From an uncultured Bacteroidota bacterium (lineage in GTDB: Bacteria; Bacteroidota; Bacteroidia; AKYH767-A; OLB10): 39,381 bases of DNA. The notes beneath the pieces are model-generated. The model saw only the letters and a program-made list of their open reading frames with translations, had not been told where the DNA came from and made no database searches. The position numbers and the translations under genes are program-made. Below are positions 1 to 39,381 of this stretch, piece after piece (the first letter of the stretch is position 1; each line of letters opens with the position of its first letter). The DNA is taken from contig CAADHD010000011.1 of assembly GCA_900696575.1 (NCBI GenBank), forward strand, positions 1-39,381, in the 5' to 3' direction.

Positions 1-83
1 CAGGCTGTGAAAATACCCTCTTAAACGCAACATGGATTGCGGATAAAGCTAAAGGAAGCATTCAGAAGCCATATAAGGGATGA
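1..83 (+). CDS. Possible 3' end of a gene cut by the window edge
   Basis: Read from base 3, an open frame runs to a TGA at 81-83 and gives about 26 residues (GCENTLLNATWIADKAKGSI... ending PYKG). The codon choice looks like that of the neighbouring plus-strand genes, and nothing else explains this stretch. The fragment is too short to assign to a family. It could equally be chance, so this is a weak call. Confidence 0.25.
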   Translation, partial: GCENTLLNATWIADKAKGSIQKPYKG

Positions 84-97
84 TTTATTAAAGAAAA

Positions 98-508
98 TTA
101 TGCGGCTAACTTCTGAAGTGAAAAATATTCGTGCATATAAAAGCCTTTAAAGAAGCTGTTTTTTTCAAAAAACAGAAGCCGGGGGTACTTCGGCTTCCAG
201 GTTTTGAGTTTTTTCAATAAAGATTCAATGCCGAGAATGTTGATTACGCGTTTCAGGTTGTAAACGGTCATAATTAAAGCGATTTATTCACGACATTTTA
301 TTTTCAAAGGTGTTCATGATTGCCTTTGGGCAATTCTCCGTTTACTTATTGTAAGCCGCTGCATTCCTCATCAACCAAACCCCGGCTTTTTAAAATCAAG
401 TTTCTCAACAAAGGCATCTATCACCCTCGCGGAGTTATCATGGCTGATCTGCTGTTCCGGACTTTGAAAACTGAGTTGCTGACGGTCGGTACCGGTAATA
501 TGCTGCAT
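98..508 (-). pseudogene. IS1182-type transposase remnant, internally deleted
   Basis: Read on the minus strand, an ATG at 508 opens a frame beginning MQHITGTDRQQLSF and continuing to ISHDNSARVIDAFVEKLDF before stops near 373. This matches the N-terminal region of IS1182-family transposases. Between about 292 and 98, also on the minus strand, a second stretch reads MTVYNLKRVINILG and then LKTWKPKYPRLLFFEKNSFF, ending in LQKLAA and a stop. That matches the C-terminus of the same family. The catalytic middle, roughly 1 kb in an intact copy, is missing, and stops and a frame change separate the two ends. It is therefore a dead insertion sequence. I did not find terminal inverted repeats. Family naming rests on recognised sequence patterns, not on a search. 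Confidence 0.72.
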
Positions 509-924
509 GGCCTAGATTGCCGGATAAATTTCCCACAGCCACACCGGAACAGCAGGAAATTATCAAATCGTGTTTTGAAATGCTTGTGCTGATGGTTGTA
601 AATGTTATTTGTAATCTGATGAATGCCCTGATGTTGGGTGTATGGTTTCCTGCTATTGCTTATGGCGTTTCTTTTGTCGCAAGTTCTGTCAACTCACTTA
701 ATGCTGAAGAATTGGTGACTGTTCTTCTGCCTCATGTTCCGGTATTTCTTAGATCCGGCTCCTTTGATAATTATCATGCCGGTCGCATTTATGTATAAGA
801 AAGTTCCTGCCGAAACCTGTCATCACAATAATCTGCCGAATTTATTTGCTTGTTTATTTTTGCAAATTCTGAGCATTTTAAGGTTTGCTGATTCATTGAA
901 AGATTTCAATAAACATTTATTATT
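509..924. other. Stretch without a convincing gene
   Basis: About 416 bases between the transposase remnant and the cytochrome gene. A 93-codon open frame (517-798) and a 64-codon one (734-928) exist on the plus strand. Neither shows a recognisable family, signal peptide or conserved motif, and the first overlaps the border of the IS remnant. A TATTTTTG box at 855-862 matches the Bacteroidota -7 element TAnnTTTG and could serve the gene at 925, but no TTG lies at the expected distance upstream. The stretch may be the decayed flank of the insertion sequence. Confidence 0.5.
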
Positions 925-1902
925 ATGAAAAAATTTATCAAAATCATTTTGGGCCTAACCGGAGTTCTGCTACTGATTATCGGCTTGTTGCTTACTTATG
1001 TAAAAACGATGCTTCCAGACATAGACCCTGCACCGGAGATGAAAGTTGAACTTACTGCTGAAAATATAGAACGGGGAAAATACCTAGCCAATCATGTCAT
1101 GTTATGTATGGATTGCCATTCAACACGCGACTGGGGTTTATTCTCAGGACCAATGATAAGCGGTACGGAAGGTAAAGGTGGTGAAACCTTCGACCAAACA
1201 TTAGGTTTTCCGGGCAAGTTTGTTGCGCCAAACCTAACCCCCTTTAACCTTAAGAATTGGACTGACGGGGAACTATTCAGGGCTATTACCAGCGGAGTTA
1301 CAAAAGATGGCAGAGCATTGTTTTCTATTATGCCTCATCATAATTACGGAACTCTTGACCGAAAAGACATAGAAGCTGTGATTGCTTTCATCAGAACATT
1401 GAAACCCATCGAAAACATTACGGAATCGTCAAGTGCTGATTTTCCAATGAATTTTATTATCAATACCATTCCGAAAAAACCTCTGTTTTCTTCTATTCCG
1501 CAGCAAACTGACAAAATCAATTACGGCAAATACATGGCTACGGCCGCAGGGTGTATGGACTGCCATACCCGGCAAGATAAAGGTAAATTTGTTGGCGAAC
1601 CTTATGCCGGAGGTTTTGATTTTAAATTAAGAGACGGCTCGGTGGTAAGGTCTTCCAACATTACTCCCGATGAGAACACAGGTATTGGCTATTGGACAAG
1701 TGAACAGTTTGTAAACCGCTTTAAAATGTATGCAGACAGTTCGTATGTAAATTCAAAAGTTCAGGCTGGCGAATTTCAATCAGTTATGCCGTGGACTATG
1801 TATGCCGGCATGACAACTGAAGACATAGAAGCAATTTTTGCCTACTTAAAATCGCTGACTCCCGTAAATAATCAGATCGAAAAATTTACCTCTTCCAAGT
1901 AA
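925..1902 (+). CDS. Membrane-anchored diheme c-type cytochrome
   Basis: A 325-residue protein with one N-terminal hydrophobic helix (about residues 5-25) that would export it and anchor it in the inner membrane. Two CMDCH haem-attachment motifs (CxxCH) lie at residues 61-65 and 210-214, each followed by a cytochrome c fold. Methionines in SIMPHHNYG (about 136) and SVMPWTMY (about 288) are the likely distal ligands. The two halves resemble each other, including GKYLA/GKYMA before each haem site and a PNLTP or SNITP segment after it, so the protein looks like an internal duplication. Its likely role is periplasmic electron transfer. The redox partner is unknown, because no dehydrogenase or oxidase gene is adjacent. 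It stands alone downstream of a decayed IS, and a large palindrome begins at its stop codon. Confidence 0.88.
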   Translation: MKKFIKIILGLTGVLLLIIGLLLTYVKTMLPDIDPAPEMKVELTAENIERGKYLANHVMLCMDCHSTRDWGLFSGPMISGTEGKGGETFDQTLGFPGKFVAPNLTPFNLKNWTDGELFRAITSGVTKDGRALFSIMPHHNYGTLDRKDIEAVIAFIRTLKPIENITESSSADFPMNFIINTIPKKPLFSSIPQQTDKINYGKYMATAAGCMDCHTRQDKGKFVGEPYAGGFDFKLRDGSVVRSSNITPDENTGIGYWTSEQFVNRFKMYADSSYVNSKVQAGEFQSVMPWTMYAGMTTEDIEAIFAYLKSLTPVNNQIEKFTSSK

Positions 1903-2014
1903 TTCCTGTCGAAGATAGTTACAGATTAAAATCCGTCAGTTGTGTGTATTACCGCATTGGCCGTTTCACAACCAACCACGTCAATACAAGAACCGGATTT
2001 TAAGAGCAGGAATT
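1901..2014. repeat. 114-bp nested palindrome in intergenic DNA
   Basis: Three inverted-repeat pairs are nested around one centre. AATTCCTG at 1901-1908 pairs with CAGGAATT at 2007-2014. TTAAAATCCG at 1926-1935 pairs with CGGATTTTAA at 1994-2003. GTTGTG at 1939-1944 pairs with CACAAC at 1967-1972. All three are perfect, and together they would form one long interrupted hairpin in DNA or RNA. The element starts inside the stop codon of the cytochrome gene. It could be a transcript-end structure or a small non-autonomous mobile element; the sequence does not decide between these. Confidence 0.6.
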
Positions 2015-2094
2015 TTAAATTTGACTGACATTTAACTCCGGTTACCTATTACTTTGAGCCGCAAATGCTGAAAGCCTTTTTTTTGAAATGTACC

Positions 2095-2976
2095 ATGATT
2101 CTCCCGAAAACCGAAATTACTTTTCTTGAAGATGAGTTTACACGCAATGCCGGTATAAGCATTCATGTTTTACGGCTTGACAATCTGAACACCGTTACCG
2201 GAGGCAATAAATGGTTTAAACTGAAATCTCTTATTGAAAAGTACCGGCATTTACCTTTTGAAGAAAAGCCTGTGCTGATTTCTTTTGGCGGATGTTTCAG
2301 TAACCTCATTGCCGCGCTGGCTCAGGCAGGGCAGGAGCATGGATTTAAAACCATCGGCATCATCAGAGGAGAGAAACAGGATAATATCACTTTGAAAAGA
2401 GCAGAAAAGCAGGGAATGAAATTATTTTTCGTTTCGCGTTTCATTTTTGCCGATAAACACAAAGCGCTGGAATCAGTATTGAAACAACTGCCTGCCGATT
2501 TAAAAACAGAAGTAATCCCGCAGGGTGCTGCTGATATAAACGGATTCTCAGGCTGCAAGAAAATTCTGAATGATGTTTCACAGGATTATGATTTTATTTT
2601 TTGCCCATCCGCTACCGGAACCACACTTGCCGGAATGGCTGCCGTTACCAATGCAAAATGTGCCGGCATGGCAGTTTTAAATAATAGGGAAGAACAACTA
2701 AGCAATATCAAACAGTTCTTTAATGATGAAAGTATTTCAAAAGATTTGCCTATGGTGATTGACGACTTTCACGAAGGAGGAATGGCAAAAAAGTCTCAAC
2801 GGCTATCAGATTTTCTGAATCGGTTTTCAGCTATGCATCCTGATGTTCGTATTGAACCGGTTTACACAGGCAAAATGATGCTTGGAGTTTATGAATTGAC
2901 AAAAGCGGGGTACTTCAGAAAAGGCAATCAGGTACTTTGTGTTCACACTGGCGGTTTGCAGTATCTGAATGATTAG
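2095..2976 (+). CDS. PLP-dependent ACC deaminase / D-cysteine desulfhydrase family enzyme
   Basis: A fold-type II PLP enzyme of 293 residues. GGNKWFKLK near the N-terminus carries the lysine expected to bind PLP, SFGGCFSN is the substrate-loop motif, SATGTTLAGM is the phosphate-binding loop, and HTGGLQ closes the protein. Family members release ammonia from 1-aminocyclopropane-1-carboxylate or sulfide from D-cysteine; in Bacteroidota the true substrate is usually unknown. The residue after the SN pair is Leu, where the family normally has His. An upstream in-frame ATG at 2065 would add ten residues (MLKAFFLKCT) that do not look conserved, so I prefer the ATG at 2095. The gene is flanked by intergenic repeats and appears to be a single transcription unit. 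Confidence 0.82.
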   Translation: MILPKTEITFLEDEFTRNAGISIHVLRLDNLNTVTGGNKWFKLKSLIEKYRHLPFEEKPVLISFGGCFSNLIAALAQAGQEHGFKTIGIIRGEKQDNITLKRAEKQGMKLFFVSRFIFADKHKALESVLKQLPADLKTEVIPQGAADINGFSGCKKILNDVSQDYDFIFCPSATGTTLAGMAAVTNAKCAGMAVLNNREEQLSNIKQFFNDESISKDLPMVIDDFHEGGMAKKSQRLSDFLNRFSAMHPDVRIEPVYTGKMMLGVYELTKAGYFRKGNQVLCVHTGGLQYLND

Positions 2977-2980
2977 ACTG

Positions 2981-3018
2981 TTGGCGTGTGCTGGCACCCT
3001 TCAGGGTTACGGATGCGC
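2981..3018 (+). repeat. Interspersed intergenic repeat, copy 1
   Basis: The core ACCCTTCAGGGT (2996-3007) is a small palindrome followed by nnCGGATGCGC up to 3018. A second copy lies at 5362-5397; the 23-bp cores match at 21 positions, and both are preceded by TTGGyGTGT. AGACTG at 2975-2980 and CAGTCT at 3022-3027 form an extra flanking inverted repeat around this copy. The function is unknown. It looks like a short dispersed repeat family. Confidence 0.6.
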
Positions 3019-3100
3019 ATGCAGTCTTTAAAATAGATTTCGCATTTCAGTAAATTATAACTGACATTTAATAGCTAAACTTGTCCGGTAAACCGGAGAA

Positions 3101-3679
3101 ATGCTTGACCTCATAAAATCCATTGATCTCGAAATTCTTCTTGCCATAAATCATTCGGGAAACGAATTTATTGATAAAGTGATGGTACTGATCAGCAATC
3201 GGTTTACATGGATTCCGTTTTACCTGTTGCTGGCCATCCTTCTTTTTAAAACCTGCCGGCAGCATTTTGTTTATGTACTGATTGCAGCAGCGGTTTTGAT
3301 TTTGCTTTCCGATCAAACTTCGGTTTTGCTGAAGAATGCAGTCGGGCGATACCGCCCATGTCATCATGTACCGATTGCCTCCATGTTAAAACTTCCTGAC
3401 GGCTGCGGTGGCCTTTACGGTTTTCCGAGTTCCCATGCTGCCAATACGGCTGCACTTGCCTTTTTTCTCATTCCGTTATTTAAAAACAACAGAAAACTCA
3501 TGAGCGCTCTTATGATCTCTTACTGCCTGCTTGTTGGCTACAGTCGGATTTACCTTGGCCGGCACTATGTTACCGATATAATATCAGGCTGGGTTGTTGG
3601 TGCTGCCTGCGGACTTCTCGTTTTCTTTGCATTTCAAAAAATCATACATCATGTTTCTCAAAATAGTAAGTTGGAATAG
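3101..3679 (+). CDS. PAP2-family membrane phosphatase
   Basis: A 192-residue integral membrane protein with several hydrophobic helices. The three motifs of the PAP2 superfamily are in order: KNAVGRYRP (motif 1), PSSH within YGFPSSHAAN (motif 2) and SRIYLGRHYVTD (motif 3, containing the catalytic His). Such enzymes dephosphorylate lipid phosphates such as undecaprenyl diphosphate or phosphatidic acid at the membrane; I cannot tell which from sequence. The 3' end overlaps the next gene by 29 bp in another frame, so the two phosphatase genes are probably co-transcribed and translationally linked. Confidence 0.9.
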   Translation: MLDLIKSIDLEILLAINHSGNEFIDKVMVLISNRFTWIPFYLLLAILLFKTCRQHFVYVLIAAAVLILLSDQTSVLLKNAVGRYRPCHHVPIASMLKLPDGCGGLYGFPSSHAANTAALAFFLIPLFKNNRKLMSALMISYCLLVGYSRIYLGRHYVTDIISGWVVGAACGLLVFFAFQKIIHHVSQNSKLE

Positions 3680-5297
3680 TTTTATTCTGTTGGCTGCTGT
3701 TATTTTCAGTCAACCTGTTAATTTATCAGCACAGGAAACGGTTACACCGCGACCGCGCCTTGTAGTCGGTATTGTCATTGATCAGATGAAGTACGATTAT
3801 CTTTTCCGTTTCGAGCATCAATACACTCAGGGCGGTTTCAAACGATTAATGAAAGAAGGTTTTACTTTTCATGATATGCGTTACAATTACATGCCAACTT
3901 ATACAGGACCCGGCCATGCCAGCATTTATACCGGAACAACCCCTTCGGTTCATGGCATTATCAGCAACGACTGGTATGATAAACATCGTGAGGTAAGCCT
4001 ATACTGTACTCAGGATTCAAGTGTAACTCCTGTTGGCGGAAAGGCCGGTTACATGTCTCCGAAAAATTTGATCACTACCACCATTACCGATGAACTGCGC
4101 ATCACCAGCAACTTCAAATCAAAAGTTATTGGCATTGCCCTGAAAGACCGCGGAGCCATTCTGCCTGCCGGCCACAGCGCCAATGCTGCTTACTGGTACG
4201 ATGCAGCCACCGGCAACTGGATAACCAGCACCTGGTATATGAAAAACTTACCTGACTGGGTAAAAAGTTTCAACTCGTACCGGTTTGCGGAAGAGCATTT
4301 GAAATTGCCCTGGAAAACTTTTTTTCCGATTGAACAATACTCTCAAAGCACTGCAGATGAAAATGCTTATGAAGAAACTTTCAGCGGAGAAACAAAACCG
4401 GTTTTTCCTCACGACATTCCTGCCATTGCAAAAGGCAATCTTGGTTTAATCCGTTACATCCCTGCAGGAAACACGTTCACCAGAGATTTTGCACTTGAAG
4501 CCATTCGTGCAGAAGATCTGGGCCGCGATTCCATTCCTGATTTTCTTTGCGTAAGTTTTTCCACTCCCGATTACATTGGCCATCAGTTCGGAACTCACAG
4601 CATCGAATTGCAGGATTGTTATGTGCGCCTTGACCGCGATCTTGAAAGCCTTTTTAATTTTCTGGATGCAAGGGTAGGGAAGGAGCAATACATGGTTTTC
4701 TTAACAGCCGATCATGCAGCCGTTCCGAATCCTGTTTTTTTGAATGACAACAAACTACCCGGTGGATTTTTTAATTCTTCCTCCCTTACCGATACACTCA
4801 GCAGGTTCCTCAGTACGCAATTCGGAACAGGTAAATGGGTGATGAAAATTGACAATGATCAGGTTTTTCTGAATCATCGTTTAATGGAGCAGAAAAAAGT
4901 TGATGCTGCTAAAATGAGGCGTATGACGGCTGATTTTATACTTCAATTCGAACCCATAACCGAAGCAGTTACTTCTGATGACCTCCGGCAGAATGATTTT
5001 CATAAGCCACCCTTATCATTTCTCGAAAACGGGTTCAACAGCAAACGCTCCGGTGATGTGGCATTTCTTATCCGTCCCGGATATATTGAATGGTCGCGCA
5101 AAACAGGAACTACTCACGGTTCGCCTTACACTTACGATACCCATGTGCCGTTAATTTTTTCAGGATGGAAAATAAAACAAGGAAGCAGCGTAAGGTCGGT
5201 TTACATAACTGATATTGCTCCTACTTTATCCCTTCTTCTCGGCTGTGAATTTCCAAACGGCTGCACCGGCAAACCACTGGAGGAGCTTTTTAAATGA
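3651..5297 (+). CDS. PafA-like alkaline phosphatase family protein
   Basis: A 548-residue secreted enzyme with an N-terminal signal peptide (hydrophobic residues about 9-26, probable cleavage near LSAQ). The alkaline-phosphatase fold shows VVGIVIDQM with a metal-binding Asp near residue 44, and PTYTGPGHASIYTGT with Thr85 as the expected nucleophile. Next come STPDYIGHQFG (Asp and His ligands), TADHA, and a final His in TTHGSPYTYDTH. A Thr nucleophile in this context is typical of the PafA phosphate-monoester phosphatases of Bacteroidota. The ATG at 3651 is chosen because it gives a clean signal peptide; a longer frame from 3594 would add 19 residues lying inside the PAP2 gene. Its likely role is periplasmic or surface release of inorganic phosphate. 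Confidence 0.87.
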   Translation: MFLKIVSWNSFILLAAVIFSQPVNLSAQETVTPRPRLVVGIVIDQMKYDYLFRFEHQYTQGGFKRLMKEGFTFHDMRYNYMPTYTGPGHASIYTGTTPSVHGIISNDWYDKHREVSLYCTQDSSVTPVGGKAGYMSPKNLITTTITDELRITSNFKSKVIGIALKDRGAILPAGHSANAAYWYDAATGNWITSTWYMKNLPDWVKSFNSYRFAEEHLKLPWKTFFPIEQYSQSTADENAYEETFSGETKPVFPHDIPAIAKGNLGLIRYIPAGNTFTRDFALEAIRAEDLGRDSIPDFLCVSFSTPDYIGHQFGTHSIELQDCYVRLDRDLESLFNFLDARVGKEQYMVFLTADHAAVPNPVFLNDNKLPGGFFNSSSLTDTLSRFLSTQFGTGKWVMKIDNDQVFLNHRLMEQKKVDAAKMRRMTADFILQFEPITEAVTSDDLRQNDFHKPPLSFLENGFNSKRSGDVAFLIRPGYIEWSRKTGTTHGSPYTYDTHVPLIFSGWKIKQGSSVRSVYITDIAPTLSLLLGCEFPNGCTGKPLEELFK

Positions 5298-5361
5298 GCC
5301 AAAAGATTAAAGAGCCAATTAAAGTTCTATTTGCACTCTTAAACTGTAATTATGAAAAAGA

Positions 5362-5397
5362 TTGGTGTGTAAGAACCCTTCAGGGTCGCGGATGCGC
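5362..5397 (+). repeat. Interspersed intergenic repeat, copy 2
   Basis: Second copy of the ACCCTTCAGGGT-nn-CGGATGCGC element (core 5375-5397), preceded by TTGGTGTGT as in copy 1. It sits between the phosphatase gene and the lipoprotein gene. An AT-rich hairpin ATATTT-CAGC-AAATAT follows at about 5415-5430. No coding potential. Confidence 0.6.
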
Positions 5398-5502
5398 GGA
5401 AGAATTTCCAATATATTTCAGCAAATATCTATGAAAGACTGAATGAACATTACCGCTTATCAAGGCAACCATTCACTAATTTTTGCGTTTAACCTGCCAC
5501 CT

Positions 5503-6255
5503 ATGAATCTAACACGAATTGCCTTCCTGTTTGCATTGTTTGTTCTTTCGGCCTGTACCAAAGAGTATCTTCCCGATACCTACACCGAAGTTCCTGCAAC
5601 CGAAGTAAAAACGTTTGAGTACCTTCCGGTTTATCCTGAAACCGATGCCATGCTTTTTTCTGTTCAGGAAACAAAGTTTGTTAACCAAAACAATCAAGTT
5701 ACTGCTCATCATACAGGCAAAGCCCGCGCACGTTTTAATGATAATGACGGAAATTCAATTTCTGCGGGAACAGTGAAAGTTCAGGATGTTCCTTTAACCA
5801 TTTCATCCAATCAATACACTTATAATCCTGACAATCTCAATCCCGAAGGAATCAACTATATCAGTTCCGGTGCACATCGTTGGACGGTGTCAGGCAGCAG
5901 CCAGTTTCCCGAAGTAAATTTTTTATGCACACGTACCATTCCCGAAATTTCTCCTCTGCTCAGCACGGCTGAAGTAATTGACCGCAATCAGTCTTTCGGA
6001 GTGAACACACAGCAGGGCGTTCAGAATGCCGACAGCTTGCGATACACCATCTTTTCTTCAGGGGGTTATTACTACGCTACACGTGAAGCCAATTCTCCTT
6101 TGCATGTATTTACTCCCGATAAACTTGCAATGCTTACTCCCGGAAAAGGTATTCTTCGGCTTACTGCTTTTAATGTTACGGCTATTGAAATCAACGGCAA
6201 AAGGCTGATGTACATCAATCAGTCCATCACCGAAAAGGAAGTGCAGATTAAATAG
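5503..6255 (+). CDS. Hypothetical lipoprotein
   Basis: A 250-residue protein. The start at 5503 gives MNLTRIAFLFALFVLSAC, a classic lipoprotein signal with LSAC and Cys18 as the lipidated residue. An ATG at 5443 would put 20 extra residues before this signal and is rejected. The mature part is rich in Ser, Thr and Asn with many short strand-like segments, as in outer-membrane or surface lipoproteins of Bacteroidota. I do not recognise a family. A TAATTTTTG stretch at 5478-5486 resembles the -7 promoter box with one extra T. The corA gene starts 42 bp downstream. Confidence 0.8.
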   Translation: MNLTRIAFLFALFVLSACTKEYLPDTYTEVPATEVKTFEYLPVYPETDAMLFSVQETKFVNQNNQVTAHHTGKARARFNDNDGNSISAGTVKVQDVPLTISSNQYTYNPDNLNPEGINYISSGAHRWTVSGSSQFPEVNFLCTRTIPEISPLLSTAEVIDRNQSFGVNTQQGVQNADSLRYTIFSSGGYYYATREANSPLHVFTPDKLAMLTPGKGILRLTAFNVTAIEINGKRLMYINQSITEKEVQIK

Positions 6256-6297
6256 GCACATGTGCGGTATGCAGGCAATCTTTATTTTCGCCTGCCG

Positions 6298-7425
6298 ATG
6301 GCTAAACGCAGATTCCGAATAAGAAGATCGAAACATGAAGCTCCGGGCACCTCTCCGGGGGCAATCAACATTCCTGAGAATGCAACCCGTCCTGCTGTTT
6401 ATACTTTTCACTATGATGAGCAGGATTGTAATGAAAGGGCTGTATCATCAATCGAAGAAATGGATGCCCTGCTCAGTCAATATACAGGCAGATCGCATTG
6501 GATCAATGTAAAAGGATTTGGCGATAAAGTTTTTTTTGAAAAGCTGGCTCAGCGTTTTCAGTTGCACAGGCTTGAAATGGAGGATGTGTTCAATGTATAT
6601 CAGCGACCGAAAGCGGAAGAATATCCGGGGCATTTGTTTTGTATTTCCCGCGTGTTGTGGGAGTCGGAACAGGGTATGCATAATGACCAGCTAAGTTTGT
6701 TTTTAATAGGAGAAGATACAGTCATTACTATTCATGATTTTGATTACGATCCTTTTATCAATGTGAAAGAGCGAATTCGTAAAGGCAAAGGATTTCTGAG
6801 AACGCAGAAAGCCGGTTATCTTGCTTATGCGCTGATGGATGCCTGCATTGATTTGTTTTATCCACTGGTTGAAAAAACCGGTGAAAGACTTGACCAGCTC
6901 GAAGATGAATTGATAGATGAACCAAGACGGGAACAGATGAACCGTATTCTTGAAATTAAACGGGAACTGATTATGCTTCGAAGAACTGTTTGGCAGGAAA
7001 GAGATAAAATCAATGATATACTTCGAACGGAATTATCACACTTTTCTCCCTCAACCCGTGTTTATTTCCGCGATGCCTATGATCACTGTATTCAGGTAAT
7101 GGACATGGTTGACAGTTACAAAGAGATTACTTCCAGCCTGATGGATGTTTACATGTCAGGCGTAAGCAACAGGATGAATCAGATAATGAAAGTACTGACC
7201 ATTGTGAGCAGCGTGTTCATTCCGCTTACTTTTATTGTTGGGGTTTACGGGATGAATTTTTCCTACACCCATCCTGTAACAGGGGAAATAATGAAATACA
7301 ACATGCCTGAACTTTACAGTCCTTACGGCTATGCAATTGTTTGGATAGTAATGATTTTTATGATCATCCTTCAGTTGCTTTTATACGTAAAAGCAGGATG
7401 GATTTCATTCCGGAAGAAAGCATAA
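6298..7425 (+). CDS. corA: CorA-type divalent cation channel
   Basis: A 375-residue protein. A long soluble N-terminal domain is followed by an extended helix (LDQLEDELIDE through KRELIMLRRTVW) and two C-terminal membrane helices. YGMNF at about residues 317-321 is the signature at the end of the first helix. Family members form pentameric Mg2+/Co2+/Ni2+ channels in the inner membrane. The first 35 or so residues (KRRFRIRRSKH) are strongly basic and cytosolic. The ATG at 6298 is preferred over an in-frame GTG at 6262 that lies next to the preceding stop. The rRNA methyltransferase gene begins 14 bp after the stop, so the two are likely co-transcribed. Confidence 0.92.
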   Translation: MAKRRFRIRRSKHEAPGTSPGAINIPENATRPAVYTFHYDEQDCNERAVSSIEEMDALLSQYTGRSHWINVKGFGDKVFFEKLAQRFQLHRLEMEDVFNVYQRPKAEEYPGHLFCISRVLWESEQGMHNDQLSLFLIGEDTVITIHDFDYDPFINVKERIRKGKGFLRTQKAGYLAYALMDACIDLFYPLVEKTGERLDQLEDELIDEPRREQMNRILEIKRELIMLRRTVWQERDKINDILRTELSHFSPSTRVYFRDAYDHCIQVMDMVDSYKEITSSLMDVYMSGVSNRMNQIMKVLTIVSSVFIPLTFIVGVYGMNFSYTHPVTGEIMKYNMPELYSPYGYAIVWIVMIFMIILQLLLYVKAGWISFRKKA

Positions 7426-7439
7426 GCGCTGATCGGAAA

Positions 7440-8597
7440 ATGCAGAAACTTATTCTGAAAAAAAACAGGGAGCGTTCCGTGCTGTTGAAACATCCGTGGA
7501 TTTTTTCAGGAGCAGTGGAAAGTTTTGATAAGGAGTTGAAGAACGGAGATGTTGTTGAAGTTTTAAGTGCAGATGGGAAATTTCTGGCCATTGCTCACTT
7601 TTTCAAAAGCAGCATCATGGCCAGAGTTTTATCGTTTGAACAGACTGTAATAAGCGCAGCATTCTTTAAAGATAAAATCCAAGGTGCTTTGAAAGCAAGA
7701 AATTCAATCGGGTTGCCAAATAAAAATACCACCATGTACCGTTTGGTTCATGGCGAAGGAGACGGACTGCCCGGATTGATTATTGATGTTTTTAATAACA
7801 CGGCATGTGTTCAGTGTCATACAGAAGGAATGATTCAATCAGCAGAAATGATCAGTGAAGCATTGCAACAGATTTATGAGTTGAAACCGGAATCCATTTA
7901 TCAAAGGTCAACCGGTAAAACCGAAGGTGCATCAGGCAAATTTCTGTTTGGCAGCTCACAAAAAATCACTGCGTTTGAAAACGGTTTAAAATTTACGGTG
8001 GATATAGAGCATGGCCAGAAAACCGGATTTTTTATTGACCAGCGGGAAAACCGGAAGTTGCTTTCGCGTTATACCAATGGAAAAAAAGTATTGAACCTTT
8101 TTTCTTATTCCGGTGGGTTCAGTCTTTATGCATTGAAAGGCGAGTGTGAAAAAGTGATCTCTGTTGATTCATCTGCACCGGCCTGTGAATGGAATAAAGA
8201 AAACACGGCATTGAATTTTAATGACAGCCGCCATGAAATCATCTGCAATGATGTTTTTGAGTTTTTAAAATCTTGCCAAGAAAAGTTTGATGTCATCATT
8301 GTTGATCCTCCTGCATTTGCCAAACAATTAGCAGCCGTTGATAGTGCTTCGGTAAAGTATAGAAGCCTGAACAGTGCAGCATTAAAACTTCTTAACAAAG
8401 GAGGAATGCTGTTTACCTTTTCCTGTTCACAGGCAATCAGCAAAGAGCATTTTCAAAAAATTATTTTTAAGTCTGCCATAGAAAGCAGAGCCGACTTAAA
8501 AATTGTTCACCGGATGAGCCAGTCGCCAGACCATCCGGTAAGTATATATCATCCCGAAGGGGAATACCTGAAGGGCTTGGTGCTTCAGCTTAGTTGA
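7440..8597 (+). CDS. rlmI: RlmI-like class I SAM-dependent rRNA (cytosine-C5) methyltransferase
   Basis: A 385-residue protein with an N-terminal PUA-like RNA-binding domain (LKKNRERSVLLKHPWIFSGAV). A central domain carries YRLVHGEGDGLPGLIIDVF, followed by a Rossmann methyltransferase domain. VLNLFSYSGGFSLYAL (about residues 217-232) is the SAM-binding motif and VDPPAFAK (about 288-295) is the catalytic motif. FSCSQAIS carries a conserved Cys. E. coli RlmI methylates C1962 of 23S rRNA; length and domain order fit, but the exact target here is inferred. The ATG at 7440 gives the usual start, since a longer frame from 7341 lies inside corA. The end overlaps the convergent trxA gene by 13 bp. 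Confidence 0.88.
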   Translation: MQKLILKKNRERSVLLKHPWIFSGAVESFDKELKNGDVVEVLSADGKFLAIAHFFKSSIMARVLSFEQTVISAAFFKDKIQGALKARNSIGLPNKNTTMYRLVHGEGDGLPGLIIDVFNNTACVQCHTEGMIQSAEMISEALQQIYELKPESIYQRSTGKTEGASGKFLFGSSQKITAFENGLKFTVDIEHGQKTGFFIDQRENRKLLSRYTNGKKVLNLFSYSGGFSLYALKGECEKVISVDSSAPACEWNKENTALNFNDSRHEIICNDVFEFLKSCQEKFDVIIVDPPAFAKQLAAVDSASVKYRSLNSAALKLLNKGGMLFTFSCSQAISKEHFQKIIFKSAIESRADLKIVHRMSQSPDHPVSIYHPEGEYLKGLVLQLS

Positions 8598-8905
8598 GCA
8601 TTAATCTTTTGCGCCAGCACGGCTTTAGGAGCCACGCCAACCTGCTTATCTACTACCTGGCCGTTCTTAAAAATCAGCAGGGTAGGGATGTTGCGGATGC
8701 CAAACTGCATGGAAACATTCGGATTGCTGTCAACATCTAATTTTCCGATAACTGCTTTACCGTCATATTCTTTTGAAAGTTCTTCTACAATCGGTCCAAC
8801 CATGCGGCAGGGGCCACACCATTCTGCCCAGAAATCTACCAGCACAGGCTTATCGGATTTCATTACTACTTCGTCAAAGTTGTTGTCTGTAATTGTAATT
8901 GCCAT
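8585..8905 (-). CDS. trxA: Thioredoxin
   Basis: A 106-residue cytosolic thioredoxin of standard length. The active site WCGPC has its redox cysteines at residues 30 and 33, and the cis-proline motif is IPTLLIF. There is no signal peptide. It reduces disulfides in partners such as ribonucleotide reductase and peroxiredoxins. The 3' end overlaps the convergent methyltransferase gene by 13 bp. It lies about 95 bp downstream of the citrate synthase gene on the same strand and may belong to that transcription unit or have its own promoter. Confidence 0.96.
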   Translation of the reverse strand: MAITITDNNFDEVVMKSDKPVLVDFWAEWCGPCRMVGPIVEELSKEYDGKAVIGKLDVDSNPNVSMQFGIRNIPTLLIFKNGQVVDKQVGVAPKAVLAQKINAQLS

Positions 8906-8999
8906 AATTGTTTGTTGTTAAAATTTTAAAAGGATTATCAAAAGTTGTGCATCCATTGAAGTGATGCCATTTTGTCATGACGGAATTAAAAAAGAATAA

Positions 9000-10313
9000 T
9001 TACGCTGTAGCTTTTGATTTGGCTACCTGAGCTTTCATCCATTCGGTTGTAACTGATCCGGGTCTTTCTATCGGAGCACCCAGTGCGCGATCCCACAGCA
9101 ATGAGGTAAGAACTCCGATGGCTCTCGAAACTCCAAACAGCACAGTAAAGAAGTCGTATTCAGTCAATCCATAATGCATCAGCAATATACCGCTGTGAGC
9201 ATCCACATTTGGCCAGGGGTTTTTAATTTTTCCGGTTGCTTTCAGGATTTCGGGCGTAACTTCATAGATCAATTGAACGATTTTGAAAAGTTCGTCATCG
9301 GCCAAATGTGCTTTTGCAAATTCTTGTTGAGCAATATAACGCGGATCGGTTTTGCGTAATACTGCATGGCCATAGCCGGGAACTACTTTTCCTTCAGCTA
9401 AGGTTTGATTGATATGTTCGGCTAACTGTTCACGGGAAGGAACGCCTTTGTATTTTTCTTTTAATTCAAGAATCCAGCGTGCTACTTCCTGAGCTGCCAA
9501 TCCGTGCAACGGGCCGGCCAATCCGTTCATGCCTGATGAGAGTGAGAGATAGGCATCGCTCAAAGCAGAGCCAACAAGATGGGTAGCATGTGCAGAAACA
9601 TTTCCGCCTTCATGGTCGGCATGAATGGTTAAGTAAAGACGCATCAATGCCTTCATATCAGGATGATCATAGCCTAACATGTGCGAGAAATTAGCGCCCC
9701 AGTCAAGTTTCGGATCCGGTTCAATGTGAACATTGTTTTTATAGGTTTTGCGGTAGATGTAAGCGGCAACACGCGGAAGCCTTGCTATCAGATTCATTAC
9801 ATCTTCGTACATCGGGTCCCAGTAATCATTTTTATGAAGTCCTTTTCGGTAAGCAGCAGCAAAAACAGACTCAGTCTGCATAGCAAGAATGGCCATGCTG
9901 AACTGTGTCATGGGATGCGTATGCTGAGGCAGCATATCGAGCATATCAAGTACATGCTTGGGTACATGGCTTCTTCGCGCCCATTGATTGCTTACTTCGC
10001 GTGCATCTTCTTCTGCAGGTAGTTCACCGGTAAGTAGCAGATAGAAAATACCTTCAGGTAAATTTTCTCCGCCTTTGCCGCGTGGAAGTTTTTCTCTCAA
10101 TTCAGGAATGGAATAACCCCGGAAGCGGATACCTTCTTCCGGGTCGAGCTTGGATGTTTCGGTTACCATGCCAATCATTCCTTTCATGCCCTGATAAACC
10201 TGTTCAATCGTATAGCTACCCAGTACATGAGTGCCATGCTCTTTAATAAAAGCTTTCACATCAGCCCGCATGGGTAGAGCAAGTGAAGCGAATTTTTCTT
10301 TTAACGTATCCAT
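9000..10313 (-). CDS. gltA: Citrate synthase (mitochondrial-type)
   Basis: A 437-residue protein resembling the eukaryotic, mitochondrial-like citrate synthases used by many Bacteroidota. The catalytic triad motifs are visible: GPLHGLAAQE (His), GYGHAVLRKTDPRY (His) and WPNVDAHSG (Asp). FFTVLFGVSRAIGV and the RPGSVTTEW tail are typical. It condenses acetyl-CoA and oxaloacetate to citrate in the TCA cycle. It starts 26 bp downstream of the small basic protein gene, in line with enolase, so a shared transcript is likely. Confidence 0.96.
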   Translation of the reverse strand: MDTLKEKFASLALPMRADVKAFIKEHGTHVLGSYTIEQVYQGMKGMIGMVTETSKLDPEEGIRFRGYSIPELREKLPRGKGGENLPEGIFYLLLTGELPAEEDAREVSNQWARRSHVPKHVLDMLDMLPQHTHPMTQFSMAILAMQTESVFAAAYRKGLHKNDYWDPMYEDVMNLIARLPRVAAYIYRKTYKNNVHIEPDPKLDWGANFSHMLGYDHPDMKALMRLYLTIHADHEGGNVSAHATHLVGSALSDAYLSLSSGMNGLAGPLHGLAAQEVARWILELKEKYKGVPSREQLAEHINQTLAEGKVVPGYGHAVLRKTDPRYIAQQEFAKAHLADDELFKIVQLIYEVTPEILKATGKIKNPWPNVDAHSGILLMHYGLTEYDFFTVLFGVSRAIGVLTSLLWDRALGAPIERPGSVTTEWMKAQVAKSKATA

Positions 10314-10338
10314 TTATGAATTAAACTGAGTCATTATT

Positions 10339-10755
10339 TTATGCGAGCGAATTTAATGCAGTGATGTTTTCTGTCTTATTAAAGTGAATAACTTTTTTAT
10401 TCTCTCGTACTGTGGTTAACAAGGCATGCATCATTTTGTTTGGTAATCTATAAACCTGCTTCTTTTTAGGTGCCTGTTTTTTGGCATTCTCATCCTTAAT
10501 GTCAAGTTCTTTAACAAGAATGACAACGGTAACCAGAAAACCTCCTATCACTATAAGCCAGGCCAGATACCCCAGTATTTTCCTGATTCGCTTTTTTATG
10601 CTTGGCTTTTTCTTAACTCTTACTCTTTGCTTTATCCGTTTCTTGATTTTTATTCTTCGTTTACCGCCCTGTTCTCCGCTTTTCATTTCTGAATGCTCGG
10701 CATGTTCAGAAAATTCAGATTTCTCATCTGGCAGGCGGTTAGATTCATTGTCCAT
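10339..10755 (-). CDS. Small, highly basic single-helix membrane protein
   Basis: A 138-residue protein of unknown family. An acidic/polar N-terminus (about 1-30) is followed by a Lys/Arg-dense block (RRIKIKKRIKQRVRVKKK, about 31-62). One membrane helix follows (GYLAWLIVIGGFLVTVVILV, about 68-88), then a basic C-terminal tail of about 50 residues. The positive-inside rule would put the basic block in the cytoplasm, where it could contact nucleic acid or anionic lipid; that is inference. It sits tightly between eno (9 bp) and the citrate synthase gene (26 bp) on the same strand, which supports a real gene. It could be a lineage-specific protein. Confidence 0.72.
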   Translation of the reverse strand: MDNESNRLPDEKSEFSEHAEHSEMKSGEQGGKRRIKIKKRIKQRVRVKKKPSIKKRIRKILGYLAWLIVIGGFLVTVVILVKELDIKDENAKKQAPKKKQVYRLPNKMMHALLTTVRENKKVIHFNKTENITALNSLA

Positions 10756-10763
10756 GGCACGTA

Positions 10764-12173
<1,410 letters not shown>

Positions 12174-12207
12174 TCATGTGGCAAAGGCAGCAGTAATAAA
12201 CGGATAC

Positions 12208-13848
12208 TTACGTTTGAATTACACCGGTGCTGAATTGTCTGGTAATCGGTGCATGATTAGCCATTTCAATTCCCATGGAAATTACTTTACGGGTTTCAAG
12301 CGGATCAATAATGGCATCAATCCATAAGCGTGCTGCGGCATAATAAGGCGAAGTTTGTGAGTTGTAACGTTGAGTGATTTTATTGAGCAATTCCTGTTCA
12401 TCTTCTTTGCTAATTTCTTTACCCTGCGCTTTTAGAGAGGAAACCTGAATCTGCAACAGTGTTTTGGCAGCCTGCGAACCTCCCATCACGGCAATTTGAG
12501 CCGATGGCCAGCCTACGATCAGCCTTGGGTCGTATGCTTTTCCGCACATGGCATAATTACCGGCACCATAAGAGTTGCCAACAATAACCGTAAACTTTGG
12601 AACAACAGAGTTGGCAACGGCATTAACCATTTTGGCTCCGTCCTTGATAATTCCTCCGTGTTCGCTGCGTGAGCCAACCATAAAACCTGTTACATCCTGC
12701 AGAAAAACGATAGGCAGTTTCCGCTGGTTGCAATTCATGATAAACCGAGTGGCTTTATCTGCGCTGTCGCTGTAGATGACTCCGCCAAACTGCATTTCGC
12801 CTTTTTTGCTTTTTACCACCTTACGCTGGTTGGCCACCAAACCTACAGCCCAACCGTCAATACGTGCGGTTCCGCAAATGATACTTTGCCCGTATTTCTC
12901 TTTATATTCATCAAACTCGCTGTTGTCAACCAGCCGGTAAATCACTTCATGCATATCGTATTGTTTGCTTGCATCAGAGGGAATTAATCCGTAAATCTCC
13001 TTCTCGTTTTTAGCGGGCGGTTTAGGGTCTGTACGGTCAAATCCTGCCGTATCAAAATGCCCGGTTTTATTTATCAGTCTTTTAATATAATCAAGACACG
13101 AAGCATCATCAGGAAACTTATTATCGGTAACTCCAGAAATTTCGCTGTGAGTAGTAGCACCTCCCAGAGTTTCATTATCTATGTCTTCGCCTATGGCTGA
13201 TTTAACAAGATAACTTCCGGCCAAAAAAACGGAACCTGTTTTTTCAACAATCAAAGCTTCATCGCTCATGATAGGCAGGTATGCTCCTCCGGCTACACAA
13301 CTTCCCATAATGGCTGCGATCTGAATTATGCCCATGGACGACATTACAGCATTATTTCTGAAAATCCGCCCGAAATGTTCCTTGTCCGGAAAAATTTCGT
13401 CCTGCATAGGAAGAAAAACTCCGGCACTGTCAACTAAGTAAATAATAGGCAAGCGGTTTTCCATGGCAATCTCCTGCGCTCTCAGATTTTTCTTTGCTGT
13501 CATCGGAAACCAGGCACCTGCCTTTACAGTAGCATCATTAGCCACTACAATGCATTGTCTTCCTGATACATATCCAATTACAATTATAACTCCTGCAGAG
13601 GGGCAACCGCCCTCTTCAGCATACATTCCGTCTGCTGCAAAAGCACCAACTTCAATTTGCGGTTTATCTTTATCAAGGAGGTAAGTAATACGTTCACGCG
13701 CCAGCATTTTGTTTTTCTCTTTCTGCCTGGCAGCATTCTTTTTGCCTCCGCCATCATACACTTTTTCAAGTCTGTGTTTCAGTTGGCTTAAAAGGGTTTT
13801 GTTGTAATCTTCGTTGGCATTAAACTCCATGTCTGTCTTCTTAGCCAT
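12208..13848 (-). CDS. Biotin-dependent acyl-CoA carboxylase, carboxyltransferase (beta) subunit
   Basis: A 546-residue protein with two crotonase-like halves, typical of the carboxyltransferase subunits of propionyl- or methylcrotonyl-CoA carboxylase. Oxyanion-hole glycines are visible in GSCVAGGAYLPIMSDEAL in the N-terminal half and in VGNSYGAGNYAM in the C-terminal half. GSVFLAGSYLVKSAIGE and ETLGGATTHSEISGV resemble methylcrotonyl-CoA carboxylase more than propionyl-CoA carboxylase, but the acyl substrate cannot be fixed from sequence alone. The biotin carboxylase/biotin carrier partner is not in this window. It is transcribed divergently from priA. Confidence 0.88.
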   Translation of the reverse strand: MAKKTDMEFNANEDYNKTLLSQLKHRLEKVYDGGGKKNAARQKEKNKMLARERITYLLDKDKPQIEVGAFAADGMYAEEGGCPSAGVIIVIGYVSGRQCIVVANDATVKAGAWFPMTAKKNLRAQEIAMENRLPIIYLVDSAGVFLPMQDEIFPDKEHFGRIFRNNAVMSSMGIIQIAAIMGSCVAGGAYLPIMSDEALIVEKTGSVFLAGSYLVKSAIGEDIDNETLGGATTHSEISGVTDNKFPDDASCLDYIKRLINKTGHFDTAGFDRTDPKPPAKNEKEIYGLIPSDASKQYDMHEVIYRLVDNSEFDEYKEKYGQSIICGTARIDGWAVGLVANQRKVVKSKKGEMQFGGVIYSDSADKATRFIMNCNQRKLPIVFLQDVTGFMVGSRSEHGGIIKDGAKMVNAVANSVVPKFTVIVGNSYGAGNYAMCGKAYDPRLIVGWPSAQIAVMGGSQAAKTLLQIQVSSLKAQGKEISKEDEQELLNKITQRYNSQTSPYYAAARLWIDAIIDPLETRKVISMGIEMANHAPITRQFSTGVIQT

Positions 13849-13977
13849 AATCGTAATTCAAGAGGCGACAAATATGCATCAAAGTTCTGCGAATGAGTAA
13901 CTGATTTTACGGATGATGGTAATTTGATTTTGCCATCTGGCATTTCTCATGTGCAGGATTCACCTAATTTTCCGCTC

Positions 13978-16476
13978 GTGATATCAGGATTGGAAACAGC
14001 GCCTACCGGTTATGCCGAGGTGATTCTGCCTTTACCCTTGCAACGCAGTTTTACTTATGGTATTCCACTGCCTTTAAAGGATGAAGTTGTAGTTGGCAAA
14101 AGGGTGGTAGTTCAATTCGGAAATCAAAAGATGTATTCAGGCCTGATTTATCGAATTCATCAGGAAAAACCTGAACATTACGATGTAAAAGAAATTATCT
14201 CGGTAATTGATTCCTTTCCTGTGGTTACTCCGCAGCAATTTGAGTTCTGGAACTGGATGGCTCAATATTATTTATGTACTACCGGAGAAATAATGGCTGC
14301 TGCATTACCATCAGGAATGAAGATGGAGAGCGAAACCATGGTAATGCTTAATCCTGATTTTGATGGAGACACAGAGTGCCTGAGCGAAACAGAGTATAAG
14401 GTTTTTCAATTGCTGAATCAGTTTAAAGAATTATCGCTGCATAAGCTTTCAAAGGCCGCAGGCAGAAAGAACATCATACCGATAGTTTCTGTGTTGATGG
14501 AAAAAGGAGTGGTTATCCGCAAGGAAGAATTAAAAGGTTTGGTAAAACCTGAGCAGACGGAAGTAGTAACACTTACCGAACAGGCCACATCCGAAGAGTT
14601 TTTGCAACAGGTATTCAGCGCTATTGAAAAACGCGCTCCCAAACAATTACAATTGCTGTTACATTTCATCAAAATGATGACCGACAAGCAGGATGCACCT
14701 GTGCTTAAAAAGAATTTGCTGGCACAGTCGGGCAGTAAACCGGAAGTATTGAATCAATTGATTAAGCGCGGAGTGTTTGAAGTACATCAGTTGGATGCAT
14801 GGCTTATGAAAACCCGCGGGCAGCATTTGAAACAAGAACCTGAGCTTTCGGCAATACAGAAAGAATCTTTTGAAAAAATAAAAGAGGGATGGAATTCGCA
14901 TCTCTGTGTTTTGTTGCATGGGGTAACCTCATCAGGCAAGACAGAAATTTATATCCGGTTGATTGAAGAACAGGCCAAACTCGGCAACCAGGTACTGTAC
15001 CTGCTTCCCGAAATTGCGCTGACAGCGCAAATCATTACCCGGCTGAAAAAGTATTTTGGAGATAAGTTGCTTGTGTATCATTCCAGATTCGGAGAGCGCG
15101 AAAGAGTTACTGCCTGGAACAGCATGATGCATTTTCATTACCATCGGAAAGAGGGTGAATTTCAGGTGATCATCGGGGCGCGCTCTGCATTGTTTCTGCC
15201 TTTTACCAATCTTGGTTTAGTCATTATTGATGAGGAGCATGATTCATCCTACAAACAGGTTGATCCGGCTCCGCGTTATCATGCACGCGATGCTGCCATC
15301 ATGCTGGCAAATCTGCAGGGAGCTAAAGTTCTTTTAGGTTCCGCTACTCCTTCAATCGAAAGTTATTACAATGCAGTCTATGATAAATATGCATTAGTAA
15401 AGCTGAATCAGCGGCATCAGAACATGGCATTGCCTTTAACCGAAGTTGTGGACATAAAAGATTACTCACGCAGAAAAAAAATGAAATCTATTTTTTCAGA
15501 TTTGTTGATGGAACGCATCCGCGAAACTCTGGCAAACCATGAGCAGGTTATTTTATTTCAAAACAGAAGAGGATTCTCACCGGTGCTCGAATGCCAAAAC
15601 TGTCACTGGGTTCCGCATTGCGTGCATTGCGATGTTACACTTACCTATCATAAAAAGGGAAACAAACTGATTTGCCATTATTGCGGCTATGCCATGATGA
15701 TTGTAACAAAATGCGCAGCCTGTGGTGATCAGCATCTTAAAATGATGGGTTACGGAACGGAGCGCATTGAAGATGATTTGAGCCTGCTTTTTCCTGATGC
15801 TAAAGTTTTAAGGCTGGATATGGACACTGCCCGTTCTCGTTCTGCCTATCAGCAAATCATTCATTCGTTTGAAAACCGGCAGGTGGATATTTTAGTGGGA
15901 ACACAAATGGTAACCAAAGGTCTTGACTTCAGCCATGTGAACTTAGTAGGAGTAATTAATGCCGATAACATGCTCAACTTTCCTGATTTCCGTTCGGCTG
16001 AAAAATGTTTTCAATTGCTGATGCAGGTAAGCGGAAGGGCCGGAAGAAGAAACAAGCAGGGCAGGGTAGTTATTCAGGCATGGCAACCCAATCATCCGGT
16101 TATTGAACTGGTCAGAAAAAATGATTACGAGGGATTTTATAATCTCGAACTAAACGAAAGGCTGAAGTTTAATTATCCGCCTTTTTACCGTTTGATTGAA
16201 TTACGATTGAAACACCGCGTGGAAAAGAGGCTTGAAGAAAATGCTGCTGTTTTTACTGAGGAACTGCGTAAAGTTTTTGGTTCACGCGTTTTGGGCCCTG
16301 TAATTCCTCATATTTCCCGTATCAGAAATTACTATATCCGCACCATCATGATAAAAGCAGAGCGCAAGTTAATGCCCGATAAAATCAAGCAAATGATCAG
16401 TCAGGTAATGGATAATTACCTTTTAGAACCGCGCAACCGCTCCCTGATTATTCAAGCCGATGTTGATCCTATGTAA
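13978..16476 (+). CDS. priA: Primosomal protein N' (replication restart helicase PriA)
   Basis: About 832 residues from the proposed start. The N-terminal DNA-binding region begins GYAEVILPLPLQRSFTYGIP. Walker A is GVTSSGKTE (about residues 315-323) and Walker B is IDEEHDSSY (DEEH at about 418). GSATPSIE is a helicase motif. A zinc-binding block holds paired cysteines from CQNCHWVPHCVHC (about 538) to CAACG (about 580). VGTQMVTKGLDF and QVSGRAGRR are motifs V and VI. PriA reloads the replisome at stalled forks. No ATG exists before the conserved region; in-frame options are TTG 13924, GTG 13951, GTG 13978 and TTG 13990. I chose GTG 13978 because it leaves about a dozen residues before the conserved YAEV, so the start is uncertain. 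Confidence 0.93.
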   Translation: MISGLETAPTGYAEVILPLPLQRSFTYGIPLPLKDEVVVGKRVVVQFGNQKMYSGLIYRIHQEKPEHYDVKEIISVIDSFPVVTPQQFEFWNWMAQYYLCTTGEIMAAALPSGMKMESETMVMLNPDFDGDTECLSETEYKVFQLLNQFKELSLHKLSKAAGRKNIIPIVSVLMEKGVVIRKEELKGLVKPEQTEVVTLTEQATSEEFLQQVFSAIEKRAPKQLQLLLHFIKMMTDKQDAPVLKKNLLAQSGSKPEVLNQLIKRGVFEVHQLDAWLMKTRGQHLKQEPELSAIQKESFEKIKEGWNSHLCVLLHGVTSSGKTEIYIRLIEEQAKLGNQVLYLLPEIALTAQIITRLKKYFGDKLLVYHSRFGERERVTAWNSMMHFHYHRKEGEFQVIIGARSALFLPFTNLGLVIIDEEHDSSYKQVDPAPRYHARDAAIMLANLQGAKVLLGSATPSIESYYNAVYDKYALVKLNQRHQNMALPLTEVVDIKDYSRRKKMKSIFSDLLMERIRETLANHEQVILFQNRRGFSPVLECQNCHWVPHCVHCDVTLTYHKKGNKLICHYCGYAMMIVTKCAACGDQHLKMMGYGTERIEDDLSLLFPDAKVLRLDMDTARSRSAYQQIIHSFENRQVDILVGTQMVTKGLDFSHVNLVGVINADNMLNFPDFRSAEKCFQLLMQVSGRAGRRNKQGRVVIQAWQPNHPVIELVRKNDYEGFYNLELNERLKFNYPPFYRLIELRLKHRVEKRLEENAAVFTEELRKVFGSRVLGPVIPHISRIRNYYIRTIMIKAERKLMPDKIKQMISQVMDNYLLEPRNRSLIIQADVDPM

Positions 16477-16621
16477 ATGCCTTTATACCGATTTTGATAT
16501 GCAATTTAAACCGATCGGCATCGTTAAGGCATTAACACTGCTTTGTTAGTAATGGATTTAAACAAACCACAAGCCTGACCGCCTCTGAATCTAATTTTCC
16601 GCACTTGTAAAACAACATACT

Positions 16622-17311
16622 ATGAGTATTCTTCAAATACAGCAAACATCCATTGCAGAAATGGCTCAGCCGGTTCCGGCCGCAGATGAAACCATTTCAG
16701 TTTTTGAATTGGCCATGAAAGGCGGACCTGTCATGATTCCTATATTGCTTTGCTCCGTCATTGCTGTCTATATCATGATTGAACGTTATTTCGCCATCCG
16801 AAAAGCCACAAAAGATGAACCGGGATTTATGAACAACATCCGCGATTATATCAGTAACGGAAATGTGGAAGCGGCAAAAGCACTTTGCAGAAACACCACC
16901 ACACCGGTTGCACGCATGGTTGAAAAAGGAATAGCCCGCATAGGCAAGCCGCTTGGCGATATTGAAAAAGCCATTGAAAATGTAGGTAATATTGAAGTAG
17001 TAAAACTTGAAAAAGGTCTGTCACTGCTCGGAACCTGCGCAGGGGCAGCGCCTATGCTTGGTTTCTTAGGAACTGTTTCAGGAATGATACGCGCATTTTA
17101 CAACATGTCAAAAGCCGGAAAAACAGTAGAAATTAGTGTGCTTTCTGGCGGAATGTATGAGGCTATGGTAACTACTGTTGCCGGACTGATAGTCGGTATT
17201 GTTGCACTGGTAGGATATAATTTATTAAGCGCCATGGTTCAAAAAGCTGTTTACAAAATGGAAAATACTTCCATCGAATTCCTTGACCTGCTTCATGAGC
17301 CTGCCAAATAG
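16622..17311 (+). CDS. exbB: MotA/TolQ/ExbB proton channel family protein
   Basis: A 229-residue protein with three membrane helices (about residues 36-54, 128-155 and 175-200). The second contains the conserved family stretch APMLGFLGTVSGMI. It forms the channel core that, with ExbD, uses the proton gradient to energise TonB. It is the first gene of a tight cluster: exbD follows after 18 bp, the TonB-like gene after 12 bp, and folC overlaps that. The upstream 145 bp hold TAATTTTC at about 16592, one base off the -7 box, and a loose inverted repeat AATGCCTT (16476-16483) / AAGGCATT (16526-16533). Confidence 0.92.
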   Translation: MSILQIQQTSIAEMAQPVPAADETISVFELAMKGGPVMIPILLCSVIAVYIMIERYFAIRKATKDEPGFMNNIRDYISNGNVEAAKALCRNTTTPVARMVEKGIARIGKPLGDIEKAIENVGNIEVVKLEKGLSLLGTCAGAAPMLGFLGTVSGMIRAFYNMSKAGKTVEISVLSGGMYEAMVTTVAGLIVGIVALVGYNLLSAMVQKAVYKMENTSIEFLDLLHEPAK

Positions 17312-17329
17312 TTTTTAATCAGTAAAACG

Positions 17330-17734
17330 ATGAAACTCCGATCAAGAAATAAAGCGGGAGCCAAGTTTGAAATGTCAAGCATGACTGACTTAGTCTTTCT
17401 GCTGCTCATTTTTTTCATGCTGCTTACCACATTGATTGTTCCCAATGTCAATACACTTAAACTTTTATTGCCCAGCAGTAATACAGCCAAGCCTACCGAG
17501 AATATCACGGTTTCAGTAGCCATTAATGATAAAATGGAATACTTCCTCGATAGTAAGCCGATTGCCATCGAGAATCTTGAACCATTGCTGTCGCAATTCA
17601 TCAGCGGAAAAACAGACCCGTTGGTAGTTTTGCATACAGCGAAGTCAGTGCCGATTGAAAATGTGGTGAAGGTGATGGATGTGGTCAATAAATTGAAGGT
17701 ACGAATGGTATTAGCTACCAATCCTGAAAAGTAA
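17330..17734 (+). CDS. exbD: ExbD/TolR family biopolymer transport protein
   Basis: A 134-residue protein of normal length. A short cytoplasmic N-terminus precedes one membrane helix (about residues 18-40) that carries the conserved Asp20 in SSMTDLVFLLLIFFM, the proton-carrying residue of the family. A periplasmic domain follows. It lies between exbB and the TonB-like gene in a likely operon and should form the ExbB-ExbD motor at the inner membrane. There is a single ExbD here, whereas some Bacteroidota clusters carry two. Confidence 0.93.
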   Translation: MKLRSRNKAGAKFEMSSMTDLVFLLLIFFMLLTTLIVPNVNTLKLLLPSSNTAKPTENITVSVAINDKMEYFLDSKPIAIENLEPLLSQFISGKTDPLVVLHTAKSVPIENVVKVMDVVNKLKVRMVLATNPEK

Positions 17735-17746
17735 TTTTGAATTCAA

Positions 17747-18583
17747 ATGTACACACAGGCAGAACTCGATTACGAAAAAGAGCAAAGGCGGAAAAGCATA
17801 CTCATTACCGCAGGCATTCATGCTTTATTGGTTTTGTTGCTGATACTTTTGAAAATGATACCGCCTGTTCCTCCGCCCGAAGAGGAAGGAATCATGATTA
17901 ATTTCGGAACATCCGATCAGGGAACAGGTACAGTTCAGCCGCAGGAAGTTACCACCGATAAAAATACAGCAGAATCAAATGCTCTTCGTAATGAGCAGCC
18001 ACGCGAACAGGCTGCCGTAAAGGAGAATCAGCCTGTTAAAACGCAGGAGGTGGAAGAAACCCCGCGAATAACCAAAGAGAAAACTAAAGCAGAAATTAAG
18101 AAAGATTCTCCTAAACCTATCGAACAGCCTAAAAAAGTGGAAGATCCAAAACCTGATCAGAGTGCACTTTATAAAGGCAAAAAAAATCAGCCAAGCCAGG
18201 GAAGCTCAGGAAGTGAAGGAACAACCGGCAAGCCCGGTGATCAGGGCTCGCCTGATGGAGATCCGCATTCTCCAAGCCATACCGGAAGCGGAAAAGGAAC
18301 TGATGGGCTAAAATTTGATTTGGCAGGCAGAGGATGGAGAGTTAAACCTCCGATTGATGACCGCTCGCAGGAAACAGGCAGAGTAGTGATTAACATTAAA
18401 GTTGATAAAGAGGGAAATGTTATTTCTGCCACAGGACCGGGAAAAGGCTCAACTACACAAAGCCTGAATCTTTATCAAAAGTCGCGTGATGCTGCTTTGA
18501 AAGCCAAATTCAGTCCATGCCTCAGGGTTGATTGTGCAGAAGAACAAAACGGTTCCATCACATTCATTTTCTCCGTTGAATGA
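17747..18583 (+). CDS. TonB-like energy transducer
   Basis: A 278-residue protein. A cytoplasmic stub is followed by one helix (about residues 19-36, ILITAGIHALLVLLLILL), the Pro-rich segment PPVPPPEEEG, a long Pro/Glu/Lys/Ser-Gly-rich periplasmic spacer (about 60-185), and a compact C-terminal domain. The segments GRVVINIKVDKEGNVISA and AALKAKFSP match the TonB C-terminal pattern of a strand, a variable loop and then a final strand (GSITFIFSVE). The order after exbB and exbD supports a role as the protein that contacts outer-membrane TonB-dependent receptors. It overlaps the folC start by 4 bp (ATGA). Confidence 0.85.
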   Translation: MYTQAELDYEKEQRRKSILITAGIHALLVLLLILLKMIPPVPPPEEEGIMINFGTSDQGTGTVQPQEVTTDKNTAESNALRNEQPREQAAVKENQPVKTQEVEETPRITKEKTKAEIKKDSPKPIEQPKKVEDPKPDQSALYKGKKNQPSQGSSGSEGTTGKPGDQGSPDGDPHSPSHTGSGKGTDGLKFDLAGRGWRVKPPIDDRSQETGRVVINIKVDKEGNVISATGPGKGSTTQSLNLYQKSRDAALKAKFSPCLRVDCAEEQNGSITFIFSVE

Positions 18584-19863
18584 CCTGGCAGCAGGCGCTT
18601 GATTATCTCTTTGCGCAGCTTCCGATGTTTCATCGCATAGGGGCAGCCGCTTATAAGAATAATCTAGATAACAGCCTGGCACTTGATAACCTGCTCCATC
18701 ATCCTCATAAAAATTATCCATGCATTCATATTGCAGGAACCAATGGAAAAGGCTCAGTTTCGAATATGCTGGCAGCCATTTATCAATCGGCCGGTTACAG
18801 AACCGGATTATTCACTTCTCCTCATCTGAAAGATTTCAGAGAGAGAATACGTGTTGACGGTAAAATGATTAGCCGGCAATATGTGATACGGTTCATTGAA
18901 AATCATAGAACTGAATTTGAAAAAATTCAACCTTCATTTTTTGAGTGGACTGCTGCATTAGCTTTTGATTTTTTCAGAAATAAAAAAATTGATATTGCCA
19001 TCATCGAAACCGGGTTGGGAGGAAGGCTCGATTCCACCAACATCATCACACCTGATTTGTCTGTCATCACCAATATCGGATGGGATCATGCTTATCTGCT
19101 GGGTAACAGTCTTCAGAAAATTGCTGCCGAAAAGGCAGGCATCATCAAATCAGGTGTTCCTGTTGTAATTGGTGAAAAGCAAGAACCCGTAAAAGCGGTT
19201 TTTGAAAATAAGGCGAAAGATGCTGCCAGTCCGCTCGTTTTTGCTTCAGAGAATTTTAAAATTGTAAAAAAGGCAGAATTAGTTCAGAGAATGAAAGTGG
19301 ACATCTTTCACAAACGAAAACAATATCTGAAAGATGTTATTATGGATTTAACCGGATTTTATCAGCTAAAGAACATATGTAGTGTTCTGCAAGCGGTTCA
19401 AATGCTGAACAGAAAATTTCCGGTGGAAGAAAAACATATCCGTAAGGGATTGAAACAGGTTAAAAAGATTACCGGTTTTAATGGACGATGGACGGTTTTA
19501 TCAAAACAACCAATGATTATTGCTGATACGGGACACAACCGTGAAGGAATCTCTGAAGTTATAAAGCAGATTGAATCCATAAAATTTAGCAGGCTGCATA
19601 TTATTCTTGGAATGGTGGCCGATAAAGATGTTAATTCTGTTTTAAGAATGTTTCCCCGAAATGCAGAGTATTATTTCTGCAAACCATCAGTTCCGCGCGG
19701 ATTGGATGCCGGGCAGTTGTGCGAATCAGCAAAGAAATTCGGGTTATCAGGAAAAAGTTTTTTCTCCGTTAAAAGTGCCTTAAAAACTGCAAAAATTAAT
19801 GCGGGTAGAGGTGACCTGATATTTATCGGAGGCAGCACTTTTGTGGTTTCTGAAATCATTTAA
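18580..19863 (+). CDS. folC: Folylpolyglutamate synthase / dihydrofolate synthase
   Basis: A 427-residue Mur-ligase-family enzyme. The ATP-binding loop GTNGKGSV is at residues 53-60, and TSPHLKDFRERIRVDG contains the Omega-loop signature. TGLGGRLDSTN and ITNIGWDHAYLLG supply Mg2+ and folate contacts, and IADTGHNREG lies at the domain boundary. It adds glutamate to folates and probably also makes dihydrofolate from dihydropteroate. Its ATG overlaps the stop of the TonB-like gene, so translation of the two is probably coupled despite unrelated functions. Length fits the bifunctional enzyme. Confidence 0.94.
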   Translation: MTWQQALDYLFAQLPMFHRIGAAAYKNNLDNSLALDNLLHHPHKNYPCIHIAGTNGKGSVSNMLAAIYQSAGYRTGLFTSPHLKDFRERIRVDGKMISRQYVIRFIENHRTEFEKIQPSFFEWTAALAFDFFRNKKIDIAIIETGLGGRLDSTNIITPDLSVITNIGWDHAYLLGNSLQKIAAEKAGIIKSGVPVVIGEKQEPVKAVFENKAKDAASPLVFASENFKIVKKAELVQRMKVDIFHKRKQYLKDVIMDLTGFYQLKNICSVLQAVQMLNRKFPVEEKHIRKGLKQVKKITGFNGRWTVLSKQPMIIADTGHNREGISEVIKQIESIKFSRLHIILGMVADKDVNSVLRMFPRNAEYYFCKPSVPRGLDAGQLCESAKKFGLSGKSFFSVKSALKTAKINAGRGDLIFIGGSTFVVSEII

Positions 19864-19872
19864 ATGGATTCC

Positions 19873-19902
19873 TTGCATTTAATTAACCCATCTCTATATT
19901 TG
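19873..19902 (+). promoter_or_regulatory. Consensus Bacteroidota promoter for the tRNA / GIY-YIG unit
   Basis: TTG at 19873-19875 is followed after exactly 19 bp by TATATTTG at 19895-19902. This is a full match to the TTG-N19-TAnnTTTG promoter form known in Bacteroidota. It lies just after the folC stop and would start transcription near 19908, upstream of the degenerate tRNA, tRNA-Val and the nuclease gene. Confidence 0.75.
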
Positions 19903-19937
19903 CGCTCCGTTTTTTAAAAGAGTTGGTATTATTTAAA

Positions 19938-20010
19938 GAGAGCATAGCTCAACTGGTTCAGAGCATCCCGACAGCAAGTCGGGAGGGTCAGAGGTTGAGA
20001 AAATGCTTAC
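19938..20010 (+). pseudogene. Degenerate tRNA (tRNA-Val-like 5' half, altered anticodon arm)
   Basis: The first half matches the intact tRNA-Val 76 bp downstream almost base for base: GAGAGCA for GGGAGCA, then TAGCTCAACTGGTTCAGAGCA for TAGCTCAGCTGGTTCAGAGCA. The anticodon arm is replaced by TCCCGA-CAGCAAG-TCGGGA, a 6-bp stem whose 7-base loop lacks the U33 needed for function. The variable loop GGGTC is kept. The T-arm (AGAGGTTGAGAAAATG) no longer pairs, and the 3' acceptor strand (TGCTTAC) mispairs. It is therefore a non-functional tRNA relic. Confidence 0.75.
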
Positions 20011-20013
20011 ATT

Positions 20014-20088
20014 GGGAGCATAGCTCAGCTGGTTCAGAGCACCTGCCTTACAAGCAGGGGGTCACAGGTTCGATCCCTGTTGCTCCCA
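20014..20088 (+). tRNA. tRNA-Val (anticodon UAC)
   Basis: A complete 75-nt cloverleaf. The acceptor stem GGGAGCA pairs with TGCTCCC with discriminator A at 20088. The D-arm is GCTC...GAGC. The anticodon stem CCTGC/GCAGG encloses loop CTTACAA, giving anticodon TAC. The variable loop is GGGTC. The T-stem ACAGG/CCTGT has loop TTCGATC. All stems pair fully. The 3' CCA is not encoded (ACAAAA follows), so it must be added after transcription. The GIY-YIG gene starts 12 nt beyond the discriminator base. Confidence 0.97.
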
Positions 20089-20100
20089 CAAAAAAAAACA

Positions 20101-20385
20101 GTGGCGGTATTTTATATCCTTTTTTCCAAGGCTAAAGACCGGTATTACATCGGTTACACAACCGATATACTTGCAGAACGTATCAGACGTCACAACGCAA
20201 ACCACAAAGGATTTACCGGAAAAACTTCAGATTGGGAATTGGTTTATTCTGAGAGTTATTCAGACAATCTGCGGGCACATACCCGCGAAAGGGAAGTAAA
20301 GCGCTGGAAAAGCCGTAAAATGATTGAAAAGTTGATAAAAACACAATCTTCAGAAGTGCTGCCGGGTTCTGAGCATCCCGAATAA
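20101..20385 (+). CDS. GIY-YIG domain nuclease, tRNA-associated
   Basis: A 94-residue protein essentially made of one GIY-YIG nuclease domain: VFYILFSK (GIY strand), DRYYIGYT (YIG strand, residues 13-20), Arg in ERIRRH (about 27-31), and the helix with REREVKRWKSR (about 62-72) holding the conserved Glu. The start is GTG 20101; the frame is open back into the tRNA T-arm with no ATG available. The last residues GSEHPE and the stop are encoded by DNA of a downstream tRNA relic. Single-domain members of the UvrC/URI-like subfamily are common next to tRNA genes in Bacteroidota, but their role is unclear. The gene has no promoter of its own and would be read with tRNA-Val. Confidence 0.87.
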   Translation: MAVFYILFSKAKDRYYIGYTTDILAERIRRHNANHKGFTGKTSDWELVYSESYSDNLRAHTREREVKRWKSRKMIEKLIKTQSSEVLPGSEHPE

Positions 20386-20435
20386 CAGTCGGGAAAAACA
20401 ACCCGATACAGATCGGGATTGCTCACACAAAAAAA
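20371..20435 (+). repeat. 3' half of a degenerate tRNA flanking the GIY-YIG gene
   Basis: GAGCATCCCGA-ataac-AGTCGGGA (20371-20394) repeats GAGCATCCCGA-cagca-AGTCGGGA (19961-19984) of the upstream tRNA relic, with the same length and only the 5-base loop differing. A second hairpin CCCGAT-ACAG-ATCGGG (20402-20417) occupies the place of a T-arm. TTGCTCACACAAAAAAA (20419-20435) matches the 3' end of tRNA-Val and its tail (TTGCTCCCACAAAAAAA from 20080) at all but one base. The nuclease stop codon lies inside this element. Confidence 0.72.
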
Positions 20436-20573
20436 TTGAATAGAACATATTTATTAGAATGCATTTTTTCTTGAGCAGTGCCAAAAGTTTCAGTTTTTGA
20501 TAAATTTTGAGATAACCCATCAGAGGTTTCAATAAATTCTGTCTTGTGAATTATTTTTTCTCTCATGTTCGCG

Positions 20574-20828
20574 CTACAATTCCCTCACTTCCTCCACAGC
20601 TTTAATTTCAGGCACAGCTTTTAAAATAGCTTGCTCAATGCCGGCACGCATAGTCATGGCGCTCATGCTACAGGTGCTGCATGCGCCCTGCAATTCAATT
20701 CTTGCAATCAGATCATCCGTTACTTCCACTAATTGCACATCACCTTCATCGGCTTGTAAAAAAGGACGAACCTCATCCAGCGCTTTTTCTATACGCTGCA
20801 TTAACTGATTCAATTGATCAATTTGCAT
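20574..20828 (-). CDS. NifU C-terminal-domain Fe-S scaffold protein
   Basis: An 84-residue protein that is a single NifU-like (Nfu) domain. GACSTCSM carries the CxxC pair (Cys50 and Cys53) that binds a labile [4Fe-4S] cluster at a dimer interface, and MTMRAGIEQAI follows as usual. It would deliver Fe-S clusters to target proteins. The ATG at 20828 gives the conserved start (IDQLNQLMQRIEKALDEVRP), while a longer frame to 20978 runs inside mrp and is not domain-like. It overlaps the 3' end of mrp by 11 bp, so the two are likely translated together and work in one Fe-S pathway. Confidence 0.9.
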   Translation of the reverse strand: MQIDQLNQLMQRIEKALDEVRPFLQADEGDVQLVEVTDDLIARIELQGACSTCSMSAMTMRAGIEQAILKAVPEIKAVEEVREL

Positions 20829-21912
20829 GAACCGGTTTTTCTTTTGAAGTTGCGTTGACAATTGCCATCTGTTGTGCCATCTTGGCAGCAATCTCACCAA
20901 AAATTTTACCTGAAATCGTGGTGGGGTCCATGGCTTCGGGAATGCCGTTATCACTTGCTTCGCGCAATGATTGCACAAGCGGAATGCTGCCTAGCAAAGG
21001 AACTTTCATTTCGGATGCTAATTTGTCTCCACCGCCTTTGCCGAAGATGTAGTATTTGTTATTTGGCAGTTCGGCAGGAGTGAAGTAAGCCATGTTTTCA
21101 ATCAAACCCAGAACCGGAATGTTAATGGAAGGTTTACGGAACATGTCAATTCCTTTGCGGGCATCGGCTAACGCTACTTCCTGCGGAGTAGTAACAACCA
21201 CAGCACCGCTTACCGGAAAAGAAGTTGACAGGGTGAGATGAATATCAGAAGTACCGGGAGGCAAATCAACCAACAGGTAATCAAGCTCGCCCCAGATGGT
21301 ATCGGTAAATAATTGCTGTAAAGCACGGGAAGCCATAGGTCCGCGCCAGACTACAGCCTGTGTTTTATCAACTAAAAAACCGATGCTTACCATTTTTACT
21401 CCGTATTTATCTACCGGTACCATTAATGTTTTTCCGTCTTTTTCTTCTGCAAAAAGTTTTTCATGTTCAACACCGAACATCAATGGCTGCGATGGTCCGA
21501 AAATATCGGCATCCACCAATCCCGTCTTTGCTCCGGTGGCTGCAAGCGCCACAGCAAGATTGGCAGCTACCGTTGATTTGCCAACGCCACCCTTGCCGGA
21601 TGAGATCGCAATGATATTCTTAACAGTTGGTAACATGGCTGATTTGGAAGGATGTCTTCCTGTTACATCAGCCGTCATGTTAACTTTTACAATAGCATCC
21701 TTATCAACATAATGAACGACTGCATTTACGCAGGCCGTTCTGATTAAATCTTTAAGAGGACAGGCAGGGGTGGTTAATACTACCGTAAAACTCACTTCCT
21801 TTCCGTTAACCTGCACATCGCGGATCATGTTAAGCGTAACCAAATCTTTTTTCAGATCCGGTTCTTCTACATACCGCAGCGCATCCAGTACTTGTTCTTT
21901 GGTGATATTCAT
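20818..21912 (-). CDS. Mrp/ApbC-type P-loop ATPase (Fe-S cluster carrier family)
   Basis: A 364-residue protein. The N-terminal MIP18/DUF59-type domain (about residues 1-85) contains CPLKDLI with Cys51. It is followed by a deviant Walker A P-loop GKGGVGKST at residues 106-114 and the ATPase segments VDADIFGPSQP and LLVDLPPGTSD. Family members carry and transfer Fe-S clusters. The usual C-terminal CxxC is absent: after IENMAYF the sequence reads TPAELPNNKYYIFG, and the only cysteines in the protein are Cys51 and Cys61. The overlapping nifU-domain gene encodes a CxxC. A -7 box (TACCTTTG) lies about 17 bp upstream. Confidence 0.92.
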   Translation of the reverse strand: MNITKEQVLDALRYVEEPDLKKDLVTLNMIRDVQVNGKEVSFTVVLTTPACPLKDLIRTACVNAVVHYVDKDAIVKVNMTADVTGRHPSKSAMLPTVKNIIAISSGKGGVGKSTVAANLAVALAATGAKTGLVDADIFGPSQPLMFGVEHEKLFAEEKDGKTLMVPVDKYGVKMVSIGFLVDKTQAVVWRGPMASRALQQLFTDTIWGELDYLLVDLPPGTSDIHLTLSTSFPVSGAVVVTTPQEVALADARKGIDMFRKPSINIPVLGLIENMAYFTPAELPNNKYYIFGKGGGDKLASEMKVPLLGSIPLVQSLREASDNGIPEAMDPTTISGKIFGEIAAKMAQQMAIVNATSKEKPVHAN

Positions 21913-21928
21913 AATTTCATTGAAAATG

Positions 21929-21936
21929 CAAAGGTA
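21929..21936 (-). promoter_or_regulatory. Promoter -7 box for mrp-nifU
   Basis: On the minus strand TACCTTTG fits the TAnnTTTG element of Bacteroidota promoters and lies 16 bp before the mrp start, giving a very short leader. I see no TTG at the expected -33 position, so this is a half-site. Confidence 0.4.
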
Positions 21937-22006
21937 ATGATGAGAGCGTCCAACCGCCTTTAAAACAGTGAATGAAGTTAATTGTTCATTCCAGAAATTA
22001 CGGTTC

Positions 22007-22038
22007 TTGATTATCCGATGCAGGAGATTCTATCTTTG
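22007..22038 (+). promoter_or_regulatory. Promoter for the rhomboid operon
   Basis: TTG at 22007-22009 and TATCTTTG at 22031-22038 are spaced by 21 bp, within the known range for the TTG / TAnnTTTG pair in Bacteroidota. The rhomboid ATG begins 9 bp after the -7 box, so the mRNA would have almost no 5' leader. Confidence 0.6.
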
Positions 22039-22046
22039 GCCTCTTC

Positions 22047-22652
22047 ATGACGTTGCGCATTATTATTCTTACTGTTTTTGCTTCGGTAATTTGTTTTTAC
22101 AACCGCGACATGTTGTCAAAACTGATTTTTAACCCATGGATGGTTTCGGAACGGAAGCAGTGGTACCGTATGATTACTTCCGGATTTATTCATGCCGACT
22201 GGCTTCATATCGGTTTGAATATGCTGGTATTTTTCAGTTTCGGACTGGCAGTGGAGCGCTACTATGAAATGATTTTCGGAGTAAAAGGCACGTATTATTT
22301 TGTAATGCTTTATGTAGCCGCTATTATTTTCTCCATTACTCCCAGTTATGTCAAGCATAAGCACGATTATAATTACAATGCATTAGGCGCATCGGGGGCT
22401 GTGGCGGCTGTATTATTTACTGCTATTCTTTTCAATCCGCTGGCTCCGGTTTATCTGTTTGGCATCATCAAGCTGCCCGGAATTCTGGTTGGGGTAGGTT
22501 ATTTATTTTATGAATACCGCGCTGGCAAGCAGGGCGGAACCAACATTAATCATGATGCACATTTCTGGGGTGCTTTATTTGGTGTTGCCTACACCATTCT
22601 AATTCATCCTCCTGTTGTCATACATTTTTTTAATCAGCTAACCAATTTCTGA
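22047..22652 (+). CDS. Rhomboid family intramembrane serine protease
   Basis: A 201-residue membrane protein with about six helices. GASG carries the catalytic Ser at residue 116 (ALGASGAVAAV), and the partner His is in HFWGALFG (about residue 172). The oxyanion-hole pattern HxxxN is present as HIGLN (about 54-58). It cleaves membrane proteins within their transmembrane segments; the substrate is unknown. A fitting promoter lies just upstream. The stop TGA overlaps the next start ATG by one base, beginning a chain of overlapping genes. Confidence 0.9.
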   Translation: MTLRIIILTVFASVICFYNRDMLSKLIFNPWMVSERKQWYRMITSGFIHADWLHIGLNMLVFFSFGLAVERYYEMIFGVKGTYYFVMLYVAAIIFSITPSYVKHKHDYNYNALGASGAVAAVLFTAILFNPLAPVYLFGIIKLPGILVGVGYLFYEYRAGKQGGTNINHDAHFWGALFGVAYTILIHPPVVIHFFNQLTNF

Positions 22653-23140
22653 TGCCCTTGAACAAAGCCATTTTTCTTGACCGTGACGGGGTAATTAACC
22701 GCGACAGGAAAGAATACACTTTCAAAACGGAAGATTTTGTTTTTAACGAAGGCATTTTTAATGCACTGAAAATTCTTCAGACAAAAAGATTTCTGCTTGT
22801 TGTTATTACCAATCAGGCAGGAATTGCCAAAGGCCTTTATACCCATGACGATGTAAATGCTGTTCATCAGTTTCTGCTTGATGAATTGAATAAGCACGGC
22901 ATTAATATTACGGAAGTTTATTATTGTCCGCATTATGGCGAAATCTCCGAATGCCTATGTCGTAAACCCAAATCATTGATGATTGAAAAAGCACTGGCGC
23001 GATTTGATATTGATGCAAACCGATCATTTTTTATTGGCGACCGCAAACGAGATATGGAAGCAGCAGCGGCAGCAGGTGTAAAAGGTATTTTAGTGGATGA
23101 AAACCAAAACCTAAATTCTATTCTGCACCTAATACCATGA
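22652..23140 (+). CDS. HAD-IIIA phosphatase, GmhB-like
   Basis: A 162-residue HAD-superfamily enzyme. FLDRDGVINRD has the nucleophile Asp10 and acid/base Asp12. VITNQAGIAKG is motif II and FIGDRKRDMEAA is motif IV. CPHYGEISECLCRKP matches the zinc loop of D-glycero-D-manno-heptose-1,7-bisphosphate 7-phosphatase (GmhB). At 162 residues it is a little shorter than E. coli GmhB. A heptose role would fit lipopolysaccharide synthesis, but no other heptose genes are in the window; histidinol-phosphatase-type activity is the alternative. It overlaps rhomboid by 1 bp and the aminotransferase gene by 4 bp. Confidence 0.85.
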   Translation: MPLNKAIFLDRDGVINRDRKEYTFKTEDFVFNEGIFNALKILQTKRFLLVVITNQAGIAKGLYTHDDVNAVHQFLLDELNKHGINITEVYYCPHYGEISECLCRKPKSLMIEKALARFDIDANRSFFIGDRKRDMEAAAAAGVKGILVDENQNLNSILHLIP

Positions 23141-23958
23141 GCATTGTTTTGATTAACGGAAAGTGGGAATCAACTGAAAATCCTGTGCTGAATTTTACGA
23201 ACCGCAGCTTTTTATTTGGTGATGGATTATTTGAATCCATGTTATGGAAAGACGGACGTTTGCATTTTCCTGAAGAACATATTGCACGATTGAGGAAAGG
23301 AATGCAATTGTTTGAGATGAGGGCTCCTGATTTTTTTAATGCCGGATGGCTTGCTGATAACAGCAAAACGCTGCTTGAAAAGAATGAAATTAAAGGAATG
23401 GCCAGGGTGAGGTTGAATATTTACCGGGAGGGAGGTGGCGTTTATACTCCGGAAGGACTGGATGCTCATTATATTCTCAGTTGTTATCCTATCAAAAGTG
23501 ATTACAGTTCTCCTGTTTCAAAGATGGGAGTTTTTAAGACCGTTGTAAAACCGAAATGCGAACTATCGAATTACAAAACTGCTTCTTCGGCTGTGTATGT
23601 ACTGGCCGGATTATTTGCACGAAAGAATGCCTTTGATGATGTTTTTATTTTGAATACCGATGGCCACATTACCGATGCAGTTTCATCCAATGTTTTCATC
23701 ATAAAAAACGATGAATTGATTACTCCCCCGCTTTCTGACGGCTGCCTTGACGGGGTGATGCGGAAATTTGTTTTAGCCAATTGTCAAATTGCCGGATTAA
23801 AGGGAACCGAAAAAAGCGTTTCCGCAAAAATGGTTGAAGAAGCTGATGAAGTGTTTCTGACCAATGCAGTGGCAAGAATCAGAAGTGTGATGCAGTTTTC
23901 AGAGAAAAAATTCGGTAACCGCTTTACAAAATTGTTACAAAGCAGCATTCTCAGTTAA
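23137..23958 (+). CDS. Class IV PLP aminotransferase / aminodeoxychorismate lyase-like
   Basis: A 273-residue fold-type IV PLP enzyme. FLFGDGLFESM is the N-terminal signature, the PLP lysine is expected at Lys147 in LSNYKTASS, and the phosphate-binding stretch DAVSSNVFII follows. The family includes branched-chain aminotransferases, D-amino-acid aminotransferases and 4-amino-4-deoxychorismate lyase (PabC). The length suits PabC or D-amino-acid transaminase. The residue usually Glu in the TExxSSNxF motif is Asp180 here. PabC would be consistent with folC elsewhere in the window, but that is only circumstantial. It overlaps the upstream phosphatase gene by ATGA. Confidence 0.82.
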   Translation: MSIVLINGKWESTENPVLNFTNRSFLFGDGLFESMLWKDGRLHFPEEHIARLRKGMQLFEMRAPDFFNAGWLADNSKTLLEKNEIKGMARVRLNIYREGGGVYTPEGLDAHYILSCYPIKSDYSSPVSKMGVFKTVVKPKCELSNYKTASSAVYVLAGLFARKNAFDDVFILNTDGHITDAVSSNVFIIKNDELITPPLSDGCLDGVMRKFVLANCQIAGLKGTEKSVSAKMVEEADEVFLTNAVARIRSVMQFSEKKFGNRFTKLLQSSILS

Positions 23959-24009
23959 ATCTGAATTACGGTTTCCTTTGAATTTTCTAATTTTATGACC
24001 TAAAAAACC

Positions 24010-26427
24010 ATGAAAATTACCGGATTATTCAAAAGGATTTTTCCTGCGGCTTTGTTTCTATTAATTCTTAGGCCTCATTCCGTTAATGCCACTCATATTG
24101 TTGGCGGAGAGATGTACTATGAATATGTCGGTAACAGTTCCTATGTTATCACCTTAGTGGTTTACCGCGATTGTTATTATGGTGTTCCTCCTTTCGACCC
24201 GATTGCTTCTATCGGAATTTTTTCAGGAGCAAATCAGCTTTATACTGAATTATGCCTGGCTGTAAAACCTGATTCAACCACTATTCCTCCTGTCATTAAC
24301 TCACCTTGTTTTATTCCTCCTACAAACATTTGTTACCGCAGAGGGTATTACCGTTCTTCACCGGTTTATCTTCCTCCTAATCTTAACGGTTATCAGTTGG
24401 TGTATCAGCGATGCTGCCGTAACCAGACCATCCTGAACATCATCAATCCTGAAGATGTTGGAATAAGCATTTATGCATACATTCCTCCGGCATTATCGGT
24501 GGCTATTAACAGTAATCCTGTTTACGATGCCTTACCTCCACCGTTTTTATGTCTGGGTGTTCCGTTTGTTTTTGATCACTCTGCCAATGATGCCGATGGC
24601 GACTCATTAGTGTATGAATTATGCACTCCTTATGTAGGTGGTGAGCCGTTCAGTTGTGGTGTTGCTCCATGTGGTGTGCCCTTAACGTGCGGTCCGGCTC
24701 CTCATCCTCCCAATAATCCTCCTTACAGTTCTGTAATCTGGCAGCCGCCCTTCAGCATCAATAACCTTATGGGTGGAGTTCCGCTTTCTGTTAATCCTCA
24801 AACAGGAATACTTACTGCTACACCAAATACCATCGGCCAGTTTGTAGTTGGCGTATGTGTAGCTGAGTACAGAAACGGTATTTTATTAAGCCGTACAAGA
24901 CGAGACTTGCAATTGAATGTAGTTCCTTGTCCCACTTTGGTAGTAGCTGCTTTGCAAAATCCGATTATTGTTTGTGGAAGCAATACGGTTTCATTCCAGA
25001 ATCAAAGCATTGGTGCCGGAAGTTATTTCTGGAATTTCGGTGATCCTTCAACTCTTGCCGATACCTCCAAAGCTACCAATCCAAGCTGGACTTACCCCGG
25101 TGTAGGTAATTATACCGTGACTTTGATTGCTTATTCACAGTTCGGACAGAATTGCAGTGATACTACAGTTAGTGAAGTGAAAATCTTTCCGCCTTTCGAA
25201 GCCGATTTCATATTTTCACAACCCCCGTGTACATTGGCTGTTAACTTCATTTCCAATTCTCAAAACTCAGGCAGCGGATTGGCTTCACAATGGAACTGGA
25301 ATTTTGGCGATAACTCTTCTTCGAATCAACAGAATCCAACGCATGTGTATTCCGTACCGGGAACTTACCAGGTTACTCTTACCGTTACTTCCGATTCGGG
25401 ATGTGTAAAAGTTATAACGAAGAATGTGGTTGTTAAGCCGCAGGTTTCTGCTTCAATTAGTCTTACAAATCCGGTGCAATGTAATAATGACTGCAATGCT
25501 TCGCTTACTGCTTTGCCTTCCAATGGAGTCACGCCTTTTACATTCCTTTGGAGCAATTCGCAGACAACAGCCGCCATCAGCGGATTATGTGCCGGTATTT
25601 ATACCGTTACCATTACTGACTCGCTTAACTGCTCAGCTACACAAACCTTTACTATCCCGAATCCGCCCCCGTTAACCATCAGTGCATCGGCCACGGATGA
25701 TTATTGCGGAAGGCTTTGCATCGGTTCTGCTTTTGTTTCTGCCGGTGGGGGAGTTGGTCCATTTACATATCAATGGAATGACCCGCAAAACCAGTCAACA
25801 GCTTTCATTCAATCACTATGCGAAGGAAATTATTCGGTTACTGTTACCGATGCCAATGGCTGCACCATTACTGCAAATGCTTTTGTTGGCTACACCGATT
25901 ATTTTCCTCCCTTTAATGCTGTTCCGCCTGAAGCTACAATTTATCAAGGACAATCTATTAATATCACTTCAACAATTTATCCGGGTGGGGTTTATCAATG
26001 GTCGCCTCCCGATGGATTGAACAATGTTAACATATCAAACCCTGTGGCTACCCCAGTTCAAACCATTGTTTATGTTGTTCAGTTTGCCGACAGCAACGGA
26101 TGCCCTAATGCTGATACTGTGAAGATTTTTATTAAGGAAACCACCTGCGTTGAGCCTGAAATTTTTATTCCTAATGCTTTTTCACCAAATGATGACGGCA
26201 GCAATGATATTCTTTATGTACGTGGCAATACCATCCGCGAACTGATGCTGCGTGTTTACAACCGCTGGGGCGAGAAAGTATTTGAAACCAATAGTCCGTC
26301 ATCAGGATGGAACGGAACTTACAAAGGAGCCAGGGTGCAGCCGGGCGTTTATGATTACTATCTGGAAGCAACCTGTGTAAACAATGAGAAGTTTTTCAAA
26401 AAAGGAAATATAACGGTGTTGAGATGA
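24010..26427 (+). CDS. Large surface protein with PKD domains, SprB-like repeats and a T9SS type B sorting domain
   Basis: An 805-residue secreted protein. The signal peptide spans residues 1-27. An N-terminal Cys-rich domain begins THIVGGEMYYEYVG (28-310). Two PKD-like domains follow (about 315-480; YFWNFGDPS...YPGVGNYTVTL and WNWNFGDNSS...YSVPGTYQVTL), then two SprB-like repeats (about 485-635; SGLCAGIYTVTITDSLNC and QSLCEGNYSVTVTDANGC). The C-terminal domain, about 85 residues, contains FIPNAFSPNDDGSND, VYNRWGEKVFE and GWNGTYKG, the gliding-motility/T9SS type B sorting domain. It is expected to be exported by the type IX system and attached to the cell surface as an adhesin or gliding component. 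It overlaps the PorP/SprF-like gene by 4 bp. Confidence 0.9.
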   Translation: MKITGLFKRIFPAALFLLILRPHSVNATHIVGGEMYYEYVGNSSYVITLVVYRDCYYGVPPFDPIASIGIFSGANQLYTELCLAVKPDSTTIPPVINSPCFIPPTNICYRRGYYRSSPVYLPPNLNGYQLVYQRCCRNQTILNIINPEDVGISIYAYIPPALSVAINSNPVYDALPPPFLCLGVPFVFDHSANDADGDSLVYELCTPYVGGEPFSCGVAPCGVPLTCGPAPHPPNNPPYSSVIWQPPFSINNLMGGVPLSVNPQTGILTATPNTIGQFVVGVCVAEYRNGILLSRTRRDLQLNVVPCPTLVVAALQNPIIVCGSNTVSFQNQSIGAGSYFWNFGDPSTLADTSKATNPSWTYPGVGNYTVTLIAYSQFGQNCSDTTVSEVKIFPPFEADFIFSQPPCTLAVNFISNSQNSGSGLASQWNWNFGDNSSSNQQNPTHVYSVPGTYQVTLTVTSDSGCVKVITKNVVVKPQVSASISLTNPVQCNNDCNASLTALPSNGVTPFTFLWSNSQTTAAISGLCAGIYTVTITDSLNCSATQTFTIPNPPPLTISASATDDYCGRLCIGSAFVSAGGGVGPFTYQWNDPQNQSTAFIQSLCEGNYSVTVTDANGCTITANAFVGYTDYFPPFNAVPPEATIYQGQSINITSTIYPGGVYQWSPPDGLNNVNISNPVATPVQTIVYVVQFADSNGCPNADTVKIFIKETTCVEPEIFIPNAFSPNDDGSNDILYVRGNTIRELMLRVYNRWGEKVFETNSPSSGWNGTYKGARVQPGVYDYYLEATCVNNEKFFKKGNITVLR

Positions 26428-27428
26428 GAGCTGTATGGATCATGTTTTTTTTGATGGTAAGCATTGCTTACGGGCAGGACATTCATTTTTCGCAATTCGG
26501 CAAATCCCCGTTAAATCTTAATTCTGCTTATTCCGGTTTTTTTGATGGCGATTATCGTTTCACCGGCATTCACCGCAATCAATGGAAATCGGTTACCGTT
26601 CCGTTTAAAACATTTTCAGGCAGTTTTGACATGAAGCACGGACTGCGCTCAAGAGAAGATTCATGGATAGGGGCAGGCCTGGTATTAAACAGCGATAAAG
26701 CGGGTGATTCTGAATTTGGAATTACACAGGCCGGCCTCAGTCTCACCTACGTTACCGCCATCGGAAGCAGCGGAGAGCATTTCTCTTCTTTCGGAATTCA
26801 GCCTTTGTTTACACAGCAAAGCCTCAACTATACCAAACTTACATTCGATAATCAGTTTAATGGTGATGTTTTTGACCCCGGAATTCCTTTTGCTGAAATT
26901 TTTTCTAATGACAGATTTATTTACTTCGATCTGGCAGCCGGATTAACTTATCTGTATAAACCCTCAGACCATTTTTATATCGGTGGCGGAATTTCCATTC
27001 ATCATCTTCTGAAACCTTCCTATTCATTTTACGGAAACAGTGATGCAAAACTTCCCGTGAAAACGTCTGTTGATTTACGAAGCAGTATCGGAATCACTGA
27101 AAAAATGTTTCTGCTGCCATCGGTACTTTTTTCATCTCAGGATAAATTCCGTGAAACGGTTCCGGGCGTCAATCTTAAATTTATCATGAATGAAAAACCC
27201 GGAAAAAAAATTAATCTGTATGCCGGTTTGTATGCACGTACCGGTGATGCACTCATACCCATGGCAGGGCTTGATTACAATGAATTAAACCTTGGCATCA
27301 GTTACGATGTGAATACCAGCGATTTGAAACGCGCCAGCAACAACCGTGGCGGTTATGAAATTGCCTTAACTTATATCATTACCAAAGTAAAACCCGTTGG
27401 TATTAAACCTCCATGTCCGGTTTACTGA
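26424..27428 (+). CDS. PorP/SprF family outer-membrane protein
   Basis: A 334-residue protein. A signal peptide of about 18 residues (FFLMVSIAYGQ) precedes DIHFSQFGKSPLNLNSAYSGFFDGDYRF, the family opening. A beta-barrel-like pattern of alternating residues follows, with glycine-rich strands such as YIGGGISIHHLL and the closing PVAGLDYNELNLGISYDVN-type segment. SprF/PorP proteins are needed for secretion or anchoring of the type B T9SS substrate encoded beside them. The gene directly overlaps the T9SS surface-protein gene, which fits that pairing. Confidence 0.9.
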   Translation: MRAVWIMFFLMVSIAYGQDIHFSQFGKSPLNLNSAYSGFFDGDYRFTGIHRNQWKSVTVPFKTFSGSFDMKHGLRSREDSWIGAGLVLNSDKAGDSEFGITQAGLSLTYVTAIGSSGEHFSSFGIQPLFTQQSLNYTKLTFDNQFNGDVFDPGIPFAEIFSNDRFIYFDLAAGLTYLYKPSDHFYIGGGISIHHLLKPSYSFYGNSDAKLPVKTSVDLRSSIGITEKMFLLPSVLFSSQDKFRETVPGVNLKFIMNEKPGKKINLYAGLYARTGDALIPMAGLDYNELNLGISYDVNTSDLKRASNNRGGYEIALTYIITKVKPVGIKPPCPVY

Positions 27429-27452
27429 TAACACTATTTCAGACTTAAAAAG

Positions 27453-29429
27453 ATGCAGAAGATTTTGAAAGGAACTTTTTACAGTGTTTGTTTTTTGCTG
27501 CTTTCAATTTCCGTTTTAGCGCAGACATTCAAAGCGTTTGTAAATGCAGGAGAGCAGGCACTTCAGAATGGCGATTACTATGCAGCTTCAGAATATTTTA
27601 TGAAAGCCCTGGAATTTGAAAACGATGACCTCAATGTGAAATACAAAATGGCGGAAGCCTCGCGGCTGTTTAATGATGTGAATGTGGCTGCTTACTGGTA
27701 CAATCAAACCATTCTGAAAGATCATGACAACCGGTATCCGCTGGCTTTGTTTCATCTCGCCATGATGAATAAGATGAAAGGGGAGTATGAAACGGCTAAA
27801 AATCTGTTCTTCCGTTATTATTCAAAGCATGCGGCCGACAGTGATTACTACGCTGTTCGTGCACGTAAGGAAATTACGGGTTGCGAAGAAGCCTATCAGC
27901 TTACCCAACGTGCTTTACCGGTGGAAATAAAGAACATGGGCAACAGCATCAACACCGTGTATTCCGATTTTGGTGGTATCATTCCGGGCGATTCTGTACT
28001 CTATTTTTCTTCGCTTCGTTTTGAAGTAACAGATGAGAAAACAAAAAGGCCTCTATCATACCTCACACGGATTTTAAAATCGAGCTTTCTCAATAACAAA
28101 CTGAATATGCCTTTGCCGCTTGATACTTCCATCAACAGTGTTGATCTGCACACAGCCAATGTTACATTCAGCAGCGACAGGAAATGGATGGTGTTTACGC
28201 GCTGCACTTCATTAACTAAATCAGATATGAGGTGTGAGTTATTTGCTTCCCGGAATGTAAATGGACAATGGCAGCGTCCGTTCCGTTTACCTGATAGCAT
28301 CAATCTGAAAGAGTTTACGGTTACGCAGCCATCATTAGCAGCCCGGGGCGCTGATGGCTATACACTTTATTTTGTGAGTGATAAAAAGGATGGATTCGGA
28401 AAACTTGACATTTGGAAATCGGAAATGACAACGAATGGCGAATTTTCTTCGCCTGTAAATCTTGGCAGCACCATTAATACTGATGAAAATGAAATCACCC
28501 CTTTCTTTAATGACTATACACAGACTCTGTATTTCAGCAGCGACAGAGCTGAAGGGTTGGGTGGGTATGATATTTTTTATGCTTCCGTAGCAGGAAATGA
28601 TTTCAGCACTCCGGTCAATGCCGGATTTCCGTTAAACAGCAGTTATCATGATTTGTATTTCACCACCAGTCCTGATGAAGATAAAGGAATTATCACTTCC
28701 AACCGTCAAGGTTCATTATTTATCAAAAGCAAAACCTGCTGTTATGATTTGTGGGAGTATGAAGTGTTGAAGAAACAGCCACCGGTTCTTGATACTTTGC
28801 TGGTGCTTGACGGAACAAAGGAAGAATACAAAAAAGACACTCCGAAAATTAAGGAAGCACGCTCGCTTCTGCCATTGGTTCTTTATTTCGATAATGATCA
28901 TCCTGATCCGCGTACATTAAAAACCGAAACGCGGTTTGCTTATGATGAGCTGTACAATAATTACATTGGCAGGAAGCAAGAATACTTACGCGAGTTTTCA
29001 AAAGGGCTGGATGAAAAAAGGAAACAATCAGCCGAAACGGCCATTCAGCTATTGTTTAATCAAACGATTATTCCTGCCTATATGAAGCTTGACAGCGTAG
29101 CCCGATTGCTCAGCGATGAATTGAACGAAGGAAAGAAAATCAGATTGGTGGTGAGAGGACAAGCCAGCCCGCTGGCATCGGCCAGGTACAATGACAATCT
29201 TTCCAGGCGCAGAATTTCAAGCCTGGTAAATTACCTGATGCGTTATGGTGATAAATCTTTGGCTGACTTCGAGAAGAAAGGCTCGCTGGTAATTGAATGG
29301 AAACCGGTTGGAAAATCAATGGCTCCTGCTTCGGTGAGTGATGATTTAAAAGACCTGAGGAACTCTGTTTATAGCCCCGCAGCAGCTCTTGAAAGAAAAA
29401 TTGAAGTGATTGATGTCATAGTGGAGTAA
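27453..29429 (+). CDS. TPR / PD40 beta-propeller / OmpA-like protein (PorE-like)
   Basis: A 658-residue exported protein. After a signal peptide (1-23) come TPR-like helices (about 28-135; GEQALQNGDYYAASEYFMKAL). A WD40-like PD40 propeller follows (about 165-430; YFSSLRFE, VTFSSDRKWMVF, TLYFVSDKKDGFGKLDIW, TLYFSSDRAEGLGGYDIF). The C-terminal region (about 480-658) contains RLVVRGQASPLASARYNDNLSRRR, like the peptidoglycan-binding OmpA domain. This architecture is that of PorE and related gliding proteins that link T9SS components to peptidoglycan. It follows the SprF-like gene by 24 bp and completes a three-gene set. The OmpA domain is divergent. Confidence 0.88.
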   Translation: MQKILKGTFYSVCFLLLSISVLAQTFKAFVNAGEQALQNGDYYAASEYFMKALEFENDDLNVKYKMAEASRLFNDVNVAAYWYNQTILKDHDNRYPLALFHLAMMNKMKGEYETAKNLFFRYYSKHAADSDYYAVRARKEITGCEEAYQLTQRALPVEIKNMGNSINTVYSDFGGIIPGDSVLYFSSLRFEVTDEKTKRPLSYLTRILKSSFLNNKLNMPLPLDTSINSVDLHTANVTFSSDRKWMVFTRCTSLTKSDMRCELFASRNVNGQWQRPFRLPDSINLKEFTVTQPSLAARGADGYTLYFVSDKKDGFGKLDIWKSEMTTNGEFSSPVNLGSTINTDENEITPFFNDYTQTLYFSSDRAEGLGGYDIFYASVAGNDFSTPVNAGFPLNSSYHDLYFTTSPDEDKGIITSNRQGSLFIKSKTCCYDLWEYEVLKKQPPVLDTLLVLDGTKEEYKKDTPKIKEARSLLPLVLYFDNDHPDPRTLKTETRFAYDELYNNYIGRKQEYLREFSKGLDEKRKQSAETAIQLLFNQTIIPAYMKLDSVARLLSDELNEGKKIRLVVRGQASPLASARYNDNLSRRRISSLVNYLMRYGDKSLADFEKKGSLVIEWKPVGKSMAPASVSDDLKDLRNSVYSPAAALERKIEVIDVIVE

Positions 29430-29462
29430 CTCACCGCACTGACATTTTTTCGTACCTCTGAA

Positions 29463-29839
29463 ATGAAACGGAAACTGATTAATGCAGGATTGATTTTTAC
29501 GTCCTTATTCGGATATCTTGAATGGGGAGGAAACAATGCTGCTTTTTTTTTAGGGCCGAAGCGGTAATAATTTCCAAGCTGATTCAATCTCCTGCTGATG
29601 TAGTACATCCGTTCACCATGCTTCCGTTGCTTGGTCAGATATTATTAATCATCACATTGTTTCAATCTAAACCCGGGAAGAAACTTACCTATACTGCCAT
29701 CGCTTTTATCGGAGTACTGATGATTTTCATTCTATTCACCGGCATAATCAGTATGAATTTAAAAGTTGCGGCTTCCGTTATCCCGTTTCTGGCGCTGTCA
29801 GTTTTCGCAATCAGACAAGACGAAAAACCAAAAAGCTAA
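29463..29839 (+). pseudogene. Small membrane protein broken by a frameshift in a T9 run
   Basis: From ATG 29463 the frame reads MKRKLINAGLIFTSLFGYLEWGGNNAAFF and hits a stop at 29565-29567. The -1 frame is open from 29522 to 29839 and continues with RAEAVIISKLIQSPADVVHP and three hydrophobic helices. The break falls at nine consecutive T (29543-29551). A tenth T would join the frames into one 125-residue, four-helix protein. It may be a true pseudogene, a homopolymer sequencing error, or a slippage-read gene. I do not recognise the family. It follows the PorE-like gene by 33 bp and its end overlaps the convergent O-antigen ligase gene. Confidence 0.68.
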
Positions 29840-31278
29840 TTGTTGCCGGAAGAATCTTTATGATACACCTGCAGAGCAGTTAAAGCAGCCAGACTTCCCC
29901 AGAAAGGCACGGAAGCATTATCTGTATCGAGAAAGTAATTTAAAAAGCCATGAATATAATAAGTGCTGAGGCCAAGAACAATTCCGATAGCTATAATTTT
30001 TCCTGATTTGTTTTCAGTAGTAAGAATATATTTTGAAGCTTTTACAAAAACCAGGATGCCAATAAGCATAAAGAGAATCATGCCGGGCAATCCCTGTTCG
30101 GAAAGCGGCCCAAGGTATTCGCTGTGCGAGCTTCCTACTTCTCCGAAATTGGTGCTGATTATGGTACGCTCATCGTAATGCTGAAACGGAGCATATTGAA
30201 ACTGATAGGTTCCCGGTCCCCAGCCGAAAAGTTTTTTCTCATTAAACATTCTCAAAGCGCAAAGCCACCGGTTGACACGTTCAACATTGGAAGCATCGGT
30301 AGAGATATTTGAAATAGACTGTAGATGTTCGCGGTAGTCGGAAGAAGAATCTTCTGTATTTGATTCAAGTTTGATGATGATGTCTGTCCATGAAAAAACC
30401 ACATAACCTACAATCAACAGGGAAACAGCCCATACCATCCACGTACGGATTCTGAACAGAAAAATTAATGAAATGGCAAGAGCAGCGGCAACGCTAATCC
30501 AGGCAGCGCGAGAATAAGAAGTTATTAATCCGGTAATGAGCCAAAGCGCAACCGGTAAGGCCATGATTTTCCATTTGCGGCTGTAACGGCTGTCAGCCAT
30601 GAATGCAATGAGTGGAAACATCAGTAATGATATTACCGCAGCATACACCGTGTGGTCGCTGTAAAAGGGAGCCATACTTGAATGGGCTGCATTTTTAGTC
30701 ATTCCTCCGGCCATCCAGCCCTGAACTCCATAGCCGATAACAAAGATTAGTGTTGAAATGTAAAGCCAGAAAAACCTGCGTATGTTTTTAAACCCGGCAA
30801 ACACATGTGCAGCGAGCAGGTAAAATACCATGGTAAAAGCCAGCCTCGCAATAGTTGCCTTAACTGAAACTAAAATCATGGTGCTGAACAGCGTGGTAAT
30901 CATCATCCACAGTAAGTGAAAGCCAATAAGGAGGGTAACAGGATGTTTTAAAATTTTTGGGTCGAGCTTACCGCCTGCAGCCAGATTCAGAATCAAAACC
31001 AGCATCATTCCGAAAATAAGAGGCTCGGCAGGAAGGCTGAGGCCAAGCCCTAAACCAATATCGCCAATGTTGACAGAAACAGGAGTGAGGAATGCAGTGG
31101 CCATCATGAGTTTGTCAAGATGATGGAATGCAATCCAGGCTACAAAAAATAAACCGGGTATCAGCAGCGGGATATAAGGCTGCCTGTAGAAAAGACAAAC
31201 AGCCATGAATGCAGTGAATGCCGCAGCTGCTGCATAAAACAGTTTATGCCTGAAATCATTTTCACGCAAGGCAAGCAT
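29836..31278 (-). CDS. O-antigen ligase / polymerase family (Wzy_C) membrane protein
   Basis: A 480-residue protein with about twelve membrane helices. The large periplasmic loop typical of the Wzy_C family lies at about residues 330-410 (FGWGPGTYQFQYAPFQ, then SSHSEYLGPLSEQGLPGMILF). The conserved HSEYL...GLPG stretch is the family signature. Members transfer or polymerise undecaprenyl-linked glycans onto lipid A or proteins. It is the last gene of the minus-strand polysaccharide cluster, 3 bp after the Wzz-like gene, so co-transcription is certain or nearly so. Whether it is a ligase or a polymerase cannot be read from sequence. Confidence 0.85.
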   Translation of the reverse strand: MLALRENDFRHKLFYAAAAAFTAFMAVCLFYRQPYIPLLIPGLFFVAWIAFHHLDKLMMATAFLTPVSVNIGDIGLGLGLSLPAEPLIFGMMLVLILNLAAGGKLDPKILKHPVTLLIGFHLLWMMITTLFSTMILVSVKATIARLAFTMVFYLLAAHVFAGFKNIRRFFWLYISTLIFVIGYGVQGWMAGGMTKNAAHSSMAPFYSDHTVYAAVISLLMFPLIAFMADSRYSRKWKIMALPVALWLITGLITSYSRAAWISVAAALAISLIFLFRIRTWMVWAVSLLIVGYVVFSWTDIIIKLESNTEDSSSDYREHLQSISNISTDASNVERVNRWLCALRMFNEKKLFGWGPGTYQFQYAPFQHYDERTIISTNFGEVGSSHSEYLGPLSEQGLPGMILFMLIGILVFVKASKYILTTENKSGKIIAIGIVLGLSTYYIHGFLNYFLDTDNASVPFWGSLAALTALQVYHKDSSGNN

Positions 31279-31281
31279 GAT

Positions 31282-32250
31282 TTAATCTTTAGAGGAGCGC
31301 ATGTTATGCAGCACCATAATGAGCATGAGCGAAAAGAAGAATGCCGCTACCGTAGCGCTGAATACAATTAGCATGCGAAGAGGATATGTTTTCTTTTCAG
31401 CAGGCTTAGGAGGCGTAATAATGTGTGCGTAAGTCTGCTCTTTATTCAGGTTTTTAAGCGCTTCCTCGTATTCCTTTTTGAAATCATTATAAGCGCCTCT
31501 GACTCTCCACAAATGTTCTTTAAGAGAAACATATTCTCCACCTTTCTCGGCAAGATTTTTTTCTGCTTTATCCAATCTTGAATTGCCCGTACCGGCCTGG
31601 CCGCTGGCAACGGCTTTGTAGTATTCCTTGGAAAAAGGTTTGATTTGTTCTTCAAATTCAAGGATTCCGTAATTCACTCTTAAATCTTTAATGGCTGCTT
31701 CCATCGAATCCATCTCCATTTTTTTCCTGTCCATCTGGTCTTTCCAGATTTTAACTACTTCACGGTTTTTATCACGGTGCATGGACATGACTTTCCGGTT
31801 GAGGTACGAAATCAACGAATCGCAAAGCCGGTAAGCAATCATCGGGTCGGTATCGAGTACAGTGAGTTCAACTGATTCGAATTGTGTTTTACTTACGCTT
31901 ACAAATTCACCGTAAATACCATACAGTTCAGTTAAAGGATATTTTGCATCAGACTTTATTCCATAATGCTTCATCAGGTTAAAATCGTGGATAGCCATAT
32001 CGCGTATGTCTTCTGATTTTAATGTCTGTATCATCTGCTCCGTAGGACTTTCCGTTGAGTATGGAAACAAATTGGAGGGATACAGTATTGCTGATGATTT
32101 GAAAACCGGAGGCATAAACTTGGGCATGGTCAGAATTACGGCAATCAGAAAGGCAGCTACAGTTATTATGGCAATCTGTTTCCACCATTGTTTCAGAATG
32201 GTGAGAATACGGTTCAAATCAGTTTTGAAAAGCGGACTGGTCTGGTTCAT
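31282..32250 (-). CDS. Wzz-like polysaccharide chain-length determinant protein
   Basis: A 322-residue protein of the polysaccharide co-polymerase type. An N-terminal membrane helix (about 20-42; IAIITVAAFLIAVILTMP) and a C-terminal helix (about 291-315; MLIVFSATVAAFFFSLMLIMVL) are separated by a long helical periplasmic domain with coiled-coil character (KMEMDSMEAAIKDLRV and LNKEQTYAHI). There is no cytoplasmic tyrosine kinase domain. The ATG at 32250 gives MNQTSPLFKTDLNRIL; a start at 32274 would add eight residues and is less likely. Between the flippase (33 bp) and the ligase-like gene (3 bp) it should set glycan chain length. Confidence 0.85.
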   Translation of the reverse strand: MNQTSPLFKTDLNRILTILKQWWKQIAIITVAAFLIAVILTMPKFMPPVFKSSAILYPSNLFPYSTESPTEQMIQTLKSEDIRDMAIHDFNLMKHYGIKSDAKYPLTELYGIYGEFVSVSKTQFESVELTVLDTDPMIAYRLCDSLISYLNRKVMSMHRDKNREVVKIWKDQMDRKKMEMDSMEAAIKDLRVNYGILEFEEQIKPFSKEYYKAVASGQAGTGNSRLDKAEKNLAEKGGEYVSLKEHLWRVRGAYNDFKKEYEEALKNLNKEQTYAHIITPPKPAEKKTYPLRMLIVFSATVAAFFFSLMLIMVLHNMRSSKD

Positions 32251-32283
32251 TGATTCAAAATTAAAGGCGCGCAAATGTACGCT

Positions 32284-33726
32284 TCACAGGTCTTTCTTTA
32301 AAATCAGATAAAGCGATTTAAGGTTGATGATTCTTAAAGCTGCCGAAAGCAAAAAAGCCAATCCGAAACCCGAAATGAACTGCCAAATCCATGGAAGGCC
32401 GGTAGTTCTGAGCAGCCAGAGAAGCGCAAACGACAATACCAAAACAGCCATGATGGATAACACATACTTACGATCAGGACTCATTTTAAAAATGCGGTAG
32501 GCAAACAGGGCTTGCAACAGCGCTGACATGTATTGGGTAACCAGGCCTGCAATGGCAGCGCCCGTCACTTCCAGCTTTGGTATCAGAATCATGTTAAGTA
32601 TTACATTCAGGAACAATGAACATCCGGCAATTTTATTAAGAACGCCAAGGCTTCCGTTTGCTGTAAGTAAGGTTCCGTAGATATAAGATGTAGAAACTGC
32701 ACCAAACGTAAACATCATCAATCCGAAAGCAGGGGCAGACAAATCCACGTGTTCATGATAAAGCAGGTGCATGATTTCTGATTTGAAAAAGAAACAGAGC
32801 AGGCCGGTGATGAAAGCAGGAATAACAAGCAAACTATAGGATAACCGCAACAGTTCGTGAATTTGCTCTTTCATTTTTATCATCCTCGAAAAAATGGGAT
32901 AGAGCAAAGCGGCAAACAGGTAAGCAATCATAGAAGCTGCATCGAGCAAACGGAAAGCCTGTGCATAGATACCGGCTTTTTCTTTTCCATCGGGAAGTAG
33001 CCTTTCAATCATTACACCATCAATACGGAAGTAGATGGTCATAATAAGTACAAGCAAGGCAAAAGGATAACTCTGTCTGAGAATCATCCGCATGAAAGGA
33101 AGATTCCAGGTAAGCCGCTGCAGTTGAGCTTTGCGTGCCAAAAAGAAAAAAGCTATGCCTGCTGTCAGAATATAAGAGGCGGTCTGCGACCAGATGAACC
33201 ATTCTATCTTGAAGGGTGTTGCCGATTTTCGGAACCAAAGCAGATAACCTGTAAAGCAAATCATCAGGAAACGGTCAAGCACTGAGATAATGCTGTCTTG
33301 TTTAAACAAAAGCAGCCCTGAATAATTAGAGCGGATGTAAAGTATAAAAGATATAAGTACCTGATTGAAGAGCAGCAGCAGCAACAAGGACAACTGGCTC
33401 AATTCATAACCGATCAACAAACCAATGAACAGGCTGATGGAAATATAAATGACAGCCAGTATGATTCGCAGGAAGATGATTCCTGAAAGATTTTTATTGA
33501 GCAATGCCTGATTCTGCGCAATGTTTTTATTGTTGAAATTGCTGATGCCGAGATCAAGCAGGATATTAAAGAGAAAGGAGAAATTGAAAAGTGCATAATA
33601 AAGACCGTATTGTTCTGCTCCAACCGCATTCTGAACACTGCGGTCAATACCGAGAATCCAAAACGGCTTGATGAGCAGATTCAGAAAGAGAAGAAAAGCA
33701 AGGTTGGTTATAAACTTTTTCTGCAT
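32284..33726 (-). CDS. Polysaccharide flippase (Wzx/MATE-like, MOP superfamily)
   Basis: A 480-residue polytopic protein with about fourteen helices and no large soluble domain. The opening LAFLLFLNLLIKPFWILGID and the conserved GAEQYGLYYALFNFSFLFNILLD-type segment are typical of oligosaccharide flippases that move lipid-linked repeat units across the inner membrane. It precedes the Wzz-like and ligase-like genes on the same strand. A TAATTTTG box lies 15 bp upstream, so the gene may start a promoter-proximal unit even though a glycosyltransferase gene lies just upstream. Confidence 0.88.
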   Translation of the reverse strand: MQKKFITNLAFLLFLNLLIKPFWILGIDRSVQNAVGAEQYGLYYALFNFSFLFNILLDLGISNFNNKNIAQNQALLNKNLSGIIFLRIILAVIYISISLFIGLLIGYELSQLSLLLLLLFNQVLISFILYIRSNYSGLLLFKQDSIISVLDRFLMICFTGYLLWFRKSATPFKIEWFIWSQTASYILTAGIAFFFLARKAQLQRLTWNLPFMRMILRQSYPFALLVLIMTIYFRIDGVMIERLLPDGKEKAGIYAQAFRLLDAASMIAYLFAALLYPIFSRMIKMKEQIHELLRLSYSLLVIPAFITGLLCFFFKSEIMHLLYHEHVDLSAPAFGLMMFTFGAVSTSYIYGTLLTANGSLGVLNKIAGCSLFLNVILNMILIPKLEVTGAAIAGLVTQYMSALLQALFAYRIFKMSPDRKYVLSIMAVLVLSFALLWLLRTTGLPWIWQFISGFGLAFLLSAALRIINLKSLYLILKKDL

Positions 33727-33740
33727 GGAAATGCTGAGGG

Positions 33741-33748
33741 CAAAATTA
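33741..33748 (-). promoter_or_regulatory. Possible promoter -7 box before the flippase
   Basis: On the minus strand TAATTTTG fits TAnnTTTG exactly, 14 bp before the flippase ATG. No TTG is found at the expected -33 distance, so it is only a half-site and may be chance in AT-rich DNA. Confidence 0.3.
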
Positions 33749-33750
33749 CG

Positions 33751-33766
33751 AAGGCATAAATGCCTT
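33751..33766 (-). terminator. Hairpin between glycosyltransferase and flippase genes
   Basis: AAGGCAT-aa-ATGCCTT is a perfect 7-bp inverted repeat 8 bp after the glycosyltransferase stop. On the minus strand it is followed by CGTAATTTT, which is only loosely T-rich. It could be a weak terminator or attenuator between the two genes; the very small loop would open the top pairs. Confidence 0.3.
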
Positions 33767-33774
33767 TTCTAAAA

Positions 33775-34962
33775 TCAATGCGAAAGCAATTTACGGTAAA
33801 GCTGACGCATATCATCCACCAAACGGTTTACATGGTAACGCTGCATAACATGCTTGCCGGCATTCAATGAAAACCGCATTCGCATTTCGCTGTCATCAGT
33901 GAGTTTCAGAAGTTGCGAAGCAAAGGTTTCCGCATCATCACTCTTACAAAGCAATCCGGTTTCGTTTTCAATAATCACTTCTTCCACACCGCCAACCTTG
34001 GTGCTCACCACCGGTTTACCTGCTGCCTGCGCTTCAATCAAACTTACCGGTGTGCCTTCATTAAAAGAGGTTAAAGCAATAATGTCTAGTCCGGCAACAG
34101 CCACATCAATATCCTTAATCCATGAAGTAAAAATCAATTGGGCCGATTCATTCTTTTTTTCAGGGGTTGAATAAGCCAATGCTAATGAACTTGCTTCCAA
34201 CTCAATTTTCTTACGGTCTTCGCCATCGCCAATGATGAATGCCTTTACCGGTAATTTAGTCACTGCAAAAACTTTCTGAATGGCTTTCAGAAACATGGAA
34301 TGATTTTTAACCGGAACCAGCCTTCCAATTATTCCGATAGCTGTTTCATCATTCTTCACACCATACTTTTCACGAAACTGATTTCGCTTCGCATCCATAT
34401 TAACCGTAAAGCGTGTAAGGTCAAAACCCAGCGGAATGACATGAATCTTTTCAGGAGGGCAAACTTTATGAACAGTTCCCAGCTCATGCTTCTGCGTTTC
34501 GCTGATGGCTACAATGGCATCTGTTTTACGGGCAAGCCAGCGTTCAATTTCCAGAAAAACTTTTGTTTTTACCGGATGAAAATAAGAGTGAAAATAATGC
34601 CCGTGATAAGTATGCACCAAAACAGGCACTTTGCATTGAATGGCAGCAATTCTGCCGAGGGCTCCGGCTTTGGCAGCATGAGTATGCACAATGTCAGGCT
34701 TAAAATCTTTGATTACTTTTTTTATTTTACGAAAAGACGCTACATCGTTCATCATGCTCAGCTCGCGGCTCATTTCTGAAATAATGAATGGCTCAACATC
34801 TATACTTTTAACAATGTGTTCAGAACTTTCTTCGCCTTCCGAATGAACTCCAGCCACCAGCAAGGTTTCAAATTCAGGAGCAAGATGGCGGGTCAGGTAA
34901 GCGGCATTGTAAGTGGGGCCGCCCAGGTTAAGTCGGTTAATGATTCGGATAACGCGTGGCAT
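33775..34962 (-). CDS. GT4-family glycosyltransferase
   Basis: A 395-residue GT-B fold glycosyltransferase. The N-terminal acceptor domain shows IINRLNLGGPTYNAAYL and HTHAAKAGALGRIAA. The C-terminal domain carries IGIIGRLVPVKNH, then the EGTPVSLIEAQAAGKPVV stretch with the paired glutamates (E-x7-E) that bind the nucleotide sugar, and VGGVEEVI. It probably adds a sugar to a lipid-linked intermediate on the cytoplasmic face. It heads the minus-strand polysaccharide cluster and is divergent from the deacetylase gene across 107 bp. The sugar and acceptor are not predictable here. Confidence 0.92.
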   Translation of the reverse strand: MPRVIRIINRLNLGGPTYNAAYLTRHLAPEFETLLVAGVHSEGEESSEHIVKSIDVEPFIISEMSRELSMMNDVASFRKIKKVIKDFKPDIVHTHAAKAGALGRIAAIQCKVPVLVHTYHGHYFHSYFHPVKTKVFLEIERWLARKTDAIVAISETQKHELGTVHKVCPPEKIHVIPLGFDLTRFTVNMDAKRNQFREKYGVKNDETAIGIIGRLVPVKNHSMFLKAIQKVFAVTKLPVKAFIIGDGEDRKKIELEASSLALAYSTPEKKNESAQLIFTSWIKDIDVAVAGLDIIALTSFNEGTPVSLIEAQAAGKPVVSTKVGGVEEVIIENETGLLCKSDDAETFASQLLKLTDDSEMRMRFSLNAGKHVMQRYHVNRLVDDMRQLYRKLLSH

Positions 34963-35069
34963 ATAATTTCAACGGCAATGATAAAGGTAATCGCTGAACC
35001 GGCCTTATAATTTCAATCAATTGTCAAACGGATGAAAAGTTTTAATTTCACCCACGCAAGCAGCCTGAT

Positions 35070-35927
35070 ATGTTAAATGCGTTTACTGTTGATTTTGAAG
35101 ACTGGTATCAGGGTATTGAATTGCCTTTTGCCGAGTGGAGTAAGCATGAGCCGCGTATTGAGAAAGGGCTTTACAAGGTGGCTGAACTTCTGGCAAAGCA
35201 TAACCAGAAAGCAACATTTTTTACCTTAGGTTGGGTAGGGGAGAAGTATCCCGAAATGGTGAAAGAACTTTCGGCAGCAGGCCATGAGTTCGGTTCGCAC
35301 AGTTATTCGCATGAGAAAGTTTACCGTCAGTCAAAAGAAGAATTCAGGGAGGAAATAAGAAAGACAAAAGCCATTCTTGAATCATTGACCGGAAGCAAGG
35401 TGGTAAGCCACCGTTCCCCGTTTTTCTCCATTACTTCTCAATGCCTCTGGGCGTTTGATATTCTGGCTGAAGAAGGTTATACCATTGACTGCTCTGTTTC
35501 ACCTATCAAAACATGGCGTTACGGAATTTCCACGTGCCCTGACGAGATATTCAGAATTGAAGGAAACGGCCTGATTGAATTTCCTGTTTCCCGCTTTAAA
35601 CTATTTGGAAAAAACTGGGCCATTGGCGGAGCATACTTCCGCATATTTCCTTATGTATTTACATCATCAGGAATTAAAAGACGTCAGAATGCCAGTGCCG
35701 CCAATATGTTTTACATTCATCCATGGGAGTATGACCCGCAGCATCCCAAGATTAAATTTGAGCGCAAGGCTATGATTACGCATTATGCCCGCCTTGGCAA
35801 AACCTATCCGAATACCGATAAAATGCTCCGGCAGTTCCGGTTCAATACAGTAAGCAACGTTATCAACCAGTACGAAAAACAACATGGAATCCGCTCCGTC
35901 AGCCTTAACGTTCTCAACGATCAGTAA
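35070..35927 (+). CDS. Polysaccharide deacetylase (exosortase-associated type, DUF3473-like C-terminus)
   Basis: A 285-residue NodB-fold deacetylase. The metal site begins TVDFEDW (Asp-Asp type), and ATFFTLGWVGEKYPEMV and GHEFGSHSYSHEKV supply the His ligands. SHRSPFFSI carries the conserved Arg. The C-terminal segment FYIHPWEYDPQHPKI matches the DUF3473 extension typical of deacetylases found with XrtA/exosortase exopolysaccharide loci. It would remove N- or O-acetyl groups from glycan intermediates. It is transcribed away from the glycosyltransferase cluster. The last 44 bp overlap the GNAT gene in another frame. Confidence 0.9.
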   Translation: MLNAFTVDFEDWYQGIELPFAEWSKHEPRIEKGLYKVAELLAKHNQKATFFTLGWVGEKYPEMVKELSAAGHEFGSHSYSHEKVYRQSKEEFREEIRKTKAILESLTGSKVVSHRSPFFSITSQCLWAFDILAEEGYTIDCSVSPIKTWRYGISTCPDEIFRIEGNGLIEFPVSRFKLFGKNWAIGGAYFRIFPYVFTSSGIKRRQNASAANMFYIHPWEYDPQHPKIKFERKAMITHYARLGKTYPNTDKMLRQFRFNTVSNVINQYEKQHGIRSVSLNVLNDQ

Positions 35928-36969
35928 TGCGGATGTTGATGAACTGATAAAGCTGCAGAAAAAAATTCTGACCGAAGGCGAAAGTCATATTGCAGAACAA
36001 TTCGGAAAACCGTATTGGGAATGGCAATACAGGCAATTGCCTGCGCATTATTCGGAAGTTTTCATTTGCAAAAGCAAGGAAGAAATAGCAGGATATTACC
36101 ATGCCCCTGTTTATGAGATGCAGGTTAACGGGGAAAAGAAATTTTTTGCGGTTGTTCAGGATGTGGCAGTGAGCGATAAACTGAGAGGGCAGGGAGTATT
36201 CAGAAAATTAGCGGAATTTGCAACTGAAGGATTGATTCATTCGGGAATAGATGCCGTTTATACTTATCCGAACGATAAAAGCATCAAAACATTTCTGAAG
36301 TACAACGGCTATCAGAAAATATACACGTATGACAGTTTTCTGCTTCCGCTTGATTTCAGAAAACTGATCCGGGCTAAAATTGATTTTCCATTGCTTGGTA
36401 ACATTACCGGTTCCATTCTTAACTTATTTTTTATGAAGCGATTCAAAGCATCAGCCCATGAACGTTTTTCTGTTTTGAAAAATGCAGATGAATCCATAGC
36501 CCGATTATTTCAAAAATTTGCCGGGTCATTTCCTGTTTCGCGTAAACGCGATTTGAATTACCTGAAATGGCGCTACGAACAACGGCCTGATTCGAACTAT
36601 TTCTATCTAACGTATTCGGAACAAAATCAACTAAAGGCTGTGGCTGTTTTCAAAAAAGATATCATGCTCAATGCAGAAGCCTTGTTGCTGATGGATTTTA
36701 CTTTTACTGAAGAAAAACATCTTCATCGTCTTTTAAAGTATGCAGCCGTTAGTGCAGTCAGTATTTCCGCTGGCAGGCCTGCATTTATATTCATGGCTTA
36801 CTGTTGCCATCGCATCCGACAAATTACAAAAGCTGGATTTTTTAAAGTTCCCGAAAGATTAAATCCACGGCCTGTTCATCTGTTAGTAAAAAATATCAGT
36901 TCAGAAGAACAACTGTTGCTACAGCCCGAAAACTGGTTGGCTACGCTTGGCGACTGGGATGTGTTTTAA
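35884..36969 (+). CDS. GNAT-family acyltransferase linked to the polysaccharide locus
   Basis: A 361-residue protein with an acetyltransferase fold. VQDVAVSDKLRGQGVFRKL (about residues 86-105) is the acetyl-CoA pyrophosphate-binding motif (RGxGxxRxL), and a second segment YTYPNDKSIKTFLKYNGYQKI follows as motif B. The C-terminal half (about 190-361) looks like a second, degenerate acyltransferase-like domain, as in proteins of exosortase-type polysaccharide loci and FemAB-like enzymes. It starts inside the deacetylase gene with a 44-bp overlap, which points to coupled translation and a joint role in glycan tailoring: one removes acetyl groups and the other may add an acyl or amino-acyl group. 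The acceptor is unknown. Confidence 0.82.
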   Translation: MESAPSALTFSTISNADVDELIKLQKKILTEGESHIAEQFGKPYWEWQYRQLPAHYSEVFICKSKEEIAGYYHAPVYEMQVNGEKKFFAVVQDVAVSDKLRGQGVFRKLAEFATEGLIHSGIDAVYTYPNDKSIKTFLKYNGYQKIYTYDSFLLPLDFRKLIRAKIDFPLLGNITGSILNLFFMKRFKASAHERFSVLKNADESIARLFQKFAGSFPVSRKRDLNYLKWRYEQRPDSNYFYLTYSEQNQLKAVAVFKKDIMLNAEALLLMDFTFTEEKHLHRLLKYAAVSAVSISAGRPAFIFMAYCCHRIRQITKAGFFKVPERLNPRPVHLLVKNISSEEQLLLQPENWLATLGDWDVF

Positions 36970-37055
36970 AGGCATGCTGCATTTTAATGTGAAACGGCCT
37001 CTGCATATCATTTCCTGACCTTACATTAGCGCACTGAAAAGAACCGATTAACCGG

Positions 37056-38144
37056 ATGAAAACAACTGCGTTAACCGATGTGCATATTGCACTCGGTGCT
37101 AAAATGACGGCCTTTGCAGGCTATAACATGCCCGTTTCCTATTCAGGTATTAATGATGAACATCATACAGTACGTAATGCTGCCGGTGTGTTTGATGTTT
37201 CGCACATGGGCGAATTTATTCTGAAAGGTGAGGGAGCTCTTGACCTGATTCAGCGTATTACTACTAACGATGCATCCAAACTTACTCCGGGCAAAGCACA
37301 GTATTCCTGCTTTACCAATGAGCAGGGCGGCATCATTGACGACCTGATTGTTTACTGCCTGCCCGGCAATGCATGGATGCTGGTCGTAAATGCTTCAAAC
37401 ATTGAGAAAGACTGGAATCACCTAGTAAAATATAACAGCGGCAATGTTGAGATGCATAACATTTCAGACAAAACAAGTCTGCTGGCTGTGCAGGGACCCA
37501 AGGCTAAAAGCATTTTGCAGAAACTGACGCAGGTTAATCTTGACGAAATTCCGTATTACCATTTTACCAAGGGTGTATTTGCAGGCCGTGAAAATGTGCT
37601 GCTCAGCAATACAGGCTATACCGGTTCAGGTGGTTTTGAAATTTATTTTGAAAACAATCATGCCGTTACCATTTGGAACAAATTGTTTGAAGCAGGACAT
37701 TCGGAAGGATTGAAACCGTGCGGACTGGGTGCACGCGATACTTTAAGGATGGAAATGTGTTTCTGCCTTTACGGAAACGATATTGACGATACCACTTCAC
37801 CTCTCGAAGCCGGATTAGGATGGATTACTAAATTTAGCAAGGTATTTACCGGTTCCTCTGTTTTGCAGAAACAGAAAGAAGAAGGAGTAAAAAAGAAACT
37901 GATAGCTTTTGAAGTAGAAGGCAAAGGCATTCCGCGCAAAGGATATGACCTGTGCAGCGAAGAAGGAGACCTCATTGGCCATGTAACTTCAGGCACACAA
38001 TCGCCAACACTCGGCAAGCCCATCGGAATGGGTTATGTAAAAGCGGAGTATGCCAAACCCGATACGAAAATAAACCTGATGGTGCGCGACAGCAGCGTTG
38101 AAGCCAGAATAGTTAAAAGCCCGTTTTACAAACAGCCATCATAA
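37056..38144 (+). CDS. gcvT: Aminomethyltransferase, glycine cleavage T protein
   Basis: A 362-residue protein of normal GcvT length. It starts [26 protein letters not shown]. It contains [11 protein letters not shown] with the folate-contacting region, [19 protein letters not shown] and [16 protein letters not shown], and ends with [16 protein letters not shown]. It transfers the methylene group from the H protein to tetrahydrofolate, releasing ammonia. The other gcv genes are not in the window. The stop overlaps the convergent DUF4256 gene by 6 bp. TACATTAG at 37023-37030 is one base from the -7 promoter box. Confidence 0.95.
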
Positions 38145-38702
38145 TCGCACTATTCCCCTGAAACCGCGGGAAGCATAGTACGACTGTGCGCCATTGTGAT
38201 AAACAAACACTTGGCCATAGCGGAAATCGCCAAATAACGCACCGCCTGCTTTTCTTATATCCACCGGTGTTTGAAGCCAGCTTGATGTTTTTGTATCAAA
38301 CTTTCCGTGAGATTGCAGAAACCGGTATTCAGCTTCTGTCATCAGTTCAATGCCCATTGCAGCAGCCATGCCCAAAGCGCTTCCCGCAGGCTTATGCTCC
38401 TTTCGCTCATTCAAAGCCGGCTCATCGTAGCATAAACTTCTTCTTCCGGAAGGAGTTTCGGCAGCACAGTCGGCAATGAGAAACTGATCTGACTTTTTAT
38501 CAAAGCCAATAACATCAGGTTCGCCACCGGTACGCTCCATTTCATAAAGTGAATGGAGTTTTGATTTATCCTTACGAAGTTTGTCAGTCACATCATTCCA
38601 TTCAAGACCTTTATGCCGGTGCATGTTTTCTGAAAAACGGGTTTTGAGCCGGCTGAGCAACTGTTCCGCTTTTTCAGCAGAGAGCGTTTTATCGGTTTTC
38701 AT
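38139..38702 (-). CDS. DUF4256 domain-containing protein
   Basis: A 187-residue soluble protein with no signal peptide. [21 protein letters not shown] opens the domain, and it continues with [36 protein letters not shown] and a conserved ending [14 protein letters not shown]. The family is common in bacteria but its function is unknown to me. It lies 19 bp after the cupin gene on the same strand, so the two probably form a two-gene operon. The 3' end overlaps gcvT by 6 bp in a convergent arrangement. Confidence 0.85.
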
Positions 38703-38721
38703 TTCAGCTTATTGAAACCAT

Positions 38722-39036
38722 TCAGCTTCTAATCATCACCAGCATCATTTTAAATTTTTCCATGGCTTTAAGGGAATGCGGAACATCAGCCGGCATGATA
38801 ACCGATTCGCCTGCATGAAGTGTAAATAATTTTCCACCAATGGTTATTTCGGCTGTACCGTCAAGCAGTTGTACAAGGGCATCAAACGGGGCAGTATGTT
38901 CGCTAAGGCTTTCGCCTTTATCAAACGCAAACAGGGTAACATTTCCGGAGGGTTTTTTAAGAAGTGTTTTGCTTACTACCGAGCCGGATGAATAACCAAC
39001 CGATTCGGATATGTTGAAAATAAGGGAGTGTTCCAT
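38722..39036 (-). CDS. Small cupin-domain protein
   Basis: A 104-residue protein made of one cupin barrel. The motif around EHTAPFDALVQLLDGTAEITIGG (motif 1, with His and an acidic residue) and the motif HAGESVIMPADVPHSL (motif 2, with His) give a metal-binding site typical of the family. The enzymatic or binding role cannot be predicted from sequence. It is the promoter-proximal gene of the pair with DUF4256. A TACCTTTG box lies 17 bp upstream. Confidence 0.85.
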   Translation of the reverse strand: MEHSLIFNISESVGYSSGSVVSKTLLKKPSGNVTLFAFDKGESLSEHTAPFDALVQLLDGTAEITIGGKLFTLHAGESVIMPADVPHSLKAMEKFKMMLVMIRS

Positions 39037-39052
39037 AATTTTTGAATGGAGG

Positions 39053-39060
39053 CAAAGGTA
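39053..39060 (-). promoter_or_regulatory. Promoter -7 box for the cupin-DUF4256 pair
   Basis: On the minus strand TACCTTTG fits TAnnTTTG exactly and lies about 17 bp before the cupin ATG, the same element and distance as before mrp. The -33 region has no clear TTG. Confidence 0.4.
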
Positions 39061-39160
39061 GGAGGGAAGTTATTATAATCCTTATGTCTAAGAGTAGAAA
39101 ATCTGTAATTGTTTCAGAAATAACAGCCAGCCCCGTGATAAAATGTACTGTGCTTTCAAT

Positions 39161-39381
39161 CTTTGACCTACTGATATTTGTCTCGTCAACGGAGCAATAG
39201 GAGAGGCAAAGCGTTGACGAGATGATTTGCTTTACTCATAATCTTTTTAAATAGGATTCAAAGGCATTCGTGAATCTTCGCTCCGCTGCGATTTCATTCT
39301 TTGACGTTCTGATATTTGTCTCGTCAACGGAGCAATAGGAGAGGCAAAGCGTTGACGAGATGATTTGCTTTACTCATAATC
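39161..39381. repeat. 83-bp direct repeat at a 138-bp interval, running off the window end
   Basis: The 83 bp at 39161-39243 recur at 39299-39381 with two differences (C to G and A to T, at 39168 and 39170 of copy 1). The 55 bp between copies are unique. Each copy contains a perfect 10-bp inverted repeat, TCTCGTCAAC / GTTGACGAGA, with a 22-bp spacer (39181-39190 and 39213-39222 in copy 1). Copy 2 is cut by the window edge, so more copies may follow. Frames on both strands are broken by stops. Together with 39037-39160, where I see nothing else, this fills the gene-free end of the window. Confidence 0.8.

Follow-up and report, generated by a model that had tools for sequence, protein, structure and literature searches.

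Organization of the tRNA-Val locus

The window, which is the whole stretch of 39,381 nucleotides that was analyzed, comes from the genome of an uncultured Bacteroidota bacterium (G000, 2.87 Mb in 35 contigs). Within it a tRNA-Val relic, an intact tRNA-Val gene, a gene for a small GIY-YIG nuclease and a 3' tRNA relic lie in a row, an arrangement claimed in an earlier note on this DNA and borne out by ARAGORN, Rfam, the Pfam domain PF01541 and reading of the sequence. The features are as follows.

19895..19902, forward strand: promoter-like TATATTTG; a like motif lies shortly before the tRNA in the empty site of genome G001
19940..19999, forward strand: left relic, consisting of the tRNA-Val 5' part, a palindrome in place of the anticodon arm and a T-arm-like stretch
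19966..19984, forward strand: left-relic palindrome, TCCCGA-N7-TCGGGA, which takes the place of the anticodon arm
20014..20089, forward strand: intact tRNA-Val(tac) (ARAGORN; Rfam tRNA, 72.7 bits)
20101..20385, forward strand: GIY-YIG nuclease gene, 94 codons, single domain, with a likely GTG start at 20101 and the stop at 20383-20385
about 20365..20437, forward strand: right relic, consisting of the D-arm end, two palindromes and the acceptor 3' end with an A run; homologous right relics occur at other loci
20376..20394, forward strand: right-relic palindrome 1, which replaces the anticodon arm
20402..20417, forward strand: right-relic palindrome 2, in the T-arm region; a second palindrome in the T loop is also found in the relics of genome G148

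The promoter-like element fits what we take to be the Bacteroidota TAnnTTTG motif, and of the 40 tRNA genes detected in G000 only the intact one described here is of the tac type. The left relic matches nucleotides 3-30 of tRNA-Val at 96% (48 bits, BLAST) and its palindrome reads TCCCGACAGCAAGTCGGGA. The right relic opens with GGTTC-TGAGCA, from which the D arm of the tRNA differs at one position, and ends in TTGCTCACACAAAAAAA, which departs by a single nucleotide from the 3' end of the tRNA with its A run. The main palindromes of the two relics have the stem TCCCGA/TCGGGA in common and differ in their loops. Because the last codons of the nuclease gene fall in the right relic, the C-terminus of the protein is GSEHPE. 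The shared stem with unlike loops, the one-mismatch repeat of the tRNA 3' end and A tail behind the nuclease, and the relic-encoded C-terminus had all been proposed in the earlier note, and all are present.

Besides the nuclease gene, the longest open reading frame in the unit has 70 codons, and no gene for a tyrosine or serine integrase is found there. A scan of positions 19800-20600 against Rfam lists the tRNA alone above the gathering score and no intron family, and a group I intron or other known RNA is rejected on this basis. A match to Plastid-ycf2 was likewise discarded, as it is the antisense of the tRNA and falls below the gathering score, as was a match to IS009 with an E-value of 0.88.

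The nuclease

PF01541 (E = 1.1e-14) is the sole Pfam match of the window nuclease at E 0.001, and no Y1 (HUH) transposase is detected at this threshold. An alignment of 12 Val-type proteins, which are 52-61% identical to the window protein, shows no variation at Y5, G18, R27, H31 and E63 and hardly any at Y16. These residues presumably answer to the tyrosines of the GIY-YIG motif and to its Arg, His and Glu positions, and their conservation suggests that nuclease activity has been kept. The PF01541 domain together with the motif residues places the protein in the GIY-YIG superfamily.

The predicted structure contains a single GIY-YIG domain (pLDDT 78.7) followed by a low-confidence tail. The best Foldseek matches in the PDB are 1ZG2 (a UPF0213 protein) and 6SEH (Slx1), with 1LN0 (the catalytic domain of I-TevI) lower down; the E-values are modest, with 1.7e-3 at best and none at 0.001 or below. 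Homing endonucleases usually have a separate DNA-binding region for recognition of a long target. Neither the sequence nor the structure model of the 94-residue window protein has an evident DNA-binding domain or region.

Related copies and relics in the source genome

Six PF01541 matches are found in G000, three of which lie directly behind same-strand tRNA genes: Val-tac (the window), Asp-gtc, where the nuclease copy carries an in-frame TAG, and Pro-ggg, where the copy is decayed. Inspection by eye reveals another GIY-YIG gene, absent from the Pfam list, directly behind tRNA-Arg(acg) on the minus strand of contig C9 (L153, 1-150), where it is truncated by the contig end. A GIY-YIG gene on contig C7 (L001, 3617-5571) has no nearby tRNA and has copies of a longer repeat (around GTCATGCCGAGG) on either side.

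Relics lie beside six of the 40 tRNA genes (Val-tac, Asp-gtc, Lys-ctt, Pro-tgg, Arg-acg and, weakly, Arg-ccg), as found by a relic search. In the Val, Lys and Pro-tgg relics a TCCCGA-type palindrome stands in place of the anticodon arm; the palindrome of the Asp relic is TCTCGTCA/TGACGAGA, and that of the Arg-acg relic sits in the D arm. Arrays of palindrome-bearing 5' fragments of tRNA-Lys(ctt), with a period of about 86-90 bp and no visible nuclease, occupy the ends of two contigs (L119 1-275 on C35 and L014 1-345 on C22), and these contigs may be joined through the array. Likewise, tRNA-Pro(tgg) is followed by 3' fragments with a palindrome for the anticodon arm in an array at a contig end (L147 2270-2438, L114 2740-2994), and the end of contig C32 probably continues on C3.

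Recurrence across Bacteroidota

The same layout was sought in the host family, in the class and in named genomes. The Pfam table for the family has 113 rows, of which 71 (frames up to 197 aa) were kept and 42 long-frame rows set aside. An intact same-strand tRNA lies less than 300 bp upstream of 23 of the 71 short GIY-YIG genes and is lacking for the other 48, and a BLAST search, which misses short or decayed relics such as that of Pro-ggg, finds relics at 26 of the 71. In a control with long-frame (UvrC- or exonuclease-like) GIY-YIG genes, none of 10 drawn from the 42 has a tRNA within 300 bp.

The class survey covered 247 genomes, 77 of them with a match at E 1e-8. The resulting table has 122 rows, of which 109 were analyzed; three rows from the host's own family, nine further copies of two arrays in genome G129 and a second row from G123 were omitted. 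An intact same-strand tRNA is present at most 300 bp upstream at 70 of 96 loci, a total that counts one G129 array twice. The remaining 26 have no intact tRNA within that distance; two of them have less than 150 bp of flank, and one is the array counted twice. Among the tRNA genes within 300 bp of the class loci, 81 are on the same strand and one is on the opposite strand. Twelve of the best 20 rows outside G000 (40-61% identity) lie behind tRNA-Val(tac), in nine host families; four lie behind Pro, Ala or Arg, and four have no intact tRNA and carry Val-type relics as judged by eye.

Named genomes yielded 415 relatives of the Val lineage, and the best 80, which include proteins from Algoriphagus, Marivirga, Echinicola, Belliella, Cyclobacterium, Niabella and Niastella, were analyzed with relics sought by a Val-type pattern only. 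A tRNA is found at most 300 bp upstream in 62 of the 80 (Val-tac 54, Val-aac 2, Arg-tct 6); four of the other 18 have less than 160 bp of flank. Loci of Bacteroidota type also occur in metagenome bins titled Streptomyces griseus, Bifidobacterium breve and Limnohabitans (L273, L284, L295), which are probably misnamed or contaminated.

These surveys confirm that the window locus is one case of a layout that recurs across Bacteroidota. It had been stated previously that small GIY-YIG genes are often found beside tRNA genes in this phylum; the genomes agree, but the statement appears in no open-licence paper searched. A search of 50,697 phage records with the window protein gives no match at E 1e-5, and plasmids likewise yield no copy. 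Viral contigs, scanned with another alignment, gave none that could be confirmed. A phage or plasmid origin is rejected on the basis of these searches.

tRNA relics and their break points

A relic of the neighboring tRNA, interrupted by a palindromic insert with a stem of at least 6, is found at 54 of 94 loci. When a tRNA for another amino acid is used in the search, the mean falls to 0.8 loci (maximum 2 in 20 draws), and shuffled flanks give 0.1 (10 draws). Consequently, the flanking similarity exceeds what is expected of any two tRNA genes, an outcome on which the earlier note had made its proposal depend, and chance similarity between two tRNAs is rejected.

In total, 114 interrupted relics were found, 100 of which have an insert stem of at least 6. 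Break points were counted over loci whose relics have such stems, and for several tRNAs the same segment is missing time after time:

Asn: break 25|36 (nt 26-35 missing) at 8 of 10 loci
Val: break 28-30|44-48 (about nt 29-45 missing) at 10 of 12 loci
Met: break 37-38|48-49 (nt 38/39-47/48 missing) at 6 of 12 loci
Asp: break 38|51 (nt 39-50 missing) at 5 of 6 loci

Other breaks are seen in Val relics of G006 and G016 (54|58, nt 55-57 missing), in Asn relics of G158 (59|63, nt 60-62 missing) and in Met relics of G148 (35|41, nt 36-40 missing), and both Asn breaks are present in G010, which belongs to the second Asn lineage. Nucleases at loci with the same break are more alike than those at loci with different breaks for Asn (median identity 47 versus 41%), Met (53 versus 36%) and Val (58 versus 41%); for Asp, break position does not track nuclease similarity (51% for the same break versus 56% for different ones). 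Nor does it for Ala, where no break is common to the loci, and the Arg relics are mixed, with some insertions that entail almost no loss of tRNA sequence. A single fixed break point for every tRNA is rejected by the Ala and Arg loci. Taken over all relics, inserts occur in the D, anticodon and T regions.

Nuclease lineages and tRNA identity

The relationship between nuclease and tRNA was probed with a tree of 83 tRNA-linked domains (upstream tRNA at most 300 bp away, at least 60 residues, non-identical sequences), which is built on 79 columns and leaves 43 of 80 inner branches open. On this tree the tRNA label undergoes 28 changes, compared with 56.8 when labels are shuffled, and none of 200 shuffles gives so low a number; the Val label needs four changes. 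Host family changes 62 times, which equals the lowest value among 100 shuffles (62) and lies close to their mean (64.7), although this comparison has little power given the few rows per family. Each set against its shuffles, the two counts indicate that the nuclease follows the tRNA and hardly the host family. Thus, nuclease lineages keep mostly to one isoacceptor, which goes beyond the earlier note, as does the finding that the palindrome is a regular part of the relics.

These results bear on the simplest account of the locus, in which ordinary tRNA duplication and decay took place beside an unrelated small gene. While tRNA genes do duplicate and some copies of the unit are decayed, the tRNA-specific lineages, the recurrent breaks and the mismatched-tRNA control contradict this account, as does the same-strand order of 81 of the 82 nearby tRNAs, and it is scarcely credible.

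Empty, occupied and multiple alleles

Comparison of the locus in relatives had been suggested as a check on mobility, and empty alleles are indeed found. In the host family (24 genomes, 23 folC loci), a tRNA-Val(tac) gene lies near the end of folC and on its strand in five genomes; in G010 it is further off and on the opposite strand. In G001, from the same genus, and in G012 and G013, from the same family, one intact tRNA-Val comes after folC, and neither a nuclease match nor a relic is seen at these folC/tRNA-Val sites. The tRNA-Val genes of G001 and the window are identical as judged by eye. In G016, tRNA-Val is followed by tandem 3' relics whose T loop holds a palindrome, and beyond them by a nuclease closer to that of G006 than to that of the window.

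The genus of G148 offers a second comparison (59 genomes, 52 with the flanking dehydrogenase, 30 loci compared). Of these 30 dehydrogenase loci, 7 carry tRNA-Val and the nuclease, 13 carry tRNA-Val alone, and 10 have no tRNA-Val in range. Free alleles (L345, L356) read tRNA, tRNA, terminator, next gene, and the occupied allele L333 reads tRNA, tRNA, terminator and then two units of nuclease, relic and terminator. The dehydrogenase fragments of G310 and G148 are 99% identical, and G310 has no nuclease; they do not form a clean before-and-after pair, because the tRNA-Val pair of G310 lies in the other orientation. Across L333-L362, tRNA-Val occurs in either orientation beside the same dehydrogenase. 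Four tandem relic-terminator units without a nuclease match are found at L340 (2840-3400), which looks like an internally deleted form.

Tandem units are a further feature of these loci. In genome G129 a 457-bp unit is present in ten copies behind tRNA-Met and a 379-bp unit in four behind tRNA-Asn, G148 has two units of 367 bp that consist of nuclease, relic and terminator only, and the class survey shows two or three units at each of ten more loci. At the sites examined, the arrays multiply relics and nuclease, with the intact tRNA present once or twice. The tandem units and the direct repeats of the tRNA 3' part and terminator fit insertion with restoration of the tRNA. Consequently, the earlier suggestion of a mobile unit that inserts at tRNA 3' ends and restores them stands in part: the empty alleles, tandem units and direct repeats agree with mobility and restoration, but the break is inside the tRNA, in the anticodon arm in the window, rather than at its 3' end.

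Two other explanations are best judged against these alleles. The first is that the locus is a remnant of an integrase-type element that had integrated in tRNA genes. Integration commonly takes place at such genes, and a repeat of the tRNA 3' part is present here; nevertheless, the unit has no room for an integrase, and bare units are repeated with nothing beyond nuclease, relic and terminator in G148, which makes this origin highly improbable. The second is a host-serving or neutral module of the tRNA locus, inherited mainly with it, in which the nuclease would amplify the tRNA region or transcripts of the relics would act as decoys or regulators. A study of phage T6 reports that the GIY-YIG nuclease SegB drives tandem amplification of tRNA-Tyr plus segB (PMC13096335), and tandem units recur in the present loci. 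The left relic of the window lies between the promoter-like motif and the tRNA and so may be transcribed. A module of this kind is nonetheless improbable: its presence is patchy within a genus, its lineages are scattered over host families, some copies are decayed, and it is relics and nuclease that the arrays multiply, with only one or two intact tRNAs.

Palindromes inside and outside the relics

The motif TCCCGA-N3..12-TCGGGA occurs 13 times in the 2.87 Mb of G000, compared with once for the reversed control, and is therefore present more than by chance. Eight of the 13 are in tRNA relics as judged by eye (two at Val, six in the contig-end tRNA-Lys arrays); two of the other five were examined, and both lack tRNA context. 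In eight genomes that carry the element, TCCCGA-N3..10-TCGGGA occurs 4, 47, 14, 31, 14, 43, 53 and 16 times, compared with 0 to 5 for the reversed control. Examination of 18 further palindrome stretches revealed three tRNA relic arrays and 15 stretches without tRNA context by eye, including all 12 from G122. In that genome an 18-bp palindrome, TCCCGATAGCTATCGGGA, is dispersed at many places with no visible tRNA context (L389-L400). Since the 12 G122 copies lack tRNA context, the palindrome is not private to the element, and the idea of purely tRNA-private palindromes is rejected. The two halves of the Val hairpins pair at 98%, compared with 91% when halves are shuffled, in hairpins preselected for a stem of at least 5, so that only pairs 6 and 7 are informative and covariation is weakly supported.

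The dispersed palindromes raise the possibility that a structure-selective GIY-YIG enzyme, comparable in this to the RAYT transposases of REP elements, inserts or mobilizes small palindromes, for which tRNA genes, which fold when single-stranded, are only a favored landing place. The stem of at least 6 in 100 of the 114 interrupted relics is consistent with this idea, as are the spread of inserts over the D, anticodon and T regions, the dispersal of palindromes of this type in G122 and the repeat-flanked GIY-YIG gene of G000 that has no tRNA. The predicted fold, with its matches to Slx1, a branched-DNA nuclease, and to UPF0213, may point in the same direction. In contrast, nuclease lineages track tRNA identity, and the same segment is replaced at the majority of Asn, Val and Asp loci and at half of the Met loci despite differing palindromes. 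Furthermore, 8 of the 13 G000 palindromes and 3 of the 18 further stretches, albeit not the other 15, are in tRNA relics. An enzyme directed to hairpins as such is thus a possible explanation, but an unlikely one.

Proposed mechanism

The layout, its recurrence, the tRNA-specific lineages, the recurrent breaks and the empty and multi-copy alleles are read from sequence, and from them we somewhat favor a homing-endonuclease-type selfish element of very small size that resides in a single tRNA gene. Its cutting, movement, homing and protection, as well as any role of the palindrome, are what we infer in the following scheme. First, the nuclease would cut an unoccupied tRNA-Val gene in the segment absent from the relics (the anticodon arm, about nt 29-45). 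Next, the ends would be repaired on an occupied locus, where nt 1-28 of the tRNA would serve for the 5' end and the relic (nt 46-76 and the terminator) for the 3' end, and this repair would copy in the nuclease gene and relic. A working tRNA would be kept for the host, because the copied stretch contains the remainder of the tRNA. Finally, the relics would be uncuttable, as the target segment is gone and a palindrome stands in its place. Tandem arrays could arise from a cut at the intact copy followed by repair on neighboring relics. The layout is as a homing enzyme would leave it in an indispensable gene, since the interruption falls in the tRNA segment missing from the relics and the insert restores the rest.

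The homing scheme has weak points, namely the intact tRNA as presumed target, the lack of an evident DNA-binding part, and the palindrome, which is foreign to standard homing. The presumed target is still present in the intact tRNA of the occupied locus, where nothing protective is seen. With its one GIY-YIG domain, the nuclease is also small for a homing enzyme. Further points that speak against the scheme are the family and class loci that lack an intact upstream tRNA, the palindromes away from tRNA genes, the Asp, Ala and Arg loci that depart from the break-point pattern, the two Asn breaks of G010, the limits of the tree, the lack of copies among the plasmids and phages searched, and the defective Asp and Pro-ggg copies of G000. 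TnpB acts with a guide RNA that overlaps the 3' end of its gene. By comparison, in what would be a class-wide kind of minimal mobile element, a one-domain nuclease might be directed to the tRNA gene by the palindrome-plus-tRNA fragments. These would act either as folded single-stranded DNA or as a transcript overlapping the nuclease gene at its 3' end. Such a guide is hinted at solely by where the right relic lies, at that same 3' end, and this variant is quite improbable.

If the homing-type scheme is correct, the essential tRNA genes of a major bacterial phylum would be the habitat of many very small selfish elements, with each lineage adapted to one isoacceptor. Many small GIY-YIG genes whose role is unknown would thereby be accounted for, along with arrays of tRNA fragments and the breaks that assemblies show there, and nucleases of about 90 residues with natural preferences for different tRNA genes would become available. 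It also raises the question of how the element can live beside an intact copy of the sequence that it presumably targets.

Comparison with known systems

No description of bacterial tRNA-linked GIY-YIG units was recognized in the open-licence papers searched. Several known systems share part of the arrangement. REP elements with RAYT transposases combine a gene for a small DNA-cutting enzyme with short flanking palindromes; here the enzyme is a GIY-YIG protein, not a Y1 transposase, and the palindromes occupy recurrent positions within one tRNA. Integrative elements at tRNA genes restore the tRNA on one side and leave a partial copy on the other, whereas the present unit has no integrase, its break is internal and its partial copy lacks one segment. 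Single GIY-YIG domains of the UPF0213/Slx1 type, compared by the fold listing alone, have the fold and PF01541 in common with the window protein; unlike here, no tRNA genes are described for these entries in that listing.

The comparison with free-standing homing endonucleases is closer. Occupied and empty alleles exist at the same site, and the relics lack the recurrent segment where a recognition site would be expected, yet an intact tRNA copy stays in the occupied locus, and the separate DNA-binding region usual in homing endonucleases is not evident. The nuclease is not classed among these enzymes, because several features of membership are missing or left open.

SegB of the T-even phages, a homing endonuclease, is likewise encoded by a free-standing GIY-YIG gene beside tRNA genes (PMC13096335, PMC2988022), and tandem repeats of a tRNA-plus-nuclease unit are common to both (PMC13096335). 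Unlike phage SegB, the present gene is chromosomal in Bacteroidota, encodes about 90 residues and is flanked by palindrome-bearing tRNA fragments. The SegB study reports no favored isotype, in contrast to the lineages here, which are mostly on one isoacceptor. The best reading of these comparisons is a homing-type element aimed at one tRNA gene, which resembles phage SegB but is cellular, minimal and marked by palindromes.
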